A DNA stretch of 54,244 bases. Origin: a virus. Each line of letters starts with the position of its first letter. Position 1 is the stretch's first letter. The notes beneath the pieces were generated by a model, which saw only the letters and a list, made by a program, of their open reading frames with translations, had not been told where the DNA came from and did not search any database. Shown in pieces: positions 1 through 54,244 of this stretch. The stretch spans positions 1 through 54,244 of the IMG/VR virus record IMGVR_UViG_3300025000_000132; one strand, given 5' to 3'. A program made the translations under genes and the position numbers.

Positions 1-189
1 GAGGTCGTCTTCGAGCAAGGTGTGATGGCTTGTCAGGTTCATACTAAAGGTGGTAGCGTGTTTGCGGAGAAATTGCAAGAGAAAAGTAACAGGATGATAC
101 TGGTTGAGGGATTTATTTGTGAGGGTTCTTGGGATGTGGCTGGGTTTACGGAAATTTGCAATAAAAACGGGGGGTTATATTTTTGGTAG
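1..189 (+). CDS. 3' end of an unidentified protein (partial)
   Basis: The frame is open from the first base and ends at TAG 187-189, giving 62 residues that finish in GGLYFW. The residues look protein-like (mixed charged and hydrophobic, three Cys), but I recognise no family. It would be the last gene of a + strand unit entering from outside the window. The open frame could also be chance over this length, and it is followed by about 400 bases without a gene. Confidence 0.4.
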   Translation, partial: EVVFEQGVMACQVHTKGGSVFAEKLQEKSNRMILVEGFICEGSWDVAGFTEICNKNGGLYFW

Positions 190-594
190 GGAGATTTTTG
201 TAGTAAGTACGGGGGTTTACGTGTTTTTACTAAAATCTAAGGGGTTCGTGTCAGAAGGTATGAATTGAAGACGCCCTACCCTCCCGCCCAGCCCCCATCG
301 ACCCCTTCCCCGATATCACGGAGGCCCCTACCCCTATGCGCCCGGCGCCCCTGCATTGTCAAATGAAATTCCCTGATCTGATCCGAACCAGGCGCAGCGA
401 CCTGGCAAGTATACCTGTGCAACCGATCTGAGAAAGTAAACCCTATCTCCTGAGTAAACCCAATATCATTGTAAACCGAGCAACGAATTAAAAGAGTAAA
501 CCCTGTCACTTTTCCCTTGCATCATTATGTTACATCGAATAAGATTAATTATAGAGATTGATTGAGAATAACTCAACTTAAGGAGATGGACATT
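190..594. promoter_or_regulatory. Non-coding leader with four GTAAACC repeats
   Basis: No convincing gene lies in these ~400 bases. Four direct copies of GTAAACC begin at 436, 454, 471 and 496, with starts 18, 17 and 25 bases apart, so the first three sit about 1.6-1.7 helical turns from one another. They end just in front of a sigma70-like promoter (517-545). The arrangement suggests binding sites for a regulator of the first early operon; that role is inferred. Confidence 0.5.
517..545 (+). promoter_or_regulatory. Candidate sigma70 promoter of the first early operon
   Basis: TTGCAT at 517-522 is followed by a 17-base spacer and TAAGAT at 540-545. A TGTTACA site (528-534) lies within the spacer, the same heptamer that is clustered at 2182-2775. 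The first gene downstream starts at 595. Confidence 0.5.
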
Positions 595-783
595 ATGAGA
601 AAAGCATATCTAAAGCGAGACATAAACGAAATGAGAACGGCTAAACGGATTTACTGGCGGAACTGCTGGCGGATAGTAGACGAAAAGGGAAACGATGTTG
701 TAGTTCCTTGGTCTTGGACAAAGAAAGAAGCAAGGGAAACCTGCAAAGCACTCAACATTGAACTGATAGGCGAAATTAAATAA
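595..783 (+). CDS. Small basic protein of unknown function
   Basis: 62 residues, starting MRKAYLKRD. The ATG at 595 is chosen over one at 562 because AAGGAG lies about 9 bases upstream of it. The N-terminal half is rich in Arg and Lys and the protein has several Trp residues (IYWRNCWRI, VVPWSWTKK). It looks like a small compact protein, possibly nucleic-acid binding, but no family is recognised. It is the first gene of a run of tightly packed small early genes. Confidence 0.6.
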   Translation: MRKAYLKRDINEMRTAKRIYWRNCWRIVDEKGNDVVVPWSWTKKEARETCKALNIELIGEIK

Positions 784-830
784 CCTCAAACTCCCGAACC
801 GGGCGGGATATCCCGGCAAAGGCGGAGAAG

Positions 831-980
831 ATGAAAACCAAGAAAAGAATACCGAAAACCAGACACCTTTATTCAAATGTTAAGTGTGGCGTTTGTGGAT
901 GCAGAATAGACAAGGAACATCTGACAACTATGAAACCATCAGATACAAGAATAACCCTTTGCCGTTACTGTGCGGTGTAA
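831..980 (+). CDS. Mini zinc-ribbon protein
   Basis: 49 residues. Two cysteine knuckles, CGVCGC near residue 19 and CRYC near residue 44, flank a short basic segment; this spacing is typical of a single structural zinc ribbon. GGAGAAG lies directly before the ATG at 831. The next gene begins three bases after its TAA. Its function is unknown; phage proteins of this type often bind nucleic acid or a host protein. Confidence 0.6.
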   Translation: MKTKKRIPKTRHLYSNVKCGVCGCRIDKEHLTTMKPSDTRITLCRYCAV

Positions 981-982
981 TT

Positions 983-1099
983 ATGAAAGCCCTAGTCTGC
1001 ATACTCTTAGCCATTCTAATCTATGCCGGACACCTGGCAATTATCAAAGTGTCCGCGCTTATTGAACCAATAACCTTAGCTCTTGAGGTGATGAAATGA
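983..1099 (+). CDS. Small single-pass membrane protein
   Basis: 38 residues, MKALVCILLAILIYAGH and onwards, nearly all of it one hydrophobic helix (about residues 3-30). The start at 983 is two bases after the preceding stop, and its TGA overlaps the next ATG in an ATGA junction at 1096. Tight coupling supports it as a real gene. It is probably an inner-membrane peptide of unknown role. Confidence 0.5.
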   Translation: MKALVCILLAILIYAGHLAIIKVSALIEPITLALEVMK

Positions 1100-1464
1100 A
1101 AACAATTAAAGGACTGATAATGTGTGACTGTGGTCATCTTGAAAGCGAGCATTCCGAGCATACAAGCGGATACGGCACTAACTCCGAAACAGGTAAAACG
1201 TCCTGCTATAAATGCTGTGTTAAGCAGGACATTAACTACCTACAAAAGCATGGAAAACTGACTGCTTATGTGTCGAGTGATTGTAAAAGCGTAACCTCTT
1301 GGCCCGGCGAAACCCTGGCAAAAATCATAGGCTATCACACTGTAGACTTTGGATACTGCAAAAATCAAATGTCATTCAATGCAGAGATGTCAGACGGCAC
1401 GAAATTAGTTGGTCGCGGCCCCGGACCTGGAATGTATTGCAGACTGCGGAGGATTAAATCATGA
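1096..1464 (+). CDS. Cysteine-rich protein, likely zinc-binding
   Basis: 122 residues. An N-terminal block (CDCGHLESEHSEH, then CYKCC near residues 37-42) resembles a metal-binding site, followed by a compact C-terminal half with Cys at 62, 88 and 115. The start is coupled to the preceding gene by an ATGA overlap and the end overlaps the next start at 1461. The fold is recognisable only as a likely zinc protein; its function is unknown. Confidence 0.6.
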   Translation: MKTIKGLIMCDCGHLESEHSEHTSGYGTNSETGKTSCYKCCVKQDINYLQKHGKLTAYVSSDCKSVTSWPGETLAKIIGYHTVDFGYCKNQMSFNAEMSDGTKLVGRGPGPGMYCRLRRIKS

Positions 1465-1580
1465 GAACAAACCTTATGCGGCAAGCGCTCTCTAAGTTGT
1501 TATCCGAACCTGGGTATTATCGGTTGAGTATTTCGGCTCGGTTGCAGGTTGTTCACTTTTACATTTTTGAGGTGATATGA
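1461..1580 (+). CDS. Small protein of unknown function
   Basis: 39 residues (MRTNLMRQALSKLLSE and onwards). The ATG at 1461 lies within the 3' end of the previous gene, with GGAGG immediately upstream. The stop TGA (1578-1580) overlaps the start region of the next gene. No domain is visible. The coupled position is the main support. Confidence 0.4.
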   Translation: MRTNLMRQALSKLLSEPGYYRLSISARLQVVHFYIFEVI

Positions 1581-1759
1581 TGGAAATGACGAACGAAGAA
1601 AGACTAGCAATAGCTAATATGAAAAGGTGGCAACCATTCCGTGTTGTATGGGGAATGATAAACAAAGACACTGGGAAATTTTCTTTGCACGCCAACACAA
1701 CCGACCGCCCGATGTATAAAGCCGCAAAAGCTGGACACGTAGTAATACATGTAAAATAA
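1577..1759 (+). CDS. Small protein of unknown function
   Basis: 60 residues counted from the ATG at 1577; the ATG at 1580 has better spacing from GAGGTG and gives 59. The protein is basic with aromatic patches (MKRWQPFRVVWGM). No family recognised. It closes a chain of four overlapping small genes that begins at 983. Confidence 0.5.
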   Translation: MMEMTNEERLAIANMKRWQPFRVVWGMINKDTGKFSLHANTTDRPMYKAAKAGHVVIHVK

Positions 1760-1831
1760 TGGAAAAGCAAACCAGCATGCCCCGGTTCGCCGGGCCTTGT
1801 GTTAAAATCAAAAATTAAAGAGGGGAATATT

Positions 1832-2110
1832 ATGCAGCGAGTAACTAAGAAAGACCTTGAAATGGTTGTGGCCCGGATCAACAAAGTAACCGGCAATCCT
1901 GAGACCACATACACCAGGAAAGACGGAACCTATCAGGCGAACCCTGGTTGTTATCATCTGAGCTGGGCCTATGGCGGAGTATGCCTGGAGCAGATGAGCA
2001 ATGAAGGCGGAGGAGTGCGAACCGTACTTTATACAGGCTACACGACAAAGGGACGGCTTATGACGGCAATGCAGGCATACCTGAAAGGGCTGGAGGAGGG
2101 GAGCAAGTAA
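1832..2110 (+). CDS. Conserved-looking phage protein of unknown function
   Basis: 92 residues beginning MQRVTKKDLEMVVARIN. The start is set by GAGGGG about 9 bases before ATG 1832; an in-frame upstream TTG is ignored. The layout, an N-terminal amphipathic helix with an INKVTGNP motif, a Gly/Tyr-rich centre (YHLSWAYGG) and a C-terminal helix, resembles small hypothetical proteins common in phage early regions, from memory. It is followed by a terminator, so it ends the first operon. Confidence 0.65.
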   Translation: MQRVTKKDLEMVVARINKVTGNPETTYTRKDGTYQANPGCYHLSWAYGGVCLEQMSNEGGGVRTVLYTGYTTKGRLMTAMQAYLKGLEEGSK

Positions 2111-2123
2111 CAATTTGATACCT

Positions 2124-2170
2124 AAAACATGCAGGCCCGAAGACCTAAAAACCAAAGACCTGCATGTTTT
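2124..2170 (+). terminator. Hairpin terminator after the first early operon
   Basis: AAAACATGCAGG (2124-2135) and CCTGCATGTTTT (2159-2170) form a perfect 12-bp stem with a 23-base loop. The A-run before and T-run after the stem would let it act on either strand. It starts 14 bases after the stop of the gene at 1832-2110. Confidence 0.65.
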
Positions 2171-2385
2171 GAGTAGTGAATTGTTACAAAGGATGTAACA
2201 GGAGTATACATCTGTAGTAACATTCTGATACATAAAAAGTAACAAAACTATACTGCCGCTAGGAGGTCAAACACTAGCGAGGGAGCAGAATTGAGTTAGG
2301 AAAGTGCGGATCGGGCCACGTCTGAGATGATTTTTATCTGAAAAAATTTTGGTGTTTTACTGAAAAAATGTAAACCAAAATAAAT

Positions 2386-2486
2386 CTTACCACTAAATGT
2401 TACAGGAAAAAGGAGAGAAAAGCCGGAGGAGATGGAGCAGGAAAAACGCGATTTCCGCAGGTTTTAGTGTAACATTTAGTGGTAAG
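2386..2486. repeat. 19-bp perfect inverted repeat, 63-base spacer
   Basis: The arm at 2386-2404 reads CTTACCACTAAATGTTACA and its exact reverse complement is at 2468-2486. Each arm contains a TGTTACA site at its inner end and TTACCACT at its outer end. The spacer is purine-rich and includes GGAGGAGATGGAGCAGG. Confidence 0.75.
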
Positions 2487-2510
2487 AATTTGATTTGCAG
2501 GAGGTCAAAT

Positions 2511-2612
2511 ATGGAAAAATCAGGCGAAAACAGCGTTTTTCTGTTGCATAGTTTACAAAAAGAAGGTATTTTCTCCACCACATTGTGGCAGAGCCAAGTT
2601 CCAGCCAAGTGA
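2511..2612 (+). CDS. Possible 33-residue peptide in the control region
   Basis: AGGAGG at 2499-2504 is followed six bases later by ATG 2511 and an open frame of 33 residues (MEKSGENSVFLLHSLQ and onwards). The Shine-Dalgarno match is the only strong support. It sits between the two inverted-repeat pairs and could be a leader or regulatory peptide, or the frame may be incidental. Confidence 0.35.
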   Translation: MEKSGENSVFLLHSLQKEGIFSTTLWQSQVPAK

Positions 2613-2640
2613 AGAAAATCGAATAAAATCGTACCCCTTA

Positions 2641-2692
2641 TATTATACTTATTAAATAATATATATATATATAGTAAATAAATAGATAAACA
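2641..2692. other. Very AT-rich tract
   Basis: About 50 bases almost free of G and C, including an alternating TA run near 2659-2671, lie between the two inverted-repeat pairs. An easily melted segment like this beside iteron-like sites is what a replication origin often contains. The unwinding role is inference. Confidence 0.45.
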
Positions 2693-2715
2693 CTGCCTAC
2701 GCAAGCGCAAACTTA

Positions 2716-2783
2716 CCACTTTATGTTACATTTGCCTGACAGTGGCAGCAACCGCAACCCCGTACCAATGTAACATAAAGTGG
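2716..2783. repeat. 17-bp perfect inverted repeat, 34-base spacer
   Basis: CCACTTTATGTTACATT (2716-2732) and its exact reverse complement (2767-2783). It shares the core ACCACT-(A/T)(A/T)-ATGTTACA with the repeat at 2386-2486, so the two palindromes are variants of one bipartite site. Confidence 0.7.
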
Positions 2784-2904
2784 CAAAAAAACATTAAGTC
2801 AGAGTATGATTTTCTTTTTTAACAATGATTTTTCTAGTCTTCCCACCTATCTACTGGGAACCACTACAAAAATAAAAAAATCATACATTTCAAAAGTAAA
2901 CCGC

Positions 2905-2934
2905 TTGACAATTGCCTCTAAACCAGTATATTAT
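2905..2934 (+). promoter_or_regulatory. Sigma70-type promoter for the double-HTH regulator
   Basis: TTGACA at 2905-2910 is followed by TATATT (16-base spacer) or TATTAT (18-base spacer). A GTAAACC motif begins at 2896, directly against the -35 box, closer than at the other early promoters. The ATG is at 2957 with AAGGAGG before it. Confidence 0.6.
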
Positions 2935-2956
2935 TGATACATAAGGAGGAAAAACC

Positions 2957-3349
2957 ATGGAACCGCAAGAATTGAAGCAAATAAGAGAAGGAATCGGCTG
3001 GACAATAAAACACGCCGCCGCGCAATTCCATCGCCCTGTCACCATCTGGCGTAATTATGAATCAGGCCGCACCGCAATACCTTGGGCCGTAGAGGAGTTT
3101 ATGGACATGAAAGCATCTATTGACCTGCCAAAGATTAAACTTGAACCCCGCGCAACTCCCGCGCACCTGACGGCCTTCCGCCAAGCCTTCCACCTGACCC
3201 AGGAAAAAGCCTCCGCCCTTCTTGGTGTCTCCCGGATCACCTGGAACCGCTGGGAGCGTAACCAGACCGCGATCCCGAAACATATGCTTCACACTCTGCG
3301 GGGCATGGTCGCGCAACTCAAATCCGAACAACAGGAGCCCAAACCATGA
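2957..3349 (+). CDS. Transcriptional regulator with two helix-turn-helix domains
   Basis: 130 residues with two similar XRE-like units: about residues 3-50 (LKQIREGIGWTIKHAA with WRNYESGRTAIP) and about 70-118 (LTAFRQAFHLTQEKASALLGV, ITWNRWERNQTAIP). Both carry the turn and the W-x-x-(Y/W)E-x-(G/N) recognition-end pattern. It stands directly downstream of the repeat-rich control region and its own promoter, so it is the best candidate to bind the repeats there. It overlaps the next gene by ATGA. It could act as repressor, activator or replication initiator. Confidence 0.75.
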   Translation: MEPQELKQIREGIGWTIKHAAAQFHRPVTIWRNYESGRTAIPWAVEEFMDMKASIDLPKIKLEPRATPAHLTAFRQAFHLTQEKASALLGVSRITWNRWERNQTAIPKHMLHTLRGMVAQLKSEQQEPKP

Positions 3350-3459
3350 ACATCATCGACACCAGAGACCTTTACAAGAGACAGTGCGAACTTCAAAGCG
3401 AGCTGGAAAGCCTCCAGGATGCCGTCAGCGACGCGCAAGAGGATTATGAAGCTGAGTAA
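3346..3459 (+). CDS. N-terminal fragment of a split acidic phage protein
   Basis: 37 residues starting MNIIDTRDLYKRQCELQ and ending ...QEDYEAE at TAA 3457-3459. From memory, a widespread phage and plasmid protein family begins with MNIIDTRDL, a coiled-coil segment and then an acidic C-terminal part. Here the C-terminal part continues in the +1 frame in the next entry. Either the gene is frameshifted, or the two pieces are made by coupled translation. The start overlaps the preceding TGA. Confidence 0.55.
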   Translation: MNIIDTRDLYKRQCELQSELESLQDAVSDAQEDYEAE

Positions 3460-3787
3460 CGGCCCCGACGCCCAAGGATTCAGCTACGAGCACCAGGAGG
3501 CAGAGAAAGCCCTCTCCGACTGGCAATCCGAATATCAGGAAGAACTCGACGAACTCAACGCCCTTGAGTCCGAAGTCGGTAGGGAGTGGATGCACGGCGA
3601 GTCACTGATACCGGCTGACGGCTTTGCCGACTACGCCCGAGACCTGGCGGAAGACTTGCACGGCAACGCCATAAGGGACGCAGCATGGCCTTTCGACTAT
3701 ATCGACTGGGAAGCCGCCGTTGACGACCTGGAAAGCGATTACTCTACCTGTGAATACCAGGGCAAAACTTACCTGTTCAGAAGCTAA
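3446..3787 (+). CDS. C-terminal part of the split acidic phage protein
   Basis: 113 residues from ATG 3446, which follows AAGAGG by four bases; the frame itself opens at 3419. It is strongly acidic and reads as the expected continuation of the fragment at 3346-3459: a coiled-coil start (EEALDELNAL-like, ALSDWQSEYQEELDEL), then EWMHGESLIPADGFADYA and a WPFDYIDWEAA segment. It overlaps the upstream piece by 14 bases. Function unknown; acidity raises a DNA-mimic role only as a guess. Confidence 0.65.
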   Translation: MKLSNGPDAQGFSYEHQEAEKALSDWQSEYQEELDELNALESEVGREWMHGESLIPADGFADYARDLAEDLHGNAIRDAAWPFDYIDWEAAVDDLESDYSTCEYQGKTYLFRS

Positions 3788-3815
3788 CTCTTAAAAATCG
3801 CACAGGAGAAAAATC

Positions 3816-3974
3816 ATGAACACCGACGACCTTAAAGCATTGGTAGATGAGATAGCCGCAGACGCACCGGAAAACTTCGTAATTGTGGACGGCAACGGGA
3901 AAGAGATAAATGCTTTCTATATCTCCTACGCCACTGGTGCAATCGTTATTGAACACGACCCTGAAGACGCTTGA
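3816..3974 (+). CDS. Small acidic protein of unknown function
   Basis: 52 residues (MNTDDLKALVDEIAADAPE and onwards) behind CAGGAG. An N-terminal helix is followed by two short beta-like segments (NFVIVDGNG, AFYISYATGAIVIE). No family recognised. Part of the run of small genes between the regulator and the polymerase. Confidence 0.55.
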   Translation: MNTDDLKALVDEIAADAPENFVIVDGNGKEINAFYISYATGAIVIEHDPEDA

Positions 3975-4056
3975 GCCGCCCGGCTCCTGGGGAGGGACAC
4001 GCGCCCTCCTCGGCGGCGAGGCAGCACAGACAAAAATTAAACAGGAGGGTAAAACC

Positions 4057-4224
4057 ATGACACACGAAGAAATTGAGAACAGACTTAATGAGGTATTCGC
4101 CAGCTCACCTTGGAACGAGGACAGGAACTATCCACTTGAGGACTGGATTTATGAGGTACGCAACGGCGACACCCGGCAAGGCTACCGAGGCTGGCTGTAT
4201 AATCGCTACGCTAACGAGGACTGA
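4057..4224 (+). CDS. Small protein of unknown function
   Basis: 55 residues, MTHEEIENRLNEVFASSPW to ...LYNRYANED, behind CAGGAGGG. Acidic N-terminal half and aromatic-rich C-terminal half. Three bases separate it from the next start. Confidence 0.55.
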   Translation: MTHEEIENRLNEVFASSPWNEDRNYPLEDWIYEVRNGDTRQGYRGWLYNRYANED

Positions 4225-4227
4225 TCC

Positions 4228-4638
4228 ATGCCCAAACCCTCAACAGTAGCAGACATATTCGAGCAGCTAAGGACGCACGGCACCGTGCCGTGGCAGGATG
4301 AGGATAAACCAGAGGAGGAAAAAGATATGACCTACACCGACGCAGACGTTGACAAGTTACTGGACGCACTCGAAGCAAAGCAAGCCCCTCATCAGCAAGC
4401 GAAGCTCCAGCCATACACGGTCCTGATGATCACACCTGACTACCTGTCCAGCGCTTACGGGCACGACTCATATTGTGCCTGGGTAGAAGCTGAGAACGTC
4501 GAGCAGGCGCAACTGAGAGGCCAGGAGGATGCTGTTAAGGAACTCACCGACCCCGACGACACGGACCCGAGCCGCCCCGAAGACTTTTTCATCGTCTTTG
4601 TCTGCAACGGTCACGTTGAAGATATTAAAACTTGGTAA
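4228..4638 (+). CDS. Acidic protein of unknown function, possible internal start
   Basis: 136 residues from ATG 4228. A second in-frame ATG at 4327 has a much stronger site (AGAGGAGG, nine bases upstream) and would give a 103-residue form starting MTYTDADVDKLL. The N-terminal part resembles a short peptide-binding or clamp-like segment (VADIFEQLR) and the rest is acidic with a C-terminal beta-rich stretch (FFIVFVCNG). No family recognised; both starts may be used. Confidence 0.55.
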   Translation: MPKPSTVADIFEQLRTHGTVPWQDEDKPEEEKDMTYTDADVDKLLDALEAKQAPHQQAKLQPYTVLMITPDYLSSAYGHDSYCAWVEAENVEQAQLRGQEDAVKELTDPDDTDPSRPEDFFIVFVCNGHVEDIKTW

Positions 4639-4648
4639 GGAGGATAAA

Positions 4649-4834
4649 ATGAGCAAATACGTAACATACAAAGTATGGGTTTCTATTGAGCGTTGCGATG
4701 AGGAGGATGACGACTACGGCAACGAAGGCGAGCCGGTAGAACTAGCGGAATGCTCCACACTGGCAGAGGCTGAGGATCTTGTCGAGATTATTTCCGATAA
4801 GTTTGCGTCTCCGTCTGGCTGGATGGAGGGTTGA
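4649..4834 (+). CDS. Small acidic protein of unknown function
   Basis: 61 residues behind TAAGGAGG. It begins with a beta-like strand (YVTYKVWVSIERC), has an acidic loop (DEEDDDYGNEGE), then a helix (LAEAEDLVEIISDKF). This resembles short ferredoxin-like phage proteins, but nothing specific is recognised. Confidence 0.6.
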   Translation: MSKYVTYKVWVSIERCDEEDDDYGNEGEPVELAECSTLAEAEDLVEIISDKFASPSGWMEG

Positions 4835-4837
4835 CCT

Positions 4838-4984
4838 ATGAAATCCCTACTCCTCTACGCTGCAGCCGCGTCCCTGATAGCCGCCATGTCCTTCGCTTTC
4901 ATCCGCACCCTGCCGAAGGCCATAGACAAACTCACCCAGCACCAGACCGAGATGAATGTGACTTATGACAACGCCCAGTATTAA
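4838..4984 (+). CDS. Small membrane-anchored protein
   Basis: 48 residues. Residues 3-23 (SLLLYAAAASLIAAMSFAF) form one hydrophobic helix, followed by a polar tail (PKAIDKLTQHQTEM). It starts three bases after the preceding stop and overlaps the next gene by 20 bases. Probably an inner-membrane peptide. Confidence 0.45.
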   Translation: MKSLLLYAAAASLIAAMSFAFIRTLPKAIDKLTQHQTEMNVTYDNAQY

Positions 4985-5336
4985 GCCAACCCGTGTCATC
5001 CGCCCACCCCGCCGTATCACCCTGCCCTCCGGCCAGAAGACCTACGAGCTTGACTGTGATGACGGCAAGAGCTACACCTCGGGCGACCTGGCGGTCCTCA
5101 TCGGCCTAGCGAGCGGTGCCAGCCTGGTGCAGCGCATGGCCCGGATGGGCTGGGACAGCTCGACCCTCCTCGCCCCTCCTGCCAAAAGAGGGTTCTCCCT
5201 CACCGGCGAGGCGGCTAAAAACGCCGGCAGTGCTGAGTGGGCCGCGCTGTCAGGTAAAGACAGGAGTGCAAACTTATGGAAAATTCCTGCCGCTGGGACG
5301 TTTGAATTAACTTTATCTTGCAGCGGCGACCGATAA
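4965..5336 (+). CDS. Basic protein of unknown function
   Basis: 123 residues from ATG 4965, which lies inside the end of the preceding gene. The N-terminal 25 residues are Arg/Pro-rich (TRVIRPPRRITLPSG), followed by an acidic patch and a predicted helical centre. No family recognised. A possible promoter for the next gene lies in its last 20 bases. Confidence 0.55.
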   Translation: MTTPSIKPTRVIRPPRRITLPSGQKTYELDCDDGKSYTSGDLAVLIGLASGASLVQRMARMGWDSSTLLAPPAKRGFSLTGEAAKNAGSAEWAALSGKDRSANLWKIPAAGTFELTLSCSGDR

Positions 5337-5346
5337 ACTGTAAACT
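5318..5346 (+). promoter_or_regulatory. Candidate promoter before the conserved protein at 5381
   Basis: TTGCAG (5318-5323), 17-base spacer, TAAACT (5341-5346). A GTAAACT variant of the recurring motif overlaps the -10 box. The downstream gene starts at 5381 behind AAGGAGG. Confidence 0.4.
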
Positions 5347-5380
5347 GAGTCACATTAACCACTACTTTAAGGAGGTCACC

Positions 5381-5791
5381 ATGAGCACACGTAGCCTGAC
5401 AATTTTCAAAGACAGCGGAAAAGAGATAGCCGTTATGTACAAGCACTACGACGGATATCCAGAGGGGCACGGTAAGGATCTCGCTAAGTTCCTGACAGGC
5501 ATGAAGATCGTAAACGGCATAAGCGGGAAAGAGCCGCCGAAATTCGCCAACGGTATGGGCTGTCTGGCTGCCCAGGTTATTGCTCACTTCAAAACTGAGC
5601 CGGGAGATGTGGCGATATTGCCACCAGGTACCAGGGACTGTTGGGAAGAGTATGTCTACGTTATTTCCGGCGAGACCGGAGACATTGAGCCCACGCTAAC
5701 AGTAGAGGGATATAAAAAACCTGTTTTTGAGGATAAAGTAAGCCAGTTTCCAGCATTCCTGGAGAAACTGCGAGAAGAGGAGGACGAGTAA
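5381..5791 (+). CDS. Conserved phage protein of unknown function
   Basis: 136 residues. The N-terminus MSTRSLTIFKDSGKEIAV followed by MYKHYDGYPEGHGKDLA matches, from memory, a widely distributed phage and bacterial family that begins MSTRSLTxFxD and carries a YxxxDGYPEGHG motif. The remainder looks alpha/beta, with a C-terminal helix (FPAFLEKLREEEDE). The family has no established function that I know of. A strong AAGGAGG and a candidate promoter precede it. Confidence 0.75.
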   Translation: MSTRSLTIFKDSGKEIAVMYKHYDGYPEGHGKDLAKFLTGMKIVNGISGKEPPKFANGMGCLAAQVIAHFKTEPGDVAILPPGTRDCWEEYVYVISGETGDIEPTLTVEGYKKPVFEDKVSQFPAFLEKLREEEDE

Positions 5792-5792
5792 A

Positions 5793-5918
5793 ATGAAAAC
5801 CTACGACGAAGACACCCCGCTCGACGGCCTGTCAACAAAAGAAAAACTCGCCTGGTTCTGTTTCACCATCGCCTGGGCTGGGTTTATCTGTGGAATTTTT
5901 GCTTGGTTGGGGAGGTAG
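5793..5918 (+). CDS. Small single-pass membrane protein
   Basis: 41 residues: an acidic N-terminal segment, then one hydrophobic helix (WFCFTIAWAGFICGIFAWL) and a terminal Gly-Arg. It begins immediately after the previous stop and its own GGAGG end serves as the ribosome site of the next gene. Confidence 0.5.
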   Translation: MKTYDEDTPLDGLSTKEKLAWFCFTIAWAGFICGIFAWLGR

Positions 5919-5921
5919 AGA

Positions 5922-6116
5922 ATGCAGATTGTAAACAACAGACAGAACATGGCCAGCGCCATACAGAACGCATACCTCGGACATGGCAGGACTATCGCCC
6001 TTGAAGGTACGAATTTCACACTTACCATGCCGCCTTTTGCCCGACGCAAAGACCTTAAAACCATCCTCCAGCGCGTGGAGAAGTCCGCCCGCAGACTCTG
6101 GGAGCCTCGCACATGA
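5922..6116 (+). CDS. Small basic protein of unknown function
   Basis: 64 residues (MQIVNNRQNMASAIQNAYL and onwards), with a basic C-terminal half (RRKDLKTILQRVEKSARRLW). GGAGG lies just before the start, and the TGA overlaps the next ATG at 6113. No family recognised. Confidence 0.5.
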   Translation: MQIVNNRQNMASAIQNAYLGHGRTIALEGTNFTLTMPPFARRKDLKTILQRVEKSARRLWEPRT

Positions 6117-6304
6117 CCCCCGAACAGATCAAATTCATTCGCACCACCCTCGGGCGGACCCAGCAGGACATGGCCAAGATCCTCGGGGTCTCCGTCAGTG
6201 TCTGGCAACTCTGGGAGTCGGGTGCTGGCGGACCGAAGCCGGAGAACATGACCAAACTTCTGAAGCTCCACCACCACGTGGTGGGGCGGGAGGGGAGGGG
6301 ATGA
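6113..6304 (+). CDS. XRE-like helix-turn-helix protein
   Basis: 63 residues. Residues about 4-52 form one helix-turn-helix unit: IKFIRTTLGRTQQDMAKILGV as helices 1-2 and VSVWQLWESGAGGPKPENM as recognition helix and turn. It is translationally coupled at both ends (ATGA overlaps with the gene before and with the DNA polymerase after). Likely a small DNA-binding regulator of the replication operon. Confidence 0.65.
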   Translation: MTPEQIKFIRTTLGRTQQDMAKILGVSVSVWQLWESGAGGPKPENMTKLLKLHHHVVGREGRG

Positions 6305-9300
6305 TCAAAGTAGTCCTTGATTGGGAAACCGCCTACGGCAAGCACCCAGCGACGCAGGAGAATATCACCCTATCAAAGATGACAACGGAAGAGTATGTCC
6401 GTCATCCTCTCTTCAAAGTCCACGGCTTGGGGGTCAAAATAGAGCGTGAGCGAGCGTTTTATATCTACAAACGCGACGACCTCCTGCACTTCCTGAAGAC
6501 TCACCCCTGGCAGGAATCGTTCGTCGTCTGCCATCACACTCACTTTGATGGTGCCATACTCTCCTGGCGGGCAGGGATCAAACCGGCGTTCTGGGGCTGC
6601 ACCCTGAGCATGGCCCGCGCCCTCTACCCGCACGAGTCAGTAAGCCTAGCCAACATCGCCCGCCTGCTGCATCTCGGTGAGAAAGGGCATGAGCTGGTCA
6701 ACTTCATCAATCTCTGGGATCTGGCCGACGAGCAGCAACGCATACTCGGCGGCTACTGCTGCAACGACGTGGAGATGACCTCCGACGCCTTTGATGCGAT
6801 GAAGCGAAACTTTCCACCGTCAGAGCTGCGGTTGATCGATCTGACCATCCGCCTATTCACCGAGCCGGTGTTGCAGGTGGAGCGAGGCATTCTGATTGAG
6901 GAGTATAAACGTGAGCGCAGGAGCAAGCGGGCGTTGCTGAAGAAGTGCGCGACAGACAAGTCCGTGCTCGCTTCCAACGACCAGTTTGCAGCCCTGCTGC
7001 TGACCCTTGGCGTGGACCCACCGAAAAAACTCAGCCCTTCGAAAGTCAAGGACGGCAGGGTGGACCCGGACAACGCCGGGGAGCCGCCGCTTGGGATCTT
7101 GCCTTCCTTCAAAACTGCAGGGCTGCCGGTCGAGGACCGGGTGCGGATGAAAGAGGAGAAAAACTCCTACCCTTGGGCCTACGCCTTTGGCAAGAGCGAC
7201 GAGGAGTTTAAGATGCTCCTTGACCACCCGGACGAGCAGGTCCAGGCTGTAGTTGAGGCCCGCATGGGGATCAAATCGACGATCAAGGAAACCCGGAGTA
7301 AGCGGTTCTTCAAGATTGGCAAGCGCGGTGCGTTCCCGGTGTATCATAATTACTATGGAGCGAGGACCGGGCGAGACAGCGGCGGGGATAAACAGAACAC
7401 GACCAACCTGAACCGGGTCGATCCACGTGATCCGACCTCTGGCGCCCTGCGCCGCTCTCTCAATGCTCCTGAGAAGCACGTTCTCGTCGTGCGCGACCTT
7501 GGGCAGATCGAGGCCCGAAAGCTCTCTTACACTGCTGGTCAGGAAGACCTGTTGGATCTGTTCCGCGCCGGCGGCGACCCTTACAACCGGCAAGCGACAA
7601 AGATCTTCGGCTATGAAGTCAACCGCAAGCTTGATGAGTTCTGGCTTGAGGGGCTTGCTGGCAAGGCCTCTGTTCTCGGTTGCTTAGGTGGTGACACAAA
7701 GGTATTGACTAACCGAGGCTGGGTCGATATAGTATCCGTAAGAGCAACGGATACAGTATGGGACGGTGAAAGGTTCGTCACTCATGCTGGTGTCGTACCA
7801 AAAGGAGAACGAGAATGTCTGAAGGCTTTCGGAGTAACCATAACACCGGACCACGAAATCTTGACGGAAAGTTCGTGGCAGGAGTGGCAGTCGGTCCTTA
7901 CAAGCAGTTCCCTTTTCCAGTCGGCTTTGAGCAAGGCGAGCTTACAATCGTCGAATGGAGAGCAAAAAGAACAAACAACAGACCCGACGGGTGGCACCCG
8001 TGGTGCAGATGCTCTTGCGGCTGGGAGGGTTTTATATTACGGGATAATTTTCGCAGAGGGCTTTCAACGCGCTGCAACAACTGTGCAAAAAAAGCTACCG
8101 GAGTTTTTAAGAAAAACTACTTTGGCTACGCTTCCATTGTTGAGGACTCATACCACAGAGAGCGACTACTTAATAGAATATCTGCGTGCGTTCAAAGATG
8201 CCATAACCCGCGCAATAAACAGTATGATAACTACGGTGGCAGAGGAATTAAGGTGTACACACCTTGGCTTGAAGATAGGAAAGAATTTCTTGCTTACTTG
8301 TGTACTTTGCCCGACTGGGATGTTGCTCACTATGAACTCGATAGAGAAGACAATGACAAAGGGTACGAGCCGGGAAATCTTCGATTTGTACCATCACGCA
8401 AGAATGCAAGCAACAAAGGTTCCCTCGCCAAGTTACGAAAGCAGTACGCCCTTCTTGAAGTTGAAAACGCAGACTTACGACATCGCCTTCGCCGGGCCGA
8501 GGAACAGGTTCGCAATCTTAACAGACAAAGGTCCTTTGTTGGTGCATAATTGTGGGTACGGAATGGGTTGGTCGAAATTCCAGGAGAGCCTGCGGGTCGG
8601 GTTTATGGGGATGCCTTCTATAATCTTCGGAGCTAAGGAATCAGAAAAACTTGGTGCTGACATCGATACGTTTTGCCACCAGCGAAGCTACAAGCCCGGT
8701 TACGCCTTCCTGCGAGACGAAGCACTGGCGTTGAAACCGCTCAATGTTAACGAGGAAGCCCACCTCTGGCATTGCGCGGCAGTGAAGCAGATAGTGGATA
8801 AGTACCGGCAGAGCAACAAAGCGATTGTGGACTTCTGGGGTGAGGCACAGCGAGCGCTCGACGCAATAGTGCGGGGCGAGACCATTCCGGTAGGCAAACG
8901 TAACCTCGTCACTACCTGCCCCGAAGGGTTTCTTCTCCCTAACGGTATGAAAATCAGGTACTATAAACTGCAACGCAATGACAGCGGTGAGTTTCGCTAC
9001 CTCTCCAATAGGCGCAAGAACGAATGGTCGTACCTGTACGGCGGAAAGGCCGTTGAAAATATTATTCAGGCGCTGGCCCGTATCGTCCTTACTGACCAGA
9101 TGCTGGAGATCAACCGCTGGTTGAAACTGCAGCGGCAACGCGATGCTGGTAAGATATACTCAGTAGTGACCTCGACCTACGACGAAGTGGTATGCTGCGT
9201 CCCGTTCTACCGCGCCGACGACTGTCTGCAAATGATGAAGGAAGTCATGGCTACGGCGCCGGCATGGTGCCCGGACCTGCCGCTGAAGTCATCCGGTGGA

Positions 9301-9333
9301 TATGCGGTGAGCTACGGGGACTGTGAAAAGTAA
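6301..9333 (+). CDS. Family A DNA polymerase with 3'-5' exonuclease, interrupted by an intein
   Basis: Phage replicative DNA polymerase, 1010 codons, about 720 residues after intein removal. The N-terminal proofreading exonuclease shows VLDWETA (Exo I, residues 5-11), a CHHTHFDGA stretch (Exo II) and YCCNDVEMT (Exo III). The polymerase domain shows VVRDLGQIEARK (motif A; the usual DYSQIE is altered), GKASVLG/CGYGMG (motif B, O-helix, split by the intein) and STYDEVVCC (motif C, YDE in place of HDE). The start at 6301 follows GGAGGGGAGGGG and overlaps the previous stop; the frame stays open back to 5983, but that part is the two preceding genes. Residues 1-460 are the N-extein and 751-1010 the C-extein. 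Confidence 0.9.
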   Translation: MIKVVLDWETAYGKHPATQENITLSKMTTEEYVRHPLFKVHGLGVKIERERAFYIYKRDDLLHFLKTHPWQESFVVCHHTHFDGAILSWRAGIKPAFWGCTLSMARALYPHESVSLANIARLLHLGEKGHELVNFINLWDLADEQQRILGGYCCNDVEMTSDAFDAMKRNFPPSELRLIDLTIRLFTEPVLQVERGILIEEYKRERRSKRALLKKCATDKSVLASNDQFAALLLTLGVDPPKKLSPSKVKDGRVDPDNAGEPPLGILPSFKTAGLPVEDRVRMKEEKNSYPWAYAFGKSDEEFKMLLDHPDEQVQAVVEARMGIKSTIKETRSKRFFKIGKRGAFPVYHNYYGARTGRDSGGDKQNTTNLNRVDPRDPTSGALRRSLNAPEKHVLVVRDLGQIEARKLSYTAGQEDLLDLFRAGGDPYNRQATKIFGYEVNRKLDEFWLEGLAGKASVLGCLGGDTKVLTNRGWVDIVSVRATDTVWDGERFVTHAGVVPKGERECLKAFGVTITPDHEILTESSWQEWQSVLTSSSLFQSALSKASLQSSNGEQKEQTTDPTGGTRGADALAAGRVLYYGIIFAEGFQRAATTVQKKLPEFLRKTTLATLPLLRTHTTESDYLIEYLRAFKDAITRAINSMITTVAEELRCTHLGLKIGKNFLLTCVLCPTGMLLTMNSIEKTMTKGTSREIFDLYHHARMQATKVPSPSYESSTPFLKLKTQTYDIAFAGPRNRFAILTDKGPLLVHNCGYGMGWSKFQESLRVGFMGMPSIIFGAKESEKLGADIDTFCHQRSYKPGYAFLRDEALALKPLNVNEEAHLWHCAAVKQIVDKYRQSNKAIVDFWGEAQRALDAIVRGETIPVGKRNLVTTCPEGFLLPNGMKIRYYKLQRNDSGEFRYLSNRRKNEWSYLYGGKAVENIIQALARIVLTDQMLEINRWLKLQRQRDAGKIYSVVTSTYDEVVCCVPFYRADDCLQMMKEVMATAPAWCPDLPLKSSGGYAVSYGDCEK
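7681..8550 (+). mobile_element. Intein in DNA polymerase motif B
   Basis: 290 codons from Cys (7681) to Asn (8550), followed by Cys+1 of the C-extein. Block A is CLGGDTKVLTNRGW, block B is GVTITPDHEI, and the C-terminal blocks are TYDIAFAGPRNRFAI and GPLLVHN with the expected His-Asn end. The insertion splits the catalytic O-helix between VLG and CGYGMG. The ~200 residues between the N- and C-terminal splicing halves resemble no endonuclease in this frame; instead an HNH gene is encoded there in another frame (7815-8549). Confidence 0.85.
7815..8549 (+). CDS. HNH homing endonuclease overprinted on the intein in another frame
   Basis: 244 residues, read in the -1 (+2) frame relative to the polymerase. 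AAAGGAG at 7801-7807 precedes its ATG by seven bases, so it can be translated on its own. An N-terminal zinc ribbon (CRCSCGW, then CNNC) is followed by a phage HNH core: RLLNRISACVQRCHNP, YDNYGGRGIKVYTPW and ELDREDNDKGYEPGNLRF. A coiled coil (KLRKQYALLEVENADLRHR) ends the protein. The stop TAA lies inside the His-Asn codons that end the intein. The first residues overlap intein block B and the last ~25 overlap the C-terminal splicing blocks. It presumably cuts intein-free polymerase alleles. Confidence 0.85.
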   Translation: MSEGFRSNHNTGPRNLDGKFVAGVAVGPYKQFPFPVGFEQGELTIVEWRAKRTNNRPDGWHPWCRCSCGWEGFILRDNFRRGLSTRCNNCAKKATGVFKKNYFGYASIVEDSYHRERLLNRISACVQRCHNPRNKQYDNYGGRGIKVYTPWLEDRKEFLAYLCTLPDWDVAHYELDREDNDKGYEPGNLRFVPSRKNASNKGSLAKLRKQYALLEVENADLRHRLRRAEEQVRNLNRQRSFVGA

Positions 9334-9343
9334 AGGAGGAGCC

Positions 9344-9547
9344 ATGCCCGCAAGAGTCAGCAAAAAGTGGACAGATGACGACAGAGAAGATCTTTTATGT
9401 AAGATTGCTGAGACGATAGATGATTTTTCTGTTGCTTATAAATACACACCCGCCTCAGTAGTTCGTCAAGTCCGTAAGATGTTGGAAGGGGATGTTGTCC
9501 CCAAAGAAATAAAAAAAGATCGAAAAAGCAGGAAGTATTATTCTTAA
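9344..9547 (+). CDS. Small basic protein of unknown function
   Basis: 67 residues from ATG 9344 behind AAGGAGGAG. The centre (DDDREDLLCKIAETIDDFSVA, SVVRQVRKML) looks helical, and the tail is strongly basic (KEIKKDRKSRKYYS). It ends the polymerase operon, followed by a promoter-like region and a hairpin. Confidence 0.55.
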   Translation: MPARVSKKWTDDDREDLLCKIAETIDDFSVAYKYTPASVVRQVRKMLEGDVVPKEIKKDRKSRKYYS

Positions 9548-9550
9548 AAG

Positions 9551-9673
9551 GTAAACCCCGCAACTTTTTGCTTGCAATAGTTTGTAAACCATGTCACAGT
9601 AAGGTGTGCGCTGGACGATGCCCTCGCAGGATCGCACTCTGGCTGGGTAACTGACTGCGAGGGCATCATTTTT
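9551..9673 (+). ncRNA. Possible short RNA or leader ending in a strong terminator
   Basis: A GTAAACC motif at 9551 is followed 21 bases on by TTGCAA (9572-9577), the same spacing as at two other early promoters, but no good -10 box follows. A second GTAAACC lies at 9584. About 20-45 bases downstream comes a perfect 12-bp terminator hairpin (9617-9667). If a promoter works here it would make an RNA of roughly 70 bases. No tRNA or known riboswitch fold is visible. Confidence 0.3.
9617..9673 (+). terminator. Rho-independent terminator
   Basis: GATGCCCTCGCA (9617-9628) and TGCGAGGGCATC (9656-9667) pair perfectly over 12 bp, with a 27-base loop, followed by ATTTTT. It lies 70 bases after the gene at 9344-9547 and 15 bases before the next gene. 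Confidence 0.8.
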
Positions 9674-9687
9674 CTAAGGAGGAGAGT

Positions 9688-9912
9688 ATGAAAGCATACA
9701 TATCTAGGGATACATTAATAAAGCTGATCAGGGAGCACACGGTCATCACCAAAGCAACTGACCTCCCAGATAACTGGCAATGGTTCAACACATCAGATGG
9801 AATCCTGTCTTGGGACTTTGTTATGCTTGACAAGGTACTTGTTGAGGTAGAACCATGCCCAGACTGGGTGAATGCGCCGTCTCCGTTGAGCAAATATTTG
9901 GAGGAAAAATGA
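9688..9912 (+). CDS. Small protein of unknown function
   Basis: 74 residues starting MKAYISRDTLIKLIREHT, behind TAAGGAGGAG. The C-terminal third is acidic and Pro-rich (VEVEPCPDWVNAPSPLSKY). Overlaps the next gene by ATGA. No family recognised. Confidence 0.6.
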   Translation: MKAYISRDTLIKLIREHTVITKATDLPDNWQWFNTSDGILSWDFVMLDKVLVEVEPCPDWVNAPSPLSKYLEEK

Positions 9913-10622
9913 CCCAACCACTAAACGCCAAGGGCAAGCCCTTCAGCTGGAGCTACACCGCCCTCAACGACTTCGACGGCTCAGGTGGCTGCCCCAAGCG
10001 CTACGCCGCCAACCGCTTCTACTGCGTGATCCCTTGGGTAGACACCGAGGCCGTAATTTGGGGCAACCGCGTCCACAAAGCAGGAGAGCTTTTCCTGAAA
10101 GGCATCCCGCACCCGGACATCGAAGCGTTGAAGCCCGTCGAGAAATATGCGACGGCTATGCTCCGCTCCGGCCATAAGGTCGAGGCTGAGCTTGAGATCG
10201 CCCTGACCCGGCAGCTGAAGCCGGTGAGCTGGTTCGCCAAGGATGCCTGGTTCAGGGCCAAGCTCGACGTAGTGGTCACTAAGGTTAAGGAGTCCTCAGT
10301 CAATCTCTTCGACTGGAAAACGGGAGGCAAGATCAAGGACGACGAGGACCAGCTGCGGGTCTGCGCCGCCGCCCTGTCAGTGGTCAGGCCGTACCTGCAG
10401 GAGTTCGGTGGCAAATACATCTGGACCAAGCACCAGCAGACGACCGGCATCAAGCCAATCACCAAGGCGGAGATCCCCAAGGTCTGGCAGGAGTTCCTAC
10501 CCCGAGTGCAGAGGATGGAGGATGCCTGGGCGTCGGAGCGCTTCCCGGCCAGGCCGTCCGGCTTGTGTCCATACTGTGCTGTAAATGATTGCGCCTCACG
10601 GCGCGGGGAGAAGAGAGTATGA
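9909..10622 (+). CDS. PD-(D/E)XK nuclease, Cas4/RecB-like, with likely Fe-S cluster
   Basis: 237 residues. Motifs in order: SWSYTALNDF with Cys28 (CPKRY), GNRVHKAGE (residues 52-60), LDVV with Asp120, LFDWKTG (Asp135-x-Lys137) and DQLR with Gln148, the usual core of RecB-family nucleases. Cys220, Cys223 and Cys228 (CPYCAVNDC) near the end, with Cys28, form the four-cysteine pattern that holds a 4Fe-4S cluster in Cas4-type exonucleases. The place right after the polymerase suggests a role in recombination or end processing during replication. The long frame opens upstream, but ATG 9909 follows GAGGAAAA and couples to the previous stop. Confidence 0.8.
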   Translation: MTQPLNAKGKPFSWSYTALNDFDGSGGCPKRYAANRFYCVIPWVDTEAVIWGNRVHKAGELFLKGIPHPDIEALKPVEKYATAMLRSGHKVEAELEIALTRQLKPVSWFAKDAWFRAKLDVVVTKVKESSVNLFDWKTGGKIKDDEDQLRVCAAALSVVRPYLQEFGGKYIWTKHQQTTGIKPITKAEIPKVWQEFLPRVQRMEDAWASERFPARPSGLCPYCAVNDCASRRGEKRV

Positions 10623-10930
10623 AAATAAAAAGCAAGTGGTCAATGGAAAAAGCCGACTGGGACAAAACTTTTCAAAAGTATACCAACCGGAGGGTCATTC
10701 CGCTGCCAGATAAGGACATTGAGATGCTTATCATGACAACGGAGCGTGGAGATATTCTTCGGTTTGTCGGGGGCCCTACCGGACACGAATCTTATTATGT
10801 CTCCGACCTATTGGAGCACCCACTGCCAGAAGGCTCCGACGATTTCTGTATCTGTGCTGGGACTGTCAACAGTTGGCCGATGTGCCTAGTCTCTAAAAAG
10901 GAAGTTTTTGCTTTCCTGAGAAAGGAATAA
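10619..10930 (+). CDS. Protein of unknown function
   Basis: 103 residues. The start overlaps the nuclease stop (ATGA). It has a Lys/Trp-rich N-terminus, then alternating hydrophobic segments (IEMLIMTTERGDILRFV) suggesting a small beta-rich fold. No family recognised. Confidence 0.6.
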   Translation: MKIKSKWSMEKADWDKTFQKYTNRRVIPLPDKDIEMLIMTTERGDILRFVGGPTGHESYYVSDLLEHPLPEGSDDFCICAGTVNSWPMCLVSKKEVFAFLRKE

Positions 10931-10933
10931 ACC

Positions 10934-11068
10934 ATGATCACCTCATACGAAGACTACATCGACTGGTGCTGGGATAGGGATCAGGAGCCGCTGTCCGAGG
11001 ATGAGTGGGCGGCAGAGGTTGAACAAGCCCGGGCCGACAGGCTCATAAACCAACAAGGAGATGGATGA
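10934..11068 (+). CDS. Small acidic protein of unknown function
   Basis: 44 residues (MITSYEDYIDWCWDRDQEP and onwards), highly acidic with several Trp. The start is three bases after the previous stop and the stop overlaps the next start (ATGATG at 11065-11070). Too short for any homology call. Confidence 0.5.
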   Translation: MITSYEDYIDWCWDRDQEPLSEDEWAAEVEQARADRLINQQGDG

Positions 11069-11760
11069 TGCCAAGTGAACTGAGGAAGGATGATTTGCGC
11101 CTGATTGTTACACGTCTGCCGAAAGATATCCGGAAACTAATTATGGAGCGAGGGTTGTTACTCGGTGGAGGGTTTATCAGAGCTACAATCGCAGGAGAAA
11201 AACCTTCCGATGTGGATTTGTTCGGGGCCACAAAAGATCAGCTCGAAGCCGCCAGTCGCAAGCTGAACGCAGATCGTCCTGGATCAAGGTTTCATTCATC
11301 AAAAAATGCTTTTACTGTGCTGACTGGTTCTCGGATGCCTGTACAGTTCATCCATAGATGGTTGTTTACCAGTGCTGTAGAATGCACAGACTCCTTTGAT
11401 TTTACTGTGGCACAAGCCGTTGTCTGGTCCGAGAACGATGAGTGGAAATCTACTTGCCACTCGGACTTTTATGCGGATTTGGCCGCTCGACGGCTGACGT
11501 ACTGCTCTCCAAAGCGGAATGAGGACGCCGGCGGATCATTGCTGCGGGTTAGGAAGTTTCTGTCTCGAGGGTACAATATCCAAGCGCCAAGCTTTGCCGC
11601 AGTTATTGCTCGCCTTTGCAGCGCAGTTGAGTGGGCAAAGATACAAGATGAGGAGCAGTCTGCAAAAGTTCTGTGCGGGCTGCTTAGAGAGGTGGATCCA
11701 CTCATTGCTGTGGACGGGCTTGACTTGGTTGACGAACACGAAGTTTTGGAGGAAAAATGA
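11065..11760 (+). CDS. Nucleotidyltransferase-superfamily protein
   Basis: About 231 residues; the start may be ATG 11065 or ATG 11068, the latter with better spacing from AAGGAG. The head-domain signature is LLLGGGFIRATIAGEKPSDVDLFG: a glycine-rich turn followed by D-x-D, as in the CCA-adding and minimal nucleotidyltransferase families. A later GGSLLRVRKFLSRGY segment resembles the arm region of such enzymes. The third carboxylate is not clearly identified. Substrate unknown. It overlaps the DHH phosphoesterase gene by ATGA, so the two are probably co-translated. Confidence 0.7.
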   Translation: MMPSELRKDDLRLIVTRLPKDIRKLIMERGLLLGGGFIRATIAGEKPSDVDLFGATKDQLEAASRKLNADRPGSRFHSSKNAFTVLTGSRMPVQFIHRWLFTSAVECTDSFDFTVAQAVVWSENDEWKSTCHSDFYADLAARRLTYCSPKRNEDAGGSLLRVRKFLSRGYNIQAPSFAAVIARLCSAVEWAKIQDEEQSAKVLCGLLREVDPLIAVDGLDLVDEHEVLEEK

Positions 11761-12584
11761 AACCAGTAACAGTTCTCTACCACTCAGACGCTGACGGCTT
11801 TGCTTCAGCCTACGCAGCCTGGAGAGTCTACCAGGACACGGCGACCTACATCCCGGTCCAGTACAACCAGCCGGTACCGGAGATCCCTGAGGGCACCACG
11901 CACCTGCTCATCGTTGATTTCTCCTACGACCGGGAGACCTGTGACGCCCTAGCCGCCAAGTATGCGCTGCTGGTGATAGATCATCATAAATCTGCGGAGG
12001 AGAACCTACGAGGCAGCAACTACGCCATTTTCAGCATGAACAAGTCCGGCTGCGCCCTGACCTGGGAGTATTTCCATAAACGTGAGTCGATGCCTGCCAT
12101 CCTCGCTTATGTGCAGGACAGAGACCTGTGGAAGTTCGAGTTACCGGACTCGGAGACCATTAACCTCTACATTGCCACTCTGCCTTTCGAGTTTGGTATC
12201 TGGCACACTGAAGCCACGCATCCAGACTTCATCCTCAGTGCTTACAACGCCGGCAGCTACATCCAGACCTTTCGTAACGGCCAGATCAAAGCTGCCCTGC
12301 GCGACGTTCGGTTTATGTTCTGGGACATCCACGAGGTGCCAGTGCTGAACGCCTCAACAAATGTTTCAGAGATAGGCAACGAACTCTGTCGGGTCTACCC
12401 AGACGCCCCGTTCTCTGCGACCTATTGCGACAGAAAAGGGGTGCGGTCGTGGTCGTTGCGATCGGTTGGTGACTTCGATGTTTCTGAGGTGGCTCGGCGG
12501 TATAATGGCGGCGGACATCGGAACTCGGCTGGGTTTGCTACTGAGATCGGGGAATTTCCTGCTGGCTTTCTTTGGGGGGAGTGA
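11757..12584 (+). CDS. DHH/DHHA1 family phosphoesterase
   Basis: 275 residues. The metal-binding motifs of the DHH superfamily are in order: HSDADG (9-14), Asp54 in VDFSYD, DHH (75-77), QDRD (120-123), and the C-terminal DHHA1 signature GGGHRNSAGF (251-260). The size fits NrnA-like oligonucleotide or dinucleotide phosphodiesterases more than full RecJ. Substrates could be short RNA, pAp or cyclic dinucleotides; a role in nucleotide recycling or in removing signalling nucleotides is inference. It overlaps the genes on both sides. Confidence 0.85.
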   Translation: MKPVTVLYHSDADGFASAYAAWRVYQDTATYIPVQYNQPVPEIPEGTTHLLIVDFSYDRETCDALAAKYALLVIDHHKSAEENLRGSNYAIFSMNKSGCALTWEYFHKRESMPAILAYVQDRDLWKFELPDSETINLYIATLPFEFGIWHTEATHPDFILSAYNAGSYIQTFRNGQIKAALRDVRFMFWDIHEVPVLNASTNVSEIGNELCRVYPDAPFSATYCDRKGVRSWSLRSVGDFDVSEVARRYNGGGHRNSAGFATEIGEFPAGFLWGE

Positions 12585-12901
12585 TGAGTGTTGAGCACGA
12601 AGAATCGAAGTGTAGCAACTGTGGGGTAACTGGGGACTTCTGTGGGTATCACCACCTTAGCAGAGACAAGATTAGCCTCTGTGTTGCGTGTGCAGAACAG
12701 GACATTGATGTGTTGCAGATAACACTTGCCGGGGAGAAGACAGGCGGAATCATAACTCCGTCAATAGAGGAAGCGATTGAAACCATGTCAGCCATTATCA
12801 GAGAAATGAAAGACGCTGAGGTAGGGGATGGATACACTGTCTGGAAGAGATCAATGCGGAGGTTGCTGGTTGTGACTACGCCTGAGTTTCAGGGGTTCTA
12901 A
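12584..12901 (+). CDS. Zinc-ribbon protein of unknown function
   Basis: 105 residues from ATG 12584, which overlaps the DHH gene's TGA and follows GGGGGGAG. Cys-x2-Cys pairs CSNC (residues 10-13) and CVAC (33-36), with another Cys and two His between them, form a zinc ribbon. A helical region (EEAIETMSAIIREMKDAE) follows. Overlaps the next start by one base. Confidence 0.65.
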   Translation: MSVEHEESKCSNCGVTGDFCGYHHLSRDKISLCVACAEQDIDVLQITLAGEKTGGIITPSIEEAIETMSAIIREMKDAEVGDGYTVWKRSMRRLLVVTTPEFQGF

Positions 12902-13275
12902 TGAGCACTCCAGAGGGGGTTGTAAAAAACCTTGCCCGCGATCTCCTCGCCCGCTACGACATCCAGCCGGCCAGCAAGGCAGGGACATTCAAACAGGCTG
13001 CCGGCTGGTACTACTTTGCAGTACAAGGCATGATGTCGGTGAAAGGCATTCCGGACATAATAGGGCAGTACCGAGGAATTTTCTTCGGGGTAGAACTAAA
13101 GGCCCCCGGTAAGAAGCCCACAGGCTTCCAGGCGCTGCAACTCGACGCCATCTCCTGCTCCGGAGGCAGTTGCTTCATTGTAGACGGGCCTGAGACTTTG
13201 AAGGTGTTTGAGGAGTGGTTGGAAGAGATTGACGAGGGAGCTAATTTCCGAGAGTTCTTGGACTCTGAGAGGTGA
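12901..13275 (+). CDS. VRR-NUC domain nuclease
   Basis: 124 residues. The nuclease core reads VKGIPDIIGQYRG, FFGVELKAPGKKPTGFQALQ and LDAISCSGGSCFIVDG: Asp in the IPD motif and E-x-K in VELKAP are the catalytic residues of the PD-(D/E)XK VRR-NUC family. Stand-alone members occur in phages beside SNF2 helicases and are thought to act on branched DNA, like Holliday-junction resolvases. Here the SNF2 helicase gene follows after one small gene, which fits that pairing. Confidence 0.85.
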   Translation: MSTPEGVVKNLARDLLARYDIQPASKAGTFKQAAGWYYFAVQGMMSVKGIPDIIGQYRGIFFGVELKAPGKKPTGFQALQLDAISCSGGSCFIVDGPETLKVFEEWLEEIDEGANFREFLDSER

Positions 13276-13279
13276 GATT

Positions 13280-13438
13280 ATGGACTGGTTTGGATTCTGG
13301 ATATTTGCTGCTGTGTTTGTCGTCTGCGACTGTTGGGTATTTTCTCAAGGCTACGACTCTTTTTTACAGCACCACAAAACTCCTGAAGAGAAAGAACTGC
13401 AGAGGATAAAAATAGAGCGGCAGCGAGCTAAAAAATGA
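13280..13438 (+). CDS. Small membrane protein
   Basis: 52 residues: an N-terminal hydrophobic helix (WFGFWIFAAVFVVCDCWVF) and a basic cytoplasmic-type tail rich in Lys, Arg and Glu. GAGGTGAG precedes ATG 13280. The stop overlaps the helicase start (ATGA). Role unknown. Confidence 0.55.
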   Translation: MDWFGFWIFAAVFVVCDCWVFSQGYDSFLQHHKTPEEKELQRIKIERQRAKK

Positions 13439-14991
13439 CCATCCGCGTCCTAAACGACCACTACGTCCTCCAGACCGACAACGCCGGCCAGTTCCGCGCC
13501 CTGTTCCCTGATCTCAAGGAGGCGGTGGTGCAGGGCCGGCAGTTCGTTGCCGTGCCACACACCCTTGAGGTCGCCCGGGTACTCAATAACATCGGGGTTA
13601 AGGTCCAGAGCCCAATCAGGACGCAGTATGATTGGCCTGGGAGGTACACTCCGAGGTGGTATCAGATTGAATCAGCGGAGTTTTTCACCTTCTACTCCCG
13701 CTGCTACTGTTTGTCAGAAATGCGTACGGGAAAAACCCTCAGTGCCCTCTGGGCTGCCGACTACCTCCGCCGTGCCGGCAAGATCCGCCGCACCCTGATC
13801 GCCGCCCCGCTCTCTACCATCTACGATGTCTGGGAGCAGAACATCTTCGAGAGTTTCCCGCTGCGCACCTTCGCCGTCCTGCACGGCAGCCGGCAGAAGC
13901 GCCTTGAGCTACTCGCTCGGCCGCATGATTTTTACATCGTCAATCACCACGGAGTAGGACTCATCGAAGAGGCCCTCGCCGCCCGGCCAGACATCGACCT
14001 GGTGATCGTTGATGAGTTAGCAGAACTTCGCTCAGCAAAAAATAAGAAGGGCGTTCTGTGGGCGCCGATGAACCGGGTGCTGAACAAGCAGGGCATCGTC
14101 CGCTCCGCCTGGGGCTTGACCGGTACACCGACTCCTAATGAACCCCCTGATGCCTTCGGGCAGTGCAAGCTGATCACCCCTGAGAACTACCGTGGCCACT
14201 TCACCAGTTTCAAGCAGGAAACCATGCTGCAGTTCGGGCCGTTCAAGTGGGTGCCGAAGAAAGGGGCGGAAGAGTCCGTTGCTCGGATCTTGAAACCTGC
14301 CATCCGCTTCAAGCGCACAGTCTGCTCCACCATGGAGCCGTGCTTCATCGACCGCAGGGCGCAACTGTCGGCGGAGCAGGAGAGGGCATACAAGCAGCTG
14401 CGCAATCAGGCCGCCACCGACCTGAGAGGGCAGACAGTTACAGCAGTTAACGCTGCGGTATTATTAAGTAAATTGATCCAGGTGAGCTGCGGCGTGGCTT
14501 ATGATGCGGAAGGTAAGTTGGTCAAGTTCGACTTCGGCCCGCGCCTGAAAGTCCTTGAGGAACTGATCGAGGCCAACAATGAGAAGGTCCTGGTCTTCGT
14601 ACCATTCACCGGAGTCTTGAACACCCTCGCCACTGAGCTCCGCAAACGCTGGTCAGTAGCGGTGGTCGACGGCAGTGTCTCGGCCGGCCGGCGGGCTCAG
14701 ATCTTCCGAGAGTTCCGCTCACTGCCCGATCCCTGGATTATCATGGCCAACCCGGACACCATGGCCCATGGCCTTGACCTCACCGCCGCCTCGCTGTCGA
14801 TCTGGTACGCTCCTTATCTGAAAGCAGCTAAGGTCCAGCAGGCCAACGCCAGGACAGACGGCTCGAAGCAGTCAGCAAAGATCGACATCGCTCATATCTA
14901 CGCAACGGCCGAGGAAAAGAGAGCTTATGATGTCCTGCTCGGCAAAGGTCGTTTCCAAGACGTCGTCTTGGAGATGGCAAATAAAAAGTAA
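13435..14991 (+). CDS. SNF2-family DNA helicase/translocase
   Basis: 518 residues. Superfamily 2 motifs in order: YQIESAEF (Q-like), MRTGKT (Walker A, 96-101; Arg-Thr replaces the usual GLGKT), IAAPLS (Ia), VDEL (Walker B, 192-195), LTGTP (228-232), then the second RecA lobe with KVLVFVPF, a DLTAASLSIWY segment and QANARTDG (motif VI, Arg fingers). Compact phage SNF2 proteins of this length are known and are usually next to VRR-NUC and polymerase genes. It probably moves or remodels DNA during replication or recombination. It is the last gene of its operon; the next has its own promoter. Confidence 0.88.
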   Translation: MTIRVLNDHYVLQTDNAGQFRALFPDLKEAVVQGRQFVAVPHTLEVARVLNNIGVKVQSPIRTQYDWPGRYTPRWYQIESAEFFTFYSRCYCLSEMRTGKTLSALWAADYLRRAGKIRRTLIAAPLSTIYDVWEQNIFESFPLRTFAVLHGSRQKRLELLARPHDFYIVNHHGVGLIEEALAARPDIDLVIVDELAELRSAKNKKGVLWAPMNRVLNKQGIVRSAWGLTGTPTPNEPPDAFGQCKLITPENYRGHFTSFKQETMLQFGPFKWVPKKGAEESVARILKPAIRFKRTVCSTMEPCFIDRRAQLSAEQERAYKQLRNQAATDLRGQTVTAVNAAVLLSKLIQVSCGVAYDAEGKLVKFDFGPRLKVLEELIEANNEKVLVFVPFTGVLNTLATELRKRWSVAVVDGSVSAGRRAQIFREFRSLPDPWIIMANPDTMAHGLDLTAASLSIWYAPYLKAAKVQQANARTDGSKQSAKIDIAHIYATAEEKRAYDVLLGKGRFQDVVLEMANKK

Positions 14992-15010
14992 ACCCCTTCA
15001 CAAATAATTG

Positions 15011-15039
15011 TTGACAACCCGTTTACAAAGGGCTAAGGT
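15011..15039 (+). promoter_or_regulatory. Sigma70-type promoter with upstream GTAAACC
   Basis: TTGACA (15011-15016), 17-base spacer, TAAGGT (15034-15039). GTAAACC begins at 14988, 23 bases before the -35 box and overlapping the helicase stop codon; its reverse complement GTTTAC lies in the spacer at 15021. It drives the operon from 15109 on. Confidence 0.6.
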
Positions 15040-15108
15040 TGAATTGAATGAGAGAAAACGCAGCGTGGCGAAATTGGAGGCCCACTTACTTTACCGGAGG
15101 ATGAGGAG

Positions 15109-15453
15109 ATGCACTTAGAAGATATTAATAGAGAGCGAGCCGAGCTTAAAACAAAACTAGCCAAACTCGATGCGGCCGCTGCCACCAAAACTAGCAGGGT
15201 GGCTGTAATATGCGAAAGTAATCAGGCACATGGTACAGGGTGCGGCGCTGGGTTCTACATTGATGAGCTTGAGTATATCCAAACCCATTGGTACGAAAGA
15301 CCTCATGGATGTACAGGCGGAGACAATTGGCATTCAGGTGAGGGTAATTTTATCTGCCCTAAATGTGGACATAGAAACAGATTCTTAAACAGACAGGATA
15401 TTGAGAAAATGAAGTATAAGTTTAAGTCGGTGAAAGATGAACATGAGGACTGA
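15109..15453 (+). CDS. Zinc-binding protein of unknown function
   Basis: 114 residues behind GAGGATGAGGAG. An N-terminal coiled-coil (NRERAELKTKLAKLDAAAA) precedes a region with four groups of Cys/His, ending in a clear CPKCGHRN ribbon half; other cysteines (residues 35, 45 and 68) could complete a zinc site. Function unknown; the form fits an adaptor that binds nucleic acid. Confidence 0.6.
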   Translation: MHLEDINRERAELKTKLAKLDAAAATKTSRVAVICESNQAHGTGCGAGFYIDELEYIQTHWYERPHGCTGGDNWHSGEGNFICPKCGHRNRFLNRQDIEKMKYKFKSVKDEHED

Positions 15454-15502
15454 TCGGATTCTGTATGCACTCAATGCAACACAATGAATAAGGAAGTTTA
15501 AA

Positions 15503-16153
15503 ATGTCTATTTTATTTGATCATTTGATAGACGACGATACTAATTGGTACGGAGAAGAAGAGATGACCAAACCAGTAGGCATGATGAGTATGGCGGAGTA
15601 TAAGGGGCTGCACCAAGCCTGCCCGAAGTGCGACAGGGCTCCGAACCGGCTCACCAGTGTCAACTACCCGGCCCCGCCGGACCTCAACGTCGTCGAGTGC
15701 ATGTGCAACTGGATCGGCACCGTCAACGAACTGAAACCTCAAAAGAAGAAGGAGACCACCATGACTCAGACGATCACCGTTGACATGGTCATCGAGAAGT
15801 ACGTCGCCACTCGAGACCTGATCGCGGCCAAGAAAAAAGCCCTTGACGCCGAGCTTGCCGACCTCAAGGTCCTGCAAGAGAAACGTGAAGCCTGGCTGAT
15901 GTCCGAGATGAACCGGGTCGGTGCTTCCAGCATGAAGACCCCGCACGGCACCAGTTACATCGAGACCATGGACTCTGTCTCCGTGGCCGACTGGGAGACG
16001 TTCTTCGGGTGGGTCCAGGCCAACGCCGAGTTCGAGTTCCTGACCCATGCAGTATCCAAGACCGCGGTCAAGCAGCGGCTTGAGGACGGGCAGGCACCTC
16101 CGCCGGGGGTAAATTACTCAACTTTCAAAGGCATTAAGGTACGACGCAGCTAA
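15503..16153 (+). CDS. Zinc-ribbon segment fused to a conserved phage protein
   Basis: 216 residues if read from 15503. Residues 1-80 hold a zinc-ribbon-like part (CPKC, then CMCNW). An in-frame ATG at 15761 has its own AAGGAG (15749-15754) and starts a 130-residue protein (MTQTITVDMVIEKYVATRD) with a helical first half, a KTPHGTSYIETMDSVSVADW segment and a PPGVNYSTF-(K)-GIKVRRS end. From memory that second part is a common stand-alone phage protein found near recombination and ssDNA-binding genes. Both the fused and short products may be made. Confidence 0.65.
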   Translation: MSILFDHLIDDDTNWYGEEEMTKPVGMMSMAEYKGLHQACPKCDRAPNRLTSVNYPAPPDLNVVECMCNWIGTVNELKPQKKKETTMTQTITVDMVIEKYVATRDLIAAKKKALDAELADLKVLQEKREAWLMSEMNRVGASSMKTPHGTSYIETMDSVSVADWETFFGWVQANAEFEFLTHAVSKTAVKQRLEDGQAPPPGVNYSTFKGIKVRRS

Positions 16154-16199
16154 TCCACAGCCCGAAAGGGCGCAACCATCAATTATTTAGGAGCTACAA

Positions 16200-16487
16200 A
16201 TGAGCAAGGAAAAATTGCAGGAAATGTATAAAAGCCTCACCGCCACTGACCACCAATTCACTCCAGGCCAGATCGTCGAGTGGAAGCCTGGGCTGCAGAA
16301 CAAGCTTTCCAACGGCCCCTTCATCGTCGTCGAGATCTTGGACCCACCCCGCAAGAACTCTGAAGACAACACCGGTTCGCCGTATTTCTGTGAGCCACTT
16401 GATGTAATTCTCGGAAGCGTTGCCAACGACGGGGACTTTCACTGTTTTCACTACGACTCTCGCCGGATGCAGCCAGTGATCGAATAA
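16200..16487 (+). CDS. Protein of unknown function, beta-rich
   Basis: 95 residues. After a short helix (KLQEMYKSL) the sequence looks beta-rich, with FTPGQIVEWKPGLQNK and GPFIVVEILDPP, reminiscent of small SH3-like or KOW-like barrels. TTAGGAGC lies before ATG 16200. No family confirmed. Confidence 0.6.
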   Translation: MSKEKLQEMYKSLTATDHQFTPGQIVEWKPGLQNKLSNGPFIVVEILDPPRKNSEDNTGSPYFCEPLDVILGSVANDGDFHCFHYDSRRMQPVIE

Positions 16488-16523
16488 TTACTTCCCTACT
16501 TAAAAATTCCAAAGGAGCCGCAA

Positions 16524-16748
16524 ATGAATTTTACAGTTGAAGACGTTGAGAAGGCGGAAGAGAGAATGTACCCCTACATTGGTGTCTTCCCATGCGGCCT
16601 GCTTGTGCTGTTTTACGCCAAAGAATCTGGCGTGTGTATTGGTCACACAAGCGGAGAGACGAGTCGCCTTGGTGAGTTCGAGGATAACGGCTGGGCCGAG
16701 TCCAAGGCTTCCAAGTACGCTGGAAAAGTAATCCTGGCAAACGATTAA
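16524..16748 (+). CDS. Small protein of unknown function
   Basis: 74 residues starting MNFTVEDVEKAEERM. Mixed alpha/beta appearance (CGLLVLFYAKESGVCIGHT). Its leader is nearly identical to that of the next gene. No family recognised. Confidence 0.55.
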   Translation: MNFTVEDVEKAEERMYPYIGVFPCGLLVLFYAKESGVCIGHTSGETSRLGEFEDNGWAESKASKYAGKVILAND

Positions 16749-16783
16749 ATATCTACCCACTTAAAATTTCAAAGGAGCCACAA

Positions 16784-17899
16784 ATGAACGACCTGATGAT
16801 CCCCGACAAGTCCTCAATCCCGAGCTACATTCTTGACCCGACCCTCGCCAAGCAGGCCAACGACGAGGCAGCTGCCGGCATTTCCACTGGGATGCCTCCC
16901 AGAGTAAAGCTGTCGATGAAACAGTTCAAGATCGTCGACGCTGCCGGGGAAGAAACCCTGTTCCCGCCGAGCAAAATGATTATCGGCCCTGATGAAAATT
17001 CATACTTGCCGGTGGTCGTGCTTCGCGCCAAGAAACCCTTGCAGAAAGCATGGTATGCCACGGCCTACAACCCCAACGAAGACGGCAAACAGCCTGATTG
17101 TTTCTCTACCGACAGCGAACGGCCGGACCCGACCTCTCTGGCAGTGCAGAGCGACCTCTGTGCCACCTGCCCTCACAATCAGTTCGGCAGTGCAGTAGAC
17201 CAAAGCGGTAACGCCATGAAGGGCAAGGCCTGCGCCGATAGTAAGATCCTGGCCGTGTTCGTCCCCGGCAGCAGGAAAGTAGAGACCGACCCGAAGGTCT
17301 ACCAGTTTAAACTTCCGCCGGCGTCGCTGAAAAACTTCGGCATGTACGTCAAGCAGCTGTCGTCTGCAGGCATTCCGCTCGGCACTGCCCAGACCCTGGT
17401 CGGATTTGACCAGGCCAAAGACAACCCTGTACTGATCTTCAAGTTCGGCGGTTTCCTGCCTGAAGCCTCCCTGCCCAAACTGGCTGAGATGGCAGCCCTG
17501 CCGGAGACCGAGGACATCATCGGCGGGTTCAATGCCCCTGCCTTGCCGGCGCCTCCGGTTACTCGACAGCTTGCCGACGCACCTCCTCCGACCACTGACT
17601 TCGCAGAGGCCCAGGCCAAAGCTGATGCAGAAGCAAAAGTCAAGGCCGACGAGGCTGCTGCCGCCAAGTCCAAAGCCGAGAAAGCCGCGGCTACCAAGGC
17701 AGCCAAAGCCAAGGCTGCTGCCGAGGCCAAAGCCAAGGCGGACGCTGAAGCTGCCGCTGCAGCGCAGGGTGGAGGGGAGTTGCTGGACGACCTCGGTCTT
17801 GATCTCGGCTCGGTCCCATCTGCTGTCGCAGCCCCTGCCGCCGCAGCCTCCCCGGGCGAAGTGACTGATGACCAGTTGATGAAAGACCTCGGTCTGTAA
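16784..17899 (+). CDS. Putative single-stranded DNA-binding protein
   Basis: 371 residues. The N-terminal ~230 residues include a cysteine cluster (CATCPHNQFGS near residues 127-137 and GKACADSK near 148) known from a phage family generally annotated as ssDNA-binding. A long Ala/Lys/Glu linker (about 275-330) made of AKADAEAK-like repeats joins it to an acidic end, ELLDDLGLDLG and TDDQLMKDLGL. An acidic tail ending in hydrophobics is typical of SSBs that dock replication proteins. Placed in the replication operon before the primase-helicase. The assignment rests on form, not on an OB-fold signature. Confidence 0.6.
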   Translation: MNDLMIPDKSSIPSYILDPTLAKQANDEAAAGISTGMPPRVKLSMKQFKIVDAAGEETLFPPSKMIIGPDENSYLPVVVLRAKKPLQKAWYATAYNPNEDGKQPDCFSTDSERPDPTSLAVQSDLCATCPHNQFGSAVDQSGNAMKGKACADSKILAVFVPGSRKVETDPKVYQFKLPPASLKNFGMYVKQLSSAGIPLGTAQTLVGFDQAKDNPVLIFKFGGFLPEASLPKLAEMAALPETEDIIGGFNAPALPAPPVTRQLADAPPPTTDFAEAQAKADAEAKVKADEAAAAKSKAEKAAATKAAKAKAAAEAKAKADAEAAAAAQGGGELLDDLGLDLGSVPSAVAAPAAAASPGEVTDDQLMKDLGL

Positions 17900-17911
17900 G
17901 ATAACCCTTCC

Positions 17912-17937
17912 GGCAGGGGCAGACCATCGCTCCTGCC
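17912..17937 (+). terminator. Weak hairpin after the SSB-like gene
   Basis: GGCAGG (17912-17917) and CCTGCC (17932-17937) form a 6-bp stem without a T-run behind it. It could slow transcription or stabilise the upstream mRNA, rather than terminate fully. Confidence 0.25.
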
Positions 17938-17958
17938 TCTAAACTATTGGAGTCACCG

Positions 17959-18384
17959 ATGAACAAATCAGATATAGCAGCAATAACCAGATCAGCAGAA
18001 AAGGTTAAGACGTGTGTACTTGGGAAGATCGAAGCTGATATAAACGCACGGTTACCTAAGAAGCCGAGAGAACTGGATGCTTGGGATAAATACAGACTGA
18101 TCTGTGATGGGTCCGCAGAACTTATAAGAACCTTCAAAGCTAAAGATCTCATAGACAGATATACGTCTGACAAAGTTCTGCTGACTCAGGCGTTTACATA
18201 TCCAGTAACGGAAGAGAAGTCTCAATACGACCAAGCTGTAGCGGCCATACAGTCAGAGAAAGCTGACCGAGAACTCGCAGTGGAACTAGCCTTCAACCGC
18301 GCAGTCGACGAGTGTACTCTCGGTCTTCTGGACAGAAAAGACTTCCTTGATACTATTGAGAAGATGGCCAACCAGCAGTGGTAG
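17959..18384 (+). CDS. Helical protein of unknown function
   Basis: 141 residues from ATG 17959. Predicted all-helical with long charged stretches (KSDIAAITRSAEKVKTCVL, SEKADRELAVELAFNRAVDE). No catalytic motif seen. It lies between the SSB-like gene and a small DNA-binding protein. Confidence 0.6.
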   Translation: MNKSDIAAITRSAEKVKTCVLGKIEADINARLPKKPRELDAWDKYRLICDGSAELIRTFKAKDLIDRYTSDKVLLTQAFTYPVTEEKSQYDQAVAAIQSEKADRELAVELAFNRAVDECTLGLLDRKDFLDTIEKMANQQW

Positions 18385-18415
18385 AAGCACAACCTTAAGA
18401 GAGAAGAGAGCCCCC

Positions 18416-18709
18416 ATGTCAGAAGCAACGAAACAAAAAGTAGACTTCATCTTCCGCATCATCGAGGTTGCCGAGATGAAGCAGGTAGATTTTTCCTATA
18501 TCACCGGCATCTCCCGGGAGACCATCCACCGCTGGAAAAAAGGGCACAACGTAGCGGATCAGCTCAGGCTCACGAGGGCGTACTGGTACGCGCAGATGAT
18601 TCAGAGGGGCTGCAAGGCCGGCCGGTTCCCGCTGCCTGAAAAACTCAAGACGGCTGAGCGCCAAGCACTCCTGAAGAAAATCGTTGCGGAAATGTCACGT
18701 CCCCAGTAG
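18416..18709 (+). CDS. Helix-turn-helix DNA-binding protein
   Basis: 97 residues. Residues about 18-48 form a helix-turn-helix (AEMKQVDFSYITGISRETIHR, WKKGHNVAD). The C-terminal half is basic and helical. Placed directly before the primase-helicase, so it may regulate that operon or act as a small replication accessory protein. Confidence 0.6.
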   Translation: MSEATKQKVDFIFRIIEVAEMKQVDFSYITGISRETIHRWKKGHNVADQLRLTRAYWYAQMIQRGCKAGRFPLPEKLKTAERQALLKKIVAEMSRPQ

Positions 18710-18735
18710 GTAAAGCACTACACATATAACCTACT
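18705..18735. promoter_or_regulatory. Inverted repeat in front of the primase-helicase
   Basis: AGTAGGT (18705-18711) and ACCTACT (18729-18735) are separated by 17 bases. The first arm contains the stop codon of the preceding gene and the second ends just before the GGAGG ribosome site for 18750. It could be an operator or an RNA hairpin that controls translation. Confidence 0.4.
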
Positions 18736-18749
18736 AGTGGAGGTGATCG

Positions 18750-21623
18750 ATGTTTCTGCACAGGCTCCTTCCCGGAGAAGGGTATTATTGCGTCGCAATG
18801 CTGTTGCCTGGAGGCGGTTTCCGTCACCACTTCCATGCCGACCTCGACGCCGCGGTAGCCAACCTCCTCGCCTTGGATAAAGGCGGCAATACCGTTTACA
18901 TAACTCAGGCTGCGTTCAGCCCTGAGAAGATCAAAGAGGCCCAGGCGCATAACCGCTCGTTGCCGAGGGGGCTGCCGAAAGACGAGTATAAGAAACTCGC
19001 CATGAAGACCAGGAGCCAGGTCAATACCCTGACCCTGAAGAACTTCTTTCTCGACATCGACTGCGGCGAGAAGTGGCCACTGAAGAACCAGCGCGAAGGG
19101 TGCAAAGCACTGCAGCAATTCATCGCCGAGACCGGCCTGCCGATGCCCGCCGTGGTCAACTCCGGCAACGGCCTCTATGCCCACTGGATCCTTACCGAGC
19201 CGATCCCCACGGCGCAGTGGCAGACCGTGGCCTACACTCTGAAGAAAGTCGTGGCAGCCTATGCTCCTGCGATCGGTGCCGACTCCTCCCGCACATCCGA
19301 CCCGGCCTCGGTCCTGCGCATCCCCGGCACGACCAATAGAAAGCCCGGCAAAGAGCCCAAGCCGGTACAGCTGATCCACGACCCGGGCGACGTCGACTTC
19401 GAGGAGTTCACCGCCCGCCTGCTGGCCGCAGCGCAGAAGAAAAAGGTACAGCACCAAGCCCTGCTGCCGCCGAAGGTCAACACCGACATCAACGCTGAGT
19501 TCTTCGTCCATGGCGACGTGCCCAGCGACGCCAACCTGATCGCCGACAAGTGTGCCCAGGTCGGCCAGATGCGAGCGACAGGGGGCAATATCAGCGAGCC
19601 TGTGTGGTATGCCTGCATCGGTGTCCTGGTCCACTGTGTCAACGGCCCGGAGATAGTTCATGCCTGGTCACAGGGGTACTCCGGCTACACCGTCACCGAG
19701 ACCGACGCCAAGATCCAGCAGTGGCGGGACGCAGGCGTAGGCCCGACGACCTGTGCCAAGCTCGGCTCAGAGAACGCCGGCGGCTGTATCGGCTGCCCGC
19801 ACAACGGCAAGATCAAGAGCCCGATCGTCCTCGGCCGGCCGGAGCCGGCGAAGAAAGAGGTGCCTGTCGAAGAGTGCGAGCCGCCGGCCGGCTACCGTCG
19901 CACCGAGGAAGGCCTATTCGCCGAGGAGGAAGGCCGCTGGGTGCGCTTCTATGACCAAGACCTGCACATATCCTGCCTCGCCTACGACGAGTCGCTGGGC
20001 TACGAGGTGACTACTCTCCGGCACCGGCTGCCGCACGAGGGCGAGATGGAGTGCACGATCAGATCGTCGCTGGTGCATGACCCCAAGGCACTGATGACCA
20101 TACTGTCAGACAATCATATCAAGGTGGTAGGCATGAACGAGAAGAAAAAGATGGTTGGCTACATCGAGTCGTACCAGGCAAAACTGCAGCGCAACCGGCG
20201 AATGACCCGCCTGCTCTGCCAGATGGGTTGGAAAGAGACCAGCGGCGGCAAACCGATGTTCGTCCATGGCCGCAAGATCTACCACGCCGACGGCTCCTGC
20301 GAAGAGGCGAGCCTGGCCCGCAACGTCCCGAAGTCGGCGGAGGGTTTCCGGCAGCAGGGCTCGCTTGAAAAGTGGTCTGCCGCCACCGAGGTCTTCAACA
20401 ACCGCGGCATGGAGCCGTTCGCTTTTGCCCTTCTGGCAGGGTTCGGCGCCCCGCTGATGAAGTTCACCGGCTTTGACGGCGCCCTGATCTCAATGGTCGG
20501 CGAGTCCGGCGCCGGCAAGACCCTGATGCTTCGATTCAACCAATCGATCTGGGGCTACCATAACGACCTGATGATGCTGAGGGACGACACGAAAAATGCG
20601 CTCGTGTCCAGGCTCGGGGTCTACGGCAACCTGCCGCTGGTGGTCGACGAGGTGACCAACATGCCGGGGATTGAGATCAGCGACTTCGTCTATAAGGTAA
20701 CCCAGGGGCGGGACAAGGCACGGCTGACCAAGAACTCCGAGGAACGCAAGCTGATCAACGCCTGGAACACCCTGGCCGTGACCTCATCGAACGCCTCCTT
20801 GATCGACAAACTCTCCGAACTCAAGCACGACGCATCCGCCGAGATCAACCGGGTTTTCGAGTACCCGGTGCCGGAGATGGACTGCTTCAAGGGGCAGGTC
20901 GCCTCGCAGACTTACTGGACCATCCATGAGAACTTCGGACATGCTGGCGAGGTCTACGCCAAGTACCTGGTCCGCAACATCGACGTGGTCAAATTCGCCA
21001 TCGACAAGATGCGGGAGAAGATTGACCTGCGGGCGAAGGTACGGGGAGATGAGAGGTATTGGTCGGCCGTTGCTTCGGCGTCTCTAGTCGGCGGAGCGAT
21101 CGCCAAGTCACTGGGGCTGATCAAGTTCGATGTGGTGCCGACGATGGAGTGGGTGATCAAGGTGATCCGCAACATGCGCGGCGACAAGGACGACCTAGTC
21201 GGTGACCCGGTCGGCATCCTCGGCCAGTTCCTCGACGAACACGCCTCCAACCGTCTGCTGGTCAAGGGCGACTACCGGCCACGTGGGATCTGTACGATCA
21301 TCGAAGCCCCGCGGGGACCGCTGCTGATTCGCTACGAACTAGACAGTAAGATCCTCTACCTGTCCCGGGCAGCGTTCAAGACCTGGGTCGCTCGCCGGTT
21401 CGGGTCCTATACCCAGATCAAGACCGAACTTGAGAAGAAGAAAATCCTGCGGGACGCCAACAAGCCGAAGTGCCTGGGGTCGAACACCTTTTATGACTCA
21501 GCCTCGCAACCCTGCTGGATGATCGACATGAAGAACCCTAAACTGGGGGCGGTGGTGGAGAACTTGGTGGAGGTAGCTGCTGCGCTGGCGAAGGCGCCTC
21601 TGAGTGTAGCTGGTAAGAGATAG
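18750..21623 (+). CDS. Primase-helicase (DUF927-type ATPase with primase-like N-terminus)
   Basis: 957 residues. The N-terminal ~230 residues look like an archaeo-eukaryotic primase module: FFLDIDCGEKW gives the Asp102-x-Asp104 metal pair, then VVNSGNGLYAHWIL and SVLRIPGTTNRKPG, typical of phage and plasmid prim-pol proteins. A CAKLGSENAGGC-x2-C cluster near residues 335-350 may bind zinc or an Fe-S cluster. The C-terminal half is a helicase of the DUF927 type: Walker A GESGAGKT at 584-591, Walker B LVVDE ending at Asp633-Glu634, and an AVTSSNASL sensor-like strand. It would unwind and prime the phage origin. GGAGG lies eight bases before the ATG. Confidence 0.82.
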   Translation: MFLHRLLPGEGYYCVAMLLPGGGFRHHFHADLDAAVANLLALDKGGNTVYITQAAFSPEKIKEAQAHNRSLPRGLPKDEYKKLAMKTRSQVNTLTLKNFFLDIDCGEKWPLKNQREGCKALQQFIAETGLPMPAVVNSGNGLYAHWILTEPIPTAQWQTVAYTLKKVVAAYAPAIGADSSRTSDPASVLRIPGTTNRKPGKEPKPVQLIHDPGDVDFEEFTARLLAAAQKKKVQHQALLPPKVNTDINAEFFVHGDVPSDANLIADKCAQVGQMRATGGNISEPVWYACIGVLVHCVNGPEIVHAWSQGYSGYTVTETDAKIQQWRDAGVGPTTCAKLGSENAGGCIGCPHNGKIKSPIVLGRPEPAKKEVPVEECEPPAGYRRTEEGLFAEEEGRWVRFYDQDLHISCLAYDESLGYEVTTLRHRLPHEGEMECTIRSSLVHDPKALMTILSDNHIKVVGMNEKKKMVGYIESYQAKLQRNRRMTRLLCQMGWKETSGGKPMFVHGRKIYHADGSCEEASLARNVPKSAEGFRQQGSLEKWSAATEVFNNRGMEPFAFALLAGFGAPLMKFTGFDGALISMVGESGAGKTLMLRFNQSIWGYHNDLMMLRDDTKNALVSRLGVYGNLPLVVDEVTNMPGIEISDFVYKVTQGRDKARLTKNSEERKLINAWNTLAVTSSNASLIDKLSELKHDASAEINRVFEYPVPEMDCFKGQVASQTYWTIHENFGHAGEVYAKYLVRNIDVVKFAIDKMREKIDLRAKVRGDERYWSAVASASLVGGAIAKSLGLIKFDVVPTMEWVIKVIRNMRGDKDDLVGDPVGILGQFLDEHASNRLLVKGDYRPRGICTIIEAPRGPLLIRYELDSKILYLSRAAFKTWVARRFGSYTQIKTELEKKKILRDANKPKCLGSNTFYDSASQPCWMIDMKNPKLGAVVENLVEVAAALAKAPLSVAGKR

Positions 21624-21637
21624 AGGAGGGGGAGACG

Positions 21638-21796
21638 ATGAAAAGACCGAGGCCGTACCCGATGGAGTATGTTCCGTCTATCTGCGAACCAGGGATGACT
21701 TGGAGCTGCATCACTCCCAGATGGTGCTCTTGGGTTCTGTATATTTGGAAAAGAGTCAGCGGCAAGGAAGTGCGTATAGACTGGGTAAGGAGATGA
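21638..21796 (+). CDS. Small protein of unknown function
   Basis: 52 residues (MKRPRPYPMEYVPSICEP and onwards), basic and Trp-rich, behind GAGGAGGGGGAG. Its stop overlaps the next start (ATGA at 21793). No family recognised. Confidence 0.5.
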   Translation: MKRPRPYPMEYVPSICEPGMTWSCITPRWCSWVLYIWKRVSGKEVRIDWVRR

Positions 21797-21909
21797 GTAT
21801 GAACCTCAAATGGTTTTTCAACCTGTTCACAAAGAAGCCCCGTCGGGATCTCGGCTACCTGCGGAAACTTATGAAGGTCGCATCAACTGCTATAACGAGG
21901 GTGTCATGA
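21793..21909 (+). CDS. Small basic protein of unknown function
   Basis: 38 residues, MSMNLKWFFNLFTKKPRRD and onwards; the second ATG (21799) may be the true start. It ends in an ATGA overlap with the next gene. Coupling on both sides is the main support. Confidence 0.4.
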   Translation: MSMNLKWFFNLFTKKPRRDLGYLRKLMKVASTAITRVS

Positions 21910-22253
21910 AAATAATTATTGCCGGGGGAAGAGATTTCAAAAATGCCTCGTTACTGGCTACCACAATGGATACCATACTCAGAGGAGTTGAGACAGTGAC
22001 TATCGTATCCGGAGGAGCCAGAGGTGCCGACAGCTTGGGAGAGTGGTATGCCGGCTGCCACAATATTCCGGTAACCATCTTCAAAGCAGACTGGGGTAAG
22101 TATGGAAAGAGTGCTGGGTATAGGCGAAACGAAGAGATGGCGCAGAACGCCGACGCTCTTGTTGCCTTCTGGAATGGCAAGTCAAAGGGTACAAAGCACA
22201 TGATCGACTTGGCGAAGAAGGCTGGACTGACAACCACAATTATCAGCTATTGA
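21906..22253 (+). CDS. SLOG-domain protein (YspA/DUF2493-like)
   Basis: 115 residues in one Rossmann-like domain: KIIIAGGRDF at the start, VTIVSGGARGADSLGEWYA as the glycine-rich nucleotide loop, and ADALVAFWNGKSKGTKHMI as the second strand-loop. This is the YspA-like branch of the SLOG superfamily, related to DprA and LOG proteins, which bind nucleotides or nucleotide-derived signals. In phages such genes often lie with nucleotide-metabolism genes, as here before thyX. Its ligand is unknown. Confidence 0.85.
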   Translation: MKIIIAGGRDFKNASLLATTMDTILRGVETVTIVSGGARGADSLGEWYAGCHNIPVTIFKADWGKYGKSAGYRRNEEMAQNADALVAFWNGKSKGTKHMIDLAKKAGLTTTIISY

Positions 22254-22260
22254 GGTCACA

Positions 22261-23994
22261 ATGCGCATAATCAAACCAAGCGTTGAATATTTTGGAGCAG
22301 TACCGACAGAATATAATGCTGCACTTAAGTTCATCGAGATGGCAGGTAGGACCTGCTACCGCTCAGAGGACAAGATCACTGAAGATAGTGCCGAGGGGTT
22401 CGTCCGGAAACTGATCAAGGCTGGACATCTGGCTATGGTTGAACACTCGAATTTTGTGGTGCGCCACCGAGACCACGACAACGATGCCATGGTAAAAGCG
22501 ATGATCGCTGCCGGCAAATTCCTCACTGTACGCCGAGACTCGGATTACTTGTATGTAGGTGGCAACCTTACTGCTTGGTACCAGAGAGAAATGGGCATGG
22601 ACGAAACCTTGTTTGAACCGTTCCTTCGGCAGTACGACGTACTATTTGAGGTAGGAGACGAGTTTGACACAGCATTCAATGCTGCCGTCGAGCCTAGTTT
22701 TGGATGGACCATCTGCCCCCACGACGAAATCCCCAAGGAACTCCATCGTTACTCAGCAAAATTCATCTGTGATCGTGGTGTCAGCCATGAACTGGTGCGG
22801 CATAGGCCATGCTCTTTTGCTCAGGAAAGTACGAGGTATGTATCGTCTATAAATACTGAGGTAACCGCGGGTACACAGGAAGACGTAGTGTCACTGTACG
22901 AAGCAGGCATGTCCATGCGGCAAGTGTCCGAAAAATCCCTCGGCCTATTTACAGAATGGGACGTATACAAAATTCTCGTAGCCCATGATGTCGATAGAAG
23001 ACCGCTAGGTAATACTGGTCCAGTGGCGCATGACTTTTTCAATGTAATAGACTCAGTAGAAAAGTCGTATCTTCTTGGAGTGATACAGGCTGATGGAAGT
23101 ATCAGGGCAACAGACTCCCCCCAAATATCCATAACTCAGCATAAAGAGTATGCATGGTATCTGCACAGGATGGTTACCCAGTTTCTTCGCCCCTCTGCCA
23201 TGTGCAGCGCAGACAAAAATTGTAACCAAATTACAGTGACCTCCCCACAACTGAAAGACGATCTTTGCCGGGTAGGTATAATACCAAACAAGTCTTACGA
23301 CCAAACAGAGGAAGATATATCCAAATTGTGGGAAGCGGTACCGCCCGGCTTACTGCCGAGTTTTATCAGAGGATTCTTGGACGGGGATGGAGGAGTAAGA
23401 TTTTTCAAGCAAAAGAACAAAGGAGCTACCGACTCCTGCAATATAAATTGGAGCGGAAACCTTTTTCTTCTGCAAAGAATACAGCAATGGATCTTCGACA
23501 ATTTTTCCTATAATGCGCCGCTGTCTCCGGACGCAGTCAGCAAGAATATGTATCGGTTGCGAGTTACTTCGCCGACAGTAGGGAGGCAGCTTGTGACCCT
23601 TTTGCTTGAAGGGTTTACCTACCCATATGGTCACCCAGAGAAGACAGCACGAATGATGGAAGGCATAGGATTGTACGATTTTCCTGTCAATGTTTTTGGT
23701 GATGAAAAATTCATAATTGCGCAACCGTCTTGGTTATTTGAAGAAGGCCCGAGAGCACTGTGGACTTTTCTGAAAGCTATGGACCAGTCTGAGAGATCGT
23801 ATGAGTACATGCGTAGGAATGGGCTCTCCCCCCAACAAGCCCGAGCCGTCCTGCCTAATGCCCTGAAGACCGAGATCGTAGTCACGGCCGATGCGGCTGA
23901 GTGGGCGCATATCAGGAAACTGCGAACAGCGAAATCAGCCCATCCGGATATGCAGCGAATAATGAATATGATGCCTTGGGAGGAGTTTTTATGA
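22261..23994 (+). CDS. thyX: Flavin-dependent thymidylate synthase with in-frame LAGLIDADG insertion
   Basis: 577 codons; about 299 residues without the insertion, the usual ThyX size. ThyX converts dUMP to dTMP using FAD and methylenetetrahydrofolate. The signature RHRPCSFAQESTRY (180-193) is the canonical RHRxxS...S-x-RY motif. After the insertion the sequence resumes with FGDEKFIIAQPSW, GLSPQQARAVLPNALKTE and EWAHIRKLRTAKSAHPDM, all typical of the C-terminal half. GAGGTCACA precedes ATG 22261. Joining Tyr193 directly to Tyr472 restores a normal ThyX spacing, so the 278 codons between are an insertion. Confidence 0.9.
   Translation: MRIIKPSVEYFGAVPTEYNAALKFIEMAGRTCYRSEDKITEDSAEGFVRKLIKAGHLAMVEHSNFVVRHRDHDNDAMVKAMIAAGKFLTVRRDSDYLYVGGNLTAWYQREMGMDETLFEPFLRQYDVLFEVGDEFDTAFNAAVEPSFGWTICPHDEIPKELHRYSAKFICDRGVSHELVRHRPCSFAQESTRYVSSINTEVTAGTQEDVVSLYEAGMSMRQVSEKSLGLFTEWDVYKILVAHDVDRRPLGNTGPVAHDFFNVIDSVEKSYLLGVIQADGSIRATDSPQISITQHKEYAWYLHRMVTQFLRPSAMCSADKNCNQITVTSPQLKDDLCRVGIIPNKSYDQTEEDISKLWEAVPPGLLPSFIRGFLDGDGGVRFFKQKNKGATDSCNINWSGNLFLLQRIQQWIFDNFSYNAPLSPDAVSKNMYRLRVTSPTVGRQLVTLLLEGFTYPYGHPEKTARMMEGIGLYDFPVNVFGDEKFIIAQPSWLFEEGPRALWTFLKAMDQSERSYEYMRRNGLSPQQARAVLPNALKTEIVVTADAAEWAHIRKLRTAKSAHPDMQRIMNMMPWEEFL
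22840..23673 (+). mobile_element. LAGLIDADG homing-endonuclease insertion in thyX, splicing mode unclear
   Basis: 278 codons, in frame with both sides. It begins with a helix-turn-helix (EDVVSLYEAGMSMRQVS), a linker ending in AHDFFNVIDSVEKS, then two LAGLIDADG motifs, YLLGVIQADG (270-279 of the ORF) and FIRGFLDGDG (368-377), as in free-standing or intron-borne double-motif enzymes. No intein block is visible: no Cys/Ser at the first position with a GDT turn, no TxxH and no terminal His-Asn. The edges read ...TAT at the 5' exon and ...TTG at the insert end, which satisfy the U and G rule of group I introns. A ribozyme core is not recognised. Boundaries are inferred from ThyX spacing. Confidence 0.7.
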
Positions 23995-24224
23995 GTGAGA
24001 TATCTGAGCAGGAAGCCAGAGAGTTTGCAGGCCTTGACGATGACCCAGAAAGATTGAAAGTCAATGCCTTGATAGAAAAGGCCATACAGCATGTATTTGA
24101 TCTGTGCAGCGGTAAAGAACGCTGGACAATGCGAGTGCCGGTGGACGAGCAACGTGACTCCGACATCATCATTACGACGGCATTGACTGCTGCAAAGAAA
24201 TATATAAACGAGAGGAACCCATGA
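23991..24224 (+). CDS. Small acidic protein of unknown function
   Basis: 77 residues from ATG 23991, which overlaps the thyX stop and follows GGAGGAG. Acidic N-terminus (SEISEQEAREFAGLDDDPE) and helical remainder. No family recognised. Confidence 0.55.
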   Translation: MSEISEQEAREFAGLDDDPERLKVNALIEKAIQHVFDLCSGKERWTMRVPVDEQRDSDIIITTALTAAKKYINERNP

Positions 24225-24400
24225 CCCTCCTAAAATTCATATCTACCCACCGCATCCAAGGCGCGCTGCTGCGCGAATTTATCAGCAAGGAGTTATGGAA
24301 ACCGGCAATAGTGTCTTGCGACTCTCTGATTGTTGAACGAGAGATGGAGATCGAAAAACTTAAAGAGCTGAAGTCAATGCTCGAAAAGGAGGTTGGGTGA
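24221..24400 (+). CDS. Small helical protein of unknown function
   Basis: 59 residues. A C-terminal coiled-coil (VEREMEIEKLKELKSMLEK) follows a basic N-terminal half. Both ends overlap the neighbouring genes (ATGA-type start, TGATG at the end), which supports it as real. Confidence 0.5.
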   Translation: MTLLKFISTHRIQGALLREFISKELWKPAIVSCDSLIVEREMEIEKLKELKSMLEKEVG

Positions 24401-25278
24401 TGAAAATACGCTGCACCAAGCATGGTGATTGGGACACTGACTGGGTAACGGTAAACGTCTGCCCTCATTGTTATGCTGAAGAGCTGGTAGGCCCAGCCAA
24501 ACGCTGCCCTGTGCACCACAAGGACTTCACCGAGGCAAGTTGCCCGGAATGTGTGGATGAATCCACATCACGTCTCATACAGAATTGGAAGGAAAGAGTA
24601 GAGACCGCCGTCGCTGAAGAGTTCGACCCCAACGGCAAGGCACTACGATCTGGATATGGATTAGTGGAAACAGACGCAGCAGGTAATCCTGTGCTGCTTC
24701 CTGATCAGTGGTATTGCAGGATGCACGGAGTGTACGAGCCTCCAGCAGATGGACCTTCGACGTATGCAGGGTATGGATATCACCGTGTGGCCTGTCCCCT
24801 GTGTGCGGCCGCCGGTGTCCAGGTACAACTCGATGCTGAGAAAAAGATCTGTGAGCCACTGGAGGGGCGGAAAGGAGACTTGGAAGTCAGGTGCAAATCT
24901 TCTTTGGAGTTCGACCCCAACGGCAAGAAAGCAAGCGACCCCGGCAGTAAGCTCGACGGCGGCAAGCTCTTGGCTGGAGAGCTTGTCTTGTCGTTCCCTC
25001 GTGCCTTAGAGGCACTGGTGCAGGTTGCCACATACGGCGCTGGTAAATACTCAAGACATGGATTCTTGCAGGTACCCAATGCTGAGGTCCGCTACCTTGA
25101 CGCCTGCATGCGACATCTTTTAAAGTACGGCCAAGGTGAACACCTCGACCTGGAGAGCGGTCTGCCACATATCGACCACGCACTGTGGAACGTTGCTGCC
25201 ATTGTGGAGCTTGGGAGGCGGAAAGAGCAAACAAAAACCCCTCCCGAAGCAGCTGCACCACCGCCAGGAAGGGGTTAA
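24400..25278 (+). CDS. Multi-zinc-ribbon protein with dATP/dGTP diphosphohydrolase-like domain (DUF5664-type)
   Basis: 292 residues from ATG 24400. The first ~150 residues hold three Cys/His ribbons: CTKHG with CPHC, CPVHH with CPEC, and CRMHG with CPLC. The C-terminal ~110 residues match, from memory, the all-alpha NTP pyrophosphatase-like phage domain called DUF5664: GSKLDGGKL, LVQVATYGAGKYSRHGF, RYLDACMRHLLKYGQGEH and GLPHIDHALWNVAAI. Proteins of that family hydrolyse dNTPs such as dATP or dGTP, or are assumed to. The zinc ribbons are not part of the usual family and may bind nucleic acid or a partner. Its position near thyX fits dNTP pool control. Confidence 0.7.
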   Translation: MKIRCTKHGDWDTDWVTVNVCPHCYAEELVGPAKRCPVHHKDFTEASCPECVDESTSRLIQNWKERVETAVAEEFDPNGKALRSGYGLVETDAAGNPVLLPDQWYCRMHGVYEPPADGPSTYAGYGYHRVACPLCAAAGVQVQLDAEKKICEPLEGRKGDLEVRCKSSLEFDPNGKKASDPGSKLDGGKLLAGELVLSFPRALEALVQVATYGAGKYSRHGFLQVPNAEVRYLDACMRHLLKYGQGEHLDLESGLPHIDHALWNVAAIVELGRRKEQTKTPPEAAAPPPGRG

Positions 25279-25283
25279 TTTTT
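25236..25283 (+). terminator. Hairpin terminator at the end of the nucleotide operon
   Basis: AACCCCT (25236-25242) and AGGGGTT (25270-25276) can pair, with further GC pairs inside, followed by AATTTTT. The 3' arm runs into the stop codon of the preceding gene. Confidence 0.55.
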
Positions 25284-25318
25284 AGTCCCTGAGACCATTC
25301 CCGGGGACCACCATGTAC

Positions 25319-25338
25319 AGTGAGAATCGTAACTCACT
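25319..25338. promoter_or_regulatory. Short palindrome before the RyR-domain gene
   Basis: AGTGAG and CTCACT flank an 8-base centre, 35 bases before the gene start at 25373. The form fits an operator or a small mRNA hairpin. No clear promoter boxes were found next to it. Confidence 0.3.
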
Positions 25339-25372
25339 TTACTGAAGATGTCAAACCAAAAAGGAGAATACC

Positions 25373-25726
25373 ATGAACGTAAGACAGATCGCAGCAGTAT
25401 GTCACGAAGCGAACCGGGAACTCTGCAACGCCCTCGGCGACGGCAGCCAGAAGTCATGGGTCGAGGCGGAGGAGTGGCAGCGCACCAGCGCCATCAACAG
25501 GGTGCAGTTCTGCCTCGACAACCCCAACGCGGCGGCAAGCGCAAATCACAACGCCTGGCTCAAGGAGAAGAAAGAGTCCGGCTGGGTATACGGCGAGGTC
25601 AAGGACGCCGAGAAGAAAACCCACCCTTGCATGGTTACCTACAAGAAACTGCCGGCCGAGCAGCAGGCGAAGGACCACCTGTTCAAGGCTGTGGTTGGGG
25701 CGCTTGCGCCGTTGTTGAAGGAGTAG
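25373..25726 (+). CDS. RyR-domain protein
   Basis: 117 residues behind AAGGAG. The segment GWVYGEVKDAEKKTHPCMV, then YKKLPAEQQAKDHLFKAVV, is the signature of the RyR (ryanodine-receptor-type) domain found as a stand-alone small protein in many phages, where it is thought to bind a nucleotide-like ligand; its phage role is not established. It is separated from the previous operon by a terminator. Confidence 0.8.
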   Translation: MNVRQIAAVCHEANRELCNALGDGSQKSWVEAEEWQRTSAINRVQFCLDNPNAAASANHNAWLKEKKESGWVYGEVKDAEKKTHPCMVTYKKLPAEQQAKDHLFKAVVGALAPLLKE

Positions 25727-25728
25727 AT

Positions 25729-26019
25729 ATGAAACCGTGTCCCTTTTGCGGTAAGGCACTAAAAGAATTATATGCTCCTGCGCACCGCCTTACTGACTTC
25801 GGATATCACTATCATTCGTGTCCGACTATAGGATGTATAGCATCCAGGATACAAGTTACCTACAATAACGAGGATGCATGGAATCGACGAACTCCTGCAT
25901 TAAAAACCGGAGAGCCATGCAGCCACCCTGGGTGCTTAAACCACATGACTCATCCGTGCGAAGGGTGTGGAAGAATAGGAGGAGTTACTCCATCATCGCA
26001 GGCACCTCGTATTGAGTAG
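25729..26019 (+). CDS. Lar-like restriction-alleviation/zinc-ribbon protein
   Basis: 96 residues. The start MKPCPFCGK and later YHSCPTIGC with DAWNRR are the pattern of Lar-type zinc-ribbon proteins, some of which reduce type I restriction. A second cysteine group (CSHPGC, CEGCG) follows in the C-terminal half and is not part of the basic Lar pattern. It starts two bases after the previous stop. It is the last + strand gene, and its final 35 bases overlap the 3' end of the giant late gene on the other strand. Confidence 0.65.
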   Translation: MKPCPFCGKALKELYAPAHRLTDFGYHYHSCPTIGCIASRIQVTYNNEDAWNRRTPALKTGEPCSHPGCLNHMTHPCEGCGRIGGVTPSSQAPRIE

Positions 26020-29000
26020 CTACGTCCCTCTCACGTCGACCGGTCGTGCCGGACTCTCCCCGGAGGATCTTGCGCACGGCCGGTTTAATATCCCGCCCCC
26101 CGATGGCAAACCTCGGCATCCGCAGGTTGAACTTCCTGATATCCTCCATGGCGGCACTGTCGCCGTCACCCTCAAGGATGGCCTCCGCCGCCCGCCGGAT
26201 AAGTTTCCCTCGCCGCTCGGTGATCCGGGTTGATATCCCCCGCAGGCTGCGCTCCGCCCCTTGCGCCTTGGAGATCTCCTCCGGGTTGAAACCGAGGGCA
26301 ATCATCAGCACATCGTCGGGGCCGATCTGGTCGTCAGGGATCAACTTCTTGCCGGCGCCGGTCTTCACCCCGTCCGTCATAGCTCTGATCGCCTTGAAGA
26401 CATCCTTGATCGGTTTGGGGGCAGCGGCTTCAAGGCCCTTCATATAGTTGCCCTTGTTGATCATCTCGTCATATCCCTGCGCTAAGCCGGCACCGACTGA
26501 GAACACCGGGCCAAGCTGGTTGGCAGCCCACCACGCAGCAAGCTCCTTGCCATGCAGCCTCGGCGGCGGCTCGCTCTGCATCCCGTAGACATCCTGCAAG
26601 CCTACCCGCTTGGAGATATCCGCCCCGACCAGCGACGGCAGGCCGTGGGTCAAGAGGTCGGCCATGGTCTTCGGGAAGGTATTCTGTAACCAGTTGGTAT
26701 ACATCAGTCGGTAATCCTCCGGCTCGTCGTCGTCCCCCAGGATTGCCCCGAGGATGGCGAAGACCGTGCCGGCGAACGGCATCCCAAGAGACCCGGCCAG
26801 AGCGCCGGTCATTCCCATGATGCCGACGAACTCCTTGGTGGCCGCAGCCTTGATCTCCTTGCTCTCGCCCCTGATTGCATTGTTGAGCAGCATCGCCAAC
26901 CGGATGCCGGTCATGATCCGGTAATGCTGGAACTGCAGGACCACCCGAGTCAGACCGCCCTGCAGGGCCGCACCCTTGTTCTCCTTGGAGTAGGAATAGA
27001 GGGTGTCGTTGACCACTTCGGCGATGTCGTTCATCGCCAGGAAGAATTCCTTGCCGTCCTGGGAAGCCAGATCGTAGGTGCTGAGCACTGCCGCCTTGCG
27101 GGAGGTAAGTTCGGACAGGCTCATCGGTTTCATTGCCAGGTTGAAGACCTTACTCATCATGCTGTCCGGGTCCTTGCCGCGGGTCAGGTCATAGGCCTCG
27201 TGTGCTGCCGAGATATCGAGGAGGTTGCGAGCCATGGCCTCCCGCAGGACCAACAGACGACGTTGGTAGGGGGTGAGTTCGTCAGCTATCCGCTTCGCCA
27301 GCTGCTCCTCGGTGAACAACGGCTCGCCCAGTTCCTTGCCCTTGGCAGCCGGCGTGTTGCGGTTGTCGATGGTGACCACGGCGTGGAGTTCGTCAAAGAG
27401 CAGCTCGACAATTGGATCGTTGAACATCGGCGCCCGCCGGTAGTCTTTCTTGAACGACTCCTTGGTCCACAGTGCCAAGGCCTTGGCTGCCTTGACCGGC
27501 CCGTACTTGACCGCCAGCTTAGGCAGGGTCAAAGCGCCGAGCTGAGTCATCTGCACCAGGGCGATCGACGGCGAGGTCATGTACCAGCCGGTGCCGATCT
27601 TGCCTAAGAAAGATGCAGCCACGCCGACCTTCACCGAGCGCAGGGCCTGGACCCGGGCCCGCAGGTCGTTGAGCAGGTGGTTCTCCATGTCGGTGTTGGC
27701 AGCGGCATCACCGTCAAGCTTGGCCTTGATATCGTCGCCCATGCTCTTGAGGTCGCCCTCGATCTTCTTACCCTGCTCAGTCCAGGCGATGTTGGAAGCA
27801 TGACGCTGCATGTAATCGAGGTAACTGCGCAGCATATCGAGGCTGTAGCCCTTGACGTTTTTTCTGCGCACCGAGTTTTTCAGGGCGGAGGTCTCCGGCT
27901 GCCAGCGCAGCCAGATCTGGGTCATGTCGTTGATGGTGTTCTGAGCTGCCTCGAGGGCATCAGCAACGGCGACGTCGTCGTACTGGTTTACCCCTACCAT
28001 GTACTTTTCCCGGACAGTCTTGCTCAACTGCTCAAGCATCATCGCAGGTATTGCGACCGCGCCGGCCGGCTGCTTGTCCTTGTACGACTCCTTGATGCCG
28101 GCCGGATCAACACCGGCAGCGATGCGCTCAGCCTTGGCCTCGTTGCGCTCGGCGATGGTGGTGAAATGCTCGGCCCACTTGAAGCCGTCCTTGTCGACGT
28201 ACTTGAGGACGAAGTCGCCGACCCGGGCCAGTGGCCAGTAGGCACCATGCAGGTCGGTGAAGGTGGCGTCGAACTTGAGCATCATTTCTTTACGCTCGTC
28301 GGAGTTGGGCTCGGTCACCTTTTCAATGTAGCGCAGCAGGTTGTTCTTCTCCCGGGTCCTGATGCCGGCGATGTGCTCGACAGTGTCCTGGTAAGCCTGC
28401 TTCATCTCGTTGGTCTTGAGGGCGTCGTAGGCCTTCTTCGCCTCGCTGTAGGCCTCGATATACGTCAGCTTGGTGGCCTTTTGCATCTTCGCTGCCACCC
28501 ACTTCTTCTGAGCGTTCTTCAGCTTTTCGGACTTGGTCTTACCTTCTACCCAGTCCTGACTGTAGACGTCCAGCCAGGGGGTTATGCGGTTAAATGAGGC
28601 GGTAGCTGCCGCGGTGTTGAAGACATCCAGCCCGACGGTCTTCTGGGCCACCTCCATGGCCTTGTCGTAGACCACCTTCGAGGTGTCGACGATCTCAGTC
28701 TTGGCAGAGACCACGGCGTCCAAGTGCTTGGCGAAATCCTTGATCTGCGGGATGGTCTTGCCGAATGTCTGCACCAGGGTGTGCAGCGGGGTCACCGCCA
28801 GCCACTGCGGAGCATACTGGACATAGAGATCGTGGAGCTTGGACTTCGGGTTCTTGATCGCAGTGAGGGTCATGTCGAGCTTTTTCTGCCCGGACTTGAA
28901 GGCTTCACTGATCTGCTCGTCGGCGATGACACCGAGGGGGGTCTGGACCTGCTCGGCAGTCGTCCGTCCCATCAACTTATCCAGTGAAGAGGTGACCACG

Positions 29001-32000
29001 TTCGCGTCGGCGTTGAGCAGGTCCTCGCCCAGCCGCAGGACTTCGCTGAGAGCGGTGTCGGAGGCGGCGGTGAGGCCGAAAAACGTCCTGACGGACTGCA
29101 CGAACCTGGACCACAGGGTCTCGGTCTTGCCCAGCTTGACGGTCTCCAGGTAGTCCTGCATCTCCTTGTTGGACAGTGTCCAGGCCAGCACCTCGGAGGG
29201 GTTGTTGAGGGCGTTGACGTTGCGCTGCAGGATCCTCTGCTCGAACTCGGTGAGGGTCTCGCCGCTCGCCGCCCGGGTGTTGAAGTGGTCGATGATCAGG
29301 TTGGTGACATCGACCATCTCCGCGGTAGCCTTGGCGAGCGTCGTGCCGGTGCTGACCTTGCGGTTACCGACATGGATGGCCGCCTGGGTGGCGGCGTGGA
29401 TCAGCTCGTGGAGGACAGTCTCGTAGGACATCCCCACCTTGCCGGTGACATCGGCACCGTTCAGTCTGACCGTGGTCTTGATGCCGTCCGAGAAGTCGGT
29501 GGTCGACACACCCCGGGAGTTGGCTGAGGAGGCCGGGATGCTGTCGCCGACATGGGTGACGTTCAGGTTGAACTCGACGCCTGCACCCTTGAGCCTGAGC
29601 AGGGCCACCCGGACCTTGGCGGCGATCAGCTTGTGTCCGTTGTTCGGCGTGTTGTTGATCAGCCACTCAGCGGCCTGGATGGGGGTCTTGCCCTCGATAC
29701 CCTTCTGGACTTTCTCAGCTTCTGCTTTGGACGGGTCGCCCAAATTACTTGGACCCGCCTTGGCGTCGGCGACCTTTACTTGCTCATCCTCAATCACCGC
29801 CGTCAGCCCCTGGTACTCAGCCTCGTCCATCTCAGCTATCTCGGCCATGGCGGCATCGGCCTTGGCCCTCGGGTTCTGCGCCCGATAGGCGCGGATGGCG
29901 GCGTCGGACGGGACGCGTTTGAACGGCGTGTCGCCACTAGCGATGTCCTCAGCAATGACTTTCGCCTGTGCTGCGTAGGCGGAGGGGAGGGGCTTCTCTG
30001 CTTTCTTGGAGGTGACTTTCTTTTCGGGCTTAGCCTTGACTAGTGTAGGTTTCTTCGCCGGAGATTTAGCAGTATCCCCGGTAAGTTTGATCGGGTGAGT
30101 CTTTCCGAACCGGTCAGTCAGCGCAATCTCGTTGAAGGTTATTTCCGTACCCTCGAGCGAGGCATTACCAACGTATTTCTTCCCCTCGCCCTTCTTCACG
30201 TAGGCAATGGTCGCATGTGGCTGATAGTCCTTGTATGTCTCCCCGGGCAGGTCGACCAGGTCCCCTACCTTTTTGTTTGCGCCCCGCAGGGAGTCGCTGA
30301 TTATCTCGGCCTTCACCACGTCGTACTTGTCAGTTTCAAAGATCGACACCTTGCCGATCTTGGCGGTTACTGGGCCGACCTTCGACAGTTCAGCCAGTTC
30401 TGCAGGGTTGTCGGTACCAAGCCCGTACCTTACAGTGATATGCGGCTCTGTCTCGCGGCCATATGAATCATCGTTAGGATCGGTGTAAAGCTCACTATCA
30501 GGGATTGATTTTCCGAGGTCGGTTATCTTCTTAGCGGCAGGCCCCTTGATGTTCACCTGAGTGTTGCTGTAATCGTGTACCTGTCCTTCTTCCTTTACAG
30601 GTTTGGCAGTAGCGACAACCGCATTATTCTTCTTCCCCTCCCACTGCGCCTTCATCTTCTCGGCCGCAGACCGGACGCTCTCCTCGGAGGCGTCCTTGGC
30701 AGAGAAAGTCACGCCCTTGAGCGGGCCAGCCTGGTAAGTGAACTGCGGCAGGCCGAGGTTGTCGCCGTTGTACTTGAGGTCCTTGTCGACCTTGGCAGCT
30801 ACTCGGACCAGCTGTAGTTCTCCCCTCGACTCTCCGACGCTCGCACTGCTGTCAGTGCTGACTGCGTTGCTTGCCGGCAAATTTCCTGCTGACTTCTGGG
30901 GGCCTCCGGCGGGTTCTGCTTCGAGTACCTGAGAAAGCGTTCCTGCAGGTTCGGCTGCAGCTGGGGTTTGCGACGGAGCCACAGCCACGCCTTGACCAAC
31001 TCCTCCCTCCGGAGGTACAGGAATTGCAACATTGTTCATCTCCTCCCGTATTTTGAAGATCTCCTCCTGCACCGCGGTCTTCTCAAGGCCTACCGGCAGT
31101 GCCTCCCACTGATCAACAAGGGTGTCGTGCTGGAAGGTCAGGGTGTCGAGGTCAGTCGGCTCGGTCTGGTTGGTGACTACTGGCTGGGTACTAGCCGGGG
31201 CAGCGCTCGGTTCAGGAGTCAGTGGTTCAGAAACTCCGTCCACCACTTGCTCGGGTCCAGGTTGTACAGCCTGAACAGGTTCATTTGCAGGCGTTGCCTG
31301 CGGCTCAGTTTCATCTCTTTTTACCTTAGTTGCATTTTTCTCAAGCCAATTGAACTGGGACCCAGGACTCTTCGGACGCTTTGCCAACTCAGCATTGACC
31401 TGCTCTCTGGTCATGCCTGCTGGCGGTGCATACTCATAAACCTTGAACTCGTCTTTCTTGTCATTGTAAACCTGAAACCTCACCACCTCCGGACGCACCG
31501 GGTCGTCCTCCAGCTGCTCGAACTTCTTGGTCCCGGACTTGGCCAGCAGCTTCTGGTATTCCTTACGCTCGTCTGGCGTGAACTGCTCCCCGCCCAGTGC
31601 CTTGGCCTCAAGCTCGGCGAGGCGAGCAGGAGACTTCTTCACTGCATCGACTACGCTGCCGCCCTGCGCCAGGGTCTGGGCAAGGGTGTCGACGTCCGCC
31701 TCGCCGCCCTCGGTAGTGACCTTGCCGTTATGCACGACGCCCTCGACCCCTAGGTTCTTCAGCAGTGTCTTCTGGGCAGAATCCTTGACCGGGTCCACAG
31801 CAGCCTCAGCAGCACGGCGGATAGGCATCTCGTTGGCGATATCCTCAACCGCTCCGGAGAACCACTCCTCTGCCCCGGGCACGTTATTATCCACGGCCTC
31901 GGTGTGCAGCATATGGACCACAGCCAGCCGCGCTTCTGCCGGCGCCGCCTTCGGGTCGGCCAGGATCTGATCTACCGCTTCCGCTCTGCGAGAGTTACGA

Positions 32001-32893
32001 TAATGGCCGGCGAGTCCGAACGGCGCCAGCAGTGCAGTCATGCCGAGCGTCGGAGCAATAACGTCCTTGGTCTGCTGCCATGGATCAACGTCGACCCCAG
32101 CATTCTTCTCAACTACAGCCTGCCCGTAACCCTGACCCATCTCGGTCGCAACCTCGCCGACTGCGGTCTTGAACAGCTGCTTGGCAAAGGGCTTCCACAG
32201 CGCGGAGTCCGTCGCGTTTGCAATGACCTTGTCAATACCTTCCTTTGCTACTTTGCTCAGGGCCTTGCCCCCGATGCCGAGCAGCTTGCCGCCGAGATAC
32301 GTACCGATGGTCTCGCCGCCGGCCTCGATCGCTCCCGACTTCCAGCCAGCGATGCGGGCAGCCTCGGTGTCTCCACCGGCTTCCTTGACTCGCTCCATGG
32401 TGTCCTGAGCCTGGGCCATGCCCATAGGCACTGCACCGGCAAGCGCAGATATTCCCAGGCCAACAGCGGCAGGAACGGCAGCAGTGGGGGCGGCAGCCAG
32501 GCCGGCACCGACAACGAGCGGGATAGCGACGGAGGGAGCGAGCATCTCGGCGCCTTCCGCAAGGGCGTTGGTAACGGCGTTGTGACCTTCAGGATTCAGC
32601 TGGATCTCGGGTTTGGCGAGTCGCGCCTCGGCTGCGTTGACGATGCCCTGGCCGAACTTATACACTCTGGACTCCGGCTCGGTTGCCCACTTGGCAGCCT
32701 GCCCGACCATCTTTGGCAACTCTCCGACCACACCACGCTTCAGGCCAGTGTAGACTTCACCGACGGCGGAGCGATTCGCTGCAGTGCGGATGCCTACCGG
32801 CGCAGGGATATTGGCAGGAGAGTTCCCGAGGATGTCGTCTAAGGTGCCCTGCTGTGGCCCGTCGGCGGCGAGAATATCGTCAAGGGTAGGCAT
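25985..32893 (-). CDS. Giant polyvalent virion protein with 2H phosphoesterase and metallopeptidase domains
   Basis: 2302 residues, probably packaged and injected with the DNA. The N-terminus repeats a TLDDIL motif (residues 3-8 and 17-22), then an Ala/Gly-rich hydrophobic stretch (about 118-160) that could cross a membrane. A 2H phosphoesterase domain spans about 770-940, with EPHITVRYG (His818-x-Thr820) and QPHATIAYV (His893-x-Thr895). A zinc metallopeptidase site, LHELIHAAT (HExxH, 1162-1166), follows. The C-terminal ~1000 residues are mostly helical and resemble phage internal core proteins (VVLQFQHYRIMTGIRLAML). Such multi-domain polyvalent proteins are thought to counter host defences or open the way for DNA entry. 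GGAGGG precedes the ATG. Confidence 0.8.
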   Translation of the reverse strand: MPTLDDILAADGPQQGTLDDILGNSPANIPAPVGIRTAANRSAVGEVYTGLKRGVVGELPKMVGQAAKWATEPESRVYKFGQGIVNAAEARLAKPEIQLNPEGHNAVTNALAEGAEMLAPSVAIPLVVGAGLAAAPTAAVPAAVGLGISALAGAVPMGMAQAQDTMERVKEAGGDTEAARIAGWKSGAIEAGGETIGTYLGGKLLGIGGKALSKVAKEGIDKVIANATDSALWKPFAKQLFKTAVGEVATEMGQGYGQAVVEKNAGVDVDPWQQTKDVIAPTLGMTALLAPFGLAGHYRNSRRAEAVDQILADPKAAPAEARLAVVHMLHTEAVDNNVPGAEEWFSGAVEDIANEMPIRRAAEAAVDPVKDSAQKTLLKNLGVEGVVHNGKVTTEGGEADVDTLAQTLAQGGSVVDAVKKSPARLAELEAKALGGEQFTPDERKEYQKLLAKSGTKKFEQLEDDPVRPEVVRFQVYNDKKDEFKVYEYAPPAGMTREQVNAELAKRPKSPGSQFNWLEKNATKVKRDETEPQATPANEPVQAVQPGPEQVVDGVSEPLTPEPSAAPASTQPVVTNQTEPTDLDTLTFQHDTLVDQWEALPVGLEKTAVQEEIFKIREEMNNVAIPVPPEGGVGQGVAVAPSQTPAAAEPAGTLSQVLEAEPAGGPQKSAGNLPASNAVSTDSSASVGESRGELQLVRVAAKVDKDLKYNGDNLGLPQFTYQAGPLKGVTFSAKDASEESVRSAAEKMKAQWEGKKNNAVVATAKPVKEEGQVHDYSNTQVNIKGPAAKKITDLGKSIPDSELYTDPNDDSYGRETEPHITVRYGLGTDNPAELAELSKVGPVTAKIGKVSIFETDKYDVVKAEIISDSLRGANKKVGDLVDLPGETYKDYQPHATIAYVKKGEGKKYVGNASLEGTEITFNEIALTDRFGKTHPIKLTGDTAKSPAKKPTLVKAKPEKKVTSKKAEKPLPSAYAAQAKVIAEDIASGDTPFKRVPSDAAIRAYRAQNPRAKADAAMAEIAEMDEAEYQGLTAVIEDEQVKVADAKAGPSNLGDPSKAEAEKVQKGIEGKTPIQAAEWLINNTPNNGHKLIAAKVRVALLRLKGAGVEFNLNVTHVGDSIPASSANSRGVSTTDFSDGIKTTVRLNGADVTGKVGMSYETVLHELIHAATQAAIHVGNRKVSTGTTLAKATAEMVDVTNLIIDHFNTRAASGETLTEFEQRILQRNVNALNNPSEVLAWTLSNKEMQDYLETVKLGKTETLWSRFVQSVRTFFGLTAASDTALSEVLRLGEDLLNADANVVTSSLDKLMGRTTAEQVQTPLGVIADEQISEAFKSGQKKLDMTLTAIKNPKSKLHDLYVQYAPQWLAVTPLHTLVQTFGKTIPQIKDFAKHLDAVVSAKTEIVDTSKVVYDKAMEVAQKTVGLDVFNTAAATASFNRITPWLDVYSQDWVEGKTKSEKLKNAQKKWVAAKMQKATKLTYIEAYSEAKKAYDALKTNEMKQAYQDTVEHIAGIRTREKNNLLRYIEKVTEPNSDERKEMMLKFDATFTDLHGAYWPLARVGDFVLKYVDKDGFKWAEHFTTIAERNEAKAERIAAGVDPAGIKESYKDKQPAGAVAIPAMMLEQLSKTVREKYMVGVNQYDDVAVADALEAAQNTINDMTQIWLRWQPETSALKNSVRRKNVKGYSLDMLRSYLDYMQRHASNIAWTEQGKKIEGDLKSMGDDIKAKLDGDAAANTDMENHLLNDLRARVQALRSVKVGVAASFLGKIGTGWYMTSPSIALVQMTQLGALTLPKLAVKYGPVKAAKALALWTKESFKKDYRRAPMFNDPIVELLFDELHAVVTIDNRNTPAAKGKELGEPLFTEEQLAKRIADELTPYQRRLLVLREAMARNLLDISAAHEAYDLTRGKDPDSMMSKVFNLAMKPMSLSELTSRKAAVLSTYDLASQDGKEFFLAMNDIAEVVNDTLYSYSKENKGAALQGGLTRVVLQFQHYRIMTGIRLAMLLNNAIRGESKEIKAAATKEFVGIMGMTGALAGSLGMPFAGTVFAILGAILGDDDEPEDYRLMYTNWLQNTFPKTMADLLTHGLPSLVGADISKRVGLQDVYGMQSEPPPRLHGKELAAWWAANQLGPVFSVGAGLAQGYDEMINKGNYMKGLEAAAPKPIKDVFKAIRAMTDGVKTGAGKKLIPDDQIGPDDVLMIALGFNPEEISKAQGAERSLRGISTRITERRGKLIRRAAEAILEGDGDSAAMEDIRKFNLRMPRFAIGGRDIKPAVRKILRGESGTTGRRERDVATQYEVPAMME

Positions 32894-32906
32894 TAAGCCC
32901 TCCGGG

Positions 32907-33893
32907 TTATTTTAAGTTCTTGATAAACTCTGCGACTTCCGTGGGCGTAACATCGGCGCGGCCGGCGAAATGCTTGTCGACTACGGACTTCTTGTCTGCT
33001 GCCAGCTGAGTGTAAAGCAACTTGGCTGTTGTGCCCCCGCTCTTGGGTTCCAGGATCTCCATGGTGTCAGGGTCGACCAAAACCTGCTTCTTAATGGTCT
33101 GCTGTTCGCCAAGCTGGTTCGGCGGACCGACGGGAATCTCTTGGTTGAGGACGATCGGTTTGCGGCGGGTAGCCTCCTGTGCAGCCATTGTCGCAGCCCT
33201 CAACCCCCGAGCAGATGTCCCTTCGAGCGGGATCTCGGCAGTCTCGGCGCGAGTCTTAGCAGCGTCAGCGATGTCTTTTGGCACGCCGCCAGCGATATCC
33301 GCCCACTGCGCGTTGCGCTGGGTGTAGCCTTCCATCAGGGACTTGTTGTAGTCGGCGATGCCGGCGTTGGCCGCGTTCATCTCCGCCGAGCCATCGCTGT
33401 AGATCGGATTTCGGTTCCGGTCGTAGCCAGTGATCTGCCGGAAGGCCTTGGCACTGACAAAAGGCGTCTGCAGGGCGGGCGGGGCGTCGGTGCCGTTCTG
33501 AATTTCCTGGAAGGAATACTTGCCGGTGGCCGGGTCCTGCAGCATGGCGCGGTGGACGCTCGGGCTCGGGTCGCTCGACATCCCGGTGCCGATGTATTTC
33601 TGATAATCAGAAGAGTCCTGCGCCGAGCGGAACCGCATCCCGGCCGGTGCTCCGGGCTGAGCGGCGACGGCTGCTGCGGGAGTGGTGCTGGCCTGAGCGG
33701 TTATCTGTCTCTTGATGCCAGTCGGCTCTGCCGGAGGAGGCACTGCAGCCGAGGTCTGCGCCAGTCCGTGGGAGGGCATCAGACTGGGAGTCCTCATACT
33801 TAAAGGCGCCGCCCATGCCGGAATATCTCGTGCCCAGCTTATCCCTCTGGGGACCTTTGCCAGTTCCTTTTCTTCCTCAGTCCGTATCGCCAT
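32907..33893 (-). CDS. Virion-associated protein of unknown function
   Basis: 328 residues, behind AAGGAGG. A basic, Pro-rich N-terminus is followed by a low-complexity Ala/Pro region (residues about 45-85) and a helical C-terminal part. It lies directly upstream of the giant protein in transcription order, so it is probably another internal or ejected virion protein. No domain recognised. Confidence 0.55.
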   Translation of the reverse strand: MAIRTEEEKELAKVPRGISWARDIPAWAAPLSMRTPSLMPSHGLAQTSAAVPPPAEPTGIKRQITAQASTTPAAAVAAQPGAPAGMRFRSAQDSSDYQKYIGTGMSSDPSPSVHRAMLQDPATGKYSFQEIQNGTDAPPALQTPFVSAKAFRQITGYDRNRNPIYSDGSAEMNAANAGIADYNKSLMEGYTQRNAQWADIAGGVPKDIADAAKTRAETAEIPLEGTSARGLRAATMAAQEATRRKPIVLNQEIPVGPPNQLGEQQTIKKQVLVDPDTMEILEPKSGGTTAKLLYTQLAADKKSVVDKHFAGRADVTPTEVAEFIKNLK

Positions 33894-33951
33894 GATGTAA
33901 CCTCCTTATACTTTCTTAACCTACCGCATCAGCAGAGAAATGTCTACCGTG

Positions 33952-35898
33952 TTACATATTATAATTGTAATTATGCAGCGTTTTTGTACCGGTCTCGTCG
34001 CTGGTGGAATTGACCCTGCTGTCGCTGTCGCTTTCACTGTAGGAGTTCGAGAGGCTTTCGTTGAACCCGAGCTGGGCCGAGGCGGAGACACTCGACAGGG
34101 CAGAAGCGACCTTCTGGGCCTGAATCAGGGCGGCGGCTTTCAAGGCTTCGACCTGCACTTCCTTCATCGCCGTCATCGCCCGCAGGTTGGCTTCAAGTTC
34201 CTTGACCGCGATCTCGGCCTGAGCCATGACCCCGGAGATAGTTGCCGAGTAGCGATTTACCAGTGCCTTAATGTACTCGCTCTCTCGCCCGACCTCTGCC
34301 TCATAGGCGCCGATGTCCGCGGCGTAGACCTTGGTGCCGGCCTCCTCGAGCCCAAGCTGGTAGTCTGTATCGGCCTTATACTTCTCGATGGCCGCGGTGA
34401 GCACGGCGATCCGGTCCTTGTTGCCCTCGGTCACGGCCTGGATCTCGGCAATGTTGATCTCGGAGGCGACCTTGGCCCCCTGCATCTGCGCGGAGAAGGC
34501 CTCGACCTGCTTGGCGAACAGGTCCACCTTGGCTGTTTCGCCTGCGATCTGAGCCTGGTAGAGGTTAAACCCGGCGGTGACTCCGTTGATCTGGGCAACG
34601 GCGGCGTCGATGCGAGCCCGGAACGCCTCGATCCGTGCCTTGTCGATTTCCACCTGCAGCTTCGCCCCTTCCATCTGAGCGCGGTAGAGGTCAATCACCA
34701 CCTGCAGAGCCTGGACCCGCTTCGAGTAAATCTCCACCTGCTGCACCTGCAGGTCGCCGAGGATCTTCGCCCCTTCCATCTGGGCGCGGTAAATCTCCAC
34801 CCGGGCGAGCTCGGCGCGGATCCGGCTCTCGAAGACCTGGGCCAGGGTCTTGTAGCCCTCAAGCCGAGCAGTGTAGGCCGAAACCCGCAACTGGAAGATG
34901 TCGATGACCATCTGCACCTGGGTCTTGGCAATCTCGAAGGCTCGCTGGTTCACCTGGTTGGTGAAGTCCATGATCTGCTTCTCGAAGGTCAGGCCGCTGG
35001 TGATGGCGAACTGAGTCGCCTGCTGGGTGACATCGGCCTGCTTGTACATGGTATCCCGGGCGAGGTCGAGCCGGGTTCGCCGGTCGTCGTACAGAGCCTC
35101 CTGCAGGGCGGCGGAGAGCACCCCGTCGGGCATCTCCATGTTCCACTGCTCCCAGGCGTTGAGGATCTTGGCGGTACCTTTGTTGATCTCAATGTCAAGC
35201 TGGGTCAGTGCCCGCTCCCAGATCGCCGTCCACACCTCGTCGGTATAGACCGCGTTGCCGAGCGTGATGTCGTTGTAGAGCTTGGTGCGCAGGGCGTCGG
35301 CAAGGTCGGACTGGTAGGTCGCTTCACTGTAGACGAACATCGGCTCGGGCGGGGTCAGGTCGGCGGTCGGCATCACGCCGTCAAAGCTCAGGCCCTCAAG
35401 CACTGGCGCGGCTGGCAGGGCGATCGTCTCAAGCACCGGCACCGGCGGCAGGTCAAGGCTCGGGGCAGGCGGGATGGCCGGGTCGGCGACCGCCGGCGCA
35501 TCGGAGGGCACTGTCGGGATGGCAGTGCTTGGCATGGCCGGGATGTTCACCGTCGGTTCGACAGCCGTGAGCACCGGCAGAGTGATCTCTGCGATCGTCG
35601 CCTCGGTGAGCCCGAGCAAGTTGCGCAGGGCAGCGATATCGGAGAACGTCACCGCCGTCATCTTGCTGACGTAGGCCGCAACCGCGTCAGGGCTGGGGGG
35701 CTCGCCGATCGGCGGCTCAGGCGGCAGGTCACTGATATCGACACTGCCGGAAGGCGCAGAGAACGAAGCATTGCCGAGTGCCCCCAGGGCGCTGGTTGAA
35801 GCTGAATCGTACTGGTTGACAAGGTCGGTGCTCAACCCGAACCTGGCAGTGACAAGGTCCTCGGCTACTGATGCGTCTGGGAATCCAAAACTGCCCAT
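33952..35898 (-). CDS. Long coiled-coil structural protein
   Basis: 648 residues. The first ~190 are Pro/Ala-rich with short P-x-x-P strings; residues ~200-590 are almost continuous helix with repeated units around YRAQMEGAK (two close copies) and related LYQAQIAGETAK and FSAQMQGAK. The end is Ser/Asp-rich. The form suggests a fibrous or tube-forming component of the tail or internal core. The repeat unit is about 40-45 residues. AAAGGAG precedes the start. Its exact virion role is not known. Confidence 0.6.
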   Translation of the reverse strand: MGSFGFPDASVAEDLVTARFGLSTDLVNQYDSASTSALGALGNASFSAPSGSVDISDLPPEPPIGEPPSPDAVAAYVSKMTAVTFSDIAALRNLLGLTEATIAEITLPVLTAVEPTVNIPAMPSTAIPTVPSDAPAVADPAIPPAPSLDLPPVPVLETIALPAAPVLEGLSFDGVMPTADLTPPEPMFVYSEATYQSDLADALRTKLYNDITLGNAVYTDEVWTAIWERALTQLDIEINKGTAKILNAWEQWNMEMPDGVLSAALQEALYDDRRTRLDLARDTMYKQADVTQQATQFAITSGLTFEKQIMDFTNQVNQRAFEIAKTQVQMVIDIFQLRVSAYTARLEGYKTLAQVFESRIRAELARVEIYRAQMEGAKILGDLQVQQVEIYSKRVQALQVVIDLYRAQMEGAKLQVEIDKARIEAFRARIDAAVAQINGVTAGFNLYQAQIAGETAKVDLFAKQVEAFSAQMQGAKVASEINIAEIQAVTEGNKDRIAVLTAAIEKYKADTDYQLGLEEAGTKVYAADIGAYEAEVGRESEYIKALVNRYSATISGVMAQAEIAVKELEANLRAMTAMKEVQVEALKAAALIQAQKVASALSSVSASAQLGFNESLSNSYSESDSDSRVNSTSDETGTKTLHNYNYNM

Positions 35899-35910
35899 AA
35901 TGTTGCTCCT

Positions 35911-37464
35911 TTATGAATAGACCTGCACTTTCTCTTCAACGATGGTTCGAATGATCCCCAAAAAAATCTGGCCCCGCACCCGGTACGTTACATCCTCCGG
36001 CATACCGATCACCTCGGGAATCTCGACATAGTCATCGTAGCCCTGATTAAGCAGCGGGAAGGACACCGACCCTTGGAACTCATCCGCTGCTGGACCGATG
36101 TAGACAAATGCCATGTCGGTAAGATCGCCGTCTCCGTTGATGTCCGCCACCCCTGACTTGGCTACGGCAAGGGAGATACTCTCGCCAGGCGCCTCGCTTT
36201 TGTGATAGACTATCCCCTCGCCATCCAGCCCTCGGTATTTACGCATCGGCTCCCAGGCAAACGCAGCGGTAATACTCTGCCGCGCCCCATTGTCTGCAAC
36301 GATAAAGAGCTCGACCTGCCAAGTCAGATCCTCGCTGTAGCAGCCCGGGCACTGGAGCGTCCCCCATTCATTGTTATATGGCGACGGCAACGGCTGGTGG
36401 TTCCAGGTGTACACCGTCTTGTCCTGCTGCCACCGCTCAAGTAGATAGACAGATGCTGCGATGGTGCCATTCAGCCGGATGTTGCCGTTGGGAAAATCGT
36501 CAAGAAACGTCTCCGTCACAGTGATCGTCGTCTCATATCGATCAAAGCTGTTCGTGTTACTGGATGTATGTGTGCAACTCGCAGGAAATTCGAAGGCTAC
36601 CTTGAACGCATCAATCGCATCATAGCAACTCTGTGGGGGAGGCTGGCCTTCCTCAAGTGCTGTGCAGGAATCTTCTGCGTGTCCAACGAAGTAGCTGCCT
36701 GCATACGAGACCGTCAGCCTATACTTATCACCGATGTACCCTCCGTCAAACAGTTGGTCGAACCCTACGACTCCCCCTCCGCCGATCGGATTGTGCGCCA
36801 TGGCAGCTGTCCACACCCACTCGGAGTCAGCCCCATCGTACCACGCCACTGCTCCGCAGGACTCGGTCTGCACAATACTGCCATAGTCCGGCCCATCCTC
36901 GGCGCGGCTGTCGGCTGGGGCAAGCCCGGAGGGGCGGAAAAAATACAGGGTCTTGTCATTGGAGATGGACAGTATCCGCATGTGCTCGAAAGCAACCGCC
37001 GCGTCATAATACATGAACCCTTCGTGGTAGAAAGCTTCCATGACCAAAGCGTCGTCATCTTCCAATTTACTGAACCAGTAATATGGCCCGGTAAATGACC
37101 CGCCCAGACTGGCAATGATCCCAACGATTTCCCGGCTGTAGTTCGCTTCGCCGGTACAAATGAAGCAGGGGATAAGGGTGTCGACCTGTCGTTGCCTGAG
37201 TTTCCACTCTTCTTTCTGGGGCGTAGGTTTCTCAGGTCGCACGTCAACAATGACCGTCTCCACTCCGAAGACGTTTTGTATGGAGATCTTGCCGATATAC
37301 GCTCCGGTCTCGTCGAAGAAATTCTCTTCGTGCTTATTCTGCTGTAGGGATTGGAATGCAGAGTTTTCCCGAAAGGTGCGGAGCAGCCGTTGAGTATGGG
37401 CGAGGGAGAGTTGCTCGGCTTTGTACCGATCCCCCTTCAGCTCGATTGCCGTCGTGCGAGCCAT
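35911..37464 (-). CDS. Tail-region structural protein of unknown function
   Basis: 517 residues from ATG 37464, which shares a TGATG overlap with the preceding gene's stop. It looks beta-rich, with many aromatic residues, several cysteine pairs (CFIC, CPGCY) and a calcium-loop-like GVADINGDGDLTDM near the C-terminus. This composition fits a tail or host-contact protein. No family recognised. Confidence 0.55.
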   Translation of the reverse strand: MARTTAIELKGDRYKAEQLSLAHTQRLLRTFRENSAFQSLQQNKHEENFFDETGAYIGKISIQNVFGVETVIVDVRPEKPTPQKEEWKLRQRQVDTLIPCFICTGEANYSREIVGIIASLGGSFTGPYYWFSKLEDDDALVMEAFYHEGFMYYDAAVAFEHMRILSISNDKTLYFFRPSGLAPADSRAEDGPDYGSIVQTESCGAVAWYDGADSEWVWTAAMAHNPIGGGGVVGFDQLFDGGYIGDKYRLTVSYAGSYFVGHAEDSCTALEEGQPPPQSCYDAIDAFKVAFEFPASCTHTSSNTNSFDRYETTITVTETFLDDFPNGNIRLNGTIAASVYLLERWQQDKTVYTWNHQPLPSPYNNEWGTLQCPGCYSEDLTWQVELFIVADNGARQSITAAFAWEPMRKYRGLDGEGIVYHKSEAPGESISLAVAKSGVADINGDGDLTDMAFVYIGPAADEFQGSVSFPLLNQGYDDYVEIPEVIGMPEDVTYRVRGQIFLGIIRTIVEEKVQVYS

Positions 37465-37949
37465 CACTGGCTCCGACGTTTCAGGAATACCGGGGCGAGG
37501 GCAAGTTCATCAAACGAGAAATCTCCACCATCAACATTAGCAACCCGGACCTTCCAGTATCTGGCCTTGCCGTAGAGGTATTTCTCCAAGGTCTGGGTAA
37601 CCTCCTGCTGGACCTGACCGGTCTTGACTGGGACGATGGTGAATGTCCGCGCCGTCGTCTCGTTCTCATCGCCGTAGAGGGTAAGCAAGAGATCGTCAGC
37701 AGTCTCAAAGGCAATCCGGAACGCCTCGATACTGGTCTGACCTCCGCGGCCGAAGTCGTGCAGCGGCGTGTCGACCCAGGCGGATATCGCTGTGGCTCCG
37801 TCAAGGCTGCCGGTTTCTTCGTAGATGCCGGCCGCCCCGAACCAGATCAACTCTCCATTGAAGAACACCGCCGAGTCAAACGGTATGTTGATGTACTGAC
37901 TGGGAAACTTGCCGGCCAACTCAAGGACTAGGGTCAATGCGTCGCTCAT
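37464..37949 (-). CDS. Structural protein of unknown function
   Basis: 161 residues, beta-rich in appearance (KFPSQYINIPFDSAVFFNG, ARYWKVRVANVDGG). Overlaps its neighbours by TGATG and ATGA, showing tight translational coupling within the tail gene block. Probably a small tail protein. Confidence 0.5.
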   Translation of the reverse strand: MSDALTLVLELAGKFPSQYINIPFDSAVFFNGELIWFGAAGIYEETGSLDGATAISAWVDTPLHDFGRGGQTSIEAFRIAFETADDLLLTLYGDENETTARTFTIVPVKTGQVQQEVTQTLEKYLYGKARYWKVRVANVDGGDFSFDELALAPVFLKRRSQ

Positions 37950-39325
37950 ACCGGCCTCCTGTATCTGAGCACTGTGCCGTCAAGCTGGGTGGGCGTAGCG
38001 GTGTCGAACCTACCCGACTGCATGGCGGAGAAAAGAGCCTTCAGGGCCGGCAGGACAACGACCATCTGGCCGGTGATCTCCTCATAAGAAGTCAGCAGGA
38101 TCTGCAGTTCCGGCAGGGTTACATGCAGGGAAGCCGCCTCACCGGCAGACCCGGAGAAGAGAACGGAAAGCGGGGGGAGATCCACGATCAGTTGCCCCAG
38201 GGTCTGCTGGTGAGACGAAAATGCGGGCAGCAGGTCGGGGAGATGCACGACCAGTTGTGCCAAATTCTCTACATCCGCTGTGAACAGCGCAGCGAACGGC
38301 GGGAGGGTGACATTGAGAGACGCTACTGAACCGGTTGTCGAAGAGAACAGCGGGGTGAGTTCAGGCAGGTCAAGTGCGAACGCCGCCCCGGCCCCGGCGG
38401 AGAACATCAAGGTCGGCAGGTCAACATCGAGAGCGCAGGTCGCCCCCATGACTGCTGAGAACTGTATCTCCGGAAAGGGCAGGTCGACAGTCAATGCGGT
38501 GCCGGCGACGAAGGCCGGGACCAGTGTCGGTAGGTCCACATCCAACCATGCCGGCGAACTGGTCGCCCCCGAGAAGATCAAAGTCGGCAGGCTGACGTTC
38601 AACGCTGCGTAGTTGCCAAGAGCTTGGAACAGAGGTGCAAGCGTCGGCAAAGTGACTGCAAGGTTTCCGGTCTGGTACACTTGAGCTATAGGCGCTTGCC
38701 CGGTAATCCGCATCTGCCCGGAACTGGGCAGGACGGTAATGGTGAGAGTGGGTGTCCCTCCAGTGAAGGAAATTTCACCAGATGTTGGATTTACAGAAAT
38801 ACCTGCCCTTGCAACAGGTGTTCCTCCTGTAATGGAGACACCTTTTGTTAATGGGGCGGCGGCGGTAGTGGGGATGCCTTCGGTTACCTCCAGATCGGCA
38901 GTGGCTGGTGAAAGAACAGGGGTCCACGAGAACGCCTGCGCTGAGTTGTTTTCCCAGGTATGGGTGAACGATGCGGCTGACTCCCATGCTGAATTGTCAT
39001 CACTCCACTCGATGTTGAACGCAGACGGGGACGCAGCATAGTAATCCTGTCGTGGGGTTAATAGCACCTCGACCAATGATTTTTCTATCCCCGCGCCAAA
39101 GTCGTACTTCCACCACGCCGGCACAGAGGATGATGTCTGCCATAAGGTAGAGGTATTGTTGTCTACCGCTTCTGCGGCATATCCGAAAGACTCGCTACTG
39201 GCATACGCCGTTCCCGAACCTGTCTGGTCGGTTCCGCCTACGCTCTCACGAAGTTCTACCTCGGAGAGCGCATTATATGCCCCTGCCACTGCGGTTATAT
39301 ATATTCGCCAGTACCTATGCCCCAT
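37946..39325 (-). CDS. Discoidin-like tail protein with ten short repeats
   Basis: 459 residues. The N-terminal ~135 residues look like an F5/8 type C (discoidin) carbohydrate-binding domain: MGHRYWRIYITAVAGA, SEVELRES, DNNTSTLWQT and AWWKYDFGAG. A Gly/Thr-rich linker follows. Residues ~220-440 contain about ten imperfect repeats of 21-23 residues with the pattern L-x-V-x-L-P-x-L-x-x-x-F-x-(A/S), for example LDVDLPTLVPAFVAG and LNVTLPPFAALFTAD. The whole fits a receptor-binding or fibre protein in which the lectin-like head is displayed on a repetitive stalk. Confidence 0.6.
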   Translation of the reverse strand: MGHRYWRIYITAVAGAYNALSEVELRESVGGTDQTGSGTAYASSESFGYAAEAVDNNTSTLWQTSSSVPAWWKYDFGAGIEKSLVEVLLTPRQDYYAASPSAFNIEWSDDNSAWESAASFTHTWENNSAQAFSWTPVLSPATADLEVTEGIPTTAAAPLTKGVSITGGTPVARAGISVNPTSGEISFTGGTPTLTITVLPSSGQMRITGQAPIAQVYQTGNLAVTLPTLAPLFQALGNYAALNVSLPTLIFSGATSSPAWLDVDLPTLVPAFVAGTALTVDLPFPEIQFSAVMGATCALDVDLPTLMFSAGAGAAFALDLPELTPLFSSTTGSVASLNVTLPPFAALFTADVENLAQLVVHLPDLLPAFSSHQQTLGQLIVDLPPLSVLFSGSAGEAASLHVTLPELQILLTSYEEITGQMVVVLPALKALFSAMQSGRFDTATPTQLDGTVLRYRRPV

Positions 39326-39336
39326 TTAATCCCCAG

Positions 39337-39777
39337 TTACGCTAATTGGAAAATTCCAGTAGCGGGCAACGTAATCAAAAATACCTGACCGTTAGTAACG
39401 CTGTGGTCTGCCGGGGTCGTGTCAAGAAGGCTGTAGCAAATCAGAGTTTTGTTTGCATCGGTGTTATCGTAGAACACACAATACCTGGCGGCAATACCGG
39501 ATGCCCCTGCTGTCCAGGTCGGGTCGTCGCAATCCCATGTGACCGTACCCGCTATGTTGACAAATGATTCATTGGTTACAGCAAGTCCTCCGGCGGTGTA
39601 CCCATCCTTGACTATTTCGTTTGCACTGATATCAGCCCAGTTTGCATTTGTTGCAAGATTGGGAGTCCATGTTGATGCAACCAGAGCGCATCTGATATCG
39701 TCCGTGTCAAGGTCGATCAGTTTCTGCCCCAACCTCGCTTTGAACGTGTGGAATACTGCAAATTGAGAAGCTGCCAT
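39337..39777 (-). CDS. Phage structural protein of unknown function
   Basis: 146 residues behind AAGGAGATAG. Begins MAASQFAVFHTFKARLGQ with an IDLDTDDIRCALV segment and a beta-rich C-terminal half. This form, a small protein with a LxTDxIKxALV-like strand, is common in phage tail clusters, from memory. No exact role. Confidence 0.55.
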   Translation of the reverse strand: MAASQFAVFHTFKARLGQKLIDLDTDDIRCALVASTWTPNLATNANWADISANEIVKDGYTAGGLAVTNESFVNIAGTVTWDCDDPTWTAGASGIAARYCVFYDNTDANKTLICYSLLDTTPADHSVTNGQVFLITLPATGIFQLA

Positions 39778-39788
39778 AGTCTATCTCC

Positions 39789-40529
39789 TTACGCTGCCTG
39801 AGCAGGCTGCGTGATTGCGCCAGTATCGATGGTCGTAGTTGCCCCAACTGCAACGGTCAGGCTGGACATCCGCAGCTCGCCAGTGCCAACCCCGCAAATT
39901 CCGTCAAAGCGGACAGCGGACTCCGATGCGCCAGTGACGTAGGCGTTCGAGTAATATCTGAACCAGCCGGCGGTGCCGGCGGCAAGCCCAACGCCGCTCC
40001 AAACTTCGCCAGCCTCTTTTGAGGTAATTCCGGCCGCGGCGTCGCCGAGATTGAGGCCGTTGACAGCGGCGCCTGGAGTGAACGCCCCAGAAGCGACGGT
40101 AATCCGCAGCAACTTAGTGCCGATCTCGGCAAGATCCGCGGTAGCCGGCTGGGTGCCGGTGTAGACCTCAATCACACCATTGCGCAGCTGCTCGTCAAGC
40201 GAGCCGCCGTTGGCGCCGGCTGCGATGATAACTTGGTCGCCGGCAACCTCAGTGGTGAGGGAGGCAGCCGGGATCTCGAGATAGCCGGCGGCGACTGCCA
40301 GGACTTTTACTCCAGCGACGTTGTTCGAGGTCGAGCCAGCGACTGAGATGTACTGGCCAACGGTGAAGCCCGCTGTGACAAACCCGTTGCCGGAGTCGGT
40401 GATACGGTCAGCCCCGCCTGTGCCTGTGCCGTCAGCAAAAGCGAAAGTGGTCCCAGTGATCATGTTCACCGGGTAACTATTCTTCGAGCACATCCCGTTG
40501 CGGAGCCCGGTGCTAAATCTTCCAGCCAT
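39789..40529 (-). CDS. Virion protein of unknown function
   Basis: 246 residues, rich in Gly, Ala and Thr, with many predicted short strands. Behind AAAAGGAG. The low charge and the composition are typical of tail or capsid surface proteins. No family recognised. Confidence 0.5.
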   Translation of the reverse strand: MAGRFSTGLRNGMCSKNSYPVNMITGTTFAFADGTGTGGADRITDSGNGFVTAGFTVGQYISVAGSTSNNVAGVKVLAVAAGYLEIPAASLTTEVAGDQVIIAAGANGGSLDEQLRNGVIEVYTGTQPATADLAEIGTKLLRITVASGAFTPGAAVNGLNLGDAAAGITSKEAGEVWSGVGLAAGTAGWFRYYSNAYVTGASESAVRFDGICGVGTGELRMSSLTVAVGATTTIDTGAITQPAQAA

Positions 40530-40542
40530 AATTGATCTCCTT

Positions 40543-41445
40543 TTATGCCTCTATCATAACGATATAACGGTCGCCCGCTACGACTGCGCTCGCAAATTTC
40601 CCGGACGGGAACACCAGCTTGCGATGCGTAAAATTTATAAGCCCTCCGCTTTCAGTGAGGGCGCAGATACCTGCCGGCGTAGTGATCAGGATATGCTCTC
40701 CTTCGAGCCCGAGCTTCTCACCAGGGCAGGGGGCCATCGACCCCTCCAGCACTCCATATCCGGCCTTCGGTTCGCGGTGGACCTGGCCCCAGGCAGACCC
40801 ACGATGAAACTCGACACGTGAGGAGGTCCCGATCCACAGCCCCTGCGGCGTGCCCCAGAGCATGGTGACTCGGTCGGGTGTCGGCCGGAAGCCTCGGTGC
40901 AGATCATACACTCCGTAGAACGACGGCTCGGAGGCGAAGATCACATTCTCTTTGGCAATCAGCAACCGGCCGGCGAACCAGCCAAGCAGGTGGCCATTGG
41001 GGGGGTCAGAGTAGACTCGCAGCGGGTCGCCGCTGTATGTTCCTTTCGCCCAGGTTCTGGTCACTCCGCCGACGATGTAGCCCTTCTGAGCCCCGTTACT
41101 ATAATAGATCCGGTCAGCTACTGGCAGGTAGCGCATCCTGGCCCCGACCGTCAGGTCCGTGCGCAGGGCAGTGACTGAGTAATTGGGAAACATCCGGTAG
41201 AGGGTGGAGCCACTGACGAACAGGCAGACCTCGCCGAAAGAGAACCCGCACCGCGCTGACAGGGCTGATTTCTGCACCCTGCCAAGGCGCCGGGACGGCC
41301 GGCCGGAAGAGTCAATATTGACATTGACCGCCTGCGACAGCTCGGTCTCTCCAGTCTTCAGATCGTAGGTCAGACGTACAGGGTCGAGGTAATTATTCAG
41401 CCCGGTGGTGGCCTTGGCGATGGGTATGAATTTCGCCTGAGCCAT
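40543..41445 (-). CDS. Beta-rich structural protein, propeller-like
   Basis: 300 residues from ATG 41445, which overlaps the preceding stop as TGATG; the frame opens seven codons earlier. Repeated strand-rich units (CLFVSGSTLYRM, RIYYSNGAQKGYIV, LLIAKENVIFAS, ILITTPAGICAL) suggest a blade-like beta fold. In short-tailed phages such a protein often sits after the adaptor gene as a head-completion or tail-hub protein. Exact role uncertain. Confidence 0.55.
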   Translation of the reverse strand: MAQAKFIPIAKATTGLNNYLDPVRLTYDLKTGETELSQAVNVNIDSSGRPSRRLGRVQKSALSARCGFSFGEVCLFVSGSTLYRMFPNYSVTALRTDLTVGARMRYLPVADRIYYSNGAQKGYIVGGVTRTWAKGTYSGDPLRVYSDPPNGHLLGWFAGRLLIAKENVIFASEPSFYGVYDLHRGFRPTPDRVTMLWGTPQGLWIGTSSRVEFHRGSAWGQVHREPKAGYGVLEGSMAPCPGEKLGLEGEHILITTPAGICALTESGGLINFTHRKLVFPSGKFASAVVAGDRYIVMIEA

Positions 41446-42143
41446 CAGGTGCGGTACGCGGGACAAGTGCCTATCCGCGTCTCCTGGTTCTGGATGCGCT
41501 GCAGCGCTGCTCGCCCATCGCCGACATAGAGCCGGTATGAAGCAAGATGATCGGCTGCCTTGACTGGGTCCTGGGTCTCCATGTCATGGTCGTTGAAAGC
41601 CTTGTAGGCTGCCCACTCGACACAGGCGGAATGGAAGCGGCTGGGGATCTCGGGCTCGGCATCAGGTGCAGCCCCTCCACCTTCAGGTACTGCTCCGTCG
41701 CCGGCAAGGTCATACTGGCTGTACCGCCAAACCTGCAGGACCAGGATGTCACCGTTCTCAGCAGCGGTTGGCGTCGGAAACAGTTGCACGGAGCCGGTGG
41801 CGAGGTCAGTCTGCCAGTGGGTCGGCACTCCTGTCGCCTCGGTATATCCATACAGTGCATCCTGAGTAGTGTAGATGTTGCCGGTGTCGACCTTGGCCAA
41901 CTTCCTGGTGCCGTCCCAGATGTCGAGGATCTGGATAACGCGGGCGGGGATGGCGTAGACAGCAACCCCGGTCTGCAGGGTCAGCTTGAAGTTGGTGAGA
42001 TCGGTAAAATAGCCGGTCTCCTCGCAGAACTTATCCTGCCCTTCCGCCAGGAAACGCAGAAGCCGTGCCTCTGCGAACTTCCCATTGGTCGTGGAATCAT
42101 TCAGCACCTGCCGCAGTTCCGCCAACATCTCCGCCCGGGTCAT
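41445..42143 (-). CDS. Head-tail adaptor (connector) protein
   Basis: 232 residues. N-terminal helices (TRAEMLAELRQVLND, ARLLRFLAEGQDKFCEE) followed by a small beta domain (FKLTLQTGVAVYAIP) and C-terminal helices (HSACVEWAAYKAF, DPVKAADHLASY). This is the pattern of podovirus adaptor proteins that ring the portal. The position after capsid genes and before tail genes supports it. It shares a TAATG overlap with the preceding gene. Confidence 0.7.
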   Translation of the reverse strand: MTRAEMLAELRQVLNDSTTNGKFAEARLLRFLAEGQDKFCEETGYFTDLTNFKLTLQTGVAVYAIPARVIQILDIWDGTRKLAKVDTGNIYTTQDALYGYTEATGVPTHWQTDLATGSVQLFPTPTAAENGDILVLQVWRYSQYDLAGDGAVPEGGGAAPDAEPEIPSRFHSACVEWAAYKAFNDHDMETQDPVKAADHLASYRLYVGDGRAALQRIQNQETRIGTCPAYRT

Positions 42144-42556
42144 TAGAAGTATTTCCCTCCCTTGACCATCCGCCAGGGGATGGCTGAGCGCATCTGTTTC
42201 TCCATCGTCATTTGCCCAGTCATTGGGTCACGTCGCTGCACATAATGCGCTGATACTGCATCCCGCAAGCAGTAGATAATAGACGGAGGAACCTTTGCAT
42301 CGACTCCTCGCATAACCTGCAACTCATGGCCGAAAGGGGTACCATCCTTTTTGGTCCCATGCGCAGCTACATACTCAAAATTCGGCTTGCCGTCCTCCAT
42401 TTCAATGTGGATAACCGGCCAGTTGTCCCGGTCGTCTTCCGGGTCGATGGCACCGGCCTTGGCCGGTGCGTCGGCTTTCTTCTTGCTTTTCTGCTCTGGG
42501 ATCGGCTGGATGTCGATATCTCCCAGACCCAGATCCAATTCTTCACTCGTTGGCAT
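42143..42556 (-). CDS. Protein of unknown function in the head module
   Basis: 137 residues. An acidic then Lys/Ala-rich N-terminal part (about 1-40) is followed by a compact domain (WPVIHIEMEDGKPNFEYVA) and a basic C-terminus. It lies between capsid-related genes and the adaptor, so it is probably a head-completion or assembly protein. Confidence 0.5.
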   Translation of the reverse strand: MPTSEELDLGLGDIDIQPIPEQKSKKKADAPAKAGAIDPEDDRDNWPVIHIEMEDGKPNFEYVAAHGTKKDGTPFGHELQVMRGVDAKVPPSIIYCLRDAVSAHYVQRRDPMTGQMTMEKQMRSAIPWRMVKGGKYF

Positions 42557-42608
42557 TACATTCCCCCCGTTAAGATTAATGGTGCTTCAGTTGCAGGACT
42601 CAATAGAA

Positions 42609-42629
42609 GGGTGGGCGTTTCACCCACCC
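42609..42629 (-). terminator. Hairpin after the minor capsid gene
   Basis: GGGTGGG (42609-42615) and CCCACCC (42623-42629) pair around a 7-base loop. It lies 14 bases after the stop of the gene 42643-43248 and is followed by only a few T on the - strand, so termination is likely partial. Confidence 0.4.
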
Positions 42630-42642
42630 CTGTGGTTGAGGC

Positions 42643-43248
42643 TTACACGCCCCAGAGTTCGATCAGGAACCGACCTGCAGTGTAGGCAGCAGCCGTGCCT
42701 GCAGCACCGCCAGTCAGATACAGGTACTTGTTCGCGGCCACGTCAACCAGGAACGGTTTCGTGAGCCCAAGGGTCCAGTTGCCGCCGGCCGTGACTATCG
42801 CTGTTTCGACAAGGTCCCCGACGGCGCCGTCAAATGCGCCGGTCCCCTCAGTAGCAGCGTAGAGGTCGATATCAACAATACCGCCAGTCGGCACTTCCAG
42901 GCAGGTCATCTTCCCGCCCATGCACGTGCCATTCAGTGCGGCGGTGACTTGGCCAATGTGCGATACCCCGCTGGTCCCGATGATGTCGAGGTCGGTTGTG
43001 GATGATGCAGCTCCGGTCAAGTCGATGACGAGCGTGGTCTTTACCACGTCGCCGTGCTTGACAACCGATGCCTTGTAGACCGTACCGGTACCGGCAAAAC
43101 CAGCGCCGGGAGTCATCACCTGGGCCGACAGGTCGGCAGCTGCGTTGACCTCCGCCAAGGATGCAGCCAGAACGACCCCGTTGATGTCTTGAAGTATCTC
43201 AGTAGTTACCCGGCGTGCGGTAAGATCATTTACCCTTCTGTTACTCAT
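42643..43248 (-). CDS. Minor head or decoration protein
   Basis: 201 residues from ATG 43248 behind GGAGG. Gly/Ala/Thr-rich and beta-rich, with an N-terminal basic segment (MSNRRVNDLTARRVTTEI). Small proteins of this composition right after the major capsid gene are often decoration or head-surface proteins. Inference from position and composition only. Confidence 0.5.
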   Translation of the reverse strand: MSNRRVNDLTARRVTTEILQDINGVVLAASLAEVNAAADLSAQVMTPGAGFAGTGTVYKASVVKHGDVVKTTLVIDLTGAASSTTDLDIIGTSGVSHIGQVTAALNGTCMGGKMTCLEVPTGGIVDIDLYAATEGTGAFDGAVGDLVETAIVTAGGNWTLGLTKPFLVDVAANKYLYLTGGAAGTAAAYTAGRFLIELWGV

Positions 43249-43287
43249 GGTATCCTCCATCGGCGAACATGTCGCCGGAATAGGATT

Positions 43288-43587
43288 TTAGCGGAATGCC
43301 ACCCAATAAACTACGTCGGCAGCGGTGTCGCAGATGTCGAGGCCCAGTGTGAAGCCGTTCGCCGTCAATGTGATCGAGCCGGCCGCGTTGACTGAGATCT
43401 GAGTATCGGCGTGGTTACCGGTGTCGAGCGAGGTGCCGGCAGCCATGCCTTCAAAAAACTCATAGAAGGCGAGGTTGTTGACATTCACCGCCCTGATGTA
43501 CGTCGGGACGAATCCAAGCTCGACGGTGACCGCCGCGGCCGGGTTGGCAACGGTAATCTTGCCGGACTGTGCGTATTGTTTATCCAT
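43288..43587 (-). CDS. Small head-associated protein
   Basis: 99 residues behind AAGGAG. Beta-rich (GKITVANPAAAVTVELGFV, GSITLTANGFTLGL). First gene after the major capsid gene and a GC hairpin. It may be a head decoration protein or trimer; no family recognised. Confidence 0.5.
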   Translation of the reverse strand: MDKQYAQSGKITVANPAAAVTVELGFVPTYIRAVNVNNLAFYEFFEGMAAGTSLDTGNHADTQISVNAAGSITLTANGFTLGLDICDTAADVVYWVAFR

Positions 43588-43608
43588 GATCTATTCTCCT
43601 TAAAGAGA

Positions 43609-43626
43609 GCGGGGGTTGCCCCCCGC
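43609..43626 (-). terminator. GC-rich hairpin directly after the capsid gene
   Basis: GCGGGGG (43609-43615) and CCCCCGC (43620-43626) with a 4-base loop. On the - strand it comes 16 bases after the capsid stop and is followed by TCTCTTT. It could stabilise capsid mRNA and reduce read-through, raising capsid output over downstream genes. Confidence 0.55.
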
Positions 43627-43641
43627 ATTGAAGGTCAAAAA

Positions 43642-44643
43642 TTACAGTTCAGGAACCGCTACTTCCGCCCTTCCAATCCAGGCCTGTTGAAGTATAACAG
43701 CCGTGAAGTAGGTTTTCCACGCTACTGAACCCCTCTGCCCTCCGGGGTCGCCGCCGCGAGGGACGTTCGGATTAAGGACCATCGGAGTAATAGCGTTGGA
43801 GCCCTTGAGCGGTACTACCCCAAAAGCGTCCGGAGCAAGATAGATGACCGGATAGACATCGGCACTGGTACCGGTAGTGGAGATCATCGTGGTGCCGGAG
43901 CCGGCTTTTGCTCCACCGCCGTCGGCCCATGCCTCAAAGACCGTCGAAGAGATGTATCGAACATTCTCAACCGCTCCGAGTTCGCTCTCGTACTTTGATG
44001 TTCCGCCGTAATCGACAACGTCCTTGAACCCCTGCAACCCCCGAACGGTTGTCTCGAGGTCAGGGTGGATCAGACCGATGTAAGACGGAAGGACATTCTC
44101 AGTATTGAAGTTTGCCGAGCTGGAAATCTTCGATGTGAACGGTCTAGCGAATTGGCGCTTGAACCCACGAATGACTTTGCGCTGCAGGTTGAGGGTGAGG
44201 GGGGTGTTGATGTCGGTCCTGGCCGAACCATTGGCCCGGTACAAGGTGGTGCCGGCCTTGATGATGCCGAAAGCGACCATTTCAACCGTCAGAGCGGCCT
44301 GTTCACCGATCATCGCCGAGTATTCCTGCAAGACCGGATCGGTATGCAGATCAGCAATCACGTCGGTCAACTCGAGATAATCCAGATACTGACTCAGCGT
44401 CGCCGTGTAGTCGGTCTTGGTCGGAGTGCTGCCAGACGGAGTTACACCCTCAACTACTGGAGTGGTGGCTGCGGCCAGACGCTCGTAGCGGCGGAACTTC
44501 TGGGTGTTGGTCTGGTTCTTGCCAAGCGGCTTGGACTGGCCGAACTGCTGGATGACCAGATGCGGCTGCCCTCTCTTCAACATCTCTACCGCCGCGCTTG
44601 CTGCTACTGCCGGAGAGATATCCCCGTAAGTCGTTTGTGCCAT
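43642..44643 (-). CDS. Major capsid protein, N4-gp56 family
   Basis: 333 residues behind GAGGAGG. The layout is that of the N4-gp56-type HK97-fold capsid proteins: an N-terminal MLKRGQPHLVIQQFGQSKPL, KFRRYERLAAATTPVVEGV, TATLSQYLDYLELTDVI, an HPDLETTVRGL segment, AVENVRYISS and DVYPVIYLAPDAFGVVPL towards the end. The position between scaffold and small head genes agrees. It forms the shell of the head. Confidence 0.85.
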   Translation of the reverse strand: MAQTTYGDISPAVAASAAVEMLKRGQPHLVIQQFGQSKPLGKNQTNTQKFRRYERLAAATTPVVEGVTPSGSTPTKTDYTATLSQYLDYLELTDVIADLHTDPVLQEYSAMIGEQAALTVEMVAFGIIKAGTTLYRANGSARTDINTPLTLNLQRKVIRGFKRQFARPFTSKISSSANFNTENVLPSYIGLIHPDLETTVRGLQGFKDVVDYGGTSKYESELGAVENVRYISSTVFEAWADGGGAKAGSGTTMISTTGTSADVYPVIYLAPDAFGVVPLKGSNAITPMVLNPNVPRGGDPGGQRGSVAWKTYFTAVILQQAWIGRAEVAVPEL

Positions 44644-44669
44644 GATGTTCCTCCTCTGGCTGGGTTTGG

Positions 44670-45506
44670 TTACGCCGTCGCGGCGAACTTCTCAAAGGCC
44701 CCGTCGAAATCGTTGGGGTCAACTGCGGCTCGCCCGCCGGTGTGGCGCCCGCGCACACCTTCCTGAGCGTTAAGCCTCTTCTCCTTTTCAGGATCTTTCG
44801 GTGGTTCGGGAGGAGGCGGAGGTTGTGCGCTGCCGGTCTCCTTTTTGAACACATTGTACAACTTGATGGTCTGCTCCGCGGTACCGCTGTTCAGCACCTT
44901 GTCGTAAGCATCCTGTAGAAACTCGGGCTGGGCCTTGATCCATTCCTCCACCTTCGGAAGCAGCTCGACTGCGTCCGCATGGGACTTCAGCACCGTGTCC
45001 ATGAAGGTATTGTGGGCTACGGTCTGAGCGACCGCTGCAACCGGGGCCAACCGTGCAAGGATGTCGGCAACCCGCTTCTCGACCATGTTCTCCATCTTAG
45101 CGAGCATGACTCGCTGGGTGGCTTTGATGGCCGCCGAGACCTCGGTGAAGTTGGCAGCGACCTCGTCGAAGGCAGCCTGCTCCTCTTCGGTGAAGGCGTC
45201 GTCGACGGTCGTCGGGGCCGGGGGCTCGGGTGCCGGAGGGGCTGCGGCTTGCGGCTCAGGGTCGGGAGTAGGGACCGGTGCCGGCGGTGGCTCGGGAGCA
45301 GGTGCTGGCTCTGGAGGAGTTTCCGGCGGGGGCTCGGGCTGAGGTTCGGGCTGAGGTTCGGGTGGAGTCTCTGGATCTGACTCAAGTGCCGGGTGGTTTT
45401 CAGGTTCAGGTGGCAGGTCCGACAAATCCTGGCCAGCCGCGGCCTCGAACGCCAGATCGAAGGCGTCTGGTTCAAGGTTATCTTCAATGGTTTCAGTGTC
45501 AGGCAT
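44670..45506 (-). CDS. Scaffold-like capsid assembly protein
   Basis: 278 residues, very acidic. Residues ~30-100 are a Pro/Glu tract with PEPQPEP and PEPPP repeats, followed by coiled-coil helices (EEEQAAFDEVAANFTEVSA, MLAKMENMVEKRVADIL) and a basic end (LNAQEGVRGRHTGGRAA). Scaffold proteins often combine a long helical body with a basic C-terminal capsid-binding tip. It sits between portal and capsid genes, the usual scaffold position. Confidence 0.7.
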   Translation of the reverse strand: MPDTETIEDNLEPDAFDLAFEAAAGQDLSDLPPEPENHPALESDPETPPEPQPEPQPEPPPETPPEPAPAPEPPPAPVPTPDPEPQAAAPPAPEPPAPTTVDDAFTEEEQAAFDEVAANFTEVSAAIKATQRVMLAKMENMVEKRVADILARLAPVAAVAQTVAHNTFMDTVLKSHADAVELLPKVEEWIKAQPEFLQDAYDKVLNSGTAEQTIKLYNVFKKETGSAQPPPPPEPPKDPEKEKRLNAQEGVRGRHTGGRAAVDPNDFDGAFEKFAATA

Positions 45507-45554
45507 AAATTTCTCCAGGTTTGTAGGAAGCGTAACAATAATTTACACGATTTG

Positions 45555-45746
45555 TCAATCAAAAAGTTGTAGCAAATCCTTACATTCTTTCGCTCTGCCG
45601 CGCACTTCGGGCGATTCTTCACCTTCGAGCCGGTTGCGATGCTGCTCTCGACGCAGCGAGATCATCTCACGGAGCAGGATTATTGACTCCATGTCCTTGT
45701 AAGATACCAAGATATCTTGGATTTCTTTTATGCGTTCTTTACTCAT
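45555..45746 (-). CDS. Small helical protein of unknown function
   Basis: 63 residues from ATG 45746 (MSKERIKEIQDILVSYKDM and onwards), with a second helix rich in Arg and Glu. It starts close behind the stop of the neighbouring gene. Likely a coiled-coil peptide; role unknown. Confidence 0.45.
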   Translation of the reverse strand: MSKERIKEIQDILVSYKDMESIILLREMISLRREQHRNRLEGEESPEVRGRAKECKDLLQLFD

Positions 45747-45748
45747 GG

Positions 45749-45940
45749 TCAGCACGTCACTTTGTATGGGTCGGTCAGCGGCCCGTCCCTAAATATTGAT
45801 GGGTACGGAGAAACTGGTGCTAAAGTAGGAACGACTCCCAAAGCATCAAGCATCTTCCGCAGTTCCCTCAACTCGTCCATTGTTAGAAGATGGACAGCGT
45901 CGCCTATTCTCAATTCGATCTTCACTGATATCTTCGGCAT
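45749..45940 (-). CDS. Small protein of unknown function
   Basis: 63 residues from ATG 45940, chosen because GAGGGGG lies five bases upstream; the frame opens nine codons earlier. It has a strand (KISVKIELRIGDAVHLL) and a helix (DELRELRKMLDALG). Lies between the portal and scaffold genes. Confidence 0.45.
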   Translation of the reverse strand: MPKISVKIELRIGDAVHLLTMDELRELRKMLDALGVVPTLAPVSPYPSIFRDGPLTDPYKVTC

Positions 45941-45963
45941 ACTTACCCCCTCTTGTGATTTCT

Positions 45964-48021
45964 TCATTGTACTCTTTCTCCCCCCTTCGTTTGCACTGCC
46001 GTCGATAACAGTGTCTTCAGATTTTCCAACTGGTTCCTGTCCTCGGCCGACTTGGCATTAGCCAGGTTACTCTCGACCCGGGAGAGGATCTCCTGGATCG
46101 TCGCCTCGGTGGACATCGCCACCACCTGTGCGTCCATGCTGGTCTTCTCAGCGGCTGCCGACTCCTTGGCGGTCTTGGCCTGGGTCAGTCCCTGTTCGAT
46201 CTGAGAGGCCTGCGAGGCGGATTCTCTCATGCCGGCCAGGACCTGCCGAGCCTCATCCTCCGGCAGTAGCCGGTCAACAGGAAGATCGCGGGCCTTGAGC
46301 CGGTCGATCAACAAGCCGTAGGTGTCGAGGATAGCCCGCTCCTCGTCGGTCAGGGTAGTGACGAACTGGTCAAGGGCGGCGCCGCGCACTTCCTTGGCGA
46401 CGAGCGACAGGTTACCCTTGGCGACGACGTGGTAGTCACCCTTCAGTTCCTCGTTCGGATTGAACTCCATGTTCCATTTCAGCAACGAGCCGATCAGGCT
46501 GGTAGTGAACTTGTCGAAGGCCCTGACGGTGTCCTTGGTAACCATGTTGGCCGAGCCCATCATCATGCTCATGTTGTTACTGGTCCTGAACGCCTCGCCG
46601 AGCGGCTGCTGCTGCATCGCCCCCATGGTGTAGGCCGGCAGGTTGCTCTCGATGTCGAGCTGCTGCCTTTCCATCTGGATGACGTTGAGGATGTCGGCGA
46701 CATGCGACTGGGTGACGATCGCCCGCACCGCCGGATACTGGGCATCGATGCCGTCGCCTTCCCGCTCGATGGTCATAAAAGCATGGATTGGACCGATGTT
46801 CTTGCGCCCGGGAGCGAGCAGGGATTTGTTGACCTCGAGGATCGGGCCGGCGCAGGCCGACATATTGTCTTTCAATATCCGGTGCGAAACGCAGAGCGAC
46901 ATCTGTGAGTCCCTGACCTCTTCCGGCAGGCCGACGCCGGTCAGCCCGGAGTCCTCGTCCTCGGCGTAGATGAAGGCATGGTATTGGTCGGACGGCCGTT
47001 CCCCGAAGGCTGCTTTCTGGGCTTTGATAATTACGTCGTCGATGAACCATAGGTCGGCGAAGACATCCTCGTCCATCTCGTCTTCTTTGATCTCAACCCC
47101 GGCTGCGGCCAGACTATGCGCTGAGATGAAGCCGAGGCCGCGGTAGACCTCATACCTGCGGGCGGTACGGTCGGAGAGGTTGGCCGTCTTAGCCAGTTGC
47201 TGCAACTCAGTCTCATATGTCTTGGCGGTGTAGTTGCCTTGTGGGTGGTCCGTCAGATACTGCTTGATCATGTCCGCCATGAAGTCATCGCGTTTGGCGA
47301 GGTTGCGAAAATCATGCCGGGTCATCACCACCCGCTCAAAAACCATGTCCTGGTCGATCCAGGCCTTGGCCATCAGGTCAGGGTAGAAGTCCCAGATCCG
47401 CAGACTCTCAGGATATGGCCGCTTGACTGTCTTAGTTTTGGCTACGTAAGCACTGGTCACCGGATCGGCTTCCCAGACTCGCTCCTGCTGGGTGCGGACC
47501 ATCGGGCTGCGGGCGATGCCGAAGCCGTAGATGTAACCGCTGCGCACCACCCGCTTGCAGAGCTGCGGGTAATCGATCTCGGCATCGGAGAGTTGATCGG
47601 CGATCTCGATCTCCATCTTGCCCTTCCTCGCCTCGGCAAAGGCCCTGACCTCCCGCTCGATCGCATCGCTGCTCATCGGCTGCCCGGATTGCTGCAGGGT
47701 GGAGAGGATATTCTGCAGAGCTTCCTGCGGGATCGATGGGCTGGGGGAGACCCCGAGTGCCCAGTTGCGATCCTGGCTGGGGAACATCATCTCCATCAGC
47801 TTGGCCACCCCGCCCTTGATCTTGACCTTGGTGTCCCGGGGGTAGACATGCGACCGCTCGTCCGGGATGCCGGCGAGGATGTCCGGATCGTACTGGCCGG
47901 CGTGTTGCCGGAGGTTCTTCAACCACTGGATTTCGCACAACGCCCGGTCATTGATGAACTGCCCGAGCTGACCTTTGAGCAACGTCCCTGTCTTTGCCAG
48001 TTCTTCGTAATTGATTTCCAT
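45964..48021 (-). CDS. Portal protein
   Basis: 685 residues, the size of short-tailed phage portals. The N-terminal half carries VYPRDTKVKIKGGVAKLMEMM, then the wing and clip regions with SLRIWDFYPDL and YHAFIYAEDEDSGLTG. The long C-terminal helix, SHVADILNVIQMERQQLD and onwards, ends in an Ala/Gln/Glu-rich coiled coil, likely the barrel. It forms the dodecameric ring through which DNA is packaged and released. It stands directly after the terminase gene. GAGGTAGTA precedes the ATG. Confidence 0.85.
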   Translation of the reverse strand: MEINYEELAKTGTLLKGQLGQFINDRALCEIQWLKNLRQHAGQYDPDILAGIPDERSHVYPRDTKVKIKGGVAKLMEMMFPSQDRNWALGVSPSPSIPQEALQNILSTLQQSGQPMSSDAIEREVRAFAEARKGKMEIEIADQLSDAEIDYPQLCKRVVRSGYIYGFGIARSPMVRTQQERVWEADPVTSAYVAKTKTVKRPYPESLRIWDFYPDLMAKAWIDQDMVFERVVMTRHDFRNLAKRDDFMADMIKQYLTDHPQGNYTAKTYETELQQLAKTANLSDRTARRYEVYRGLGFISAHSLAAAGVEIKEDEMDEDVFADLWFIDDVIIKAQKAAFGERPSDQYHAFIYAEDEDSGLTGVGLPEEVRDSQMSLCVSHRILKDNMSACAGPILEVNKSLLAPGRKNIGPIHAFMTIEREGDGIDAQYPAVRAIVTQSHVADILNVIQMERQQLDIESNLPAYTMGAMQQQPLGEAFRTSNNMSMMMGSANMVTKDTVRAFDKFTTSLIGSLLKWNMEFNPNEELKGDYHVVAKGNLSLVAKEVRGAALDQFVTTLTDEERAILDTYGLLIDRLKARDLPVDRLLPEDEARQVLAGMRESASQASQIEQGLTQAKTAKESAAAEKTSMDAQVVAMSTEATIQEILSRVESNLANAKSAEDRNQLENLKTLLSTAVQTKGGERVQ

Positions 48022-48045
48022 TACTACCTCTTGTAAGTATTTAAT

Positions 48046-50415
48046 TTAATAGCCTTCTCGCTGAGCAGGTCGGTACGGCGTGGGTTGGTTGAGGGGGTTG
48101 AAGTCAGTAACCCTAATATGCTCAGCCGGGTCATACTTGCCTGACAATAAATATAAGTCACCATATTGCCCTGCTTCGGCGATATGTGACCATTCGTTCT
48201 TCTCAGGACTGTCGGAATACTTACCGGTCATCTTCTGTTTCTGGTATCGATATTTGCTTCGCAGGGCCTCGATATACCACTTACAGGACGGATCGATCAT
48301 CATCAGCGGGTCGCCATCCGGGTAGTTGCTCAGCATCTGCTCGGTCGCCTGGATCCTGGTAGTCGGATCGTTGGTCGACGCCGCCTTGACGATGGCTCCT
48401 TCCTCGTCGAAGTCTGCCTGCAGCACCTTGAACGCCGAGGACTCATCAGAGTCGGCCCGCCGCTTGCCGGCTGGATCGCCGATGAAGATCAACGGGTTGG
48501 TTGGGAAGAAGTTCTTGATGAGCGGACGCAGCTTGTTCTTGCTGAACCGCTTCATCCCCATGTCAAAAGCTACCGCCTCCCGCAGGACCCGCACTCGCCC
48601 GTCGAGATCCATCTGCTTAAAGGTCGCCGCCGGCGTTAACCCGCAGTCGAAAGAGATGATCACCGGTAGGAAAGGATCTATCTGCAGGGGAACCTGCGAT
48701 ACATGGCGTTCCGCCTTGAATGTAGTAGCGTAGACCGCCTTGCCTGAAAGCGATGGAGAATACATGCCATGGATGTATGTGTCGACAAAGGTCTTGGTCT
48801 CGCCCTCAGCCAGATCGGTGTAATAATCCGGATGAAGATGGTCCCTATTCTCCGCCTCTGGGGAGATACCCGAAGGCTGCTTGAAGGCATCGACCTTGAT
48901 GACGCTGTTCGGGTTCCCTTCTTCCTGGGGAAGATGCTCCATCATTTTATAAGCAGCACTGTCGATCTCCGGTGGGTTGGAGTCCATTATCAGGCCGTAC
49001 CACGTTCCAGGGACCTCAACCGGATTCGGGTATCGTCTGAGCCTGCCCTTGATCGAAGAGTAGAGCGCAACAGGCACCTCCCTGAATTCATTGATAAATG
49101 CTCCCGATAACTCCAAGCTGAGAACTCTTCCTATATCATCCTCGGTATCAAGCGGAAGGAACATTATCTCCGCATCTACTTCTCCGAAGTTCAGCCGGAA
49201 CAGCATCTTGGTATCGTGCCAGGTACCAAAGTCCTTCATCCAGTGCATCCACGTTTTGAGGGTGGTGTCGCGCAGCTGCTTATTAGTATTTCGGATGATC
49301 GCCCACCGCGAAGACCTCTTGCCTTTGTTCCAGATTGGCACCTCCAGACAACGACGCAGGATCTCGACGCAGCAGGCCGCGCTCTTGCCAGAGTTCCCAG
49401 TTACAAAAATCGAAGTGTTATGCCTCGCGAGGAAAAACCCCGACGAGACAGTAAAACAATACTTCTTTCCGTCCGTTGTAGGAACTCGCTCGGTTACTGT
49501 GTTATCGCATCGAAACATTGAAACAGCCCGCTGAGACCCTGGCGGAGCTATATGCACGACATACGTCGATCGCCAATTCTGCTGCGAGTATGTTTGTACA
49601 CTGATCGTTGCCCGCCCCCCTACGGCATGGACAGCGTACTGTATAAAATCAGCATCACACCTATTGGCAGAGTGATACCTGGTATCTGGCCCTTCAAACA
49701 AGCCATCCCAGTGAGTCATCTCGTCGACGACAATCTGTAGCTGCCGCTGAGACAGCCCCCACCAAAAGGCTCCTTCAAAAGTCTTCTCTTTGTACTCAGA
49801 CTCGAATACAAAAATCTCCTCGGTCGGACGTGTCGGGTAGCACCTACGAATGTAAGGTACTCCAGCTGCTGTTAAAAGTTCAACGATCCGGGTTTTCTTT
49901 CGATCTTTTCTAACGCAGATTGTTGTCTGCCGCCCAACTTTGGCGTGGTACGCATCAGCATTAATGGCTACTGCGAGTCGAAGAAACGCATCAGACACTG
50001 GGTAGTCTTTGGTTGTAGGGATGAAGTTTATAGGTATCCGGTTTTTAGAGAGCTTCTTTTCCAGCCTCGCTGCTGTTTTTACCTTGAAGTTCCCCGCCCA
50101 GTCATATACAGGAACTCTATGCTCAGCACTCAGCTGCATAGACAGGGTCCTGTTGTGGAACCATATAAGTTCGTCACACGGCAGGACTACATACGCTTCT
50201 GGTTCGACGAACCGAAGGGCTCCGGACTCATCCCACTGCGCTACTTTGTCTCCTGCCTCATACGCATCAATGCGCTTCCATCCTGTCGGAGTGAGGAACT
50301 CGGTGTCTGCGGAGGTACACCCGATCGGCCCCATGATTGCTCGATGGAAGGCGTTCGACCGCATGAACTTCGAGACGGTCGGCGACGCAGTGAATTTGAA
50401 ATCAATATCAGCCAC
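48046..50415 (-). CDS. Terminase large subunit with an intein in Walker A
   Basis: 789 codons, about 480 residues after splicing. The packaging ATPase has Walker A GPIG/SGKSAACC, split by the intein; then RWAIIRNTNKQLRDTTL, GAFINEFREVP (Walker B region) and YGLIMDSNPPE (motif III-like). The nuclease part shows ISFDCGLTPA and FIGDPAGKRR, the Asp residues of the RNase-H-like fold. It starts with GTG at 50415, which lies inside the 3' end of the previous gene behind GAGGTGG. It cuts and packages the genome through the portal encoded next. Confidence 0.88.
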   Translation of the reverse strand: MADIDFKFTASPTVSKFMRSNAFHRAIMGPIGCTSADTEFLTPTGWKRIDAYEAGDKVAQWDESGALRFVEPEAYVVLPCDELIWFHNRTLSMQLSAEHRVPVYDWAGNFKVKTAARLEKKLSKNRIPINFIPTTKDYPVSDAFLRLAVAINADAYHAKVGRQTTICVRKDRKKTRIVELLTAAGVPYIRRCYPTRPTEEIFVFESEYKEKTFEGAFWWGLSQRQLQIVVDEMTHWDGLFEGPDTRYHSANRCDADFIQYAVHAVGGRATISVQTYSQQNWRSTYVVHIAPPGSQRAVSMFRCDNTVTERVPTTDGKKYCFTVSSGFFLARHNTSIFVTGNSGKSAACCVEILRRCLEVPIWNKGKRSSRWAIIRNTNKQLRDTTLKTWMHWMKDFGTWHDTKMLFRLNFGEVDAEIMFLPLDTEDDIGRVLSLELSGAFINEFREVPVALYSSIKGRLRRYPNPVEVPGTWYGLIMDSNPPEIDSAAYKMMEHLPQEEGNPNSVIKVDAFKQPSGISPEAENRDHLHPDYYTDLAEGETKTFVDTYIHGMYSPSLSGKAVYATTFKAERHVSQVPLQIDPFLPVIISFDCGLTPAATFKQMDLDGRVRVLREAVAFDMGMKRFSKNKLRPLIKNFFPTNPLIFIGDPAGKRRADSDESSAFKVLQADFDEEGAIVKAASTNDPTTRIQATEQMLSNYPDGDPLMMIDPSCKWYIEALRSKYRYQKQKMTGKYSDSPEKNEWSHIAEAGQYGDLYLLSGKYDPAEHIRVTDFNPLNQPTPYRPAQREGY
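49393..50319 (-). mobile_element. Intein in the terminase Walker A motif
   Basis: 309 codons, ORF residues 33-341. It begins CTSADTEFLTPTGWKRI (block A) and has SAEHRVPV with His99 (block B). It ends GKKYCFTVSSGFFLARHN and FVTGN, followed by Ser+1; the penultimate residue is Gly, not His. The middle resembles a worn LAGLIDADG endonuclease: RLAVAINADAY and IVVDEMTHWDGLFEG in place of the two motifs. The acidic residue remains in both, so activity cannot be excluded. It is inserted between GPIG and SGKS, the ATP-binding loop. Confidence 0.85.
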
Positions 50416-50587
50416 ACACCACCTCAGCCTTCATCCTCTCATCCTGTACAATCTTTAGACAGTCAGCGATCGCCTTGGCCCTGACCGTCGCGTCCATCCC
50501 GCCCGGGATATAGACCCCGGCCGCGTCCTTGGCAGGCACCCTGACAGCGCAGTCGAGTAGTTGCTTGATTCGTTCCTCAGTAGCCAT
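50408..50587 (-). CDS. Small protein before the terminase
   Basis: 59 residues from ATG 50587 behind GGAGGAGAAG. Contains a helix (RAKAIADCLKIVQDERMKA). Overlaps the terminase start by eight bases. The position just before the large terminase would suit a small terminase subunit, but at 59 residues with no visible DNA-binding motif that is not supported. Confidence 0.5.
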   Translation of the reverse strand: MATEERIKQLLDCAVRVPAKDAAGVYIPGGMDATVRAKAIADCLKIVQDERMKAEVVCG

Positions 50588-50786
50588 TCTTCTCCTCCCG
50601 CTCCTGGGCGCAGGTGACGCAGTATAAGCATCCCGGCACGTACTGCCGGCGTTTCTCCGGGATAAGCTCCTCGCAGTCCAGGCAGTGAGCGCGAGACACT
50701 CCGTCGGTGCGCTGTCTGGCAGCAGCGATGGCCTGGTTGCGGAACAGCATCTCGAGTTCTCCGGCGCGATCAAGTTGGTCTGCCAT
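50577..50786 (-). CDS. TraR/DksA-type zinc-finger protein
   Basis: 69 residues from ATG 50786. A helical N-terminus (DQLDRAGELEMLFRNQAI) leads to a four-cysteine zinc finger, CLDCEELIPEKRR and CLYCVTC, the hallmark of the DksA/TraR family. Short TraR-like phage proteins bind in the RNA polymerase secondary channel and change promoter choice. An Ala-Asp-Asp-type tip is not evident. Overlaps the next gene by 11 bases. Confidence 0.75.
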   Translation of the reverse strand: MADQLDRAGELEMLFRNQAIAAARQRTDGVSRAHCLDCEELIPEKRRQYVPGCLYCVTCAQEREEKNGY

Positions 50787-50787
50787 C

Positions 50788-51366
50788 TCAGATCCTGTCG
50801 AACCAGCCGCGGTACTTCTCTTTGGCCGGGTACTTGCGCATCTGCTCAATGTAATGACTGCCTTGCAAGGTATTCATCACCCGCAACAGCCGGGGGATCG
50901 ACACTTCCGCCTTGGGCGGTCGCGACACACAGTACAATCGCAGGGTTTCCAGAGTCTTCCAGCCGACCTGCCCGTCGAGCACAAGGTCCGGGTACAGCCG
51001 CTTGTTAAGATTGAGCAGCGACAAGCCCTCCTGCAGGAACTGCACCCCGCGATGCACTCCGAAGTTGACTGAAGTATCGAAGACCTCAATGGCAACTTCC
51101 TCAGACCGATCAGCCAGGGCATCGCCCTGGATCCGGCACCAGAACTGCTCGTAGTAAAAATCTTCAACAGCCTGGATGATGCCTGGCGTAATATTTCCTT
51201 CTGATTGATCAAGCAGTTTCCAGCCAATCCAATATGGCCAGTTTTCTCGAGAAATCCCACTGAATGTATCCCCCCCGGGGTCAACTGGGTCGTTGGTGCG
51301 GAGGTTGCGCCCCTCCCGGTCCTGCATGACGTTGAAGGCGTCGTAAAAATGCTGGGACTTGATCAT
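50788..51366 (-). CDS. GH108-type endolysin (N-acetylmuramidase)
   Basis: 192 residues from ATG 51366, overlapping the previous stop by ATGA. Near the start, VMQDREGR with Glu18, the likely catalytic acid, is followed by NDPVDPGGDTFSGIS and ENWPYW; this is the glycoside hydrolase 108 pattern (the usual EGG and DPGG-x-T-x-x-GIS). A second domain contains SVNFGVHRGVQFLQEGL and LVLDGQVGWKTLETL, a peptidoglycan-binding-like region. No signal peptide, so it needs a holin. The gene lies in a lysis cluster. Confidence 0.8.
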   Translation of the reverse strand: MIKSQHFYDAFNVMQDREGRNLRTNDPVDPGGDTFSGISRENWPYWIGWKLLDQSEGNITPGIIQAVEDFYYEQFWCRIQGDALADRSEEVAIEVFDTSVNFGVHRGVQFLQEGLSLLNLNKRLYPDLVLDGQVGWKTLETLRLYCVSRPPKAEVSIPRLLRVMNTLQGSHYIEQMRKYPAKEKYRGWFDRI

Positions 51367-52094
51367 ACATGCACCCCTGGCACCTTCCTCGCAAACGCGC
51401 ATTCGCCGCGACGCAGGACTTCCCCGAAATCATCAAGGTCCATCACCCAGTAGCCATTCCTTCTTCTATTCCAATCCGACCAGGAATTAGGTCCACCAAT
51501 GATGTTCTGATGTAAGTTGACAAAAGTACCCGCAGTACAATGTCCTCCTATCACAGCCCCCCCCGGAGTACTCAATCCATCTACCTCGCGAGGCTCCATC
51601 ATTCCCTCGGTCCACTCAAGACCAAGAATCGCACTGCCATAATAATCAAGGCCTCGGATAACCTCTTCGACTGTGTAGGCGCGGCAGGATTCGGTAATCA
51701 ATCCCTCCTGCTTAGCAGTCTGCAGAATAGCGGCGATCGATGTGCCGTAACTGACAGGGTCGGACCCAGGCCGTTCAGACCCTGGCCATTGATCGTTGTC
51801 CTGAGTTCTGAAGTAGAACTCAAGTGCCCACTCGTCGCCAAGGGTGCGAATCCCTGGTTCATGCTCAAGAAAAGCTGCAAAACCAAACCCTCCGCAGGCA
51901 CTCCACTGTCCTTGACTGAGTAATGGGGCACCGAACTTCTTGACCCGATACTTGCTGATCAACTCTCGCTCACTGAGATCTATGCCTCCGTCCGGCGCCG
52001 CCATAGAGAGGAGATGCGGAGCGGTCGGGTCGGGTTGGAAGATGAGGCCGCAGCGTGGGTCTTGGGTTTCGGTCTTGCCGTCTCGTAGTAACAT
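51363..52094 (-). CDS. Papain-like (C1) cysteine peptidase
   Basis: 243 residues. The catalytic set is clear: Gln61/Gln63 and Cys67 in LSQGQWSACGGFGFA, His185 in VIGGHCTAG, and Asn203-Ser-Trp205 in GGPNSWSDW, as in papain-family C1 peptidases. No signal peptide or propeptide is visible. Coupled to the endolysin gene by an ATGA overlap. It might degrade host proteins, mature a virion protein, or aid lysis; the substrate is unknown. Confidence 0.75.
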   Translation of the reverse strand: MLLRDGKTETQDPRCGLIFQPDPTAPHLLSMAAPDGGIDLSERELISKYRVKKFGAPLLSQGQWSACGGFGFAAFLEHEPGIRTLGDEWALEFYFRTQDNDQWPGSERPGSDPVSYGTSIAAILQTAKQEGLITESCRAYTVEEVIRGLDYYGSAILGLEWTEGMMEPREVDGLSTPGGAVIGGHCTAGTFVNLHQNIIGGPNSWSDWNRRRNGYWVMDLDDFGEVLRRGECAFARKVPGVHV

Positions 52095-52095
52095 A

Positions 52096-52416
52096 TTAGT
52101 TCCCCAGGACTGCTCGTTTGACTTTTTCCCACCAACCTACGACGAATATACCACTCAGTCCGGTGAGGATGAATACAACGACGAAGCGCCTGACAATGCT
52201 CTTGCTGTCTTCCATCGCCGCGTTGAATTTCTTGTGCGCCTCGACCATCTCCCGCAGATCCTCCGGGGCTACACCAATGAAACGACAGCCAGCGGCCGTG
52301 TGACCCTCGCGTTGCTGGATGACATCCTCAACAATGGTGGATATTGCCTCGAGGTCGCTACCTGTCAATATGCTCTGGCGTCTTTCTGAACTTGCTGTGC
52401 CAACATCTTTCGTCAT
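52096..52416 (-). CDS. C-terminally anchored membrane protein, possible holin or lysis regulator
   Basis: 106 residues. The soluble N-terminal part has long helices (TGSDLEAISTIVEDVIQQ, LREMVEAHKKFNAAMED), then one transmembrane helix (RFVVVFILTGLSGIFVVGW) and a short basic tail. This topology is seen in some phage tail-anchored holin-like proteins. Its place beside the peptidase and endolysin supports a lysis role. Overlaps the preceding gene by ATGA. Confidence 0.55.
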   Translation of the reverse strand: MTKDVGTASSERRQSILTGSDLEAISTIVEDVIQQREGHTAAGCRFIGVAPEDLREMVEAHKKFNAAMEDSKSIVRRFVVVFILTGLSGIFVVGWWEKVKRAVLGN

Positions 52417-52964
52417 TGATTCTCACCTTTCTCGTCTGCTCTGTAAAGTACATCCTCTCTGTCCTGAAACCTCTCATCGGGTTTTTCATAGTATTTCTTC
52501 CTAGCTTCCGCCAAACGACCTAGCCGGTGATGCACTGTCGGGTTCTGCATTGGATATGGATCCTCCTTACGGTCTCCGGAGAACCAGGCAAAGAACAGGA
52601 CCCCGGCAGTGCTGACCGCCGCCAGGTAGACCCCGCTTACCGCTGTCAGCACCTTTATCTTCGGCCACACATCCAGATCGGCGGCGAGGATGAGCGAGGC
52701 GCAGTTCAGGAAAAACCGGCCGTTGGCAGCCAGAAACGCTCTAGGAGTTTTTGCTGAACAAGCCCACTCAACATCGTGGCAGAGGCCAGCTGGATTGAGG
52801 TAAGCCTTGCCAAAGCTGTCAGGAACGATGGTGTCTCCCCAACCACTGCCAGCACCGAGGAAGGTGGGCCATGCTTCTGGGGGGAGATCGTATGGCCAGT
52901 GCTGCTCAAGGAAGTCCGGAGCTGTGATGGTTGCGCCCCAGCAGGGGATTTTGACGAAGTTCAT
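52413..52964 (-). CDS. Membrane protein of the lysis region, DUF1353- or PLA2-like motif
   Basis: 183 residues from ATG 52964 behind GGGAGAG; the frame opens 24 codons earlier. The first 120 residues contain GDTIVPDSFGKAYLNPAGLCHDVEWAC split by a His-Asp pair, reminiscent of DUF1353 or phospholipase A2-like phage proteins (...P-x-G-x-x-HD...). Then one or two hydrophobic helices (AVSGVYLAAVSTAGVLFFAWF) and a charged tail. The function is not settled. It may take part in envelope disruption. Confidence 0.55.
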   Translation of the reverse strand: MNFVKIPCWGATITAPDFLEQHWPYDLPPEAWPTFLGAGSGWGDTIVPDSFGKAYLNPAGLCHDVEWACSAKTPRAFLAANGRFFLNCASLILAADLDVWPKIKVLTAVSGVYLAAVSTAGVLFFAWFSGDRKEDPYPMQNPTVHHRLGRLAEARKKYYEKPDERFQDREDVLYRADEKGENQ

Positions 52965-52965
52965 T

Positions 52966-53154
52966 TCACTCTCCCGGATATCGCCCACGAACGCTGTCGG
53001 GATCGACGCATGCGAGGCGTTCGAGTTGCCGGTCAATCACTCGCTCCGATCTTTTTGTGATCAGCTTCGCAACTTTGCCGAAATGCCCGTCGCCAGGCCT
53101 CCTTGACCAGAAGTCGTACCCATCGCCCTTGCCCCCCTTCCTTGATCTACTCAT
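52966..53154 (-). CDS. Small basic conserved phage protein
   Basis: 62 residues from ATG 53154, overlapping the thermonuclease end by four bases. The start MSRSRKGGKGDGYDFWSRR and the following RPGDGHFGKVAKLI match, from memory, a short basic protein common in phages (MSRSRKGxKGPGYDYWSRRPG). Its function is not known to me. The frame opens further upstream but those codons belong to the neighbouring gene's antisense-free overlap. Confidence 0.65.
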   Translation of the reverse strand: MSRSRKGGKGDGYDFWSRRPGDGHFGKVAKLITKRSERVIDRQLERLACVDPDSVRGRYPGE

Positions 53155-53615
53155 CGCCGAATTCTCCGCCAAGTCCACGGCTGCACCGGTACTGGATCGG
53201 CCCACAAGCCTACGCGGTTGCCGGCTGAAATTCCCTGAAGGGTAGCCCATGCGTTGCAGAATGATTTCTTGCAGTAGTCCGGATAGACCCAGGCATACCC
53301 GGAAAGAATCAGTTGTTCCTGCAGGCACTGGGTACCAAGCATGACGATTGCGACGGTACGGCCATATGTGTACTCGCCGGTCGGCAGGACATCGACCATT
53401 TCCCCCTCAACCATCGTCTCGACAAAATCCTTCGCCGCCATGCCGTAGGCCTGTTTCTTTTCGGGGCTGTCAATACCGTAGAGCCTGACTGTGGTCAGCC
53501 CGGTCTCGTCGATCACCTTGATCGTATCGCCATCGATCACGCTGACGACGGTGGCTGTTTTCGCCTGGACTGAAACTGCGATGAGCAGGGCGAGAAGAAC
53601 TATAATTTGACGCAT
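53151..53615 (-). CDS. Secreted thermonuclease (staphylococcal nuclease homologue)
   Basis: 154 residues. Signal peptide at 1-18 (MRQIIVLLALLIAVSVQA). The SNase fold shows VSVIDGDTIKV (Asp28, Asp30), VRLYGIDSPE (Arg44, Glu52) and YGRTVAIV (Arg86): the metal ligands and the Arg-Glu-Arg catalytic set are all present. It would act in the periplasm or outside the cell, and could clear DNA or RNA. Unusual in a lysis cluster. Behind GGAG, it overlaps the preceding gene by 16 bases. Confidence 0.85.
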   Translation of the reverse strand: MRQIIVLLALLIAVSVQAKTATVVSVIDGDTIKVIDETGLTTVRLYGIDSPEKKQAYGMAAKDFVETMVEGEMVDVLPTGEYTYGRTVAIVMLGTQCLQEQLILSGYAWVYPDYCKKSFCNAWATLQGISAGNRVGLWADPVPVQPWTWRRIRR

Positions 53616-53788
53616 AACTTTACTCCTGTGGGTTGGTAGCGGAATCTATCGCAGCCTACGCCGGCCCGACCGTTGTCATCAAAGGAGAAGCATGGCCCAG
53701 GCTCCGGGCAGTACCGATCTTTGACATAGTGCAGTCCCTCGTCATTTTTCTTGGTCATATGCAAACTGTCTTCCGCAATCACTCTCAT
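53600..53788 (-). CDS. Small protein of unknown function
   Basis: 62 residues from ATG 53788 behind GGGAGGGG. It has three cysteines and a GPCFSFDDNGRAGVGCD segment. It overlaps the thermonuclease start. No family recognised. Confidence 0.5.
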   Translation of the reverse strand: MRVIAEDSLHMTKKNDEGLHYVKDRYCPEPGPCFSFDDNGRAGVGCDRFRYQPTGVKLCVKL

Positions 53789-53816
53789 AACCCCTCCCAG
53801 GATTAAAGACTATGCC

Positions 53817-53903
53817 TCAGTCGTCGCAATCCTCGTTCGGCGTCAGGCACACCGGGCAGAACCCGCCATGGTATTTATGCCCGCAATTTTTACAGGTGGT
53901 CAT
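53817..53903 (-). CDS. 28-residue zinc-ribbon peptide
   Basis: MTTCKNCGHKYHGGFCPVC and onwards: two C-x2-C pairs separated by nine residues make a minimal zinc ribbon, ending in an acidic tail. Its ATG overlaps the holin candidate's TGA in an ATGA junction, which supports translation. Confidence 0.5.
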   Translation of the reverse strand: MTTCKNCGHKYHGGFCPVCLTPNEDCDD

Positions 53904-54136
53904 ATCATCCGCTTATGCTTCAGCCAGGTTCGACCAGCAACGTAAATGGCAGCAACCAGAGCCGGAGCTTGGGACGTGCTCTGCACCACTTGAATGTCGT
54001 GCTGCGACTGGGTAATCACCGCGATAACAGCGCCGAGATCAATTCCGAGCTGGTTGCTGAAATATGGGATGATCACGGCGGCGGCCATCCAGAATTCCGA
54101 GGACTTGAAACCTTTTTGGAGTAGGCCTTCGTTCAT
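53900..54136 (-). CDS. Holin-like membrane protein
   Basis: 78 residues from ATG 54136; a GTG at 54145 that overlaps the preceding stop could start three codons earlier. Two hydrophobic segments (FWMAAAVIIPYFSNQLGI with GAVIAVI, and APALVAAIYVAGRTWL) with a short positively charged C-terminus fit a class II-like holin that lets the endolysin reach the wall. It is the first complete gene of the late lysis cluster. No clear Shine-Dalgarno site; translation is probably coupled. Confidence 0.6.
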   Translation of the reverse strand: MNEGLLQKGFKSSEFWMAAAVIIPYFSNQLGIDLGAVIAVITQSQHDIQVVQSTSQAPALVAAIYVAGRTWLKHKRMI

Positions 54137-54141
54137 ATTGG

Positions 54142-54244
54142 TCACCAGTACATAGTTACAGTTTTGCTCTTATCCCCATATGGAGCATGCAGGTAGATAC
54201 CGCCGTGAGATGTTCCGGTATCGTTGTCGCCGTCACCATTTGGA
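54142..54244 (-). CDS. 3' end of a late protein (partial)
   Basis: The last 34 codons on the - strand are open to the window edge and end in TGA 54142-54144. The residues DGDNDTGTSHGGIYLHAPYG fit the C-terminus of a beta-rich virion or lysis-region protein. The GTG or ATG of the next gene follows at once. The identity cannot be told from this piece. Confidence 0.5.
   Translation of the reverse strand, partial: PNGDGDNDTGTSHGGIYLHAPYGDKSKTVTMYW

What the first reader, a model, noticed from the sequence alone, without database searches (positions are those of the whole stretch)
7681..8550. Intein whose homing endonuclease is overprinted in another reading frame
The polymerase intein has complete splicing blocks in the polymerase frame, but no endonuclease there. 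An HNH homing-endonuclease gene of 244 codons (7815-8549) is encoded in the -1 frame, with its own AAAGGAG and ATG. Its stop codon falls in the last His-Asn codons of the intein. The polymerase frame stays open through all 735 overlapping bases, which by chance should contain about eleven stops. Splicing blocks B, F and G are thus dual-coded. This would separate endonuclease expression from host-protein splicing and let the two evolve under conflicting constraint.
Basis: partly seen in the sequence, partly recalled or inferred. Interest (0 to 1): 0.88.

Follow-up and report, generated by a model that had tools for sequence, protein, structure and literature searches.

The report
Intein hiding an endonuclease gene out-of-frame
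A self-splicing insert in a virus's DNA polymerase gene carries, in a shifted reading of the same DNA, a separate gene for a DNA-cutting enzyme, and the same double-coded arrangement is kept in well over a hundred other phages, with signs of its own built-in promoter, so one stretch of DNA seems to run two programs of one mobile element.

Summary
Confirmed. A family-A polymerase ORF (6301-9333) carries a 290-aa intein (7681-8550), and a 244-codon HNH ORF lies inside it in the -1 frame (7815-8549). It is neither chance nor assembly error: 80 distinct inteins (53 under 75% nucleotide identity) share the phase; all have an open polymerase frame and 78 an open HNH frame. Shuffling HNH synonymous codons puts about 5 stops in the window's polymerase frame (P(open) about 0.0005); free-standing HNH homologues have 4-16.

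New: a sigma-70-like promoter recurs at one fixed intein position in 34 of 53 lineages (4.6 expected), with a start codon downstream. Nearly identical inteins sit in very different polymerases, so the element moves. A second set of polymerase inteins carries HNH in the +1 frame. Precedents: APSE-1 and SO-1 annotation; the intein-less ShiLan insertion. Splicing, cleavage and promoter use are inferred.

The parts
6301..7680 (+). N-extein of family-A DNA polymerase, ending ...GLAGKASVLG
   Evidence: Pfam DNA_pol_A and PHROG 17 matches
7681..8550 (+). Intein, 290 aa, polymerase frame, class-1-like (C1, TPDH, HN, +1 Cys)
   Evidence: Invariant C1, T55, H58, D267, H289, N290 in relatives; mini-intein fold matches, prob 1.00
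7705..7733 (+). Embedded sigma-70-like promoter: -35 TTGACT 7705-7710, -10 TATAGT 7728-7733
   Evidence: Found; same position in 34/53 relatives versus 4.6 expected from extein codon usage
7801..7807 (+). Shine-Dalgarno-like AAAGGAG, 7 nt before the HNH ATG
   Evidence: Sequence
7815..8549 (+). HNH endonuclease ORF, 244 codons, -1 frame, with zinc-finger-like cysteines (C66, C68, C87, C90) and HNH motif (about residues 176-200)
   Evidence: PHROG 374 E=1e-28; invariant residues in relatives; pLDDT 87.7
7831..7875 (+). Intein block B (GVTITPDHEILTESS), overlapping the HNH N-terminus; polymerase-constrained
7951..8442 (+). Intein linker (residues 91-254): low confidence in the polymerase frame, HNH core in the other frame
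   Evidence: pLDDT about 40; substitutions follow the HNH frame
8446..8550 (+). Intein C-terminal blocks F/G, overlapping the HNH C-terminal helix; HNH stop TAA 8547-8549 formed by CAT-AAT
   Evidence: pLDDT about 97
8551..9333 (+). C-extein of DNA polymerase, starting CGYGMG (motif B / O-helix region)

Best explanation
A mobile element of two overlapping genes sits in the catalytic motif of a phage family-A DNA polymerase. Read in the polymerase frame it is a mini-intein (residues 1-90 and 256-290) joined by a long, probably unstructured loop, which should splice itself out of the precursor and leave an intact polymerase (inferred). Read in the -1 frame, the loop is an HNH endonuclease gene, made as a separate protein from its own start and RBS and probably its own promoter embedded in intein block A. 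The endonuclease would cut intein-free polymerase alleles and the intein would be copied in by repair (homing, inferred). The most likely origin is insertion of a free-standing HNH gene into the loop of a mini-intein out of frame, followed by selection to remove stops from the polymerase frame. Shown computationally: both frames open and selected in their own regions, conserved promoter-like sequence and start, mobility between divergent polymerases. Inferred: splicing, cleavage, promoter use, order of events.
For: Anatomy. Conservation: 80 distinct inteins, same phase. Stop avoidance. Substitution classes in 20 non-overlapping pairs: middle, HNH-silent/pol-changing 0.344 per site versus HNH-changing/pol-silent 0.103; block B reversed (0.062 versus 0.212), C-terminal blocks reversed (0.065 versus 0.193). 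Folds: polymerase frame pLDDT about 97 at the ends and about 40 in residues 91-254, matching mini-inteins at prob 1.00; HNH frame pLDDT 87.7. HNH identity: PHROG 374 E=1e-28. Mini-intein of 121 aa without HNH at the same site (L111). Free-standing HNH homologues with 4-16 stops in the equivalent frame. Promoter: 34/53 at one position versus 4.6 expected, maximum 11 in 1000; Leu9=TTG 33/50 versus 15% in exteins, p=8e-16; Ile17=ATA 25/49 versus 15%, while third bases elsewhere are saturated (identity 0.29). ATG or GTG at intein codon 31 in 50/53. Mobility: L034/L039 inteins 98.2% identical with exteins 65% and 48%; Jerseyvirus/Dhillonvirus inteins 83% with exteins about 60-69%; near-identical Jerseyvirus polymerases with and without it.
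Against: No expression, splicing or cleavage data. No Pfam HNH model matches and the HNH model has no significant PDB fold match, so the HNH call rests on PHROG profiles and annotated homologues. The promoter is absent or weak in about a third of lineages, and the window's own start (codon 45) differs from most relatives' (codon 26, 31 or 33). Most relatives were retrieved by polymerase-frame similarity.
Confidence: 0.87

Rival explanations
1. The HNH frame is a dead relic: the intein is active but the out-of-frame endonuclease is no longer made, and its openness is inherited.
For: Two of 80 carry a single HNH nonsense codon; homing endonucleases commonly decay (established knowledge).
Against: In the middle region HNH-changing substitutions run at under a third of the HNH-silent rate; HNH catalytic and cysteine positions are invariant across lineages below 75% nucleotide identity; recent transfers are seen.
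Confidence: 0.05
2. HNH is made not by internal initiation but by -1 ribosomal frameshifting from the polymerase, giving an intein N-part/HNH fusion.
For: HNH is in the -1 frame in this family, and in 16 of 53 relatives the HNH frame has no stop before intein codon 55.
Against: Slippery heptamers in the polymerase frame in only 3 of 53; in 37 of 53 an HNH-frame stop lies upstream; conserved promoter-like site and start codon; the related second set uses +1, which cannot share such a mechanism.
Confidence: 0.05
3. The insert is a group I intron with an HNH ORF, as annotated for Sodalis phage SO-1.
For: SO-1 annotation; HNH enzymes are common in phage introns (established knowledge).
Against: No Rfam match at E<=1; complete intein motifs and Hint fold in the polymerase frame; polymerase frame stop-free in all 80.
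Confidence: 0.01
4. Assembly or sequencing indel: the endonuclease is really in the polymerase frame.
For: None found.
Against: Same phase in 80 distinct sequences; both-frame searches hit the same polymerase genes in over a hundred cultured phages.
Confidence: 0.005

Closest known systems
ShiLan domain / Pacc40 insertion (out-of-frame HNH in phage DNA methylases; Genes 2025, PMC11855218)
   Same: HNH endonuclease out of frame inside an insertion that leaves the host gene open; a mobile phage element; HNH stop TAA overlapping the last Asn codon.
   Different: The paper finds no splicing domain and no RBS there and suggests the insert stays in the protein. Here a complete Hint splicing domain, an RBS and a promoter-like sequence are present, in a polymerase.
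Inteins with in-frame homing endonuclease (LAGLIDADG type such as PI-SceI; HNH type)
   Same: Splicing blocks, insertion into a catalytic motif, mobility.
   Different: There endonuclease and splicing domain are one polypeptide; here they are two proteins from overlapping frames.
APSE-1 P45/P46 and Sodalis phage SO-1 gp38/gp39 annotations
   Same: Records already list an HNH-type ORF nested in the DNA polymerase gene; SO-1 is the same -1 type, APSE a +1 type at another site.
   Different: Annotation only; SO-1 is called a type I intron. I found no paper in the held library explaining them as an intein with out-of-frame endonuclease.
Intein-containing polymerase of Jerseyvirus / Dhillonvirus phages (e.g. 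vB_SenS-Ent1, EP23)
   Same: Same insertion region, same -1 HNH frame.
   Different: Records mark the intein, but in those viewed the HNH frame is not annotated.

Membership tests
Intein (Hint domain, class 1) | Catalytic Cys1, block B TxxH, C-terminal His-Asn, +1 Cys/Ser/Thr | tested here: met
   Invariant in alignments A2 and A4; +1 Cys in most, Ser in two viewed
Intein (Hint domain, class 1) | Hint fold | tested here: met
   pLDDT about 97 at both ends; matches DnaB, DnaX and gp41-1 mini-inteins with prob 1.00
Intein (Hint domain, class 1) | Self-splicing activity | not testable with these tools
   Needs a reporter experiment
HNH endonuclease | Profile similarity to HNH families | tested here: met
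   PHROG 374 E=1e-28 and PHROG 3377 E=1e-20
HNH endonuclease | Curated Pfam HNH model or solved HNH fold | tested here: inconclusive
   No Pfam HNH match; PacI only at E=2.5
Homing element | Horizontal movement faster than host gene; empty alleles exist | tested here: met
   L034/L039 98.2% versus 65/48%; intein-free polymerases over 94% identical in protein
Homing element | Endonuclease cuts the empty site | not testable with these tools
   Needs a cleavage assay
ShiLan-type insertion | Out-of-frame HNH with no self-splicing domain | tested here: not met
   Complete splicing domain present
Group I intron | Intron RNA core | tested here: not met
   No Rfam match

The most novel reading that the evidence does not exclude
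A recurrent class of phage selfish element in which the splicing domain and the endonuclease are uncoupled into two overlapping genes, with the intein's own block A doubling as the endonuclease's promoter. Out-of-frame HNH genes have been captured by polymerase inteins at least twice, in both alternative frames and at two insertion sites.
Probability: 0.6. Interest if true: 0.88.

Novelty: new variant of a known kind. Interest (0 to 1): 0.82.

Why it matters
Textbook inteins keep the homing endonuclease fused inside the splicing protein, so making one makes the other. Here one mobile element encodes them separately from overlapping frames, which lets endonuclease timing and dose be set independently of host-protein synthesis. 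Because the arrangement occurs in easily grown Salmonella and E. coli phages, with natural intein-free alleles (and HNH-broken alleles in metagenomic relatives), the evolution of inteins, endonuclease capture and gene overprinting becomes directly testable. It also means many phage genomes carry an unannotated endonuclease.

Tried and rejected
HNH query alone in viral contigs found nothing with single-sequence patterns; the polymerase-frame alignment worked. Group I intron: no Rfam match. Frameshifting: slippery sites essentially absent. Relics: rejected by substitution classes. A seeming HNH stop in L001 was only the alignment running past the true stop near the intein end. Common descent as the cause of the promoter-like codons was tested: third bases at conserved four-fold codons agree at only 0.29 between lineages, and a null using codons of the intein N-terminus itself still gives 12.1 (sd 2.4) versus 30 observed. 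Ile17=ATA alone is weaker against other N-terminal Ile codons (11/34) than against exteins; the -35 codons carry most of the signal. The HNH tree forces at least two changes for the +1 label, but does not settle whether the Streptococcus-type +1 group and the -1 group arose separately. No common promoter position was seen in the +1 set. The Gosselin et al. 2025 preprint on non-canonical actinobacteriophage inteins (cited in PMC11855218) is not held and could pre-empt part of this.

Full report
Observation. The window is a virus record. A family-A DNA polymerase ORF (6301-9333) is interrupted in its O-helix region (...GKASVLG | CGYGMG...; the motif name is from general knowledge) by 290 codons, 7681-8550, that begin with Cys and end with His-Asn before a Cys. 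An ORF of 244 codons, 7815-8549, lies inside it in the -1 frame, with AAAGGAG 7 nt upstream; its TAA is formed by the CAT-AAT of the terminal His-Asn. The third frame has 27 stops.

Is it more than chance? Over 53 relatives (each under 75% nucleotide identity to the others) the choice of Leu/Val codons depends on the next base exactly as stop avoidance demands: TA-ending 190 times before C/T and 0 before A/G; TG-ending 196 before C/T, 170 before G, 0 before A. Eight free-standing HNH homologues have 4 to 16 stops in the equivalent frame.

It is a family. A polymerase-frame alignment finds 318 relatives in IMG/VR (80 kept) and 7 in bacterial or archaeal assemblies. All 80 distinct full-length inteins have an open polymerase frame; 78 have an HNH-frame run of at least 234 codons, the other two a single nonsense codon. 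Searches with either frame hit the same polymerase genes in cultured phages, mostly Salmonella Jerseyvirus and E. coli/Shigella Dhillonvirus types, plus EBPR siphovirus 2, Pseudomonas phage MR14 and Vibrio phage 97.13.

Who constrains what. In 20 non-overlapping close pairs, substitutions in the middle of the intein fall mostly at HNH third positions (about 1007 of 1693). The HNH-silent/pol-changing rate is 0.344 per site against 0.103 for the converse. In block B and the C-terminal blocks the pattern reverses (0.062 versus 0.212; 0.065 versus 0.193). Structure prediction agrees: in the polymerase frame residues 1-90 and 256-290 are at pLDDT about 97 and match mini-inteins, while residues 91-254 are at about 40; the HNH frame is at 87.7 overall. 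So the two genes share the DNA but largely divide the constraint. The overlap is costly mainly through stop avoidance.

Which frame came first. HNH has homologues elsewhere (PHROG families; free-standing phage genes). For the polymerase-frame linker I found no homologues other than out-of-frame readings of HNH genes, and a 121-aa mini-intein without any HNH occupies the same site in L111. The simplest history is capture of an HNH gene in a mini-intein loop, with the linker frame overprinted (inference).

How the endonuclease may be expressed. A sigma-70-like promoter, TTGACT-N17-TATAGT, lies at 7705-7733 in the window. In relatives the same hexamers sit at the same intein position: 34 of 53 score at least 9/12, against 4.6 expected (maximum 11 in 1000 randomisations) from extein codon usage, and 30 against 12.1 under a stricter null. 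Leu9 uses TTG in 33/50 (15% in exteins, p=8e-16) and Ile17 uses ATA in 25/49 (15%, p=1e-8), although silent sites are otherwise saturated between these lineages. Downstream, an ATG or GTG occurs at intein codon 31 in 50 of 53, a product of the conserved Glu-Trp, and in 15 an ATG at codon 33, often with GGAGG-like sequence before it. The window itself lacks that start and uses codon 45 with a strong Shine-Dalgarno. Frameshifting finds little support. Promoter use is inferred, not shown.

It moves. L034 and L039 carry inteins 98.2% identical inside polymerases whose flanks are 65% and 48% identical; Jerseyvirus S10 and Shigella phage EP23 share 83% over the intein and about 60-69% over the flanks. 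Jerseyvirus polymerases over 94% identical in protein exist with and without the intein. The cut itself is inferred.

A second set. Streptococcus phage Javan113 (same site), Caulobacter phage RW, APSE phages and Shewanella phage SFCi1 (another site in the same polymerase for RW and APSE, before CEN..QA) carry related inteins with an HNH in the +1 frame. In an HNH tree, well supported branches force at least two changes for the +1 label, so capture probably happened more than once.

What is known. Out-of-frame HNH insertions in phage methylases were published in 2025, explicitly without a splicing domain (PMC11855218). APSE-1 and SO-1 records already list nested ORFs. In the open-access library searched (10 searches) I found no account of an intein with an out-of-frame endonuclease, but one cited preprint on non-canonical intein architecture could not be read. 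I therefore rate it a new variant of a known kind, with high interest.

Noticed in passing
window 48046-50415 (-): The terminase large subunit carries an intein in its Walker A motif (GPIG|CTSADTEFL...FVTGN|SGKS), read by eye from the translation.
   Followed up: partly
window 22261-23994 (+): ThyX (Thy1) is interrupted in frame by a LAGLIDADG-like stretch (LLGVIQADGS, FIRGFLDGDGG; PHROG endonuclease 204-449) with no obvious Hint blocks and no Rfam intron match.
   Followed up: partly
L104-L110, L112, L113, L115, L116: Polymerase inteins with the HNH endonuclease in the +1 frame, at the same site (Streptococcus type) and at a second site (Caulobacter, APSE).
   Followed up: partly
L111:4001-4363: A 121-aa mini-intein with no HNH at the same polymerase site.
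   Followed up: yes
L096: A scaffold of Taishania pollutisoli carries a polymerase intein 95% identical to that of a Salmonella Jerseyvirus; probably a phage contig in that assembly.
   Followed up: no
window 25985-32893 (-): A 2302-aa ORF resembling DarB-like antirestriction proteins.
   Followed up: no
window 33940-35799 (+) and 33952-35898 (-): Two antisense ORFs of over 600 codons on the same DNA; the minus one matches PHROG 10969, the plus one may be a composition effect.
   Followed up: no
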